Positions 1 through 64,000 of a DNA stretch of 64,000 nucleotides are shown piece by piece. The DNA comes from Chondrosia reniformis (lineage: Eukaryota > Porifera > Demospongiae > Chondrillida > Chondrillidae), in assembly GCA_947172415.1 (NCBI GenBank), contig OX359196.1, positions 4,528,501 to 4,592,500 of the forward strand, given 5' to 3'. The first letter of the stretch is position 1. Every line of letters begins with the position of its first letter. A program made the position numbers and the translations under genes. The notes beneath the pieces are model-generated. The model was not told the origin of the DNA. It saw only the letters and a program-made list of their open reading frames with translations, and did not search any database.

Positions 1-405
1 AAAGTTATTATTTTTTAATAATAACTTTTCTTATTTATAACTCTAATACTAATGCTGTTAGATTGCTGCTTCATTAGTGATGATCCCAGAGGGGTGTTGA
101 TACCATATTACATCTTCTTCTTGTGCCTCTAATTTCAGGCTGATTTTAAGCCTTAATTATTGCTCAAGATATGGTATGTATGTACATATGCAGATTCTTA
201 TGAAGATAACGTCCAAGATAATGTCCAAGTGTACATAGTTACATCTTAAAGTATTGATACAATCTGATTATGTCGTACTTTACATGCCTTGGTGTAACTA
301 ATTCACTTGTAGTGAGTGCGTTGGTGTAACTTATTGATTCACTTGTAGTGAGTGCGTTGGTGTAGCTTTTGATGTACTTGTATTGTGTTTGTGGTGTTAT
401 TGTAG

Positions 406-2285
406 GGAGACAGGGGGTCGTAGGTATTACGGTGTTGCTAAAGAGAAAGCCCAAGCCAGGGAAGAGTACGAAACTAGAGCCAAGGAAGGAGAGAATGTTG
501 GATTAGTTGAAAGCAGGTAGGTACATGAGTATTGTGCTATTGAACTAAGCAAGAAGCCTTGTTGGTTTAATTTCACAACTGCAGCCAGTCCCTTAATTTT
601 ATTTATTTATGTTAATTGCTGAGATTTATAGTTTTAAATTTACTGTACATTTCACAGTCTTGTAATAGTGAACTAATGTGCAAGTACGTAACTAGTATGA
701 ATCATTTTAAATGTTTATATTGTCTAGAGGCACTGAATTGTTTCAAGTCCTTTTGAACGTTGGAGCTGGTCAGCAAGCTACCTTTGTACTCCAATATCAG
801 CAACTCCTCACACGCTACCAACACAAGTATGCAACCACTGTCAATCTCAATCCAGGTTGTATTGTAGACCACATAAACGTAACCATTACTGCATACGAGG
901 AGCAGGGAATTGATCAGGAATCTATTGGAAAGTCAGATTTTGCTTCCATCCTTGAACAAAGTGAAACCAGTGTGTCAGTGGAATACACTCCAACGATTGA
1001 AGACCAAAAATCTTTTGGTGATACGGGTCTTGCTTCAGATTTGTTCTTTGAATATGATGTTGTTCACAAGGAGTTAGATCCCGGACTGATACTATTTAAA
1101 GATGGCTACTTTGTGCATTTCTTTTCCCCAACAGGTCTCCCTGTACTCCTCGTCAGCATTGTCTTTGTGGTTGATGTGTCAGGGTCCATGGGCGGGGAAA
1201 AAATAATGCAAGCCAGGGAATCGCTTAAAGCTATAATTCCTCAACTCAACAATGAAGACTACATTGGTATAGTTAAATTTGACGGCACTGTATCAGCATG
1301 GCAAAACGATGTAGTTTCAGTGGAAGAATTCCGTGCGGAAGCCATTAACTATGTCACTCAACTTGAAGCTGGAGGCAGTACCAACCTGAATGATGCAGTG
1401 ATCACAGGAGTCAATATTTTAAAACGTTCCAGTTCCTCTACTCACAGCAGGATTCTAGTGCTTCTTACTGATGGACAACCCACAGCTGGAGAAGTCAATA
1501 CAGACCGTATAATCCAAAATTCAATATCAGTTGTCGGTGACTCTGGTGTATCCATTAACTGCCTTGGATTTGGTTTTGATCTCGACTACAACCTCTTGGA
1601 GCGACTGGCCATCAACAACAATGGCATAGTACATCGCATTTACACAGGACAGGATGCTACTGAGCAATTACAGGGTTTTTATCAAGAAGTCACGGCTCCC
1701 CTGCTTGCCCAAATTTCATTTGATTACCCCCTTGAAATTATAGAGTTTATTACTGCACTTAATTTTCCATATCTCTTTTCGGGTGGTGAAATAGTGATAG
1801 CTGGCAAATTTGAAGTGGGGCAGACTGGCCTCATACCCATAAATGTCACAGCATATGGTATTATTGACTCTGTTGTTTTCCGCGGAACCATAAACACTGA
1901 TATAACAAGTGATTATCCTCTAGAACAACTTGTTGCATATTACCGAATCCAGCAGTTGTTGGAATCTAGAAATAAAGAAGGTGTAAATGATACTATTGTA
2001 GAGCAGGAAGCTCTTGAAATAGCCCTCAAGTATAACTTTGTGACTGAATTGACCTCACTGATTGTGGTCCAAGACCAGGGAAACAGCACATCAAATGATA
2101 CTGCCTTCCCAGACTATGGAGATGGCTCTGACTATGAAGATGAGGAAGACCGTACATTTTTTAATCATCCTCCAGCTGGTTTACCTCCTGCTACGACAAC
2201 ATCAACTAACCCATCTGGGAATGTTAATGTACGTGCCGCGTCTGGAGAAGCCAGCCCTATGTTACCCAGTAAGCCATGCACATGA
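406..2285 (+). CDS. ITIH-like VIT/VWA protein, 3' part (5' end outside window)
   Basis: Two exons are visible: 406-516 and 728-2285, joined in frame (AG at the end of one, A at the start of the next). The first exon and the start of the second encode the end of a VIT domain (VAKEKAQAREEYETRA, then ENVGLVESRGTELFQV), as in inter-alpha-trypsin inhibitor heavy chains. A von Willebrand A domain follows with a complete MIDAS metal site: DVSGSM, the threonine in GGSTNLNDA, and the aspartate in LLTDGQPT. Next comes an ITIH-type hybrid segment (SDYPLEQLVAYYRIQQLLE) and an acidic, Ser/Thr/Pro-rich tail ending at TGA 2283-2285. ITIH proteins are secreted and bind hyaluronan; that role is family knowledge. 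The ITIH C-terminal domain is not seen. A possible splice donor (CA|GTAAGC) lies at 2268/2269, so the true C-terminus may be spliced differently. The first exons and signal peptide lie before base 1. No other assignment fits as well. Confidence 0.85.
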
Positions 2286-3260
2286 TGCCATATCTGACAC
2301 AGTTTTTCTATGACCTATGTCCTATGACCTACAAAAGAATGATAGCAACTATAGGGAACTAAGGCATAGTTTTGGAAGAAGGTACAAGTTTTCTCTTTGC
2401 TCTTCTGTTCTACTGGGTCAGACAGCTGTTTCTAGGAATACCACCCTTCATTAGTCTTACTCTGACACATCACATACTATGTATATCTATTTCTTTACAG
2501 GATACCTTATCTCCTTTTTGTTAATCATTCTACTTGTTTTGAATTTGTGAATGGGAACTTAAATGGATTGGATCATGGTCAATGACTAACACAAACTTGC
2601 CATGTACCTGTACATATATGTATACATGTACATAGGTACATATAATATGCATATACATATATCATATATACGTACGTAATACACCCACCTGCTGTTATAG
2701 CATATGTACACAGCATAATGTTTTGTACCCTCAATCCTTTATCCATTGTATAATGGTTTTTCTTCATTCACAGACATGTATGAGATATTATCTAATTTCT
2801 ACTTAAATTGCCCTATCACCATACAATAATAAATGCCAGGATTTTAATGTACATTTAGTGCTGGAAATCTAGAAAGACATACCTGATATCAGCTTTCACA
2901 GACATGTATGAAACATTTCTAAAGAGTTTTAGAAATTTGATCTTAAATTTGCCCTATACATATGTGGGTAAATGTACACATATATTATACAAACAGATTG
3001 AATTGGTGTGTAATTAACAGTCCCATGTTCATTAATGGTTGTATGCACGTGCTCTACCTTATGGACATCTCAGTGGGTATGACACAATCAACAATCAACA
3101 ATGTACAATATACATGTCATGCAATAGATAAGTTACAGAAGTAAATGAAAATGTTAAGAATTGAAGTACGTATATACATAGATATAGTTAACTTGAAAAC
3201 ATTAAACTTGAAAAAAAGCGAAGTCATAGATATACTTAATACAATTGCAGTTTCCATGTT
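2286..3260. other. Intergenic region, AT-rich, with one dispersed-repeat copy
   Basis: This stretch lies between the ITIH-like stop and the TUBGCP2 stop. It has no convincing exon. It contains one copy of a dispersed repeat at about 2328-2450 (see that entry), and many TACGTA/TACATA-rich runs at 2600-2700. The two flanking genes converge here, so both polyadenylation regions must fall inside it; AATAAT-type signals are present but I cannot choose one. Confidence 0.5.
2328..2455 (+). repeat. Dispersed short repeat, copy 1
   Basis: The copy contains CTATAGGGAACTAA, a pyrimidine-rich centre, and TACTGGGTCAGACAGCTGTT, then AGGAATACCACCCTTCAT. The same order of motifs recurs at about 10045-10140, 12650-12850, 46060-46275 (minus), 56455-56610 (minus) and 58255-58390 (minus, weak). 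It looks like a short non-autonomous element; no tRNA promoter boxes were recognised in it. Confidence 0.6.
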
Positions 3261-6200
3261 CTAAGCCGGTGTGGAAGAACTAAGTCTTCTTGTCTGCGTT
3301 TCCTCAAGTTGTGTAGTGTAGAAGCCATTGTAGTCCAACCTCCCTATCATGCTGGACATGTAGTGCTCACAGTGCTTGGTTGATAAAACATTTAGCAGAT
3401 CTAGAAGTTGCACAAGAGAAGAGGAAAACTCCCTATCCAAGGAGAGCAGGGTGGCATCCAAGTTGACATGGCTGACTTCTACTATCCTCTTAATTTCCTT
3501 TGTCTCCTCATCGTCAGCTGTGGAGATGTCTACGGCATAGAAATAAGCTTAGGTGATTGACATTGCACAGTTCAAAATACTAGCAACCCTGTATCAGGAA
3601 TTCAATGCATGTGTCTGAAGAATGTGAGATTACAAGTTTTGCCTGCATCCACATTTTTGACGCAGATTGATTTGAAACCTCAGTAATTCCGTATGCTAGT
3701 CCTTGTACATTAAGCTTCATCTCACATTCTTTTAACCAGTGCTTACTTATGCCTGTAAACAATGAATCTATTACCCTTGCATTTAATTCCTGCATACGGT
3801 ATTTAAAATTGCAACAATATATATTCAAAGTCCAACTACGGATGTACATATATGTATGTATTCAATACTATATGACTCATGGAAATATTCACAAACATGA
3901 TGTACAGACCCCGACTCTCTTTAAAGTGTATACATGTATAAGAACATTCAAATACACATCTCAAACCTGCAGAAGATTCCCTGGAGCTGGGGGGCGTGGC
4001 ATGATGCAGCAGGATAGTTGAGAAGGTCAGGCAGAGAGTCAGTATTCTGCTGACGATTCTCAGCACCTCAGAGTTGGTGAGCATGCAGTCCTTCAGACAG
4101 CGGTCCAAGAAGTCGTTGTGTTCCTGTAACACCACATCGATAGTGATGGCTTCTCGAAGCTTTTGTTCCATCATACACCAGTTTGGCTCCAATACCTCAA
4201 ACGTCATGTAGTACTGGTAGTTCTGTACAAAGTTCAGCATTCTCTGTCTCAGGGAGAAGGCTATTGTGGACCTGCATTGCAACAAAGAATCCATTAGACT
4301 TATTAATAGCATTAAATATGTTCTAGTATCTTCACAATTATCTCATTGGTTGAACGTATTACCGTAATCTTTAAACTGGTTTGATATGGAGCAACATTTC
4401 AAACCACAAATAAAAGGCAGTAAACGTACTACAGGCCATTGTTACACACATGGAGAGTCAAACCAGAGCAAAGTCCTGTGAACCCTAGCTGGTTTCAAAA
4501 AAGCATTACTGGTTGAAGAGGTTCATTTCACTATTGATTTTCCATAATCCCATCTGCAAGGTAGCTAAATGGCAAATGTAATTGCACAGACTCACCCAAC
4601 TTGGCTGATGGGGACCTTGAGTGCCTTCTGGTTGAGCCAGACCCTCCCTAGCTGCTGCTCAATGTACCTACAGTAGAAGATATGCCTGAACAGCAGCTGA
4701 TACTTGGTCAGTGTCTTCCGACTGATCACCAAGGAGACTGGCCACTCCACTGAGTAGTCCAGTGTGAAGGATCGCAGGCCAGGGAGCTTTGTTTCCTTGG
4801 GTCTTGTGACTGGCGCTGGCTTTGTGGAGAGCGAGGGGCCAGCACCAATGATTTCTGGCTCAATTGAGAGGATAAGAAACAACTGGGTCACCAGGTCGTA
4901 AGGGATGAGACAGATCTTTAGGTTGTCTCTATATGGATCTGAGGCAAGGGTGCTGGATCTGATGGCCAGGTCAAGCAGGGACTCCAGAAGTCCGAGGGAG
5001 ATGTCTTGATTGTTCTTTTGAAGCTCACTCTCAGCCATGTCCATAAAGTGAACAAGAACATCAGCTTGGTCAAGCAGGAAGAAATGCTTCAAGGAGATTA
5101 ATCGGCCAATTATGTCTTTCTCTTTAATGAGGAGATCAATCAACAAACGGCTCGAATGCTGACAAGCCTGATCAATCTGATCAATATATTTGCGATCATT
5201 AAGTGAATAAACCAACTCTTCTGCATTGGGAACGTTTAATTCTAAGCCACATTCCTTGATCACATTTAGATATTTTCCCGTGTGAAGTATCTTCTCGGCA
5301 ACCTTTTCCATGAAGCTGGGTATCATTTCACTGTGGATTGTGTAGCGTTCTTCCCAGTAGGAATCATTGTACACATCCGTCAGGCGATTCTTTTGCAAGT
5401 GCTTGTTATCATGCACCATGAATTCCTTATATGGATCAGACACTGTGCCTTGGTAAATCCAAAGTTGGATCATCTCTAGAAAGGGCACACAGGCAGCCTG
5501 TGTCAGATGCACACAAAGGTCCTGTGCTTTCTTATCGCCTGCCATCCCCATGGCTTTTGTGTGCAGTATGGATAAAATGGCTCCTCCATGACAGCCAGCT
5601 TGCTCTATGGAGAGGGCTATGGAGCTGAGGATATCCATCATTTTGGAGCAGGGCTGTACATAGTGCCACAGCTTGAGAATTGATAGCTGATTGATGTGGG
5701 CTTGCTGCTCCAGCTGAGCTACCAGTATGAGGTATTCCTTCCTGATAGTGTGCATGGCAGCGCAGAGAGCCTGGCTCACCATCCCGTGCTCAAGCTTAGA
5801 GTACTCATCCATAAACTGGGAGACTATGGAGAAGTTGGAGCAGTGAGGCAGAATCCTCATTACTAAGGACTGTAGAGAGGGGTCCAAACTCTTATCTAAA
5901 GAGAATGATCTTGCCTCCATTTTGTCCTTGAGTGGTTTAACTGAAATATACTTCCCCTCAACTCCTACAAGTAGAAAGAGCAGGTCCTGTACGATGGCCA
6001 CCTCTTGTGCTGCTACTGGTAGACTACCTAATGGAACAGGCTGCTTTGAGTGGGGAATACTGGGGCCAAAATCAAGCAACAAGTGTCTCCTTGTCTCCAC
6101 CCACTTTGGGATTGTTGGGATATTGCCTTCCTCGGACCTTCCCCTGCTCCGTCTCTTCTCCTCCCTCTCATTGGCTGTTCTTGTAAAGGACTCAATTCTC

Positions 6201-7123
6201 CCACGTAGCTGGTTGAACTCTTCAACTGAGACAACAGTTCCTGATTTTGGCAAGTCCCTAAGTTCTTCTCCATGTGGAAGCACAATACGCTCAACGGTCA
6301 CTGAAGGAATCTCCTCAATTAATGAAGCAGTGCAATGGTCCTTTAGAAACTGGCACAACTGTGCATCATGTAAAACTTCTGACAAGAGGTAAATTAACGG
6401 ATCTAAATGCTTCACTTGTTTTGATTTTAGCTTATCATACATCTTGAGAAACTTCTCTCCTTGAGAGGAGAAGCTGGCAATGCTCCTCTTTGCAGTGTAA
6501 GCCGATACCTATAGACACATGTACGTACATGCAATGACATACATTCCAAAAATATCCAGTATGCTTTATTATTATTATATTATGAATTACTTGTAAAATG
6601 TAATAATCAAATTGTTATAAGATACACACCACCACTCCTCATTCACCCCCTCAAGCTGCAGCAACGTGATGACTTTACATAATGTGACTTATAAACCAAA
6701 TCTGACTGAGCCATTTTTTTACTGATTTCAGTTCTTTTGTATGACATGTCACAATACTAAACAACTACTATTAATTTTATCTGTCGACAATCTTAGCAAG
6801 CAGCTGGCTGATTTTAATATGCATATCGTATGCCCTGTGGAACTTTTTCTCCACTTTGAGATGTACTCATTAACTGAAACAGAGTTAATGTCCAAGCAAA
6901 GGCCAAAACACACTTTCAAATAATATGTGTAACAAATCTTTCCAGTGATTGTACAAGTACGCTAACAAATGATAATAGTTCAAGTCCCGTTTACCTGCGT
7001 GGTAACATAAGGAGTCATATTTCTACTCAATAGCTCAACAAAGGTATCAGGGCTATCACCTCCTTCTACCTGAAAGAGAGATATCAGCTCCGATACGAGG
7101 TGGTGGATTCTAAATTCACTCAT
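3261..7123 (-). CDS. TUBGCP2: Gamma-tubulin complex component 2 (GCP2)
   Basis: Four exons join in frame: 6995-7123, 4596-6508, 3967-4271 and 3261-3529, about 871 residues (human GCP2 is about 900). Translation starts at ATG 7121-7123 with MSEFRIHH, the same N-terminus as the human protein; the ATG 27 codons upstream is therefore not preferred. Recognisable GCP blocks include SQLEQQAHINQLSILKLWHY, SRKTLTKYQLLFRHIFYC and RQRMLNFVQNYQYYMTFEVL, with LDRCLKDCMLTN and RLDYNGFY near the C-terminus. GCP2 pairs with GCP3 in the gamma-tubulin small complex that nucleates microtubules at centrosomes and spindle poles (family knowledge). GCP3-6 were considered, but the N-terminus and the residues around YVTTQVSAYTAK fit GCP2 best. 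All introns look canonical. The gene shares a short divergent promoter with GRAMD4. Confidence 0.96.
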
Positions 7124-7273
7124 CTCTTTTCTGGATTCTGTGAGTTGATTGGCGCCAAGTGCGCTTCTGCGAGCTCTTCTAACCACACGCGTACAAAAAC
7201 GCATAGAACTATTAACCGGGGATTCCCGCTTGATAAATCATATGACAAGTTTTATATAAAATAGGAGGTACAT
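7124..7273. promoter_or_regulatory. Divergent promoter between TUBGCP2 and GRAMD4
   Basis: The two start codons point away from each other and are only 150 bp apart, so this segment must hold both promoters or one bidirectional promoter. It contains the perfect 10-bp palindrome TTGGCGCCAA at about 7149-7158, which matches an E2F-type site. It overlaps an inverted CCAAT box (ATTGG), and GC-richer sequence surrounds it. No TATA box is obvious. Transcription start sites cannot be placed from sequence alone, and the palindrome may fall in the TUBGCP2 5' untranslated region. Confidence 0.7.
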
Positions 7274-10200
7274 TTGGAGTTTGAAAGGGAAATGTTTAGA
7301 AGAAAGAATAATCAGCCTCGTTCCCCCACCAAATCCTCGGGAGATGGTAATGATTTTGAAGGCTCGACAGAATTGGTACACTTTACTCCAGGGCGAAATT
7401 CTGTTAATGCCGAATCTGATCCCGTTATGCAAGATGATATAGTTAGCTTGTCCAATGCGAGTGATAACACTCTGAGCGTCTATGAAGATCAACTTTTGCT
7501 CATGCAATCTCAGCTTGAATCGCAACTTATCGAAAACCAAGAATTAAGTGAGTCGTGTCGCCAGTCGCCCGTGCAAGCTTACATGTATCTATACATAGCG
7601 TATTCTCTGAATTAAATATCCGAGCGTTTCTGGCCTTTTCCGAAACATAATTTAATCTTAGGAAAGGAACTTTATGAGGAAGTGTGTGCGCTATTGTTAA
7701 TTGGGTGTGTATCCTACGTATTTCAGCTGTCCATTCATTTTCTTACAGAAGGTTTAGAGGATGCATAGATATAATGTTCTAATTAAGGGTTACTGTTATG
7801 GTAAGTCAGTATACTGTGACTGCGTTCCAAGAGTATCTAATTCTGTGTTACAATGTCTGTGCAGGTGAGAAGAACAGAGGTCTGGTGAGCACAAATGAGG
7901 ATTTGGAGGCACGACTTGTGACTGAGCGTGATAAGAATATGTCTCTGTTAGCTATCACACAGAAACTTGAATCTGAGATGAGAGGGAATATTGAACGGAT
8001 GCCACATGATGCTAAAACTCCAGAGTATGCTCTATGTGTGCATGTGCAAGAGGTATAATGTATAATACATGTCGCAAATGTACCTCAATCTGTGTGTCAA
8101 GTCAACCCTTATACAATGAACCTGTCTAATCTGGTTGACTTGGGCCAGCTTTTCTTAGCCTTGATAGAGAGATGACTATAATTGTTTATTATTGTGACAT
8201 GCCATACAAAGAACTGAAATCAGAAAAAAGATGGCCCAAAAAACCAGGTTTGGTTTACAAGTCACATAGAGTAAGACGGTCTATTAAATATTTGAGTTTT
8301 ACCAGGACTTTTAGAGGTGATCATAATTTGGGGGTGACTCTGCTCTGTTCTTGCACTCTTACTGTATACAAAGAATGTATACGTAACTAAGGGAGAAATG
8401 TATATACTCACAGTCTTATTTTGTTTACATACGTACAACCTATTCTGGTATACTCATACATATGTTGACTATATTGATGAAGACTTAAGAGCATGTTGTA
8501 TGTACAGTATGTGTTTAATGGACTGTGGTCATAGTAACGACATTGAACACTGTTTGTCAGTCCAACCCTCTACAGACATCTTTATGTTACACCTTCTAGT
8601 TGTTGACTCTGAGCTGTGTGTGTAGATAAACATGTAGCTATCGCTGGAATAGCATTCTTTGTTGTTTACATAACTTGAAACAGAATTTAAATGTTCAATT
8701 TTCAATTACAATGTCCTTTGTAGTGGTGAAGGGAGTCAATATGTTAAGCTGCCTAAGTCTGAGAAGGAAGATACTGATTCAAGTGAGCTATGAATACACG
8801 TAATTGTAGTGCATATGAGGTGGTCAGTATATGGGAAACTGTATGATTGGATGGTCCTAGCTCATGAGTATGATTTATGATAGTGTTTTTTTGCCTTTTT
8901 TCCACTTTGTGAATGCATAAAGGTACATGCATATGGAAGTAGCTGTTTAATTATCACCAAGATTTCATATAGTTAAGCATGGTAAAAGAAGTGTGGCCTT
9001 AATATTATGCTTTTTTTAATGTTCAGCTGAAAAGGTAATAGCGAAAAAAGGTCGCATTCTTCAAGCTCAGGAGTGGTTCATACAAAAGGTACACGAGTCC
9101 ATACACTTCGATCAGTACACGTCTCTGTACATACATAAAGTATACTTTTCTTCCATTTTAATGTCTGTTGAGTTCGGAGATGTTCTAAAATTGTCTGTTG
9201 TCCCAGGTTTATGAGATTTCTGAGCTCTTGGAGGATCCCTCTCATGGGGAGGAGGAAGAGCCCGAGGAGGTTCCACTGTCACTGAAAAAGCTCCGAGATA
9301 ATTTGAAAAGATTTAGGAGAAATCTTCAGCCACTGTTGGATGCTGGAAATTGGATTAATGGGATCCTTCATTGGTCAAAGCCTTTTGAAACATTCATAGT
9401 TTTCCTAGTGAGTGTTAATAATATAACAAGTATTGATCACTACATAATGATTTTATACATGTACGTAGCACTTAAGGTATGTATATTGGAATATTTGACA
9501 TTTTTGAGGATTTCTTTAGAAAATGTCGGGGAGGCGGATAAAATGCAACCATATAGAAAATATTGAGGGGCAGCCTGTATGTTGTTTGATTTTCTTCAAG
9601 GGGGACAAAATATTTTCAAGGGAGAGGGGGCAAATGCTCCTACCCTAATTTGGTATTCAAAGATAGATGGTTTGATGTACCAGAGAGTTCCAAGAGTAGT
9701 TAGTAGTACTTTTAAAAGAATGACATTAGTCAGTACACATTATTATATGTAAGTGTTTGTTTGTAGGTTGTTCTCTACTCAGTCTGGTCTGGATGGCTGT
9801 TCCAGCTGGTACTGCTCTACCTCATTGGTACCTTATCATATAACTATATGCATGCAACGTAAGTGAACAGTATACTAATGTATTATGTGCACATTCTACA
9901 TATTCCTATGTACACTATCTTACGTCCTACATACAATATCTTACACCATATCTTATCCCCTACATACAATATCTTATCACCTACATACAATATCTTATAA
10001 AGTACGTATGAATAATTTATCACACCATTTTCAACATGCTACGTACATCTACTTTAAAGTAAAAGGCCTATAGGGAACTAAACCTAGTGAGAGCTTTGGA
10101 TGAGGATACAAGAGTCTTCTCTTTCTCCTTCACTGGGTCGTATAAGACGTGTGTATGATATCTTCTAAATACGCATGTAATCTGTCTGACTGACATCAAA

Positions 10201-13200
10201 CAGACCAGCAGATAAATAGAGTATGAGGATGCACGTTACCTTCAAACACTGTAGCTAATTGTCTCTATCATAAGCATCTTTTCCAGGAATATCATAGTGT
10301 ATATATGTACATATAATATACCAACAGACTTATACATAAAGCATATCATTAGAAGGCAAACCTGTAGAATACTAATGTACGTACATACGTAGCTATACTC
10401 AAGTGTATAATGGCTTGTTAATGGCCTTGACTTGGGTATAAGATTTGTATTTGTTTGGCTTCCCACAAAGTATGAGTGACTTACATTATTTACAGTACTA
10501 GTTTCTATGTACGTACACATGGTCCCGTCGAGAAAGTGAAAAAATGAAATTGAAGGATGAAACTGTATTCAAACCTCTTTAGGTTTTTCAAAGTATGTAA
10601 TAATTTCAGGAAAACAGTCTATTCTACGTATTTGTATTTATCTCATATTGATGTCAACCATTTTTTATGAAGGTGATGTTTTAAATTGTTTGTATGTGCC
10701 GAATGACTAGGTTTCTTTTGTGTCTTTAGTGGACTTGCAGAGAGATTTGGTCTAGCCAAGAAGAAACCGCCCCCTGAACCAGTATGTGAAGGATGCTGCA
10801 TTTTGTACACTTGAATGAAAGACTTTAGAAATTTGATATAATAATTTGGTAACTACAGGTTTCCTTTACAAATATTACCAAGGGGACTATATTGATTCCA
10901 CGCCTGTGTACACAGCAGTTATGATAATTTCATGAGCATGTGACATGTTAACCCTAAGTGCAGTGCATATGGTAGTGTCATTTTATACACAATTAAAATA
11001 CACAAGTAGCCTATCTCTATTGAGCCTCAGCAATAATTAAAATACACAAGTAGCCTATCTCTATTGAGCCTCAGCAATAATTAAAATACACAAGTAGCCT
11101 ATCTCTATTGAGCCTCAGCAATAATTACGTATATTCACAAATTGAACATTTCGACTCGGTGGAGTTTTTGTCTGCAGAAGGCTATATATACTTGTATAAG
11201 GTTCAATAAGGCTAGGATACTTCATCATGAGTGCAACAATCACCCCGTATCATTTCAACATAGGTATGTATGTACCTGTATATGGTATCATTTATGGATG
11301 CATGAATGAGCACCTCCGATCCAAAAGTGATTCTGGTATGTACGTACATGTGTAAAATTATCCATTTGTTTACAGGAATCTGATAGTATATCATCTACTG
11401 TGAATATTGTTAAGGACTTAGCCAGGACTATCCAGGTAATACAGTTTTATATGTTCTATAAGTACAGAATATGTTGGCAAAGCATTGCAATGTTAATTGT
11501 TGTGATATGTACAGTAGTTCCACTATTCCGGTATATGATATGATTCATACATTGCTTTATGTTGTCCCTGCTAATAAGGTGTATGCTGAAATTGCTGCAA
11601 ATAATCTGGAGAAGTTGAAAAAGTGTGTTAACATTATATGTAATGCACATCATTGTAACGTTGATTAGACACAACTGATTAACTGCTTCTATGACAAGTA
11701 GACTGTATTAGTATGTACGTATGTAGCTTAATTGTAGGCACGTGCAGTGAACATCCCTGAGTAGAAGAACAAAGAGAGGACTTGTATCTTCATCTAAGCA
11801 AGGCGCTAGGGTTTAATTCCTTAGTTAATTTTATAGGTTTATAGACTTTCATGTATACAGGTGTAGGACAATGGTGTTTTAGATTATATATATATATACA
11901 TACAAAGCTTAAACAGTAGTAGACACTGTGCACACACGTATCTGCTGTATGTACATGTTTAAGTACCAGTTCTGCAATTGCTTTTAGTCTGTTCTTGTGG
12001 AGGTATCCAGAGGCTACGGTGTGGTTGTTCAAAGTTCTCTGTGCTGTGTTTATAGTCTCATCTATTCTACCCAGTCCCTACTTCTGGAGCTTCGTTGGTT
12101 AGTTATTAATTTAATTACTGACACACACATGCCTACATCTATATATCCTCAAGCACTTACGTACGTACTGTTGACATTTTACATAGTACATGGTTATACA
12201 GTTGAACTTTCTTAATTTAGTCACCTGTAGGACCTAATTAATCATACAGGCAACCCAATTATATAAGATACTAAGTATATATGAAATAAATTAATAAACA
12301 AATTTTGAGGACTTGATCAAGGTACGTACTAGTTTTAGCAAGCAGGCATGCTAGAGAGGTGACTGAATTACATATTCTAACTGACAGTAACATCAAAAAG
12401 ATGAACACAAGTTTTCTCCAGGCCAAAATTTCATGATTAATTCTGTTGTTGGTTGTCAGATATGATTACATATAAAATACCAGATCTACAAAAATTTTGG
12501 CAATCTGAATTTTCCACAACCGAACAGTTCTCCCAAGTTACGCATATTCATTCGATGTCTTTCAGCCAATCAATGATGAGAAAAGTGTATACCTTAATGT
12601 CTCAATCTTTCTAAATACTTGAATACCAATCAATACTCCATTTTTCTTACATGCTACTTTAAAGTAAAGGCCTATAGAGAACTAAAGCTAGTGAGAACTT
12701 TGGATGAGAATACAAGAGTTTTCTCCTTCTACTTCTCTTCTTCTCCACTGGGCCAGACAGCTGTTTCTGGGAATTCCACCTTTCATCTGTAACTCTGGGA
12801 ATCTTTGTCTTCTTCTTGAATCCTGAGAATCTTTGCATTATTCTTGATCTCTTGTGAGTCCTATGAACATGAAAACTGTACTATACACTGTACTGTCTTA
12901 GAAGGCATACCATACCTGTGGTACGTATTTACAACAGCAACCTTCGTACCTATGTTTACCATTCCACAGGAATTGGAGCTTCATTCAAGTTTTTTGTCAT
13001 GAATACTATTTATAGGAAATATCCAAGGGTTAGTATATATGTATGACTTGCATACACTGTATACTTGTAAGGTTATGTACAATTACTTACACTTATTTAA
13101 GCTTTTCTGATATTTACTTTTATCTTTTACTGTACTCAAAATAATTTAGAATCTACATTTACACCAATAAACTTAACACTTTTTTAATTTATTTCAAATT

Positions 13201-14806
13201 CATCATTTATTTAAGCAGATATAGTACATGTAATCATATATTTATCCATATATCTACATATGTAGGCTATATATAGGCTGCATGTACATACATATACGTA
13301 TATACATATTGTGTGGACTGTATTTTAGTCATCAGCTGTATCTGGTTCAATGTGCATACGTAGGTCCAAGCCAAGTATGACACAGTTGCTAGGCTTTGGG
13401 CAGCCTTGCCAACCGATGCTCAAGTGGAACGCCGACAGGCCTTATCGGAACTACAAATGGTATTGTTAGATCATTTATATTGTTTACAGTGCAGTGTCTA
13501 CATATGTAGGTATTTACGTATGTCGTACGCGTACATGTAGCAGCTGTATGTGTATTTCCCACTGATTACTGTAGTATATCCACTTGTGTGTGCAATGCGG
13601 TATATGCCTTAGGCTACAGTACCTAGTAGCTAATATATAAAGTCTTTAATCCAGTCTGTACATGTCCATTAAGCCTATATTACATCAATTACATGCTGCC
13701 TTTAAATGATTTGCCATAAATAAATAGAGTCTATTTTATTACTTTTCACCCTCAAATATGCCATAGTTGACAATTGAGAATAAAAGGTATACGTATGTTA
13801 GGCTGGTAAATTAAGTATATATGTACATCTTTTGATGGAAACATCTGCCAGAGAGATGAAGGGATTGCAGTATAATTTCTCACATTGTAGCAAACAAGAA
13901 TTGATACTATACAACGGAAGGCTATATCCGGTGGAGCAGACCTGGCTGGGTCCATTTCAGAGTGGGACATGGCAGAAAGTGTCTTGAGTGCAGCCGATGC
14001 TGCATTTTGTGACAGATTTTCATTTTCAGCTGACAATAAGCCTCTGACAGGTGAGAGGTTACATCAAATGTTGCATGTGAATACATATGTACGTACATAT
14101 ATTTAGATAAGAACATGTATTCTACTACAGATTGGAGTGGTGGAAAACGCTGTACACTTCTAGACAAAGACAAGCCAATTAGAAACTTAAAACATGGACG
14201 TCTGTACCTAACAGTAGATCACCTTTGCTTTGAATCTTCCTCTAAATCCAGAGAACAAGATGCAAGATTTACTATGCCACTGAAAGATATAACTAACATT
14301 AGAAGAGTAAATTGTCCTGAGCCATTTATGTTCTTCTAATTTGTCAGCCTTTTGAACAATAAATATTAGCATTAATTCATGCAGTGTTAGCTATCATCAA
14401 AAGAAGTGATTGATTCTTGCTAAGTGATTGAATATGTCTCAATAACTATAGACATACACAGGTGTTGTTCAAAGAGTATTGCTTGTATGTGGTATTATTC
14501 ATATCTAATATTTTATTACCATTTCAATCACAGTGTTTTAATTACACTTTAATCACAGGCAAAGCCACTTGCAGTTTTACCAGGAAATGGAATGTCCATT
14601 GAAGTGTTCGTAAAAGGAAAAGAAAAGGTAATAATTCTCAAGGATACCCTGATCTAGCTATACTACTCTCATTACTGTTAATACACTATCTTTTGTAGCC
14701 TCACTTCTTTGCAGCAATTATCAACCGTGATCAAGTCCTTCAGTCCATCATTGACCATGCTCTTATGAACAAACATGCGTGGGCTAGTAACAGCCTGAAT
14801 TTCTAG
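7274..14806 (+). CDS. GRAMD4: GRAM domain-containing protein 4 homologue
   Basis: Sixteen exons were joined by phase: 7274-7547, 7865-8024, 8724-8782, 9027-9088, 9207-9407, 9767-9858, 10730-10781, 11376-11435, 11579-11622, 11988-12097, 12970-13028, 13364-13459, 13891-14050, 14131-14306, 14559-14627 and 14699-14806. The product has a polar N-terminus, a coiled coil (STNEDLEARLVTERDKN), and a region with a hydrophobic pair (FIVFL, VVLYSVWSGWLFQLVLLYL). Next comes the GRAMD4 signature NLFLWRYPEATVWLFKVLC, then KYDTVARLWAALPTDAQ, and a C-terminal GRAM domain (LYLTVDHLCFESSSKS). It ends with TAG 14804-14806. In mammals GRAMD4 (also called DIP) is an ER/mitochondria-associated, E2F1-induced pro-apoptotic protein (recalled literature). 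The start at 7274 is chosen because it is the first in-frame ATG after the shared promoter; a later Met (residue 7) is possible. Repeats fill several introns but every exon frame is intact. Confidence 0.93.
9893..10010. repeat. Short tandem motif in GRAMD4 intron 6
   Basis: The motif CTACATACAATATCTTA recurs with variation about four times (with TTACACCATATCTTATCC between). It is a degenerate minisatellite of low complexity, inside the intron, with no coding value. Confidence 0.6.
10045..10145 (+). repeat. Dispersed short repeat, copy 2
   Basis: It contains GGCCTATAGGGAACTAAACC, AGAGCTTTGGATGAGGATAC and TTCACTGGGTCG, the same motif order as the copies at 12650-12850 and 46060-46275 (minus). 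It lies in GRAMD4 intron 6. Confidence 0.65.
10991..11125 (+). repeat. 44-bp minisatellite, three copies
   Basis: A 44-bp unit beginning ATTAAAATACACAAG and ending CCTCAGCAATA is repeated three times head to tail with no visible difference between copies, in GRAMD4 intron 7. The lack of divergence implies recent expansion, and the locus may vary in copy number between individuals. Confidence 0.9.
12650..12855 (+). repeat. Dispersed short repeat, copy 3 (longest plus-strand copy)
   Basis: It has GGCCTATAGAGAACTAAAGC, AACTTTGGATGAGAATAC, CCACTGGGCCAGACAGCTGT and TGGGAATTCCACCTTTCAT. It continues to two copies of an AATCTTTG motif. It lies in GRAMD4 intron 10. Flanks begin with TACTTTAAAGTAAA, also present just before copy 2. 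Confidence 0.65.
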
Positions 14807-15079
14807 GATTTTCTAAACTTACAACCCACAATATATACATATATACATGTGTTTCCATATTCTTCTCTATTCATTCACTTTGCATGTATACATACATATA
14901 CATATGTTTATTTACAATACTTAATGGATAATAATTCAAGCATTACAAAATCTGATGATCAGCTGAAAAGTAAAATAAAATAAATTTGAATCTGCATGTT
15001 TTGCCTTTTGATTCAATAATTACAAACTTAATTCTAATTTCTAATACATTCATAAGGGTTAATGTTGATACAAACTTAC

Positions 15080-15112
15080 TACTACTACTACTGCTGCTGC
15101 TACTACTACTAA
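15080..15112. repeat. TAC/TGC trinucleotide run
   Basis: About eleven tandem trinucleotides (five ACT/TAC, three TGC, three TAC) lie between GRAMD4 and the USE1-like exons. On either strand they give short homopolymer peptides (Leu or Ser), which I treat as non-coding. Confidence 0.7.
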
Positions 15113-15225
15113 AGGGACGTCGACACTTTCTTAGTGGGTGCAATGCAATGCAGTTGGTGAGCTGGCTTTTATAATTAATATCTCTCATGCATTTCTTGGA
15201 ATCTACATGAGATTTGTGTTCCTGC

Positions 15226-15578
15226 AGGCAGCATTAATTGATATTTTGAATGTACCCTTAAAGGAAGCTAAAAGACTTTGGTTGGATTGGTTATATACAG
15301 TACAAGTTACAATATATATATACGTATATATAATGAGTTTTATACCCTAAACTTTATGATACTATGTCCATTCTGTTGCTAGGTCCTTTCCTGGAGCCAT
15401 ATGAATTTTTTATATTATATTATATTACAACAAGACAAGAACATTGATAATTTGGAACATGAGACTGAGAGGATCCAGGAACAAAGGAAAAGAAGCTGTT
15501 CGTGGACAATTTTGATTTTTTTACTACTTGTCTTTGCAACATTTCTAGGCATGGTGATGTTTATTAAAATAACATAAT
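15226..15578 (+). CDS. Two orphan exons ending in a USE1-like SNARE tail anchor (partial or broken gene)
   Basis: Exon A (about 15228-15299) follows TTCCTGCAG and encodes AALIDILNVPLKEAKRLWLD and a few more residues. A second exon begins after GTTGCTAG at about 15384 and runs in frame to TAA at 15576-15578. Its last part, DKNIDNLEHETERIQEQRKR followed by a Trp and a ~20-residue hydrophobic segment ending FIKIT, lines up with the end of vertebrate USE1 (an ER Q-SNARE; DQNLEKLKTESERLEQ, then a tail anchor ending FIRI). The central SNARE helix of USE1 is not found upstream, and exon A resembles no part of USE1 that I recall. It could be a gene remnant, a chimeric gene, or an unrelated tail-anchored protein. 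There is no convincing start exon. Confidence 0.4.
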
Positions 15579-15980
15579 GTATATGTTTTGGTATTTAGAA
15601 AAGCGTGCATTAATGGCTGCAAATAACCAAAAATTGCTTCGTTGGTGATTTATGAGGTGTTGCTTGCTAATATATTGGAACTAGCCATTAAAAGAGGAAT
15701 ACTCCAGGAAGTGCATTGTGCAATCATTTCCCACAAACTATATAAATCGTGCAACATCACAATTACATAAATATGGCTGTACAGCACTATATATCACTAT
15801 CAGCAGTATAGTAGCATGTACGTAGTATTGGTAGTATCTATAGCAGTAGTATAGCAGTTGTATGTAGTAGCTGAAAGTGACTGTAGCAATTTTTAATAAA
15901 TCTATAGAAACTTGTTTAGTAATTATTATGAAGCAAATTTTCGAAAATGTTAACATTAATATTAATAGAATATTCATGCA

Positions 15981-16650
15981 CAGTGTTTCTTCCTCCGCTT
16001 TTGATCTTTTTCAAGTTCTTCTTTGTCTTACCCTTTCACTTTGACTCTATGAACAAAATTAGCATACACAATGTACCCATAAATACAAATAATTCATACC
16101 ACCATTTAAATTTATAGTGTGACCATCATGTACATCATATATATTTAGTTCTAACAATGAACAGCATGAATGTAGTTTGTAGTTCATGATCACTGTTCTA
16201 TATACATCATCATCCAAAATATTACCTGTAGGGCATAAAGTTACTCTAAACCCTGGTACTGTAGTGTTGCTTCTTGTTGGCCTTTTCGATGATATTACAG
16301 CATCATCAGGCAATCTGATCTTCCTCTTTTTGGATTCTGAAATGTAGATGTTGTCCATAACTATTAACATAATATGAGAGTGTATAAGCTCAGCAATATG
16401 TAGGACTGTGCCTGTTCTTCTCTTCTTCTTCCTTCCTCTCCTCCTTTTCCTTCATTTTTCTCTTATCTTGTTTCTTCCCTTTACTCTCCTCTTCTTCCTT
16501 CATCTTCTTTTCCTCTTCTTCCTTCTTTTTCCTCTCCTCTTCTTCCCATTTTCCTCAGAGAGTCTCCTCTTCTTCCTTCATTTTCCTCTCTTCTTCCTTC
16601 TCTTTCCTCTCCTCTTCTTCTTTTATTTTACTCTCTTCTTAATTCCTTCT
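15981..16650 (-). other. Purine-rich tract with possible minus-strand exons, gene not recognised
   Basis: On the minus strand, 16400-16640 is almost pure purine (GAA/GAG/AAG) and reads as Glu/Lys/Arg-rich helix, but a TGA breaks the best frame at about 16558. Below it, an exon-like piece at about 16220-16340 follows ACATTTCAG and encodes SKKRKIRLPDDAVISSKRP, ending at a plausible donor (ACAG|GTAATA). A further piece at about 15981-16030 is also Lys/Arg-rich. Together they could be the remains of a charged coiled-coil protein such as a KER-type chromatin factor, but no family is recognised. The plus-strand Phe/Leu-rich frame across the same tract is an artefact of the purine bias. Confidence 0.3.
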
Positions 16651-16879
16651 TTAATGGAGAAAACAAAGGAGACAATTGGTGAACAAATGCTTCGGATGGT
16701 ACATACACAATTGAAGACAGTGTCAGGAATTTTTACATTACAACAAACAGTCAACTCCTTTACACCATCAACTCCTTTAGCATCAAATGCTTCCCTGCAG
16801 CACCAACCCAGGTTCCATTCAGCTAGAAAATGTAGTACAACAACAAGAATGGCACTGGAAAAACCTAATTGTTTTCACA

Positions 16880-17895
16880 GCAAATGCTTGCATGACTGCT
16901 ATTCCAATTCTAATGGTGCCGCTTGGCTGTTATTCTGAAAATGAACTGCTAAATATATGGCATGACTTGTGCTGAGCTTGTCCTAAAACAATGCCAACTG
17001 GAACATTCTATCTCTATCTAACAGTACTCTGTTAAAAATAGTGAGATATTCTCAACTAGATCAACTTATTGCATGTGGCAGTATTCATCACTTTTACCTT
17101 ACATAGTGTGAATATCTCACTTTCTTTTTAATAGGGTAGGCAATCATAAACAAAAAAACAAGTAAACATTAAAAACTGAACCTAGAAGTATAGGTATGGC
17201 AGTGCTGCAAGATAGACTGGTACAAAACAAGACATTGATCCTGTGGTAAGTCTAACAATACAGAAGTGGCATACTAAAACATTAATCATACACATCACTT
17301 CTGTGTTTGGGCTCACCAAGAATGATAGGCTTTGATAGCTGCATGAAGCAGAGATGGTATAGGTTTGGCAGAAATTTATTCAAACTTTGGGTAGCCTATT
17401 CCCTAGTTAGTAAAAATTATTCACAATTTAGAACTTACATAAGTTCACATGCTTTATAGTACTATTCATTTGAAATAAAGAAGAAAAAAATTTCAGAAAT
17501 TATTAACCATTGCAATGCAAAGGTTGAGGACATTGAAACACACTTTGACATAAATGACTGCAAAATTGCTTTGTTGGCTGATTTATGTGATGAAAATACA
17601 TTGAATAGGGCGGTCATGCTATGTTTTCATACAGTTTGTAGTGCCTATACTACGGGCAAACTGTATGAAACACTTTCAGGATTCCTTTGACTATATACCA
17701 TAAATTCCTTTATAGTAGCTAGATCCTAAGAATGGAAATGGCTGAAAATATGTACTTTCATTGGCCTGGACTGAGATAGATAACTCTAACAAATGATTCC
17801 AGTCTGACTTGAAGGAAAATTCAAGTGTTATATAATTATAACTAGCTGGTCTGGACTTGTCTTATATACACATACAATGTAGCTACATACAGCAT
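16880..17895 (+). repeat. ~1 kb diverged duplication, copy A
   Basis: Shared with 18428-19450 in the same order: GGTGCCGCTTGGCTGT, AATGAACTGCTAAATAT, GGCGGTCATG, an inverted repeat (TTTCATACAGTTTG/CAAACTGTATGAAA), CCTGGACTGAGATAGATAAC, and TAGCTGGTCTGGACTTGTC. Many substitutions and indels separate the copies, so the event is old. No coding potential was found in either copy. Confidence 0.75.
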
Positions 17896-18427
17896 AGTTT
17901 TAGTAAAATATATACATCCATTAAGGATAAAATTCAAATTTAAAACTATTATATACAAAATATTAACCGCATGTCAAGCCTGAAGGTGTGCATAATTAAT
18001 AAACTGCAAGTGCTTCCTCTAGTTGACACTTGGTTGGGAAAAATGTAGAAAAAAATGATTGTTCAAACAACAATTCTATAGTTTGTTCTTTAAAAGTGCA
18101 TGATTATAAGGAATGCATACACACTGTATATTAGTTGCCCCATATACGTACCTTCCTTTTCCTTTTAGGTAATGGATAATATAATAGAGGTTCCACTGTA
18201 ATTCCCCTTAACCATCTGTATGTACCATAATGTTAGGTAATTATACGTATATACATGCAAGCCATCCTTTTATTAAAACCATGCAGCATGCACACAGTTG
18301 GTAAATAGGTAGTATAGATGTAATATATACTTCTTACAGTTTACATGTATTCTCATAAAGTCTTATATATATATATAAGCCTAATATAATCAGCCAAGAA
18401 TTAATTTTCCTAATTATTGTTTTCACA
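17896..18427. other. Spacer between the duplication copies
   Basis: AT-rich, unpatterned sequence with a short TATA run at about 18365-18380. I see no gene or structured element. Confidence 0.4.
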
Positions 18428-19450
18428 GCATGGCTGTTATTCCAATTCTACTGGTGCCGCTTGGCTGTCATTCTGAAATGAACTGCTAAATATGGCATAA
18501 CTTGTGTTGAGCTTGACCCTTTAGTCTGCTTTGTTATGTCCCATAACATACAATAACCAGAACATTCTAACAAAGTTCTCTAATCAGTACACTCTTAAAA
18601 TTAAAGACTTTCTCAACTACGTAGTTCTACTTATTATGACAATATTCATCACTTTTTTCCATAACAAGTCATTAGTGTGAATATCTCACTTTCTATATTT
18701 AACATAACAATTAAAACAAAACATTTTAAAACTGAATCTAGAAGTAAAGTTTAAGTGATATACATCACTTCTACACCATGAATGATAGTTGAAGTAGGGA
18801 TGGTATACGTAGGTTTGGCAGGAGTTTGTTCAAACCTATAGGGTATAGCCTATTCTCTAGGAAATAAAAATTAATGACAATTATCAGAAATGGACCTATT
18901 ACTGCAGCTGGTTAACCATTTTGCAAAGGTTCAAAATCGATGATCAAAGCATTCTTTAAAAGCATACATAAATAACTGCAAATAATCAAATGTAACCAAA
19001 GTTGCTTTTTTGCTGATTAATCAAGTGCTAATTGAAATACATTGAATTGGGCGGTCATGTTTAAGTGTTTCATACAGTTTGACAGTGGCTATAACTACTG
19101 GCAAATTGTATGAAACGTTTTGGGATTCCTTTGGTTAGCACCATAAATATAATTCCTTTATGATCAGAAATTTAAAACAAAGCTTATAGTAGCTAGATAA
19201 TAAGAACGAACATGTACTTTCATTGGCCTGGACTGAGATAGATAACTCTAATAACAATTCAAATGATTCCAGTCTGATTTGAAGGAAATTATCAAACCAT
19301 TTAAGTATAGCTACAAGTACAAATTACCATGACAACACCAATATTAGTTGTCAAATAAGCCTGAAAGTGTACATATTTGATCAAGTGTTATAACTAGCTG
19401 GTCTGGACTTGTCTTATATACACATACAATGTAGCTACATACCGCATAGT
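18428..19450 (+). repeat. ~1 kb diverged duplication, copy B
   Basis: Second copy of the 16880-17895 segment. It carries the same inverted repeat at about 19068-19116 with slightly altered arms, and closes with the same motif TAGCTGGTCTGGACTTGTC. It is followed by sequence not shared with copy A. Confidence 0.75.
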
Positions 19451-20300
19451 TTTGATAAAATACGACTCACATCATTTCGTACACTATCAATTTCTCAGTT
19501 AAAATCTTTCAAACGACTTAAGAAGTGCTTTATTAACGCCATTGACAGTATAATGAAAGCTGGGACTGCGGTTTCTAAACAACTGTAATCGCAAAAGTAA
19601 AAATTTAATAAAGCCGTACCTTCACTTGACGGCTGCCATCTTATCATCACGTTGCCAGTAGACGTATCTCCAATGCATCATTCTAGATCTTCCCGTAATA
19701 CGTAGATTGCGGGTGTTATTGTACACATTAGATTTCGAATTTTGCAATGCTCAATGTAAAATGTAGCAATTAAATTGGTAAATTGAAAGAGTTACAATGT
19801 CAAATTATATTTGTACATACATGTATATGCATTATACGAAAGCTACAAAGATGCGAACAAAATACATTTTGTAACTTGCTTACGATCGAGCTTATAAACG
19901 ATCTGTACACTGCTCCATCTTGAGAGTACGTACCTATAGAGTAAACGGTGCATATATCAAACTGTACATGTCTTAATGTTTGAATTTCTGCGATGTAGAT
20001 GGACTTATAGAATATTAATGTTCTATATTACTTGCTCTAGATGTGTGTGTATAGAGTGTTCGATTGCAATTGATTACATGCTATTGTACTGGGCACAATA
20101 GATGTATATATTACGGAAGAATGAGTCTATAGAGAAGTTCGTGGCTGAGCTGTTGTGACTTTCGCCTGCTGATGTTCTTTCTATGGAGGAAGGTTTTGCT
20201 GAACTGTTATTGACTATTCTTTGCTGAATAGCTGAATGGATGTACTACACGTACTCATTGTTCTCGAACTTGCCACCAGAAGATCGTTCGCAAAAAGGAC
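19451..20300. other. Region without a recognised gene
   Basis: At about 19630-19650 the minus strand reads ATGGCAGCCGTCAAG followed at once by a stop, so it is not a useful start. The remainder is AT-rich with scattered short open frames and nothing I can assign. Confidence 0.4.
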
Positions 20301-20655
20301 GTTTATTATAAATAGACCCTAGCAAATTTCATTCTTCGGCCTTCGGGCCCCACTCCGTTCCAGCGCCGGAGTATACGGTTCGCCAGCCTCCGGGAATTTG
20401 GTGCGACAACCATGGCTTGGAGTACGGTCATGGGACCATGTGCTGCTGAAGGACCTGAGGTTTCGTCTGAGGGGATGGTCTTCTCCATTATGGCCTAGGA
20501 TCCGGGGTTGTTCCTCCCTAGCAACTCGCCTTTGTGCGTTTGTTCTCCGAAGACTAGAGACTGATGGTCTGGAAGCAGTGCGTGGGACCAGTACCCACCG
20601 ACTCGGCGAAGAGAAGCTCTGACCGGAGTCCCTGTTTTAGGCTGCCCGTTTTAAG
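20301..20655 (+). other. GC-rich island at the head of the patterned non-coding region
   Basis: Base composition jumps from AT-rich to clearly GC-rich for about 350 bp, with a short palindrome (GGCCTTCGGGCC). The short open frames on both strands match no family known to me. The island ends at a plausible donor (TTTTAAG|GTAATT at about 20655). It could be the first exon of a long non-coding transcript or the end of an old retroelement. Confidence 0.35.
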
Positions 20656-20836
20656 GTAATTGCATTTGCATACACTTGAATTTGGTTATCATTTGGGCAT
20701 TTTACGTTTGCATTGGTTTGCACAGGAAGTTTGTTGGATGTGTATTTGTTAGCTTTTAAAATATAATATTGACAGTAGGATTTTGTGTACGTGATTTAAG
20801 GGTAGTATATATGCAGAGTTAAGGTAAGTTTGACAT

Positions 20837-21078
20837 ATTCAAGATTGGCATTTTTTTCAAGATTGGAATTTTTCAAGATTGGCATTTTTTCAAGATTGGC
20901 ATTTTTTCAAGATTGGCATTTTTTCAAGATTGGCATTTTTTCAAGATTGGCATTTTTTCAAGATTGGCATTTTTTCAAGATTGGCATTTTTTCAAGATTG
21001 GCATTTTTTCAAGATTGGCATTTTTTCAAGATTGGCATTTTTTCAAGATTGGCATTTTTTCAAGATTTGCATTTTGCA
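20837..21078 (+). repeat. 17-bp minisatellite, about 14 copies
   Basis: The unit CATTTTTTCAAGATTGG is repeated head to tail about 14 times, with only the first and last copies degenerate. Because 17 is not a multiple of 3 all three frames stay open and give 17-residue repeating peptides; these are artefacts. Single diverged units (CAAGATTGGCATTTTT) recur at about 21838-21855 and 21887-21905, so the motif once spread more widely in this region. Confidence 0.95.
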
Positions 21079-21379
21079 TTGTAAGAAAATATGGCCAACT
21101 TTGAATGGTCACTTATTTTATTTTTTGATTTTAAAAATACTGAAGTCAATGTAATATCAGCAGTAAGTGTAAAAATTGCAACGTAAATGAAGAAAATAAC
21201 TTACATGTAACAACTCTTAACTGCAAGGATTGGATGCTGGTGTTCAAATAGAGTAAAGAAAATTTAAAAAATCAACTGATCATGAACTTCATGCAATTCA
21301 TGACTCCAGAACCATAAAATCAACTGAACTTATTTATAACTTCAGAACAGTAATTTATCACCAAGGCAGCCAGATCTTC

Positions 21380-23075
21380 ACCTTTGAAGGTTTGTCATAT
21401 TTATATATACGTACATTCGGTTGTATTATATTATTTTTCTACATTCTACAGGTTCTGCAATCTTTCGAATTTGGGACTCATTTTCTAAGACATAATTTGA
21501 ATTGGATGTCCAATTAAGTTTCTGTGGAGTTGCAACTTTGAATTGGCTGCCCTGTTCCATTTTTGACTTACCACTGAGCTGGCAGTCCATGGTCTGTTTT
21601 TGACTTGTTACTTTAAAATAGCTCTTAATATCCTGTTTTTCAACTTGCCACTTTGAGCTGGCTGTTGTTTAAAAGACTTGCCACTTTGAGCTGGCTATAT
21701 ATTGATCGATTAGTAAACCCAAGGCATGCATACGAAATTTTTTGGCCTTGTGCATTTCAACAGTTTGCTCAGACATTGGCTTTTGGCTTAAATACTCAGT
21801 AAATTGCATTTATAGATGCAGCAAGATTGGCATGGTTACAATTCATCAAGATTGGCATTTTTGCATTTTAATTTAATTCTAACAATTCATCAAGATTGGC
21901 ATTTTTGCATTTTAATTTTAAACAATTCATTTTGCTTCAATTAGAAGAAAACAAGGCCTGGATGACTTAAAAGAATGGTCACTTAATTTCATCTTTTAAA
22001 TTTAATTTAACATAACTTAGAAATTTCAAATTAACTTCAACAGAAATTTCAACTCAACTTAACTGAAATTTTGAAATTTTTCAACTAACAATTTTTCAAC
22101 TTGAACAGAAATTTCAACTCAACGAACAGAAATTTACCTTCAAGAACAGAAAGATGCACCAAGCAATCTTTTAAAGGTTTTGACATGTTTTGCAAGATTG
22201 ATATTCGCCAGTTTTGCATATTTTATATTCAGCAAGATTGGCAATTAGCTTTATAGGAAGAATACATGGAGGACTTTGAATAGTCACTTAATTTCATCTT
22301 TGGAATTTAAAATAACATCCTTTCTACTTCAACTTAGTGCCAGTAGCAAGAAATACAAATCACGAAATTTACAAGTAAACTGTAAGGATAGTTTGCCACT
22401 GTTAAAACGAAGTAATGTAAATTCTGAACCAAAAAATCAATTTAACTTTAGAACGGAAAGATACATTAAGTCTACTATACGTTTAACTTCAGAACAGAAA
22501 GATAACATCAGAACGGAAAGATACGTCAATTCAATTTAACTTCAGAACACATCAGTCAATTTAACTTCAGAACAGAAAGATAACATCAGAACGGAAAGTT
22601 ACGTCAATTCAATTTAACTTCAGAACACATCAGTCAATTTAACTTCAGAACAGAAAAGATATCAAGCAACCAGCTGGATCTTTGTCATGAAGGTTTGACA
22701 TATTTATATATGTACATTATTCAGTTTCATGCATTATAGTATTTTTACATTCTACAGGTTCTGCAAGGTTTATAGATGACTTGGCAAATTTTCTACTTTT
22801 TTCTTCTACTTTGAGCTGAATAGCCTATTTATCATAGATTTTGCAAATTTCAGCTGGCAGTCCAAAATTTCATCTTTGAATGTAAAATTACATTCTTCAT
22901 ACATTGATTTAATGCCAGGAGCAAGAGTAAAAATTACAAAAATACAAAACAATTCAACTGAAGAAATAGATATGCCAGCACTTGATCTTGTCTTTCAAAG
23001 GTTTGCCATATTTACATGTATACAATATTCAGTTGTATTTATAGTATTTCCTACATTCTACAGGTTTTACCATAA
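21380..23075 (+). repeat. Three copies of a 62-65 bp intron-like module
   Basis: Three segments start with GTTTG(T/A/C)CATATTTA after a purine-rich AAG or AAAG, and end with CTACATTCTACAG (the second copy reads TTACATTCTACAG) before GTT: 21390-21451 (62 bp), 22693-22757 (65 bp) and 23001-23063 (63 bp). Each has a donor-like GT start and an acceptor-like pyrimidine-TACAG end, so each could be a very short intron. Flanks are also related: upstream CAGCCAGATCTTCACCTTTG versus CAACCAGCTGGATCTTTG, downstream TTTGAGCTGGC motifs. No protein frame links them. Confidence 0.65.
22425..22660 (+). repeat. Degenerate tandem repeat of an ACTTCAGAACAGAAAGATA motif
   Basis: The motif TTTAACTTCAGAACAGAAAG alternates with AACATCAGAACGGAAAG and TACGTCAATTCAATTTAAC. 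Roughly five imperfect cycles are visible. The sequence is strongly A-rich on this strand and non-coding. Confidence 0.7.
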
Positions 23076-23454
23076 TTCCTGACTATACTTTATCTGCTTT
23101 CATCAATTTGAACTGTCATTTTGAGCTGGTGGTTCCTGTTCCTGGTCTGTTTTTGGATTTTACAACTATGAGCTTGCTTGTGGCAGTCCCTAATCACTTT
23201 GTGCGAGTTGTCTCTGGTCTATTTGGTCATGTTTATAGCTGGTTGCCATGTCCTATTAATTTCCTCCTACCATGCATAGTGTGTTAGACTGTGTACATTC
23301 TACCTGACAATGTGTTAGCCATATTTTACTTGTAGGTAATGTACATGCTTAAGTTTACCATGTTTAGTATGATATCCTTTCCATTCCTTTAGTCCAATCC
23401 TTTCCATTCCTTTAGTGGTCCCTATCTCACACGAAGGCAGGTCTGATTTGAGGT

Positions 23455-23720
23455 AAAGTGACGCACTGTTCTCTGGTGCTACGCCGGTGTGTCATGATTC
23501 TCAATGAAGAAGGTTTGAGGTCCGCCAGGGTCGGGTCATTGTACACGTAGCATTTGTACCTTGATCTAGTAACTGGTCACAGGGCGGCTAGGTACGCCGA
23601 GCCGTTCCCGCGCATCTTCCTCCCCTCCTAGCTGGGAACGTGGAGCATCACTGGGCGGAGTGGGGGGCACGATGTACTCCCACCTCCGCGTGGTGTGCCC
23701 CGGATTCAACTTTTTCATGG
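23455..23720. other. Second GC-rich island
   Basis: About 260 bp of GC-rich sequence, bounded on both sides by AT-rich DNA, containing CTCCCCTCCTAGCTGGGAAC and GGGCGGAGTGGGGGG. It follows the last intron-like module and precedes an AT-rich tail with AATAAA at about 24600. The protein frames through it match nothing known to me. Confidence 0.35.
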
Positions 23721-25017
23721 TTGGAAGTTGATACAAAGAGGAGTACAAAACCAAACTGAAGATGAATTATCCTCAAGTGAGTTCAGATCCAGATTTACCA
23801 TTATGTATATAAAAATCTAAGTATTTTTATTTTATATTTTCTCTCTGATACTGCTTGCAGTTTATCAAGGAGTCCCTATATACTTTAAAGGCTGCACTGT
23901 TTGGAACATATCTAAACTCAATATACCAGCTGAATAGCATATTGCACTCACTATATATACTGAGTGGAAAGATACATGCAGGCTCTTTTGAAAGTAAGTT
24001 GCATAACCCTTACGAATTTACTGGAATTAGAATTCATCCAGAAAACAGGAAGGCCTTGGCCTAATTCGACACAAGTTTTTGGCCTGATTTGATTTGTCAT
24101 TTTCAAGCTAGCTATAGCTTTATTCTTTAATTGTGTCCTGCTGTATATATACATGGCCATATCACTCTCTGACTGGTTATTTGAGCTTCCACTGTCCCTC
24201 ATAATATTATGTTTAGACGCAGCAATTTTAAAAGCTAGTTGTTCCAGGGCCTACAGTTGTCATTGTGACTTGGAATATATGTACATTTTGTACATTGGTG
24301 TTTAGCTTGCTTATGTATATACATATGTATGTTTGATCAGATTTGATTTGTTCTTGTATATATTACATGCATTGTGCAGATTGAATCCATTTTGATGAAA
24401 AGTGGCTAGAAACGGACTCAGTAAACTACGTAGATGATCTCATTGGATTGTGATTTATAGTTTCCAACAGTGACTATATTTTAACTGTCTGCTGACAAAC
24501 TTTATTATTTGAATGTAAACTTTCTCTTATTTTAAGTCAATAAACAAATATAGTAGTTTTGAATTCCTTGTTTCAATGATCCACAATTTTGTGACTATAA
24601 AATAAAGCATTCTTATTAAAGTTATATATAATATGGACCAAGTAATGTTTATATGGATCAAGTAACATTACTCTATCAGTCTCCAATCTACATAAATAGG
24701 TTTGATTGTGTAATGCCATACGTATCTGTATGGATACTATATATAAAGATCTCCACAGTAAAAATGCTATATACGTATATATACATGCAATTCATCATGT
24801 ATGTATATAAGTGAATAACCTGCAATTTAAGTTTACAAGGAATGATAATATAATAATATAATAATATGTAGTTTAACTTTAAGACTTTAACTATCATAAC
24901 AAAAGTGTTACATTGTTTTAACTTGACGATTTTGAAATTAAAGAGGTATATATCAGGTATGTGTATACAATTTATAATTATCTTAGGAATGTTTAGCAAA
25001 CCACAAAGCAGTAGTCA
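23721..25017. other. AT-rich stretch, no recognised gene
   Basis: A 69-codon plus-strand frame at 23855-24064 follows a possible acceptor (TTGCAG) but matches nothing I know. AATAAA-type signals occur at about 24540 and 24600. The stretch ends where the satellite begins. Confidence 0.35.
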
Positions 25018-25843
25018 GGTTGTGATAGGGCAAATTTTATGTTCCATCAAAATTTCAAAAACTCATTAGACATGCTCTATAGATGTCTGTGAATGCTGAC
25101 ACAAAGTGTAAGCTTCATATCTCTTCATTTGAGAGAGTTACAGCCCGCAATGTACATTACATTCCTGTATACAAAATTAATGTATGGCGAGAGATAGGGC
25201 AAATTTTATGTTCCATCAAAATTTCAAAAACCTATTGGACATTCTCTATAGATGTCTGTGAATGCTGACACCAAGTGCTAGCTTGAAATCTCTCCATTTG
25301 ATAGAGTTACAGCCCTCAATGTACATTAAATTCTGGTATACAAAGTTAATGTATGGTGAGAGATAGGGCAAATTTTATGTTCAATCAAAATTTCAAAACC
25401 TCATTGAACATGCTCTATAGATGTCTGAGAATACTGACATAAAGTGTTAGCTTCATATCTCTCCATTTGATAGAGTTACAGACTGCAATGTACATTACAT
25501 TCCGGTATACAAAATTAATGTATGGTGAGAGATAAGGCATTTTATGTTCCATCCAAATTTCAAAAACTCATTAGACATGCTCTATAGATGTCTGTGAATG
25601 CTGACACAAAGTGTTAGCTTCAAATCTCTCCATTTGATAGAGTTACAGCCCGCAATGTACATTACATTCCGGTATACAAAGTTAATGTATGGTGAGAGAT
25701 AGGGCAAATTTTATGTTCCATCAAGATTTCAAAAACTCATTGATCATGCTTAATAGATGTCTGTGGATGCTGACACTAAGTCACAGCTTCATATATATCC
25801 AATTGATAGAGTTACAGAACTACAGTTGTATTGAATTGTTAAA

Positions 25844-27000
25844 GAAATTGCGTAATACTACATATGGCCGACCGTTAGAAGGTTTACATTAAAGACAACA
25901 TTCCATTCTATATCTGAAAATCCAGAACACTTTCCAATTTTTTATACATAGGGATATGCACTGTGTAGTACTTGATTGTTATCGAAGTACTATCTATCCA
26001 TATATAATATATGGATGTCGTTAAAGTGAAATTTTGCCAATCGACGGCCAACGAAACTCCAAAGAAAAAAGGTTGGACCATACCGAACGCTACCATCCAC
26101 GACGCTCAGAGGCCGGGATCGGTGGTAACGCTCTGCCGAGTTGAGCTTTGGGTGTCACTTGCGTGAGAAGAACCAGTTCTTCTCGATATGGCCGACTCAT
26201 ATGAATCCTAAGATATCAGATGCCAATCCCACATTACGTGGAACCCCCCCGAAATCCGGATTATTGGTGAGCACGTCTCTATGGCACCAACCGATTAGGA
26301 GACAGCTTCAGAGTCTAAGCGCTACCAACCCCTATGGGAACCGCAACCACCATAGAGATGTGTCCAGGTAGGCCTACTTTATAAGGTTTTTCGCCTCTAT
26401 TTATATGAAGTTTTGTCCAAAGAAAACGGTTGTGGTTGGGACATTTTTTTACAAATTTCTCGTTATTTCCAGATCAGTGAATTGTTCCAAGCAAATTTAA
26501 AGACATAGGCAGTATTATTGGTTCATCTGAAAACTGGGGAAAGCGGAAAAAAAACAGTAAGTGTCTTGATGGGCCGAGGAGAACGACTTTTCTGATCCCA
26601 ATTATTTTCGAGAAATCGTCAAATTATTCCACTTTAATTCCAGACCAGAGAATCGTTCCAAACAATTTTACACGCATACGCAGTATTTCCAATACATCTC
26701 AAAACTGTGGCAAATGGATAAAAGCCAGTATGTATCTTGTTGGAGGGAGGAAAGCGACTTTTCTTGATGCCGAAAATTAGAGATATTGCGAGTAGACTGA
26801 TATTTATCGCCTCTACGATATTAATGTCTATGATCGATAGTGCAACTAGGCCGGGCAGTATGAATTACTCAATTCCTAACTTAATTTTTAGAGTTGAGAG
26901 AATAATGTACCGATAAAAATAGATTCTTATTTCTAGGCTAAATAATGCTTTGAAAGCAATTGTAGCTCCAATACTATATTGTAGGATATCCTCATATGTA
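25844..27000 (+). repeat. Hairpin-rich block, copy 1 (1157 bp)
   Basis: The block begins GAAATTGCGTAATAC and ends ATATCCTCATATGTA. Inverted repeats in order: TAGTACTT/AAGTACTA (25966-25992); a near-palindrome at 25997-26015; GAGAAGAAC-CA-GTTCTTCTC at 26165-26184; and CACGTCTCTATGG with CCATAGAGATGTG at 26272/26350 (12 of 13 pairs). The centre (26050-26370) is GC-richer than anything around it. Next come two diverged tandem copies of a different ~170-bp sequence: TTTCCAGATCAG at 26467 and ATTCCAGACCAG at 26637, both closing with AGCGACTTTTCTTGAT or a similar string. A 76-codon frame in the centre is probably not a gene. Confidence 0.9.
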
Positions 27001-28867
27001 TGGTGAGAGATAGAGCAAATATGAACATAAATTGAAACTTCTAAAACTCTAGATCTTTGGAAATGTTTCATACATGTCTGTGAATGCTGGCATCAAGTGC
27101 TAGCTTCACATCTCTCCATTTGATAGAGTTACAGTCCGGAATGTACATTACATTCCGGTATACGATATTAATGTATGGTGAGAGATAAGGCAAATTTTAT
27201 GTTCCATCAAAATTTCAAAAACCTATTGGACATTCTCTATAGATGTCTGTGAATGCTGACACCAAGTGCTAGCTTGAAATCTCTCCATTTGATAGAGTTA
27301 CAGCCCTCAATGTACATTAAATTCTGGTATACAAAGTTAAAGTATGGTGAGAGATAGGGCAAATTTTATGTTCCATCAAAATTTCAAAAACTCATTTGAC
27401 ATGCTCTATAGATGTCTGTGAATGCTGACACAAAGTGTTAGCTTCATATCTCTCCATTTGATAGAGTTACAGCCCGCAATGTACATTACATTCCGGTATA
27501 CAAAATCAATGTATGGTGAGATATAGGGCAAATTTTATGTTCCATCAAAATTTCAAAAACTCTTTGGACATACTCTATAGATGTCTGTGAATGCTGACAC
27601 AAAGTGCTAGCTTCAAATCTCTCCATTTGATAGAGTTACAGCCCGCACAATGTACATTAAATTCTGGTATACAAAGTTAAAGTATGGTGAGAGATAGGGC
27701 AAATTTTATGTTCCATCAAAATTTCAAAAACTCTTTGGACATACTCTATAGATGTCTGTGAATGCTGACACAAAGTGTTAGCTTCATATCTTTCCATTTG
27801 ATAGAGTTACAGCCCGCAATGTACATTACATTCCGGTATACAAAATTAATGTATGGTGAGATATAGGGCAAATTTTATGTTCCATCAAAATTTCAAAAAC
27901 TCATTAGACATGCATATTCTATAGATATCTGTGAATGCTGACACAAAGTGCTAGCTTCATATCTCTCCATTTGATAGAGTTACAGCCCGCAATGTACATT
28001 AAATTCTGGTATACAAAGTTAAAGTATGGTGAGAGATAGGGCAAATTTTATGTTCCATCAAAATTTCAAAAACTCATTAGACATGCATATTCTATAGATA
28101 TCTGTGAATGCTGACATAAAGTGTTAGCTTCAAATCTCTCCATTTGATAGAGTTACAGCCATCAACGTACATTAAACTCCAGTATACAAAGTTAAAGTAT
28201 GGTGAGAGATAGGGCAAATTTTATGTTCCATCAAAATTTCAAAAACTCATTAGACATGCATATTCTATAGATATCTGTGAATGCTGACACAAAGTGCTAG
28301 CTTCAAATCTCTCCATTTGATAGAGTTACAGCCCGCAATGTACATTAAATTCTGGTATACAAAGTTAAAGTATGGTGAGAGATAGGGCAAATTTTATGTT
28401 CCATCAAAATTTCAAAAACTCTTTGGACATACTCTATAGATGTCTGTGAATGCTGACACAAAGTGTTAGCTTCATATCTCACCATTTGATAGAGTTACAA
28501 CCCGCAATGTACATTACATTCCGGTATACAAAGTTAAAGTATGGTGAGAGATAGGGCAAATTTTATGTTCCATCCAAATTTCAAAAACTCATTGAACATG
28601 CTCTATAGATGTCTGTGAATGCTGACATAACGTGTTAGCTTCAAATCTCTCCATTTGATAGAGTTACAGCCATCAACGTACATTAAACTCCAGTATACAA
28701 AGTTAATGTATGGTGAGAGATAGGGCAAATTTTATGTTCCATCAAGATTTCAAAAACTCATTGATCATGCTTAATAGATGTCTGTGGATGCTGACACTAA
28801 GTCACAGCTTCATATATATCCAATTGATAGAGTTACAGAACTACAGTTAATGTATTGAATTGTTATA

Positions 28868-30024
28868 GAAATTGCGTAATACTACATATGGCCGACCGTT
28901 AGAAGGTTTACAATAAAGACAACATTCCATTCTATATCTGAAAATCCAGAACACTTTCCAATTTTTTATACATAGGGATATGCACTGTGTAGTACTTGAT
29001 TGTTATCGAAGTACTATCTATCCATATATAATATATGGATGTCGTTAAAGTGAAATTTTGCCAATCGACGGCCAACGAAACTCCAAAGAAAAAAAGTTGG
29101 ACCATACCGAACGCTACCATCCACGACGCTCAGAGGCCGGGATCGGTGGTAACGCTCTGCCGAGTTGAGCTTTGGGTGTCACTTGCGTGAGAAGAACCAG
29201 TTCTTCTCGATATGGCCGACTCATATGAATCCTAAGATATCAGATGCCAATCCCACATTACGTGGAACCCCCCCGAAATCCGGATTATTGGTGAGCACGT
29301 CTCTATGGCACCAACCGATTAGGAGACAGCTTCAGAGTCTAAGCGCTACCAACCCCTATGGGAACCGCAACCACCATAGAGATGTGTCCAGGTAGGCCTA
29401 CTTTATAAGGTTTTTCGCCTCTATTTATATGAAGTTTTGTCCAAAGAAAACGGTTGTGGTTGGGGCATTTTTTTACAAATTTCTCGTTATTTCCAGATCA
29501 GTGAATTGTTCCAAGCAAATTTAAAGACATAGGCAGTATTATTGGTTCATCTGAAAACTGGGGAAAGCGGAAAAAAAACAGTAAGTGTCTTGATGGGCCG
29601 AGGAGAACGACTTTTCTGATCCCAATTATTTTCGAGAAATCGTCAAATTATTCCACTTTAATTCCAGACCAGAGAATCGTTCCAAACAATTTTACACGCA
29701 TACGCAGTATTTCCAATACATCTCAAAACTGTGGCAAATGGATAAAAGCCAGTATGTATCTTGTTGGAGGGAGGAAAGCGACTTTTCTTGATGCCGAAAA
29801 TTAGAGATATTGCGAGTAGACTGATATTTATCGCCTCTACGATATTAATGTCTATGATCGATAGTGCAACTAGGCCGGGCAGTATGAATTACTCAATTCC
29901 TAACTTAATTTTTAGAATTGAGAGAATAATGTACCGATAAAAATAGATTCTTATTTCTAGGCTAAATAATGCTTTGAAAGCAATTGTAGCTCCAATACTA
30001 TATTGTAGGATATCCTCATATGTA
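28868..30024 (+). repeat. Hairpin-rich block, copy 2 (1157 bp)
   Basis: Same length as copy 1, with only a handful of base differences (for example AAAAAAGTTGG for AAAAAAGGTTGG). All inverted repeats of copy 1 are intact. Confidence 0.92.
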
Positions 30025-32231
30025 TGGTGAGAGATAGAGCAAATATGAACATAAATTGAAACTTCTAAAACTCTAGATCTTTGGAAATGTTTCATACATG
30101 TCTGTGAATGCTGGCATCAAGTATTAGCTTCACATCTCTCCATTTGATAGAGTTACAGCCCTCAATGTACATTAAATTCTGGTATACAAAGTTAAAGTAT
30201 GGTGAGAGATAGGGCAAATTTTATGTTCCATCAAAATTTCAAAAACCTATTGGACATTCTCTATAGATGTCTGTGAATGCTGACACAAAGTGTTAGCTTC
30301 ATATCTCCCCATTTGATAGAGTTACAGCCCGCAATGTACATTACATTCCTGTATACGAAATTAATGTATGGTGAGATAGGGCAAATTTTATGTTCCATCA
30401 AAATTTCAAAAACTCATTTGACATGCTCTATAGATATCTGTGAATGCTGACACAAAGTGTTAGCTTCAAATCTCTCCATTTGATAGAGTTACAGCCTGCA
30501 ATGTACATTACATTCCGGTATACAAAATTAATGTATGGTGAGAAATAAGGCAAATTTTATGTTCCATCAAAATTTCAAAAACTCATTAGACATGCTCTAT
30601 AGATGTCTGTGAATGCTGACACAAAGTGTTAGCTTCATATCTCTTCATTTGAGAGAGTTACAGCCTGCAATGTACATTACATTCCGGTATACAAAATTAA
30701 TGTATGGTGAGATATAGGGCAAATTTTATGTTCCATCAAAATTTCAAAAACTCATTAGACATGCATATTCTATAGATATCTGTGAATGCTGACACAAAGT
30801 GCTAGCTTCAAATCTCTCCATTTGATAGAGTTACAGCCCGCACAATGTACATTAAATTCTGGTATACAAAGTTAAAGTATGGTGAGAGATAGGGCAAATT
30901 TTATGTTCCATCAAAATTTCAAAAACTCTTTGGACATACTCTATAGATGTCTGTGAATGCTGACACAAAGTGTTAGCTTCATATCTTTCCATTTGATAGA
31001 GTTACAGCCCACAATGTACATTACATTCCGGTATACAAAATTAAAGTATGGTGAGATATAGGGCAAATTTTATGTTCCATCAAAATTTCAAAAACTCATT
31101 AGACATACATATTCTATAGATATCTGTGAATGCTGACACAAAGTGCTAGCTTCATATCTCTCCATTTGATAGAGTTACAGCCCGCAATGTACATTAAATT
31201 CTGGTATACAAAGTTAAAGTATGGTGAGAGATAGGGCAAATTTTATGTTCCATCAAAATTTCAAAAACTCATTAGACATGCATATTCTATAGATATCTGT
31301 GAATACTGACACAAAGTGCTAGCTTCAAATCTCTCCATTTGATAGAGTTACAGCCTGCAATGTACATTACATTCCGGTATACAAAATTAATGTATGGTGA
31401 GAAATAAGGCAAATTTTATGTTCCATCAAAATTTCAAAAACTCATTAGACATGCTCTATAGATGTCTGTGAATGCTGACACAAAGTGTTAGCTTCATATC
31501 TCTTCATTTGATAGAGTTACAGCCTGCAATGTACATTACATTCCGGTATACAAAATTAATGTATGGTGAGATATAGGGCAAATTTTATGTTCCATCAAAA
31601 TTTCAAAAACTCATTAGACATGCATATTCTATAGATATCTGTGAATGCTGACACAAAGTGCTAGCTTCAAATCTCTCCATTTGATAGAGTTACAGCCCGC
31701 AATGTACATTAAATTCTGGTATACAAAGTTAAAGTGTGGTGAGAGATAGGGCAAATTTTATGTTCCATCAAAATTTCAAAAACTCTTTGGACATACTCTA
31801 TAGATGTCTGTGAATGCTGACACAAAGTGTTAGCTTCATATCTCACCATTTGATAGAGTTACAACCCGCAATGTACATTACATTCCGGTATACAAAGTTA
31901 AAGTATGGTGAGAGATAGGGCAAATTTTATGTTCCATCAAAATTTCAAAAACTCATTGAACATGCTCTATAGATGTCTGTGAATGCTGACATAACGTGTT
32001 AGCTTCAAATCTCTCCATTTGATAGAGTTACAGCCATCAACGTACATTAAACTCCAGTATACAAAGTTAATGTATGGTGAGAGATAGGGCAAATTTTATG
32101 TTCCATCAAGATTTCAAAAACTCATTGATCATGCTTAATAGATGTCTGTGGATGCTGACACTAAGTCACAGCTTCATATATATCCAATTGATAGAGTTAC
32201 AGAACTACAGTTAATGTATTGAATTGTTATA

Positions 32232-33388
32232 GAAATTGCGTAATACTACATATGGCCGACCGTTAGAAGGTTTACAATAAAGACAACATTCCATTCTATA
32301 TCTGAAAATCCAGAACACTTTCCAATTTTTTATACATAGGGATATGCACTGTGTAGTACTTGATTGTTATCGAAGTACTATCTATCCATATATAATATAT
32401 GGATGTCGTTAAAGTGAAATTTTGCCAATCGACGGCCAACGAAACTCCAAAGAAAAAAAGTTGGACCATACCGAACGCTACCATCCACGACGCTCAGAGG
32501 CCGGGATCGGTGGTAACGCTCTGCCGAGTTGAGCTTTGGGTGTCACTTGCGTGAGAAGAACCAGTTCTTCTCGATATGGCCGACTCATATGAATCCTAAG
32601 ATATCAGATGCCAATCCCACATTACGTGGAACCCCCCCGAAATCCGGATTATTGGTGAGCACGTCTCTATGGCACCAACCGATTAGGAGACAGCTTCAGA
32701 GTCTAAGCGCTACCAACCCCTATGGGAACCGCAACCACCATAGAGATGTGTCCAGGTAGGCCTACTTTATAAGGTTTTTCGCCTCTATTTATATGAAGTT
32801 TTGTCCAAAGAAAACGGTTGTGGTTGGGGCATTTTTTTACAAATTTCTCGTTATTTCCAGATCAGTGAATTGTTCCAAGCAAATTTAAAGACATAGGCAG
32901 TATTATTGGTTCATCTGAAAACTGGGGAAAGCGGAAAAAAAACAGTAAGTGTCTTGATGGGCCGAGGAGAACGACTTTTCTGATCCCAATTATTTTCGAG
33001 AAATCGTCAAATTATTCCACTTTAATTCCAGACCAGAGAATCGTTCCAAACAATTTTACACGCATACGCAGTATTTCCAATACATCTCAAAACTGTGGCA
33101 AATGGATAAAAGCCAGTATGTATCTTGTTGGAGGGAGGAAAGCGACTTTTCTTGATGCCGAAAATTAGAGATATTGCGAGTAGACTGATATTTATCGCCT
33201 CTACGATATTAATGTCTATGATCGATAGTGCAACTAGGCCGGGCAGTATGAATTACTCAATTCCTAACTTAATTTTTAGAATTGAGAGAATAATGTACCG
33301 ATAAAAATAGATTCTTATTTCTAGGCTAAATAATGCTTTGAAAGCAATTGTAGCTCCAATACTATATTGTAGGATATCCTCATATGTA
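32232..33388 (+). repeat. Hairpin-rich block, copy 3 (1157 bp)
   Basis: Practically identical to copy 2, including the monomers that immediately flank it, so copies 2 and 3 arose in one recent duplication of block plus spacer. Confidence 0.92.
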
Positions 33389-36300
33389 TGGTGAGAGATA
33401 GAGCAAATATGAACATAAATTGAAACTTCTAAAACTCTAGATCTTTGGAAATGTTTCATACATGTCTGTGAATGCTGGCATCAAGTATTAGCTTCACATC
33501 TCTCCATTTGATAGAGTTACAGCCCTCAATGTACATTAAATTCTGGTATACAAAGTTAAAGTATGGTGAGAGATAGGGCAAATTTTATGTTCCATCAAAA
33601 TTTCAAAAACCTATTGGACATTCTCTATAGATGTCTGTGAATGCTGACACAAAGTGTTAGCTTCATATCTCCCCATTTGATAGAGTTACAGCCCGCAATG
33701 TACATTACATTCCTGTATACGAAATTAATGTATGGTGAGATAGGGCAAATTTTATGTTCCATCAAAATTTCAAAAACTCATTTGACATGCTCTATAGATA
33801 TCTGTGAATGCTGACACAAAGTGTTAGCTTCAAATCTCTCCATTTGATAGAGTTACAGCCTGCAATGTACATTACATTCCGGTATACAAAATTAATGTAT
33901 GGTGAGAAATAAGGCAAATTTTATGTTCCATCAAAATTTCAAAAACTCATTAGACATGCTCTATAGATGTCTGTGAATGCTGACACAAAGTGTTAGCTTC
34001 ATATCTCTTCATTTGAGAGAGTTACAGCCTGCAATGTACATTACATTCCGGTATACAAAATTAATGTATGGTGAGATATAGGGCAAATTTTATGTTCCAT
34101 CAAAATTTCAAAAACTCATTAGACATGCATATTCTATAGATATCTGTGAATGCTGACACAAAGTGCTAGCTTCAAATCTCTCCATTTGATAGAGTTACAG
34201 CCCGCACAATGTACATTAAATTCTGGTATACAAAGTTAAAGTATGGTGAGAGATAGGGCAAATTTTATGTTCCATCAAAATTTCAAAAACTCTTTGGACA
34301 TACTCTATAGATGTCTGTGAATGCTGACACAAAGTGTTAGCTTCATATCTTTCCATTTGATAGAGTTACAGCCCACAATGTACATTACATTCCGGTATAC
34401 AAAATTAAAGTATGGTGAGATATAGGGCAAATTTTATGTTCCATCAAAATTTCAAAAACTCATTAGACATACATATTCTATAGATATCTGTGAATGCTGA
34501 CACAAAGTGCTAGCTTCATATCTCTCCATTTGATAGAGTTACAGCCCGCAATGTACATTAAATTCTGGTATACAAAGTTAAAGTATGGTGAGAGATAGGG
34601 CAAATTTTATGTTCCATCAAAATTTCAAAAACTCATTAGACATGCATATTCTATAGATATCTGTGAATACTGACACAAAGTGCTAGCTTCAAATCTCTCC
34701 ATTTGATAGAGTTACAGCCTGCAATGTACATTACATTCCGGTATACAAAATTAATGTATGGTGAGAAATAAGGCAAATTTTATGTTCCATCAAAATTTCA
34801 AAAACTCATTAGACATGCTCTATAGATGTCTGTGAATGCTGACACAAAGTGTTAGCTTCATATCTCTCCATTTGATAGAGTTACAGCCTGCAATGTACAT
34901 TACATTCCGGTATACAAAATTAATGTATGGTGAGATATAGGGCAAATTTTATGTTCCATCAAAATTTCAAAAACTCATTAGACATGCATATTCTATAGAT
35001 ATCTGTGAATGCTGACACAAAGTGCTAGCTTCAAATCTCTCCATTTGATAGAGTTACAGCCCGCACAATGTACATTAAATTCTGGTATACAAAGTTAAAG
35101 TATGGTGAGAGATAGGGCAAATTTTATGTTCCATCAAAATTTCAAAAACTCTTTGGACATACTCTATAGATGTCTGTGAATGCTGACACAAAGTGTTAGC
35201 TTCATATCTTTCCATTTGATAGAGTTACAACCCGCAATGTACATTACATTCCGGTATACAAAATTAAAGTATGGTGAGATATAGGGCAAATTTTATGTTC
35301 CATCAAAATTTCAAAAACTCATTAGACATACATATTCTATAGATATCTGTGAATGCTGACACAAAGTGCTAGCTTCATATCTCTCCATTTGATAGAGTTA
35401 CAGCCCGCAATGTACATTAAATTCTGGTATACAAAGTTAAAGTATGGTGAGAGATAGGGCAAATTTTATGTTCCATCAAAATTTCAAAAACTCATTAGAC
35501 ATGCATATTCTATAGATATCTGTGAATACTGACACAAAGTGCTAGCTTCAAATCTCTCCATTTGATAGAGTTACAGCCTGCAATGTACATTACATTCCGG
35601 TATACAAAATTAATGTATGGTGAGAAATAAGGCAAATTTTATGTTCCATCAAAATTTCAAAAACTCATTAGACATGCTCTATAGATGTCTGTGAATGCTG
35701 ACACAAAGTGTTAGCTTCATATCTCTTCATTTGATAGAGTTACAGTCTGCAATGTACATTACATTCCGGTATACAAAATTAATGTATGGTGAGATATAGG
35801 GCAAATTTTATGTTCCATCAAAATTTCAAAAACTCATTAGACATGCATATTCTATAGATATCTGTGAATGCTGACACAAAGTGCTAGCTTCAAATCTCTC
35901 CATTTGATAGAGTTACAGCCCGCACAATGTACATTAAATTCTGGTATACAAAGTTAAAGTATGGTGAGAGATAGGGCAAATTTTATGTTCCATCAAAATT
36001 TCAAAAACTCTTTGGACATACTCTATAGATGTCTGTGAATGCTGACACAAAGTGTTAGCTTCATATCTTTCCATTTGATAGAGTTACAGCCCGCAATGTA
36101 CATTACATTCCGGTATACAAAATTAAAGTATGGTGAGATATAGGGCAAATTTTATGTTCCATCAAAATTTCAAAAAATCATTAGACATGCATATTCTATA
36201 GATATCTGTGAATGCTGACACAAAGTGCTAGCTTCATATCTCTCCATTTGATAGAGTTACAGCCCGCAATGTACATTAAATTCTGGTATACAAAGTTAAA

Positions 36301-36460
36301 GTATGGTGAGAGATAGGGCAAATTTTATGTTCCATCAAGATTTCAAAAACTCATTGATCATGCTTAATAGATGTCTGTGGATGCTGACACTAAGTCACAG
36401 CTTCATATATATCCAATTGATAGAGTTACAGAACTACAGTTAATGGATTGAATTGTTAGA

Positions 36461-37616
36461 GAAATTGCGTAATACTACATATGGCCGACCGTTAGAAGGT
36501 TTACAATAAAGACAACATTCCATTCTATATCTGAAAATCCAGAACACTTTCCAATTTTTTATACATAGGGATATGCACTGTGTAGTACTTGATTGTTATC
36601 GAAGTACTATCTATCCATATATAATATATGGATGTCGTTAAAGTGAAATTTTGCCAATCGACGGCCAACGAAACTCCAAAGAAAAAAAGTTGGACCATAC
36701 CGAACGCTACCATCCACGACGCTCAGAGGCCGGGATCGGTGGTAACGCTCTGCCGAGTTGAGCTTTGGGTGTCACTTGCGTGAGAAGAACCAGTTCTTCT
36801 CGATATGGCCGACTCATATGAATCCTAAGATATCAGATGCCAATCCCACATTACGTGGAACCCCCCCGAAATCCGGATTATTGGTGAGCACGTCTCTATG
36901 GCACCAACCGATTAGGAGACAGCTTCAGAGTCTAAGCGCTACCAACCCCTATGGGAACCGCAACCACCATAGAGATGTGTCCAGGTAGGCCTACTTTATA
37001 AGGTTTTTCGCCTCTATTTATATGAAGTTTTGTCCAAAGAAAACGGTTGTGGTTGGGGCATTTTTTTACAAATTTCTCGTTATTTCCAGATCAGTGAATT
37101 GTTCCAAGCAAATTTAAAGACATAGGCAGTATTATTGGTTCATCTGAAAACTGGGGAAAGCGGAAAAAAACAGTAAGTGTCTTGATGGGCCGAGGAGAAC
37201 GACTTTTCTGATCCCAATTATTTTCGAGAAATCGTCAAATTATTCCACTTTAATTCCAGACCAGAGAATCGTTCCAAACAATTTTACACGCATACGCAGT
37301 ATTTCCAATACATCTCAAAACTGTGGCAAATGGATAAAAGCCAGTATGTATCTTGTTGGAGGGAGGAAAGCGACTTTTCTTGATGCCGAAAATTAGAGAT
37401 ATTGCGAGTAGACTGATATTTATCGCCTCTACGATATTAATGTCTATGATCGATAGTGCAACTAGGCCGGGCAGTATGAATTACTCAATTCCTAACTTAA
37501 TTTTTAGAATTGAGAGAATAATGTACCGATAAAAATAGATTCTTATTTCTAGGCTAAATAATGCTTTGAAAGCAATTGTAGCTCCAATACTATATTGTAG
37601 GATATCCTCATATGTA
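36461..37616 (+). repeat. Hairpin-rich block, copy 4 (1156 bp)
   Basis: One base shorter than copies 1-3 because an A run has lost one base. Otherwise it matches copy 3. Confidence 0.92.
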
Positions 37617-40600
37617 TGGTGAGAGATAGAGCAAATATGAACATAAATTGAAACTTCTAAAACTCTAGATCTTTGGAAATGTTTCATACATGTCTGTGAA
37701 TGCTGGCATCAAGTATTAGCTTCACATCTCTCCATTTGATAGAGTTACAGCCCTCAATGTACATTAAATTCTGGTATACAAAGTTAAAGTATGGTGAGAG
37801 ATAGGGCAAATTTTATGTTCCATCAAAATTTCAAAAACCTATTGGACATTCTCTATAGATGTCTGTGAATGCTGACACAAAGTGTTAGCTTCATATCTCC
37901 CCATTTGATAGAGTTACAGTCCGGAATGTACATTACATTCCGGTATACGATATTAATGTATGGTGAGAGATAAGGCAAATTTTATGTTCCATCAAAATTT
38001 CAAAAACCTATTGGACATTCTCTATAGATGTCTGTGAATGCTGACACCAAGTGCTAGCTTGAAATCTCTTCATTTGATAGAGTTACAGCCCGCAATGTAC
38101 ATTACATTCCGGTATACAAAATCAATGTATGGTGAGATATAGGGCAAATTTTATGTTCCATCAAAATTTCAAAACCTCATTAGACATGCATATTCTATAG
38201 ATATCTGTGAATGCTGACACAAAGTGTTAGCTTCAAATCTCTCCATTTGATAGAGTTACAGCCCGCAATGTACATTACATTCCGGTATACAAAATTAATG
38301 TATGGTGAGAAATAAGGCAAATTTTATGTTCCATCAAAATTTCAAAAACTCATTAGACATGCTCTATAGATGTCTGTGAATGCTGACACAAAGTGTTAGC
38401 TTCATATCTCTTCATTTGAGAGAGTTACAGCCTGCAATGTACATTACATTCCGGTATACAAAATTAATGTATGGTGAGATATAGGGCAAATTTTATGTTC
38501 CATCAAAATTTCAAAAACTCATTAGACATGCATATTCTATAGATATCTGTGAATGCTGACACAAAGTGCTAGCTTCAAATCTCTCCATTTGATAGAGTTA
38601 CAGCCCGCAAAATGTACATTAAATTCTGGTATACAAAGTTAAAGTGTGGTGAGAGATAGGGCAAATTTTATGTTCCATCAAAATTTCAAAAACTCTTTGG
38701 ACATACTCTATAGATGTCTGTGAATGCTGACACAAAGTGTTAGCTTCATATCTTTCCATTTGATAGAGTTACAGCCCGCAATGTACATTACATTCCGGTA
38801 TACAAAATTAAAGTATGGTGAGATATAGGGCAAATTTTATGTTCCATCAAAATTTCAAAAACTCATTAGACATGCTCTATAGATGTCTGTGAATGCTGAC
38901 ACAAAGTGTTAGCTTCATATCTCTTCATTTGAGAGAGTTACAGCCTGCAATGTACATTACATTCCGGTATACAAAATTAATGTATGGTGAGATATAGGGC
39001 AAATTTTATGTTCCATCAAAATTTCAAAAACTCATTAGACATGCATATTCTATAGATATCTGTGAATGCTGACACAAAGTGCTAGCTTCAAATCTCTCCA
39101 TTTGATAGAGTTACAGCCCGCACAATGTACATTAAATTCTGGTATACAAAGTTAAAGTGTGGTGAGAGATAGGGCAAATTTTATGTTCCATCAAAATTTC
39201 AAAAACTCTTTGGACATACTCTATAGATGTCTGTGAATGCTGACACAAAGTGTTAGCTTCATATCTTTCCATTTGATAGAGTTACAGCCCGCAATGTACA
39301 TTACATTCCGGTATACAAAATTAAAGTATGGTGAGATATAGGGCAAATTTTATGTTCCATCAAAATTTCAAAAACTCATTAGACATACTCTATAGATGTC
39401 TGTGAATGCTGACATCAAGTATTAGCTTCACCTCTCTCCATTTGATAGAGTTACAGCCTGCAATGTACATTACATTCCGGTATACAAAATTAATGTATGG
39501 TGAGAAATAAGGCAAATTTTATGTTCCATCAAAATTTCAAAAACTCATTAGACATGCTCTATAGATGTCTGTGAATGCTGACACAAAGTGTTAGCTTCAT
39601 ATCTCTTCATTTGAGAGAGTTACAGCCCGCAATGTACATTACATTCCGGTATACAAAATTAATGTATGGTGAGAGATAGGGCAAATTTTATGTTCCATCA
39701 AAATTTCAAAAACCTATTGGACATTCTCTATAGATGTCTGTGAATGCTGACACCAAGTGCTAGCTTGAAATCTCTCCATTTGATAGAGTTACAGCCCGCA
39801 CAATGTACATTAAATTCTGGTATACAAAGTTAAAGTATGGTGAGAGATAGGGCAAATTTTATGTTCCATCAAAATTTCAAAAACTCTTTGGACATACTCT
39901 ATAGATGTCTGTGAATGCTGACACAAAGTGCTAGCTTCATATCTCACCATTTGATAGAGTTACAGCCCGCAATGTACATTACATTCCGGTATACAAAATT
40001 AAAGTATGGTGAGATATAGGGCAAATTTTATGTTCCATCAAAATTTCAAAAACTCATTAGACATACTCTATAGATGTCTGTGAATGCTGACATCAAGTAT
40101 TAGCTTCACCTCTCTCCATTTGATAGAGTTACAGCCTGCAATGTACATTACATTCCGGTATACAAAATTAATGTATGGTGAGAAATAAGGCAAATTTTAT
40201 GTTCCATCAAAATTTCAAAAACTCATTAGACATGCTCTATAGATGTCTGTGAATGCTGACACAAAGTGTTAGCTTCATATCTCTTCATTTGAGAGAGTTA
40301 CAGCCCGCAATGTACATTACATTCCGGTATACAAAATTAAAGTATGGTGAGAGATAGGGCAAATTTTATGTTCCATCAAAATTTCAAAAACCTATTGGAC
40401 ATTCTCTATAGATGTCTGTGAATGCTGACACCAAGTGCTAGCTTGAAATCTCTCCATTTGATAGAGTTACAGCCCGCACAATGTACATTAAATTCTGGTA
40501 TACAAAGTTAAAGTATGGTGAGAGATAGGGCAAATTTTATGTTCCATCAAAATTTCAAAAACTCTTTGGACATACTCTATAGATGTCTGTGAATGCTGAC

Positions 40601-41010
40601 ACAAAGTGCTAGCTTCATATCTCTCCATTTGATAGAGTTACAACCCGCAATGTACATTACATTCCGGTATACAAAGTTAATGTATGGTGAGAGACAGGGC
40701 AAATTTTATGTTCCATCCAAATTTCAAAAACTCATTGAACATGCTCTATAGATGTCTGTGAATGCTGACATAAAGTGTTAGCTTCAAATCTCTCCATTTG
40801 ATAGAGTTACAGCCATCAACGTACATTAAACTCCAGTATACAAAGTTAAAGTATGGTGAGAGATAGGGCAAATTTTATGTTCCATCAAGATTTCAAAAAC
40901 TCATTGATCATGCTTAATAGATGTCTGTGGATGCTGACACTAAGTCACAGCTTCATATATATCCAATTGATAGAGTTACAGAACTACAGTTAATGTATTG
41001 AATTGTTAGA

Positions 41011-42601
41011 GAAATTGCGTAATACTACATATGGCCGACCGTTAGAAGGTTTACAATAAAGACAACATTCCATTCTATATCTGAAAATCCAGAACACTTT
41101 CCAATTTTTTAGGGGCTGCCGCAGGCAGCCCCTTATATTGTTTTCATTTGCCGATTACGTTGTACGGCTTCATGTTACGGAAAGATATATATATAGATAT
41201 ATATATATATATCTATATATATAATACGGGTTCATACGCAACTGTTATAACACTTTATTTATACGTCGATATATATTTAATACAGGTTCATATATACGCA
41301 ACTATTATAATACTTTATAATACTTAATTTATACATCAATACATCGTTTTGCAAATGGCGGCGTTCAGGAAGCTTTAGTTAACGAAGCTTTTCTGTCGCT
41401 ATTTATAGTGTTCAGGACACTTAAGCGTCTTCAATCGTTAGTATTACGAATATATATATTAAATGCCAACGATACGGCCAAGTAGTTCGAGTTGATTCGG
41501 GGGGCGGCAGCCCCACGAGTTTTTAAACTCGAAATACTTGTTTATACATAGGGATATGCACTGTGTAGTACTTGATTGTTATCGAAGTACTATCTATCCA
41601 TATATAATATATGGATGTCGTTAAAGTGAAATTTTGCCAATCGACGGCCAACGAAACTCCAAAGAAAAAAAGTTGGACCATACCGAACGCTACCATCCAC
41701 GACGCTCAGAGGCCGGGATCGGTGGTAACGCTCTGCCGAGTTGAGCTTTGGGTGTCACTTGCGTGAGAAGAACCAGTTCTTCTCGATATGGCCGACTCAT
41801 ATGAATCCTTAAAGATATCAGATGCCAATCCCACATTACGTGGAACCCCCCCGAAATCCGGATTATTGGTGAGCACGTCTCTATGGCACCAACCGATTAG
41901 GAGACAGCTTCAGAGTCTAAGCGCTACCAACCCCTATGGGAACCGCAACCACCATAGAGATGTGTCCAGGTAGGCCTACTTTATAAGGTTTTTCGCCTCT
42001 ATTTATATGAAGTTTTGTCCAAAGAAAACGGTTGTGGTTGGGGCATTTTTTTACAAATTTCTCGTTATTTCCAGATCAGTGAATTGTTCCAAGCAAATTT
42101 AAAGACATAGGCAGTATTATTGGTTCATCTGAAAACTGGGGAAAGCGGAAAAAAACAGTAAGTGTCTTGATGGGCCGAGGAGAACGACTTTTCTGATCCC
42201 AATTATTTTCGAGAAATCGTCAAATTATTCCACTTTAATTCCAGACCAGAGAATCGTTCCAAACAATTTTACACGCATACGCAGTATTTCCAATACATCT
42301 CAAAACTGTGGCAAATGGATAAAAGCCAGTATGTATCTTGTTGGAGGGAGGAAAGCGACTTTTCTTGATGCCGAAAATTAGAGATATTGCGAGTAGACTG
42401 ATATTTATCGCCTCTACGATATTAATGTCTATGATCGATAGTGCAACTAGGCCGGGCAGTATGAATTACTCAATTCCTAACTTAATTTTTAGAATTGAGA
42501 GAATAATGTACCGATAAAAATAGATTCTTATTTCTAGGCTAAATAATGCTTTGAAAGCAATTGTAGCTCCAATACTATATTGTAGGATATCCTCATATGT
42601 A
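41011..42601 (+). repeat. Hairpin-rich block, copy 5, interrupted by a mobile element
   Basis: After removing the insertion at 41111-41543 the block is 1158 bp. It shares the A-run deletion of copy 4 and adds two bases at about 41809 (CCTTAAAG for CCTAAG), which breaks the 76-codon frame seen in the other copies. Confidence 0.92.
41111..41543 (+). mobile_element. ~430-bp non-autonomous element, Helentron/HINE-like by structure
   Basis: The limits are set by the empty site in blocks 1-4: CCAATTTTTT directly followed by ATACATAGGG. The insert starts AGGGGCTGCCGCAGGCAGCC, a perfect 10-bp hairpin with a GCA loop. Near the other end the same motif returns (GGCAGCCCC at about 41506) and is followed at once by a second hairpin (CGAGTTT/AAACTCG), then AAATACTTG. 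A TATAGATATA microsatellite lies inside. Insertion in a T run, subterminal repeats, a 3' hairpin and an internal microsatellite are the described features of Helentron-derived elements. The ends allow either a 3-bp TTT target duplication (element 41111-41540) or none. No protein is encoded. Confidence 0.65.
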
Positions 42602-43466
42602 TGGTGAGAGATAGAGCAAATATGAACATAAATTGAAACTTCTAAAACTCTAGATCTTTGGAAATGTTTCATACATGTCTGTGAATGCTGGCATCAAGTA
42701 TTAGCTTCACATCTCTCCATTTGATAGAGTTACAGCCCTCAATGTACATTAAATTCTGGTATACAAAGTTAAAGTATGGTGGGAGATAGGGCAAATTTTA
42801 TGTTCCATCAAAATTTCAAAAACCTATTGGACATTCTCTATAGATGTCTGTGAATGCTGACACAAAGTGTTAGCTTCATATCTCCCCATTTGATAGAGTT
42901 ACAGCCCGCAATGTACATTACATTCCTGTATACGAAATTAATGTATGGTGAGATAGGGCAAATTTTATGTTCCATCCAAATTTCAAAAACTCATTTGACA
43001 TGCTCTATAGATATCTGTGAATGCTGACACAAAGTGTTAGCTTCACATCGCTCCATTTGATAGAGTTACAGCCCGCAATGTACATTACATTCCGGTATAC
43101 AAAGTTAATATATGGCGAGAGATAGGGCAAATTTTAAATTCCATCAAAATTTCAAAAACCTATTGGACATTCTCTATAGAATATCTGTGAATGCTGACAC
43201 CAAGTGCTAGCTTCACATCTCTCCATTTGATAGTGTTACAGCCCTCAATGTACATTAAATTCTGGTATACAAAGTTAGAGTATACGTATGGTGGGAAATT
43301 AAGTCTAACTCCTATATATAGGATACTTCTAGGATGGGACATTTTTAATGTACCAAGTGATATGACCGCATGGGTGGCCACACTTTTTATATACTGGAGT
43401 AGCGCTTTATATAAATCATTCATTTTAAAACGTTACAACAATTACAGCTAGTATAATCACCATGCA

Positions 43467-46400
43467 CTAAGGGTCAGATGCACATTCTAATTGGGGATCA
43501 GGTTGAGTTTTCTTTTTCATTTCCTCCAGCTCCTTTAGAAGAGATTCCATGTTCTAGAAGAAATAGTATAATATTCTAGATACACGAATACATGCATGTA
43601 GTAATAGAATAACATGCTGACATTAAGGATTTCATGCTTCTGTGCACACTCAGTACATACATATACATAATATAAATGTGCATATTGGCCCTAGCTGATA
43701 AGTCTGTAGTAGAACAACACTGCAAGCCAATTTGCCATCACGGAAAGTAAATGTCTAAACCATGCAGTTATCTGATGCAATATGGGTACACAGTGATTGT
43801 GGTTATAACTTTCAAAACCAATTAATGGTTGAGTCCTGATTGGCAACTTACACTGTACTGTATATTTACAAAATTGTGATTTATGAAAAGCAAGCTTTCT
43901 TATATAACAGACATGTACCTGCTGCAGGGAAATATTCTTCATTAAAGCTTCCTCAAGGGACCTCTGAAGTTTTCCATTGATGTCCTTAGCCCGGTCCAGT
44001 TCAGCACCTGCTGATATCTTTTGAACCAGCTTCATGGGTGACATTTTCCCCACAACCGACCTCGAGCTCCTCACATGAGGAGAGTTTTCTGAAGGATCTT
44101 GTAGTGGAGTTGAGTGGTCTATATACAAGCAATGTTAAGACATCAAAATACTGCATGGTCTATGCTAAGCCTTCACATAAGCCTATATTAGGACTCAAAA
44201 ATGTATGTATATAGGGAGTTTCTGGCCGCAGGATAAGAGAGGTTAGATTGCCTATAGGTGTCCCACCTGCTTTGTTTCTCATAAAATAATGTTCGATTAG
44301 TGCAGATTTTTGGAGGATATCTTCTGCAAAAGCTGCATTATTCATCTCCAAATGATTAACCTTTAAATTAAAGAACAAAACTACATTTCAGAGGGTAGTA
44401 ACAAATATTAGCCTATAAAGAGTATAGTATAGTATATATTGAAAATGTGGCATATATACGGCTAGATACGTAGCTTATAGTCTGGTGGTACATGTCTGAA
44501 CTACATTAGAAGGGTTTGGGTACAGCATGCATGTTACAACAAGACACAAAAGTACTACAGTACTTACTCTTTCTTCTAATTCCCATTTTTCTTTCTGAAG
44601 TTTAGTAATTCTGGCTAAAAGCTCTTGGATATTAGCATCAACAGACTCACTCTCAATTGAGCTGGAATCATTCTACAGACATGCACAAGTCACACAACCA
44701 TGACTACATAGGATCACATCAACTCTAAAATGTTATGCCTATGTACCACATCATTACATATAGGGAAGTTTCAATGATTTTACTGATCTGAAGTACAATA
44801 TAATGAGGCAACATGTACATATATATAATGAAAGTGATTATCAAACCACAACAGTTTAATCATTTTAATTGCCAGGAGTTGATCATAGGACAGCTGGTTT
44901 TAATTCTGTTACTAAATATGCTTACCACAGCAATGTTGTGGTAAGCATATTTTCATTCATCTTTTCATTCATCTTTCATGTTATGAAACCTATTTGCTAG
45001 ACCTCTAACTCCATATACATTACTCTTAAATCATAATATTGAAATGTAATTAATAGTCATATTGAGGGAAATCTATTATTGGAAGAAGGCCAGAAGCTAC
45101 CAGTATCCTAGCAGTAGGCAAACATACAAATGAATTTGAAGGAGTTCCAACATTAGAGTAGTTGTCTTCTCTTTGGAATGAAAGGCGATCCTCCCTAAAG
45201 TGATGGAATGAAAACATACATAAAGTCTTGTAAATGTAAACAAGTATTGTATATAGACCTGCATGAATTGAATATTACCAGAATAGTATGTCCTCCGCAC
45301 ACAAATACACATGAAGCTTTCAGCTAAAAAACTATCACAAATTTACATGTACATATATGGAAAGCCTATATGTAATATATGATACAAAATGCCATCACAT
45401 ATGTACGTAATACAGGGAAAGCTTATATGTAATACGTATATGGTACAAAACACCATCACATATGTACATATACGTATGGATAGCCTATATGTATGGTTTG
45501 GTATAGATATGCTTGAATAAGTAAAATTGTGTGGTTCTGTGAACATGGTAATCAAATATCATACTTGCCTGTCTGTCTTATTCTTTGGCTCTTCCAGTTC
45601 TGAGATCACTCTTGCAGCTGTCATGAAAGCAACAAATAATGAATAATCAACATAAAGTGATGGACTATTAAAAGTGATTTTATCTCCTCATCCACCTACG
45701 TACCTAATGCAATACAAATGACATGCAAAATTTAAAAGACAGGGGGCTTGATAAGATTAAAATAAAATGACATGCCTTTGCAGCACAAATAGAGACAGTC
45801 CTTCAGGAGTATAGCTGTTTTTGTAACTAATAGTTTTAATCATTAGTCAAATGCTGACAAACCTCTAGTTTCTGAGAGTTCATTCTTAAGATTTTCTTCT
45901 CGTTTCTGAGATTGAAGCAAATGACGCTTTAGGTCTTTCAGCTAGAAACACAAAGATGCATGTACCATATATGTGTGAACACATCAGTTTATTTATTTCT
46001 ACATAATATGTTTAATATCTTTTTGGCACCAAAATTGTGTATACGTATAAGACCACTAGATTCAGCATAGGGAGCCAAAGAATCACAAAAGATCAAGAAA
46101 AAAAGATAAAGATTCCCAGGATCACTGACGAAGGGTGGAATTCCCAGAAATAGCTGTCTGGCCCAGTGGAACAAAAGAAGAAAGAGAAGACTCCTGTATC
46201 CTCATCCAAAGCTCTCACCAGGTTTAGTTCCTCATAGACTCTTTGATTTATTACAGAGTAGGCATAGCATGTAGAAAAAGTACTGAATTAGACTATTCAT
46301 GTCTATCTCTCACTTGATTAGCATTTTTCCTTTCAATGATTAGCACTTCCTGATCTTTGTCTTTTAAAGCCTGTGGTATTGCAGATACATACATCTCCAG

Positions 46401-49400
46401 TAACAGTAGAAAACACATTAGCAAGATCACTGTAGCTACCCAAGCACTGCTAGCAAGGCAGATATATGGTATCAAATGTATAGTAAGTCATATACTGTAG
46501 CATGTATGTAAGTACATACAGTATGTAATATGTAAATCACCAATGCATGCACTACCTATACTTTATATTACACAATCACAAAGGATGGCCACTATAGAAT
46601 ATTCAACCCAGATGAAATGGCTATAGACCAGTGACTTCATATTCTAATCTTTAGAAAGGGTCATATTTTGACTTTTAGACGCTCTAAAAGTCGAAAGATG
46701 ACCCTTTCTAAAGATAAGTTCAACGCAGTTAGAAGGAATCCTTACTCTATTTCATATTCTAAGTTGCAACTACCAAACAGTGTGTGCAATCACTACTGGA
46801 ATAGAATACCTGCTTTAAGGAGTGCAGCTCCTCAGTCAACAAGTCTGCTTCTCTTTTGGCAATTTCTAATTTACTCTCCAATTCCTAATGATGAAGTAAT
46901 AGCAAGAGGATATGCAAAAATGCAAGATACTGATTGATATTTACCTTCATTTCTTCTGAATGGCTTTGGTGCATGTTTTCCATATCAGAGACCCATTTCT
47001 CTTTCTCCTCCGAGTAAGACAACTACAGATATACCAAGACAAACACTTTCCTGTGTAGACATTATTTTTCTTCAGTTAAGAAAAGGTGCCTAAACTTCCT
47101 GTAGGTTTGTAATTGGTCAGATATACGTATGTATGTACATATACTGCACAAGGCAACCACTATAGCAAAAGAGCGACCAGTTTGAATAATTATAGTTTAT
47201 GAACCTTTTCTTTATCAAGTTCTTTGTTCAGCCCAGAGATCTCTTCTAAAAGCTGCTGAGTACCAGACACTTGGGTCTTTAGTTGTTCTTTTTCCACATG
47301 CAACCTCGAGGCAGTCTCCTAGAGAAGGATAAGAAGAGGTGGAGTGTTGCAAAAGGAAAGGAGAACTTATAGAAGAATTACTTTAGCTGAGTCAAGTTCC
47401 GACTTGAGATTGCTAGTGACAAGCTACGTAGAGAAAATAAAAGGATCAGCTTGGATGCTCTTCTACACCAAACTTTAAAGAACTCGTCTAATGCTTCACT
47501 TACTTTCCACTCTTCCTCTACTTTTTGTAATTTTGTTCGATGTTCTAGTGAACTTTCATGCTGTTTGGCTGACATTTCATTAATGGTCTGTTTTCTACGT
47601 TCAGAAAGCTACCAACCCAATAAAAATAGGAATAAAATCAGCTTGTGTGTAAGTTGTTCACATATAACATTCTTGTGAACCTCTGTTAAATCCTTCAGTT
47701 GCCTTTGGAGGGTATCGTTCTCATCTCTAAGAGCTAAAACTTCTTCTTGGAATTGTAGCTGCAGTTTTGCATGTATCTAAGGAAGAAGGTGGATAGCAAC
47801 ACTATAAATCATTCCTCAAAATAGTACGTAGGTCTGACCATACTTGTCGCTCATTGGCCAATTCTTCTTCAACTTCAAGTTTTGACTGTTCAGTAGATGT
47901 ATCATTGCTCTACACACACATAATATGCACAGTGTCAGTATTCTGTACTATACCAGATATCATAGTAGCAGCAGTAGCTACAGGATCAACCAGAAACACC
48001 TTCAGATTAGCACCATCCACACGCTATAGCTACCACTAATCCTTTCTATTCAAGCTACAGTACAAGGACCAGTAAAGGTACACCACTTACGTACCAGTGA
48101 GTGCTCTTGTATATCTATAATTTGCCTGCTAAGTGTCTCTATCTGGGACTGGTAAACCTTCCTTGACTCGTCGTGTGCCTTCCTGTGCACATAAACAGTA
48201 TTAAGGTTAAAAAGTTAGGGCTCCAATAGTTACTCAATCAGAATGTGCTGAACACTTACTCCTTCTCTATAACCAGTTCTTCCTTTTCTTTCTGGAGCTG
48301 AATGATGCTACATGTAAATACACCAATACCTAAACCAACTATTTACTGTACATACGTGTACATATGTACTTGTTTGTAATCACACAAACTAGATGTAAAC
48401 AAATTTGGAAATTTAACAGTATGTATAATTAACAAAGCCAAAGATTCAAATGTTCACTGCCCCTTCATATATATAGTCATCATTTCTCATAATTTCATTC
48501 TCAACTTATAACTGCAAACAGCTGATACAGTGTATGGCAGCTTATTTAAAATACTAAGCATTTGACATATATACGTATGTAGCAACCATGAACTACGTAT
48601 GTAATTAGGAATGCAACAACAATTTCTAACACTATTCAAATATACAAGTGTGTTTGGGTATTGGGCCCATACCATTATTGGGTGCAAGGTGCAAAGTTTA
48701 TTGGGTGCAAGGTGCAAAGTTCACTAATCAAACCTCTCCTGTTTCCTTCTAAGCTTCTCTAAAACCTGCGAGAGAGAAAAATGGTGGTACACTTGAGACA
48801 GACTGCATTATAGATATGGAATAATGTAGGCGAATCTCATGCATATATATACATACATACTTCATTTCTTTCTTCCTTCAACTGTAAAATGGCCGCATCA
48901 TGTCTCTCCTAATACATACATACATATCTAGCAATCACCACATACATTTCATATAGCATTATGAATGGGCAAAGTCAAGTGCTTAGAGGAAGACTCCCCA
49001 ACCTTCTCTTCCTTAAGCTTGGTGTGGAGTATGACTATCTCTTCTTCTGCCGTACTTAATTTCACTCTTAAAGTTTCATTAGAGATTTCACCTACTTCGG
49101 CATCTAAATTGTCTATCAGAAACATAAATTAGAAATCAAATATCAATTAGAAATCGAAAAAAAAATTCAAAAAAATTAGACAGGAATATGAATTAGACAA
49201 AGAAATAAATTCTGATATGAATCTTAACAATTTGAACTCACAATATACAATTTTAGTTAATGCTTTCTAATACTCAAATAGTTGGTTACAGTAGCACAGT
49301 GAAGTATACAATAGATGCACATAAATACAGCAGCAATTACACAATGTCACACACGTATGTGTGCAGACACCTTGCAGCGACTTCTTAAGGGCTGCCAGCT

Positions 49401-51123
49401 CAGCTCTCATGTGAATGTCTATTAATCTCTCTCTATCTCCCAAGTCCTCTTCAGCCAGCTTAGCCTTGAGATGCAATATCTCCTTCTGAAGCTTATCCTT
49501 CGAAGTAGACAGCTAACAAAGGAATAGAAAATGTACAACCAGAAGCTGGAACAAAAAGCATTTATTCTACATACAGCAGGATTTCTTTCGGGGGGGGGGG
49601 GGGAGGAGGGGGACAATTTCTCCCCTGAAAATGACAAATGTTATGGAGTATGTATGTGTAATGCACATGAAACACTTCCATCTAATCAGCAAATACTTGT
49701 AAGTGGGTAAAACATACATAATAGCATACGTTACTCAATACCTCTCAGAATTAGGAAAATCAACCTTGAATATGCACCCAAAACTATTATATTTAAACCC
49801 ATTGGTTAAGATGACCCCTCCCACAGGAAATGGGTTAGGTCAGTGATAGTCTGCTAATGAATTTCCACTAAATCATATTCTTAGATGATCGGAACAGACT
49901 GGTTGGTTGTTATGTCTCAGAATCAATCAAGGTACTGGTGCCTTAAACCATCACCTTGTCCTTGGTTCAACTCCCAGGAATTACTTTCATGTATTTCCTC
50001 ATAAGGATGGTAGAGAATTGTCTCTTGTGGTCTCAGCTATTGATTGGATCATGTCCTTATATCTAACTACATACCTCATTGACCTCCTTCATCATTGTCT
50101 CATTCTGAAGTTTAAACTCTTGTTCTTGTGTTTCAACTTTTTGTTGAAACTTTTCATTCTCATCCAATAGTGCCTGAATATCCTTCAAATTGGCAGCAAT
50201 ATGCAAAGTGAAAATCAAACAACAATCAAAGGCTAAAGATGCAACACAATAGGCATGGACAAGTAGGCAAACATTCATTATATATTCCAAGCATCTTCTC
50301 ACCTTTCCCTTCTTCGTCTTCTGAATTACCTAAAAGATTACACAATTTAATTTAAATAAAAACATGCAAAGATGGATAATCTACCTGCACACACATGCAC
50401 CTATTTCAATCTACATAGATACATGTTAGAAAGCACATGTACAAACTTACTCTACGAACTTTATCTAGTTCCTTGGTTTGGGCTTGTAATTCTGAAGAGA
50501 TGAAAACGGTGTCCTCCGGATAAAACAACTACTTCGCATAGGTACGTATGAAACTAACCTGTATTCTGCCTTTCAGATAAGTCCTTAAGTTGATAATTTT
50601 CCTCTCGTAATTGCAGAAGCTGCATCTATAAAACACAATGAAAATTAATAGTTATGTGAAATGCAGACATATTATATTATCTAACCAAAGACATGGGTCT
50701 ATAGGAAATCGTGTTTTAGATAATTAATGCATAATACTTACATTATAGGTACATATATAACACACACTTGACATACAGATCTTTATCTTAACCATAGAGC
50801 ATTACATTAATTATCTTATGACAAAACACTTCATTACCAATTCATAGGCTGACAGAGTTGAAAGCATTTATTGGTGGAAATCTGGACGGGTATTCATATA
50901 CGTGTTTGTTTCGCTAATAAATTAACTAAAGAGCTCAAGGCAAACGGAAACGTCTTCAATTAATGGCCAAGTAATTGACGAGGTCGATTCACTTAGATCC
51001 CTTTCTATTCAATTAGAGTAATCATACACGTACATTATTTCATCGCTACCACGATACGGACTACTTACGCACCTGCATCCTCGAAAACTCTTCCTCATCT
51101 ATCGATAACTTTGGATCAGCCAT
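43467..51123 (-). CDS. GRIPAP1: GRIP1-associated protein 1 / GRASP-1 homologue
   Basis: About 26 exons, read from ATG 51121-51123 (MADPKLSIDEEEFSRMQ) to TAG 43467-43469. The second exon continues MQLLQLREENYQL, matching the human start ([23 protein letters not shown]). Most of the protein is coiled coil. C-terminal anchors are IQELLARITKLQKEKWELEE, then FAEDILQKSALIEHYFM, and a final NMESLLKELEEMKKK. All three align with GRASP-1. GRASP-1 is a Rab4 effector on recycling endosomes (family knowledge). Phases agree throughout. One intron appears to use a GC donor (exon end near 45572), because only that choice keeps the frame open into the exon at about 45130-45198. Introns carry several hairpins, a dispersed repeat and a poly-G tract. 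Golgins such as GCC2 were considered; no GRIP domain is present. Confidence 0.93.
44916..44955. repeat. Perfect short hairpin in a GRIPAP1 intron
   Basis: Arms of 16 bp (AAATATGCTTACCACA and its exact complement) enclose a loop of about 7 bp. It is isolated, with no related copy noticed nearby. It may be a solo inverted-repeat element. Confidence 0.8.
46060..46275 (-). repeat. Dispersed short repeat, copy 4 (minus strand)
   Basis: Read on the minus strand it gives the family motif order (AACTAAACCTGGTGAGAGCT, GAGGATACAGGAGTC, CCACTGGGCCAGACAGCTAT, GGGAATTCCACCCTTCGTCA). It is the most complete copy and extends to a shared outer sequence (CTACATGCTATGCCTA), also seen at the edge of the 56.5 kb copy. 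Confidence 0.7.
46647..46715. other. 69-nt near-perfect hairpin, miRNA-precursor-like, in a GRIPAP1 intron
   Basis: Two 33-nt arms pair at 31 of 33 positions around a 3-nt loop (CGC). Only a small internal mismatch (ATTTT against CTTTC, complement sense) interrupts the stem. Outer stem: ATCTTTAGAAAGGGTCAT; inner stem: GACTTTTAGA. It could be a small foldback element or an RNA precursor; the sequence alone does not decide. The tiny loop is unusual for a typical animal pre-miRNA. Confidence 0.6.
49588..49613 (+). repeat. Poly-G tract
   Basis: A run of about 14 G is followed by AGGAGGGGG within a GRIPAP1 intron (C-rich in the transcript). It could form a G-quadruplex on the plus strand. Homopolymer length is prone to sequencing error. 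Confidence 0.85.
49890..49995 (+). repeat. Possible tRNA-derived SINE head
   Basis: It contains a good RNA polymerase III B-box (GGTTCAACTCC at about 49966), preceded by tRNA-like sequence. The following AGGAATTACTTTCATGTATT resembles the region after the better copy at about 54541. The A-box is weak. It is not a functional tRNA as far as I can fold it. Confidence 0.4.
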
Positions 51124-51261
51124 TTTGTGCTCGATTAAAAGAGACGATACTTTCAGATGATTATCAAACCCTAGATATGATCAAACTATGAAAGGTACAG
51201 CGCTAGCTTACAAAATAGTTTTGTACCGGTAGCCTGTAGTACATGACACGGTTCGAGATCA
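51124..51261. promoter_or_regulatory. Divergent promoter between GRIPAP1 and TRMU
   Basis: The two start codons are 138 bp apart on opposite strands. The segment has no clear TATA box, is mildly AT-rich, and includes TTTGTACCGGTAGCC and GACACGGTTCGAGATC close to the TRMU start. Transcription start sites cannot be placed by eye. Confidence 0.65.
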
Positions 51262-54200
51262 ATGGGCTCCTTCGCAAGGAAGAGGGTACTTGTAGCTATG
51301 TCTGGAGGAGTTGACTCTACATTGGCAGCTTTCTTGCTAAAGAGAAGAGGTGAGACGATCTTTAAAGTTCCCCGTAATACTTGCTAGACGCTTTATGGAC
51401 TATATTTTTTTGATTTTAAATACTTTTATAAATAACTAATTATAAATTAATAAATATTTCGGGTAGCTGTAAGTACTTTCGGTGTACGCGTGTCTCTCTC
51501 TGTCAATAGCTATTATAGCTGCATAGTTCATTCCTCGAGTCCTTTTAATATCATCTGTTGCATTATTATATTGTTCGTGTTTTTATATTTCTAAAAGGTG
51601 CTTCAGGTACAGTATATCTGTGTGTGCAGGTTTTCAAGTGGAAGGTGTACATATGGTAAACTGGGATACACTGGAGGAGAGCAGTCAGTGTACTTCTGAT
51701 ACTGACTTCTCTCTGGTGCAATCCGTTTGCTCAAAGTTAAAGATTCCATGTCATAAAGTCAACTTTATCAAAGAGTATTGGAATGAAGTCTTTAGGTAGA
51801 ATGAATGAGTTCATAGTAATGTATATGTTTATACTTTATGTACTAGGCCAATGTGAATATCTCTTTATGTTAATCTATATTTGGATGCATAGACATCATA
51901 TGTTATTCACAGTCTATCTTTTGGAAGGTATATCCTTTAACTTTTGAGCATCTGAAAATGGCATAGCAGTGATGAAGACCCTTTGGGCCAAATGTTCGAT
52001 CAAAAGATTTAAATGCAAGGGTTACCTTAAAATCAGTTTTTTTCACTGTCTGATGTACCCTGCTAAATAATAATGAAAGACATATACTAATAATTCTGTC
52101 AAATCATGCATTTTAAGAAACACTCACAGAGGCAAAGAATGTACCATCCACAAAATACATATGATGTAGACGTAGTTAGGAGGAATCCTTACATCACAGT
52201 TTGTTTATATGTAAATACACTGATGCAGTGATATGTTGGAGCAGTATCAACTTGGCTTTACACCTAACCCTGACATCTTGTGTAACGAAAGAATAAAGTT
52301 TAGAGCTCTTCTGAGATATGTACACTATAGTGGTGCTGATTATATGGCTACTGGACATTACGCAAGACTCTCTTGTAACAAAGACGGTGAGAATATGAGA
52401 ATACGTATATAGGTGCATACCAGATATACATTGGCTAGCTTCATATGTGATCTTGTTTGAATACACCAACTAATGCAGTGAAAGTTTCTATGCACAATGT
52501 CAAATCTCAAGTCTTAAGAGTCTGTACTTCTGTAAGAACTTGACATTACAATTAGGTTGTATTTTTAGTGTCTGAAAAGTATAAAAACTGAAATCATTCA
52601 TGTGATATATAAAGTTAATTAGTAGGAATTTTCAATTCTGTATTAAATTTCTCATCTTAATGCTGCACAATAATATTATACAGATACTGTACATACATGT
52701 ACATGTACATTGATTCCATACAATATCAACCTATATACAATATCTACATACATATGTACATGTCAGAGAGATAGCAATGGATTTGTGTAAGACTTATTGT
52801 CTACTTACCTAGCTTTAATGTGCCCCCAATAAATAAAGTTTATTCTTATAATTTCATATACATATTCCATATCCCATAGGAAAAGTGCAGCTTCTCCAAG
52901 CAGTTGACAAGAACAAGGATCAGACATATTTCTTGTCAAGATTATCACAATCTCAGCTTGTTTCAGCTTTGTTTCCAATTGGTGATATGAGAAAGTCGGA
53001 AGTGAGGGCCTTAGTTAGGGAGTTGGGGTTCACAAAGGTTGCAGAGAGGCCAGAGGTGAAGTTGTTTGAAGAGTGGCTGTAACACTTGTATACAATGGAA
53101 TTACATTTAGAACATGCCCCTGAAATATTAATTGATTTTGATTTACTATTTATCCTGAAAATGGACGCTTCTGATTATCAAGACATTTTGCTTGTTTCTG
53201 AAGTGTATCCATTTTATGAAGTGTCTGCTGTACTTACAATATCTATGGTAAAACTAGTAGTTAGTATTGTTAATATATATGTAGGAGTTGGTGTATATTG
53301 ATACACATAATGTAAAAGTATAGCACCAATATTGTGACTTACTTTGTAACTCCTTTGACTAGTAACAGTGACTAATAATTAGTAGTAGCACTGTGTGATA
53401 GAGTGCATGCAAGGTTGATCTTCTCTTCTTCTGCTCTGTATAGAGCATGGGACTTTGCTTTGTGGGAGCTAGAAAGTTCTCCTCCTTCATTGAGCAATAC
53501 CTTCCTGACAGACCAGGAGAGTTTGTCAATTTGATTAATGGTCAAGTGGAAGGAACTCATAAAGGTATCATAAATCATCTTAGTAATCACTCACACACAT
53601 GTAAACAACAATCACAATAATGATCATATCAAACTATGTACATAGAAGTTTTAACCTAGAATCATCTAAAACACCATCTTTCTGAGCATAAAAATGACAT
53701 ACATAAGTATGAGTAAGGAAACATACGTACATACCAATAGAATAGACTACTTTTCTAATTACTTAAGTAAAGTTTAAAGAGAATGGGTATGAGGATACAG
53801 TTTTCATACCAACTTTTCTTCCTTTCTCGACACTATTACCCTAGCTGCCTAACCCATCCATATCTTACACTGGATTTGGATTTGAGGATCTGCTAGTGTA
53901 TTCACCCTGTTATAATAGCTCTGTAGTGAATTTATACATGTAACATTTAGCTTGGTATAGTATTGAGTCCACTTACTTCCTGCTATCATATAGAGATGAA
54001 TTTAAATGCTATACTATTTATGTATGTGTAGGTGTTCATATGTTTACAATTGGCCAGCGAGCAGCTCTTGGAGGCAAAACTAAACCACTTTATGTCGCTA
54101 AAAAGGATGTAGTTGAAAATAAGATTTATGTTGTAAGTAAACCTTTAGGTTGAAAGTATCACTATTATACCTGCAGGTTGAAGGTATCACTATTATACCT

Positions 54201-55461
54201 GCAGGTTGAAGGTATCACTATTATACCTGCAGGTTGAAGGTATCACTATAATTATACCTTTAGGTTGAAGGTATCACTATTATACCTGCAGGTTGAAGGT
54301 ATCACTATTATACCTGCAGGTTGAAGGTATCACTATTATACCTGCAGGTTGAAGGAAGTGAACATCCTGCATTATACAGTTTGAAGTTGTATCTTACCAA
54401 ACCTAACTGGATTGCCGGAGCTCCTCCCAACAAGCTAACAACTTCAGGTTTCAACTGTCTAGTAAGATTTAGACACAGGCAATCACTCTGTGAGTAGTAC
54501 ATTATTATATTGTTATATTGGATATATATATATATATATTGATGTGGCTCAGTGGCAGAACACTGGTAACCATAACCAGCTGTCCTGGGTTGAATTTCCA
54601 GCTATTGCTGCTTTTGTATTTTCTTTACTTCCTGGTACTTGAGAATGAATACTTGTGGTTTGATTATCACTTTAATTACATCCATGTGTAGACAGGCTAA
54701 TGACTGAAGTGTGTGACTGATTGCATAGAATTGAACTACAATCTCACAGTTCAACCCCCACCCACCATGCAGTAGCTATATACTTTGGTGGCTTTCTGTA
54801 TCCATGGCAAATGGTCATACATGTGTATGTACGTATATACTTAGGGAGTAATTTTAGTTGCGTTCATTATAATAGATAGGTTTATTGGAGCTATCTGCAA
54901 CGAAAATAGAGCTAGATTGAATGTTTCAACCCGTAGGTAGGTCTTCATCGCTGATTATTGCTGATGAAGACCTACAGGTTGAAACATTCAATCTAGCTCA
55001 ATTTTCGTTGTAGATAGCTCCAATAAACTTATCTATAATACATATTTAGATATGTTGCCTACATTGATTGGTTAGACCATAGAGATAATTTGTTTGGGTA
55101 TATTACCATGTTTATATGATAACTGAAATTCACCAACCAATAAGTAGAGTCTCTCGTTCCATTCTGGCTAGTTCCAAGTGACATAACAGAGGTGTCCTCT
55201 GATCAGTTGGAGTTAGTGACCCAGTTTCCCTTATACGCTGCTACACCAGGACAGGTGGGTACTTTAATGATTTTTTATACTATATATACCAAGTATGGTT
55301 GCATACATCCTGAGTGCTTTATCATAACTGTTTACTATCTGTAGCATGTGGTGTTTTATGATGAAGAGGAATGTTTAGGTGGCGCATTAATCTCTAAAAC
55401 TGGACAATGTCTTTTGGATTTAAATAAATCATTGAGTGATTTTGATTATTTTGTAAACTGA
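51262..55461 (+). CDS. TRMU: Mitochondrial tRNA-specific 2-thiouridylase
   Basis: Nine exons at about 51262-51349, 51630-51795, 52230-52386, 52879-53055, 53443-53564, 54033-54133, 54348-54490, 55171-55254 and 55345-55461. The protein is an MnmA/TRMU enzyme: PP-loop SGGVDST for ATP activation, [13 protein letters not shown] with the first catalytic cysteine, [18 protein letters not shown], and MGLCFVG with the second catalytic cysteine. [11 protein letters not shown] belongs to the central domain, and the C-terminal beta barrel includes [20 protein letters not shown]. The enzyme thiolates U34 of tRNA-Lys, -Glu and -Gln (family knowledge). The start is the ATG just before [13 protein letters not shown]; a mitochondrial targeting peptide is short or absent, so location is uncertain. 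Intron 6 carries a minisatellite that duplicates the acceptor, and intron 7 carries a foldback element. Confidence 0.96.
54149..54347 (+). repeat. 28-bp minisatellite that contains the TRMU exon 7 acceptor
   Basis: Seven tandem units (six of 28 bp, one of 31 bp) start GTTGAAGGTATCACTATTAT and end CCTGCAG or CCTTTAG. The last unit abuts exon 7, whose first bases GTTGAAGG equal the start of the unit. Every unit therefore carries a copy of the splice acceptor plus the first eight exon bases, giving eight candidate AG|GTTGAA acceptors spaced 28-31 bp apart. Confidence 0.95.
54541..54640 (+). repeat. tRNA-derived SINE-like element
   Basis: The segment has a strong polymerase III A-box (GTGGCTCAGTGG) and, about 45 bp later, a degenerate B-box (GGGTTGAATTTCC). 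The body and tail resemble the region at 49890-49995. It sits in TRMU intron 7 in the transcribed direction. A complete tRNA cloverleaf is not evident. Confidence 0.55.
54866..55042. mobile_element. Foldback (MITE-like) element, arms about 80 bp
   Basis: Two arms that are reverse complements over about 80 bp, with few mismatches, surround a ~13-bp centre (GCTGATTATTGCT). Key arm pieces are TTTATTGGAGCTATCTGC, AGAGCTAGATTGAATGTTTC and GGTCTTCATC, each repeated in complement on the far side. It lies in TRMU intron 7. Target-site duplication could not be fixed because the edges are AT-rich. Confidence 0.85.
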
Positions 55462-55586
55462 ATTTAAAACAATGATCTAGGTTCTGTGAAAAGAGGTACC
55501 GTTAGATACGCGTTGGTTATCGATATACAATATGTATATAATAATATATTAATAATAATATAATAATATAATATGTATGATTAAAA

Positions 55587-58500
55587 ATGGCTTCACAGGG
55601 CGGTGGTCGAGGACGTGCACATAACAGGTCGTCTGATCAATTTCAGAATAGGTCTGGAAACCAGAGGGGGGGCAGAGGGAGAGGTAATCGCGGGGGTAGC
55701 AGATTCATACCCCAGTCTGAAAATCCTTTATCAAATTTACGTCACGAGTTCAAAAATGTTCGGTTATATAAGGTAATTGAAGGGGACAAGGAATTAGGAA
55801 GAGGGAGCTATGGTATTGTGAAGGAAGCAACTTGGCTCGGGGTGTCATGTGCCACAAAAAGGCCTCATGGATTCATTGTAACTGGCGTAGAAGCTGTCGA
55901 GAGCAAACCATTAAAAGATTTCATACGAGAGTGCAAGATTTGGGTTGAATTAAAGCACCCTTATATTGTTCAACTTTATGGCGTGTATTTTGAGGAAGAA
56001 TCTCCGTTACCTGTGCTTGTCATGGAACGAATGGATCTGAGCTTGAGAGCGCTCATTGACAAGACACATGGAAGGGCGGTGCCATTGTGGAAGAAAGCGG
56101 CAGTTTTGCATCACGTTTCTTTAGCTTTAGTGTACCTTCACGGTAGAAACTGCATTCACCGAGACGTCACACCAAATAACGTACTTCTGTGTACTGATTC
56201 CTGGTGTGCCAAGCTTTCAGATTTTGGAGTTGCTCGTATAGTCAGGAAAGATGGCTACAGCACAGCTAGTCAGCAGGTACCAGGGACAGCCGATTTCATG
56301 CCACCAGAAAATATGGAAGAAGGTCCTCGCATAGACCAAAAGGTTACACATGTGACACATGTACAAGTTGCATGGTTGTGCTTGTCTGAATTTAACTCTG
56401 TATACACTCCGTTGCTGGGGCAAGGCAAATTATATTCCACAACTGCTGTATAACTATAATAAGAGGCACTTTGGCCACTGTCTGACCCAGTGGAGAAGAA
56501 GATGAAAGAAGGGAAAAGAAGGAAGAAAAGACTCCTGTATCTTCATCTAAAGCTCTCTTCAGGTTTAGTTCCCCTATAGGCTCTTTTACAGAATAGGCAT
56601 AGCATGTAGGAAAATGGTATCTTAGATTTTTCATGTAGTTATACAATGCGATATCCCACCAATAACTCAGTAAACGTCTAAAAGCTTGTGAAAAGCCTAG
56701 GGGAGGAGTGTATGACTATTATGTATACAATGCTATGCTATACTTGGGTAGGATTTAGTATAAACCAACTACAATTCCTGCAGGATGACAAAGTACTCTC
56801 TGTATACTTTAGGTGGATGTGTTCTCTGTAGGCTGCCTGGCTATTAGCGTGCTTTCCTTTCAATGGCCACATCCAGGACCAGCTAAGAGAGATGGTCGAG
56901 CAGTCACAGAACTTGAGAGACGTAGGAAGTACATTGCTTGTTTCACTGAGGAGGAGAGGAGGCTGTATGAGTCTTTAATTATTCAATGCTTGGAGGATAA
57001 TCCTAAAAATAGACCAAAGATGGCAGATGTAGCAAAAAAGCTTTCAACAATTTGTAAGAGCTTGGATAGATGTAGAGAACCAGAAAATACAAGAGACCAG
57101 GAGGTTTCTGCTCTCCAAAAAGACATTGAATGCCTTCAAATAACCAACAAAGAGTTAAAGGTACAAATATTTTGAATGTATACTACGTGTTGTAGTCTGA
57201 GTTGATGAATCTGGTATTCACATGTAGAAAAAGGCCAAACGCCTATCTGAATTAGAAGAAGAGGCAGCTGATTTGAGGGAGCAAGTTTCAGTAAGTTATT
57301 TTAAAACCATAGATGTAGTATTTTACAGGCAAACAAGTAATTCAGGTTAAACAAATATTCAATTGATATATGGTCAATGGTTGAACAACGGTACGGAACA
57401 CATATATGAGATGAGCGTAACAGGAGTGAGAACAATATAGGGGCAGCCCCTAAAATATGTTGTAAACTGTTTGTCTTGCTAATTGTTTAATTGTATATCT
57501 AGTTGATGAGCAGGTTATTTATTTATTTATATATAGAATAAAGATGAGCTGGTATCTGAATTAGAAGAAGAGGTTGCTGATTTGAGGGAGCAAGTTTCAG
57601 TAAGTTGTTTATTTTACCATAAATGCAGTGCTTTTGCAAAGATGTTGTCCAATCATAAGGAGTGGTTTTTACATATTCCTGCTGTTTGTGGTGCCAGATT
57701 TTATTAAGAGAGAAATGGTAAAGAAAAAGGAATTATACGTATTTGTTGCCTTTAAAGATTTTTGCTACTCAAATTTAGAATTCAAGTATCTATAAAGACA
57801 TTGTCAATTAGAAAGTATGGTTTAGTATAGTTTTAATTAAATAATCATTTAATTTATTAGTTAATAATTATTTAATATACATACTTACAGGTTCCACCAA
57901 AATTATATCTGCAAGCAGAAAGGTTTTACTTTGCAGGGAATACACAGTATATTGCTCTTAAAGTCAGTAAAGCTGTAGGAATTCCAATAACTTCTGAGTA
58001 CGAAGATAGTGGTTATCTGTATGTTACTGCTTACGTGGCCTACCCTGACAATGAATGGACAAGTATTTCTTCAAACTGTGTAAGAAATGGAGAATTTATC
58101 TTTGGAGACTCATTAAAAGTATGTTTAATTTTGTAACAGTAAATAGTTTAGATGTGTGAGTACCTTGGCTTAAAGACATATTAATATCCATTCCTTTTTG
58201 TAAAACAAGATTACTATGTATTAGCGCCTGAATGGCACCACCTTTTATGCAAAGCCAAATAGCTGAAGAATTTTAAAAAGAAACAAAGAAACTTCCAGAG
58301 TCACTGATGAAAGATGAAACTTCCAGGAAGAACTTCTAGCTTGGTGGAGAATGTGGAGAAGAAAGAAAATAAAATGTATCCTCATACTAATTACGGGCAA
58401 TAACAACCTACTAGCATCCCATCTGATACTGTGTTTGTGCCACTGATCCACCCACCCTGCCTCACTGTACTTATGTATGTGTGTATCCATTAATCCATAG

Positions 58501-59455
58501 TAACAACTGCTACATACAGTAAAACTGTATACATACCTTGAACTTTATAGCTAAAAAATCTCAGTGGCGAACAGAATTCATGCTCCCTGTGGTTGAGCAT
58601 TTGGAAAAAAGAAAATTACACGCTATCGTGGGATAACTCCAAGGAGTGTATAGGATCTGTTAAGATTCAAGCACCACTGTATGAAAGTTATTATTACACG
58701 TATATTCTAAAATGTGAAGTGAGTCCAACATATTCATGACACTTGAAAACATACATATACGTAACTAGCATCATACCAATTTTATCAAAGATTAAAAGAT
58801 ACTAAATGAATAATTGTTGACACTCTATCAATGTATTGTAACAGTTACATATCCTGAGAACACTTTACAATTTATAATGTTCAGAAATGTATCATCACTT
58901 TAGGAGTCAGCTATGGAGGAAGCCACTGCAGATGCCAAAAGTCAACTAAAGATGTATGTGTGTCAGTGTGCCAAGGAGAAATGTGGGGTGCATATCTACT
59001 GTTTCGTTAAAGAGGAGGACATTGAGGAGCTCTTCACAGTGATGAGGTTTAAGAGAGCAGATGGAGCGCCAGGTATATGCAGCTATTCCAAGAAAATTGT
59101 TGTACCAGACCATCTGAAATTTAGAGTTTACTATAAGCAGAATGCCAATGCTGAATATTGTACCCAAGGTGCTATTTCAGGAGCCTTAACTGGAGCCGTA
59201 GCCAGTATGAAGTCAGGCGGTGGATTTTGGGGTACTTTGATTGGAGCAGGTGTAGGGTCTTATCTTGGTGGCGGAATAGGACAAGGCATTGCTAGTCAAC
59301 AGCAGAAGGCTGTGGATCAAAATCTTCAGATACACACCATATCAATTGCAGATGTCTGCACATTTGTTAAAAAACATTCTACCCATGAGCTAAACTGGAC
59401 GCTTGAATTAAAATCCCATAGAAAGTCCTTTCATCCTCATGAAGATTATTACTAG
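55587..59455 (+). CDS. RGG-rich N-terminus, protein kinase, coiled coil and glycine-zipper protein
   Basis: Seven exons (55587-56342, 56813-57160, 57228-57290, 57537-57599, 57891-58118, 58551-58718, 58904-59455), all in phase 0, give 725 residues. Residues 1-40 are Arg/Gly-rich. The kinase (about 60-340) has the Gly loop GRGSYGIV, ATK lysine, SPLPVLVMERM, HRDVTPNN, SDFGVAR and a MPPE motif, so ATP-binding and catalytic Asp residues are present; Thr replaces the usual Lys after HRD. A coiled coil follows, made partly by two near-identical 21-codon exons. The rest (about 411 onward) is unrecognised: a beta-like stretch (PKLYLQAERFYF), then a Cys-containing region (CQCAKEKCGVHIYCFVKEED), then a glycine zipper (GAISGALTGAV, then GAGVGSYLGGGIGQGIA). 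HRDxTxNN is, as I recall, usual in a sponge-expanded kinase group. Target and location are unknown. The start is the first in-frame ATG, 125 bp after the TRMU stop. Confidence 0.85.
56455..56610 (-). repeat. Dispersed short repeat, copy 5 (minus strand)
   Basis: In the first intron of the kinase gene. On the minus strand it reads CTACATGCTATGCCTATTCT, then CCTATAGGGGAACTAAACCT, GAGAGCTTTAGATGAAGATA and CCACTGGGTCAGACAGTG. The outer CTACATGCTATGCCTA edge is shared with copy 4. Confidence 0.7.
58255..58390 (-). repeat. Dispersed short repeat, copy 6 (diverged)
   Basis: It has the second half of the family only: TTCATCAGTGACTCTGGAAG and a Cys/Thr-free purine-rich centre, then ATGAGGATACATTTTATTT on the minus strand. 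More diverged than the other copies. Confidence 0.4.
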
Positions 59456-59774
59456 TAAATGCTAAGATGTCTTTGTTGACATGTGTAGTTTTTATTTTTT
59501 AAATTGTAAGCCATCTGTGCACTGTATTCAATCATTGTTCAGCATATTTCTTAGCCATCACAACAACCTATGATGATAATTTGGCTACGTTTCCATGTGT
59601 TATATTTTATGCTTTCTATATTACTAGATGGTAATCCTATAAGCATAATATGTCAATTCCACTCACTCTCAGAGAGAATGAAATTATTAACAAGTCCCAA
59701 ATTTCAAAATATACTTTTAAAGGGGTTGTATATAAGGTGATGCAATAGCTTCCGGAAGTGCTTCATTCACAAAA

Positions 59775-60570
59775 ATGGCGATGTCTTACCACGTGTTGTT
59801 TTTGTTAATCTCTTCTGCTTTTTATGAATCAGTTAATGGTGAAGGTTAGTATAGGGCGATAATCAAAATAAAGCATATATATATAATTTGGATTTAGTCT
59901 TGTTATGATGCTAAATTACAAGTTTAACCACTAATGCAGTCACATGAGTTGATATTGAAGGCTTTATACAATATCTGTCACTGAATATTGTCGTTCTAGG
60001 TGCTTGTGAAGTTTATCCTAACACTTATTCGACGTCCGAAGTGATTCTCTCTAAAGAAACGGTTCTTATCACAGAATTCAATCTAAAGTGCTCGGGCGAT
60101 TACGCCAAAGTAGTGAGTGAAGCGAGTATATAACGGTTTGTTGTCTCTTTTAGCCATATCACTGTAAACCTTATTGCCAATCAGGAGTCTTGGTACGCAG
60201 AGTTAAACGGGAGGATAGTAGCGGCTGTTCACGAGCCGGATAGTAGTACTTTTCAGGTAACTGTATCAGATAGTCACGCCTCCTTCCCAGCTGGGACCTA
60301 CCAGTTCAACTTCTACACAGACGATAGTATTGGAGACGTGAGAAAGGTACTTGTTGGAAATATACATATAGATATCGACTTTTAATAGCTGCATCATTGC
60401 AGGTTTTAGCTTAACCAAGTTTTATAGTTAAAGAAAGCTTTGCCTATTTGTCATTAAATGAGTGATCAATGACTTACCGTAAAAGGTACTATTTTTGCCT
60501 CTGTTAGGCTTTACGAAGCGGTGAGCAAGTGGACACCAAGCCAGTCTTTAGCATACCATTAAATCATGGA
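59775..60570 (+). CDS. SSR4: Translocon-associated protein delta (lumenal part; last exon not found)
   Basis: Exons at 59775-59844, 60000-60109, 60154-60346 and 60508-60570. Exon 1 encodes a signal peptide (MAMSYHVLFLLISSAFYESV). Exon 2 gives ACEVYPNTYSTSEVILSKET and TEFNLKC, matching TRAP-delta ([20 protein letters not shown]). Exon 3 includes FPAGTYQFNFYTDD (human AHAGTYEVRFFDEE), and exon 4 gives ALRSGEQVDTKPVFSIPLNH. TRAP-delta is one of four subunits of the ER translocon-associated complex (family knowledge). Exons 2 and 3 do not join in frame by any standard splice pair: exon 2 ends at phase 0 while exon 3 needs phase 2. The 44-bp intron between them is very short. The final exon with the membrane helix was not found before the window ends or before unrelated repeats begin. 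Confidence 0.75.
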
Positions 60571-61205
60571 GTGAGCACATATATGTATATGGTATAGATA
60601 AGATATACGTAGGTGTATAGATATATGGCACAATTTGTTCTTGAATTTCTGAGATTACTGTGGTACACATGTATCATTAAACCCCAAGATCGGAGCAGAT
60701 CAGAAAACAGTACTAGTACTAACAAATGCCCTGAGCTGGTAAATATGTATGTGTACGGTCAAAACAGTGGGGTGCCAAGCAGCAGCAGCCCCTATATCCT
60801 CCGTGTCACTCTTATTGCACAACCGTGGAGATGATATTGACATAGAGGATAGGATCTGGGCATAAGACTACCCAGCTGCCAGGTATGATAATTACACTAG
60901 TCTTGCGTAGCCCAGACTGCTATTTAGCCTCCATATTTTCTTGATGACGTCATACGGTCGGTGAAATAGGGTAGCCTATACCATTTTTGTTCTGAGCCAC
61001 CAGAACTTGGTACCATGGTAATAATAATATTCATACCTTGTAACGCGTTGTAACCGAGAAAGGCTTCGCGAATTGGAACTTGCCGGCTGTAGACAGCAGC
61101 GTGATGGAGCTTTGTTGCTTCAAAATTGTTGTCAGAATTTACGACACCGTACATGAGTTTCCACTCCCAGCCATGTTTGCATCATGAGAAGTTGGGTCTA
61201 GTGGC
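60571..61205. other. Region after the SSR4 exons, no gene assigned
   Basis: A 76-codon minus-strand frame (60924-61154) lies in GC-richer sequence containing GATGACGTCATACGG, a CRE-like palindrome (TGACGTCA). I do not recognise the protein. The missing SSR4 transmembrane exon was looked for here and not seen. Confidence 0.35.
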
Positions 61206-61207
61206 CA

Positions 61208-61325
61208 GACTAGTACCACCCGTACCACCCGTACCACCCATAGAACCCGTACCACCTGTACCACCCGTACCACCCGTACCACCCATAGAACCCGTACTAC
61301 CCATACCCCCTGTTCTACCTGTACC
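61208..61325 (+). repeat. 9-bp minisatellite with a longer internal cycle
   Basis: The unit GTACCACCC repeats, interrupted regularly by ATAGAACCC, giving a ~54-bp or 63-bp higher cycle. Three frames are open (Val-Pro-Pro on plus, Val-Val-Arg on minus). The regularity at DNA level and absence of exon context argue against coding. Confidence 0.85.
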
Positions 61326-62625
61326 ATTGTGATTATACATAGCTAGTTATACGACAATTCAATAGAGCCATTTCGAAAGTGTGCAATCTTTCCCACAAAT
61401 TTTTACTATTGCCAAAAAGCATATGTACAACATACTGTTGTAGTCTTTGTATTTTGAATAAAATTAGTTATGCTGGTTAGCTGCAGCACTGTAGATTGCA
61501 CCAAATGATTCAAGAAAGATTCAGGCATAGGTTTCTATGCCTTTCCTGTGGATAAAGAAACACAAAAAGCTTGGATCGGGCGATTTTCTAGAACACACTG
61601 GGAACCAATGTGCAATCTCTCCTGGAAATATTTCTTTGCCTGACTGATATATATATATCATTTTCAGCATGTAAAGTAAAAGCAAGGCTTTTTGTGGAGG
61701 GGGTTCGTTTACTTTTTTTAATGTAGTATCCATACGTATTCCTACATGAATGGAATTTGTATAAATAAAAGAAAGTTTTTAGTAGTTAATGGAGGGTTCA
61801 TCATAGTTCTGTCTTCAGTTTGTCTTTTATGGTAAACATTTCGTTGGTGGAAGACCTTCTAATGACCCTAAGCACATAAATCACATTCCTACCATCTTTG
61901 TCAATAAGAAGAGAAGGATTAATATTCAATGAGGATAGGGAAGCAAAAAGAACCAAAAGGGTGAAAACACAAAAAGATACAGAAGACCTACTTGTAGCTG
62001 TCAAAGGTTTACTTGATTTGAGTTGTGTTTCTAACAAAGAGTCAGTTATCATCATCATCATTTTATTTTACAGCAGGAATTTCTGCATCTGCAAAACTGC
62101 AGCTTTTCATGCAGGCCCTGATTTACATAATAATACAAAAATGTGACATAGTTTACAGTATCTGTTGATTCAGTTATGTGTCAAAGATTTTGTCAATAGC
62201 AGAAATCAGAAATCATTGTTGATCAGTTCAGTTACTGAGACTGAGGTGAGTGCGTAGAACCTCACAAAAGGCTGAATCTGTACTCAAGGATTTTAGTTGA
62301 TTTGACTGGTTGTTGTATAGTTTGGCTTCAGAGTACTCAAAGGAAGACTTGTACAGGTTGGTATGTGGTGGATTTAGATGAAGATTGTTCGCCCCACGGG
62401 GAGAGGTGTATGTGGTGAAGTTGGAAGCCCTAGTTGTGAATTTGCTGTATAGGTAATCAGGGGCGTGTCTGCTTAGGCACCTCCTGACTTGCAGTATCAA
62501 AGCTAATTCTAGGTGAACTGTCCCTGTTTTAACTCAATCAGACATGAGTTATTTAGTAAAGAACAGGAGTTATCCATAAAAACGTCACATCTTTAGAGGA
62601 AAAAATTGTTCGCCTGAATTATGGT
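61326..62625. other. No recognised gene
   Basis: A minus-strand exon-like piece at about 61801-62037 follows GTTAG and ends in TAA with a short hydrophobic run, but resembles nothing I know. The rest is AT-rich with short frames. Confidence 0.35.
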
Positions 62626-62634
62626 ACTGAATTG

Positions 62635-62752
62635 GTATTAATTTGATGGCTAGGAATGATAGTAAGACTAAGCTTTATACTGGTTTGTCCACATATGCTA
62701 AGGCTCTGTTTGAGTATTTGGAACCTGAAATTCTCTTCCTAGCCTTTCTATA
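62635..62752 (+). pseudogene. Decayed transposase fragment (HTH_Tnp_4 / DDE-type)
   Basis: The frame encodes ARNDSKTKLYTGLSTYAKAL followed by FEYLEPEI, then a stop. The pattern 'FYTGL...ALFEYLKP' is the helix-turn-helix that precedes the DDE nuclease in many THAP/Harbinger-like transposases. Upstream and downstream frames are broken. It is probably a remnant of an element different from the THAP piece downstream, because the order is reversed. Confidence 0.55.
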
Positions 62753-63460
62753 GGCAACATTTTGAAATTGAATGTCATAAAGATGCTTGGGTGCCATTGC
62801 TGGAGTTGATCTTGGGTGCCACATCTCTTTCTGGGCTGGCAGAAGCAATTTGACTTTGGTCAGGCAAAAATTACGGGTCCCTGAAAATTTTGCATTAATT
62901 TATATATCTCTGGGACGATGATGCCATGTCCTTCGCACTTATACAACGCAATGCAAGATGGCATCGCTTCCGTACAGTCAAATACTAGTTTTTGGTATTT
63001 GCTTCGAAGAGCCTGAGTGTGTTAAGAAACGTTCGATCTGAAAACGATTCGTATCACAGCCACAAACACCCTCAAAAGGTACTGGTATTAAAAGCCTATT
63101 TGTAAGGTTTTCATTAAAATTTAAAAATGTCAGGTCTGCCGGACCTACTCCGCCGCCCCTGTTGCTTGGGGGCACGTGCCATTGCTGGAGTTGATCTGTT
63201 ACTGTCTTATCTTAGCAGTGTGCCTGTGTCACTCCGTTTGAGGTCTTCAAGATAAAAGAGCAGAGCAGCTGTATAACTACAAGGTTGCCCCTTTCCAGCT
63301 ATACACTTAAAAAACTGCACCAATAACATCATCTGTAGCTTTTAGCACTACATATACAGTATACGTTTTCTTGGCCTTTAAGGATGAAAAACATTATCCC
63401 CTTACAGCAATGTTGTCTTCACCAGCTTGTTGATGTGCCATCTGCAAAGTACTTGTATGC
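62753..63460. other. Repeat-rich stretch, no gene
   Basis: The 22-bp string starting GTGCCATTGCTGGAGTTGAT occurs at about 62792 and 63177, so this is likely a patchwork of old insertions. No protein is recognised. Confidence 0.4.
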
Positions 63461-63461
63461 C

Positions 63462-64000
63462 TTAAAGGGCCACTGAAATGCTCAAAATTGATTTTGAGTT
63501 AGCAGTATTTTTGAAGTAATTTATACCCGAATATACCAAAAATGGCGTTCTTTTGCAGCGAAGACTTTCCTTTGAAGGGAAATCACCGTACTTCCGGACC
63601 ACTTTCTTTAAGCTCGGCTCAAATGCGGTTGAATTGCGGTTTATCGTTAAACGTCATGGTGTGACGTCACATCAGGAATAGATCGCTCGAATCCGTACGT
63701 TACGTATATAGTTTTGTTCGATGAAAAAGCCAGAGCGATGTGTTGCAGCTGGCTGCAATCTTTGAAGACAAGACGGTGTCAGCCTTTACAGATTCCCTAG
63801 CGATGAACAAGTTAAAAAACTTTGGATAAAGCAAGTGAAGACCCACAGAGCTCATTGGGATGGGCCATCCACTTATTCAGTTCTGTGCTCCTACCACTTC
63901 AAAGAAGACTGCTTTGAAGAAGGACCATTGCAGTTAACTAAAGAATATGTTAGTAAAAGAAAGCTAAGGAAGGATGCTATCCCTACAGTATTCCCCAAAG
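63462..64000 (+). mobile_element. 5' part of a DNA transposon with a THAP domain carrying an in-frame stop (runs off window)
   Basis: TTAA at 63462-63465 is followed by AGGGCCACTGAAATGC, like the terminal start of TTAA-inserting animal transposons (Kolobok type by recollection). At 63721 an ATG opens a THAP zinc finger: CVAAGC (first cysteine pair), LYRFPSDEQVKKLWIKQV, CSYHF (Cys and His), DCF, and DAIPTVF. This is the C2CH signature with conserved Trp, Pro and AVPTIF-like end. A TGA at 63763-63765 lies just after the second cysteine, so the copy is dead as read or spliced around it. The open frame continues to the end of the window. Confidence 0.65.

Follow-up and report, generated by a model that had tools for sequence, protein, structure and literature searches.

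Within the window, which is the whole 64,000-nucleotide stretch of DNA that was analysed (contig 8, 4528501-4592500), seven exons on the + strand between 55587 and 59455 splice into a 725-amino-acid protein with GT-AG borders and without an internal stop, and all six introns (6/6) are in phase 0. The architecture is that of the original prediction, with the parts following one another as an RG-rich head, a kinase, a coiled coil and about 315 further residues that include a glycine zipper at 629-674. Splice sites were picked to preserve the reading frame; at exon 6, the acceptor before 58551 is in frame and the acceptor before 58565 is out of frame. The features of the locus are as follows.

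55587..56342, + strand: exon 1, the RG-rich head (1 to about 41) and the kinase N-lobe up to the activation segment (residues 1-252; splice model, RG counts and Pfam)
56157..56180, + strand: the catalytic loop HRDVTPNN (residues 191-198, with D193 and N198)
56813..57160, + strand: exon 2, the kinase C-lobe and the start of the coiled coil (residues 253-368; splice model and Pfam)
57228..57290, + strand: exon 3, a 21-residue coiled-coil unit of three heptads (residues 369-389)
57537..57599, + strand: exon 4, a duplicate of exon 3 with 52/63 bases identical (residues 390-410)
57891..58118, + strand: exon 5, the putative first half of a divergent C2-like domain (residues 411-486; from gene layout only, being in phase 0 and matching the position of the C2a exon in a contig-7 gene)
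58551..58718, + strand: exon 6, the putative second half of the C2-like domain (residues 487-542; from alignment to the contig-7 C2b exon and the place of the intron)
58904..59455, + strand: exon 7, an unnamed terminal domain with a glycine-zipper insert, and the stop (residues 543-725; homology to the contig-7 last exon)
59162..59299, + strand: the glycine zipper (residues 629-674; a gap in the contig-7 relative)

The head had been predicted to be Arg/Gly-rich, and residues 1-45 do contain 9 Arg, 11 Gly and five RG dipeptides; however, RGG occurs only twice, so RG-rich is the more exact name. No family match to the head was present among the best 25 of 44 Pfam matches. The kinase, predicted from its HRDVTPNN motif, was recovered by Pfam PK_Tyr_Ser-Thr (E=9e-37, 127.2 bits) and Pkinase (E=1.5e-36, 126.6 bits), both far over cut-off. 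Active eukaryotic kinases carry a Gly loop, a VAIK-type Lys, an alpha-C Glu, an HRD Asp with the Asn that follows it, and a DFG Asp; the complete set is present in the window protein as GRGSYG at 71, K91, E115, D193, N198 and D212, and the kinase is apparently a working enzyme with its catalytic residues intact. Among PDB sequences, the best 60 of 1044 kinase chains were mixed, with Src/Abl/SYK, Nek7 and PknB among them, and PADLOC returned kinase-type models, the best being mad6 (E=2.4e-54; among the best 25 of 35). The coiled coil, likewise as predicted, extends over residues ~341-410 with heptad a/d positions rich in Leu and Val, and exactly three heptads are added by each of the duplicated exons 3 and 4.

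The original prediction had held the order of parts to be unlike any animal kinase; this does not apply to the kinase and coiled coil, which recur together throughout the same genome. When the assembly (117,379,552 bases, 15 contigs) was searched with residues 1-337, at least 120 matching places were returned, of which two belong to the window gene itself, as exons; the number is a lower bound, since scoring covered 119 of 335 first-look candidates, and the places are not to be counted as genes. Thirty loci were cut out (L005-L034), of which 29 contain a frame with the catalytic loop and one (L012) does not; two of the 29 are the window gene, leaving 27 relatives. Kinase identity was 36-42% in the 28 other loci cut out, and reached 50% over single exons of further listed matches. 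The window kinase and the 27 relatives have the catalytic-loop theme H[RH]D[LV][ST]xxN in common, with HHDLSPNN in 18 of the relatives, HRDLTPNN in five, and HRDLTANN, HHDLSPSN, HHDLTPNN and HHDLTTNN in one each. By a crude, uncalibrated heptad score, 15/27 relatives scored 0.8 or more after the kinase, compared to 1.03 for the window coiled coil and 0.61 for its exon 7 as a control. Five further relatives (L072-L076), judged by eye, all have heptad-rich frames after the kinase (5/5); in two of them (L074 and L076), also by eye, the frame is interrupted ahead of VDVFS, the start of exon 2 in the window gene, as it would be by an intron at the same place, and this is a frame reading and not splice-site evidence, while the other three read through.

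The members of this family differ in what follows the coiled coil. In five frames scanned for their C-termini, NHL repeats were found in L007 and L022, ankyrin repeats in L033 and the beginning of a Ras-like domain in L018, and the matches of L074 were weak and all under cut-off; the relatives were read with short flanks, and longer C-termini may be missed. The C-terminal tail of the window protein (the C2-like part and exon 7) was not found in the L005-L034 frames besides the window's own, nor elsewhere in the assembly by exon searches except on contig 7, with L072-L076 judged by eye only. RG dipeptides before the kinase, counted in the same open frame only, number five in the window gene versus two or fewer in all 27 relatives. 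Kinases with a coiled coil and a variable C-terminus are common in this genome, and the window gene has the kinase and heptad-rich stretch in common with the family but is set apart by its RG-rich head and its C2-like/exon-7 tail. The whole arrangement is real and unusual, and was found once in this assembly, inside a common sponge kinase expansion.

The exon-by-exon searches of the assembly returned a sole relative of the tail, a gene on the minus strand of contig 7 (C7:5078888-5084465); a search with exons 5-6 alone matched only themselves. The last exon of the contig-7 gene (5079226-5078888, minus strand) is homologous to exon 7 (one-to-one phmmer E=1.2e-11; local z=16.4; 0/1000 shuffles), and the glycine zipper falls in a gap of the alignment. 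Upstream of this exon lie exons of 153 and 213 bases, which share phase 0 with window exons 6 and 5 respectively, such that both genes end in a like layout of three phase-0 exons with the module last. Farther upstream, a probable CARD is encoded by an exon that has an ATG of its own (21.5 bits in Pfam, short of the cut-off of 23.9; E=2.5e-4). Reading frames and splice sites are compatible with a single transcript, and the CARD exon and the terminal exons are probably one gene. The only Pfam match to a 309-residue frame of the contig-7 gene was a weak one that stayed under cut-off (CLIP_1, E=0.21), and in NCBIfam neither exons 5-6 nor the last exon of the contig-7 gene had a match. The two genes agree in the putative C2-like plus exon-7 module, the three phase-0 terminal exons and the place of the intron in the C2-like part; however, where the window gene has a kinase, the part of the contig-7 gene that was read has a CARD and other frames, and it contains no glycine zipper.

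This comparison also bears on the gene model. The kinase and coiled coil on one side, and the C2-like/zipper part on the other, could be two genes or alternative transcripts, a caveat raised in the original prediction, and exon 4 was indeed joined to exon 5 on the grounds of splice sites and frame only. However, Met is absent between residues 322 and 546 of the spliced protein, and exons 5-6 therefore need an upstream coding exon to start; moreover, the contig-7 gene has a matching layout of terminal exons and also ends in the module. An artefact of this kind appears highly improbable, and separate transcripts are unlikely, which leaves one transcript as the probable arrangement.

The original prediction had described the ~315 residues after the coiled coil as unrecognised. 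This still holds for the domain of exon 7; exons 5-6, however, may now be called C2-like, by an indirect route through the contig-7 gene. When joined, the contig-7 C2 exons matched the full Pfam C2 model with 22.8 bits against a cut-off of 22 (E=1.1e-4), and within a longer query the same C2 scored 20.6 bits, under the cut-off. Against a profile built from the C2 domains of the same genome, the contig-7 C2 gave E=3e-4 and a probability of 39% (hhalign); among PDB sequences its best match, a Piccolo C2, was not significant (E=0.015). Direct proof that window exons 5-6 are a C2 domain failed: they gave no match to Pfam C2 up to E=10; an assembly-wide C2 search found 66 places, with neither the window exons nor the single contig-7 exons among them; and the hhalign score against the genome's C2 profile (13.05) was inside the range of 100 shuffles (best 15.02). 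By phmmer, the window and contig-7 C2 parts were not significantly similar. Whole-domain alignment of the two gave scores equalled in 8 and 3 of 1000 shuffles; exon 6 aligned to the contig-7 C2b exon with a score equalled by 9/5000 shuffles locally and 27/5000 globally, and the similarity of exon 5 to the C2a exon was not significant. In both genes, an intron is positioned exactly 12 residues before an LW[LV]S[IV]W strand. Taken together, gene layout and partial homology suggest a C2-like domain in exons 5-6, which is not filed as C2. The C2 fold often binds membranes.

The glycine zipper was found where predicted. Residues 629-674 contain 15 Gly, six of which form one run at intervals of four; G-xxx-G pairs number eight, and the repeated (G/A/S)xxxGxxxG pattern is present in exon 7. 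When the whole exon was shuffled 20000 times, a run of six arose once and eight pairs never; when the composition of the 46 residues was kept (20000 shuffles), a run of six arose 212 times and eight pairs 285 times. Gly is clearly enriched, and its spacing departs from random at roughly the 1% level. The zipper drew responses from NCBIfam YiaD_Gzip_OmpA (E=2.8e-7) and the Pfam YMGG zipper model (E=0.0024 with exon 7 as the query and 0.013 with the whole protein, below cut-off); curated zipper cut-offs were not reached by the window, the best scores being 30.5 bits against 175 in NCBIfam and 18.0 bits against 28.9 in Pfam. Over the assembly, Pfam Gly-zipper_Omp responded at 8 places, with the window second (E=0.031, under cut-off); the window zipper is therefore not alone in the genome. 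A retained intron was considered as the source of the zipper and is unlikely, as the GC content is 0.50 versus 0.26-0.39 in the six introns, and as the sole donor-like site found in exon 7 (pattern GT[AG]A[GT]) is at 59039, upstream of the zipper.

The zipper was gained or lost between the window and contig-7 copies, as far as their alignment indicates, and two sequences cannot tell which. The original prediction had allowed for a soluble domain with the Gly-rich part as a surface loop, and this was borne out by half, in that the zipper is a gap in the relative and the domain can exist without it. Because the ends of the zipper adjoin in the zipperless relative, the insert should return to its exit point, as a hairpin would. 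AlphaFold2 placed helices at 630-646 and 650-663 when given the zipper and its flanks (pLDDT 42.7, unreliable), and the first zipper helix only when given the whole of exon 7 (pLDDT 39.3, unreliable). Searches of PDB sequences with the tail and with a two-row alignment gave nothing below E=0.97; no relative of exon 7 was confirmed in prokaryote genomes and viral contigs, in scans that reach close relatives only; and PADLOC gave no match to exon 7. For this domain, unrecognised remains the fitting word.

The best 19-residue Kyte-Doolittle hydropathy of the zipper was 1.06, which is short of membrane-level hydrophobicity; for comparison, the value was 1.72 for the genome's C19orf12 relative and 1.39 for a stretch of the same kinase's own core. 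The zipper therefore looks too polar for a permanent membrane span. It could instead be a soluble packing or oligomerisation element, and the C2-like part a protein-protein module, in which case the product would be a cytosolic scaffolded kinase without a membrane role. Hydropathy below that of the C19orf12 relative is consistent with such a protein, as are the absence of the zipper from the contig-7 copy and the failure of direct searches to show the window copy to be a C2; however, most of the models with a response to the zipper are named after membrane or envelope proteins, all of them below cut-off. A purely soluble role is regarded as somewhat doubtful, albeit a serious alternative.

The best reading, which is put forward tentatively, is that of a soluble kinase that forms a coiled-coil oligomer and is brought to membranes by its C2-like/zipper tail. 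The coiled coil would assemble dimers or higher oligomers, in which the kinase would phosphorylate itself in trans; the C2-like domain would recruit the protein to a membrane; and the zipper, as an alpha hairpin, would dip into the membrane or pack against adjacent subunits of the oligomer, and so keep the kinase in place. On this reading the gene product would act as a signalling kinase recruited to membranes, for which pores are not required. The C2 match of the contig-7 gene, the response of zipper models, and a C19orf12-like insert with adjacent ends point to membrane recruitment; the absence of a direct C2 match to window exons 5-6, the low hydropathy of the zipper, and two structure models below pLDDT 43 point away from it. 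The possible membrane role suggested by the original prediction gained ground, given that the zipperless relative carries a C2 and that the zipper is an insert in a C19orf12-like layout. Because the module is common to the contig-7 gene, the protein plausibly has a place in an innate-immune or cell-death network, the link to immunity being drawn from this single common module and from one CARD match under threshold.

A more drastic version of membrane action would have the active kinase, through autophosphorylation and coiled-coil assembly, expose a zipper hairpin, located in the module common to the CARD gene, such that the enzyme itself enters and alters membranes. This is judged quite improbable; if true, an outcome like that of MLKL would be reached via unrelated parts. 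MLKL has been described as a pseudokinase whose four-helix executioner lies at the N-terminus. By analogy, the two proteins are alike in combining a kinase fold, a helical or coiled region and a possible membrane-acting part; they are unlike in that the window protein has catalytic residues, an RG-rich N-terminal head and a different C-terminal tail, and residues 1 to about 60 are RG-rich and run straight into the kinase without a four-helix executioner. An MLKL-like executioner, in which kinase activation would free the tail and coiled-coil oligomers would insert zipper hairpins and permeabilise membranes, could draw on the presence of a kinase, a coiled coil and a possible hairpin in one chain, and on a module common to a gene with a probable CARD. 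However, the catalytic set is complete, dissimilar from the MLKL pseudokinase, and the hydropathy of the zipper is low; moreover, no MLKL-named match was present among those listed by Pfam (the best 25 of 44 for the full protein and all for two tail pieces), in the PDB searches with the tail, or in the best 60 of 1044 kinase chains. A killing role of this type is possible, with nothing positive for it beyond the order of the parts, but improbable, and the MLKL analogy of the original prediction is weak, as the catalytic residues are intact, the tail is C-terminal and different, and the zipper looks too polar for a permanent span.

A likeness to the tail is offered by C19orf12, in which the zipper helices have been modelled as membrane-spanning and the flanks predicted to form one soluble domain (PMC4470416). 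In both proteins, a glycine zipper is set between two flanks with adjacent ends (PMC4470416); however, C19orf12 is described as a 17 kDa protein without a kinase (PMC4470416), and the window zipper has lower hydropathy than the genome's C19orf12 relative. Membership of exon 7 in the C19orf12 family was rejected (Pfam E=0.0026, 18.0 bits versus a cut-off of 30), and over the assembly the Pfam C19orf12 model exceeded its cut-off at one place, on contig 10. In the portions of the literature consulted on glycine zippers with kinase domains, no soluble kinase-glycine-zipper fusion is described.

In the sponge Amphimedon, 357 TRADD-N proteins are reported, up to half of them with unique architectures (PMC8195603), and the C-termini of these proteins, kinases included, are often fast-evolving (PMC8195603). 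The module shared with a probable CARD gene fits the shuffling of Death-like domains and the variable C-termini described for Amphimedon (PMC8195603). Recombination of immune and signalling domains is extensive in sponge genomes. In the genome analysed here, one C-terminal module occurs twice, once in a probable CARD gene and once after a kinase, and a zipper stretch was gained or lost between the two copies; should the tail bind membranes, the two genes would be a natural pair for testing the effect of a glycine-zipper insert on a signalling protein.

The window kinase gene is flanked by housekeeping genes, and the window also holds two tandem arrays and an inverted repeat, as follows:

Window 52224-53082: upstream neighbour, a tRNA 2-thiouridylase-type gene (Pfam tRNA_Me_trans, in two pieces)
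Window 54134-54355: tandem array, 28-base unit, 7.4 copies
Window 54880-55040: inverted repeat, recognized by eye
Window 59948-60340: downstream neighbour, TRAP-delta, matched in two pieces
Window 61213-61326: tandem array, 9/45-base unit

The inverted repeat is probably a small mobile element.

Elsewhere in the Chondrosia reniformis assembly, the following were noted, all of them on the minus strand:

L036 3339-3666 down to L035 7889-8227: contig-7 gene, which shares the C-terminal module of the window kinase; probable CARD head, and C2 domain
L078 1435-1659: short frame in which a highly regular glycine repeat leads into a strongly hydrophobic stretch
L074 3884-5167: kinase relative
L018 1258-2373: kinase frame, with a Ras-like GTPase beginning immediately after it

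The contig-7 gene is probably headed by a CARD. Its 309-residue middle frame gave a single, sub-threshold Pfam match; a stretch inside this frame might, as judged by eye, be TRADD-N-like, and no match to a TRADD-N-type model was found for the frame.

Among the kinase relatives, the L018 frame matched Ras at E=9.9e-5 (over the cut-off) and Roc at E=2.9e-5 (under the cut-off). At L025, a kinase frame was likewise seen by eye directly before the start of a Ras-like GTPase. The L074 kinase frame is possibly a pseudokinase, because the usual catalytic-loop motif is missing and a long Ser/Glu/Pro/Lys repeat lies within the frame.

HHD replaces HRD in the catalytic loop of most motif-bearing relatives at the kinase loci of this assembly (21 of 27; L006-L034); the window kinase, in contrast, carries a plain HRD. 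A sponge genome with a large set of non-RD kinases may merit separate study.
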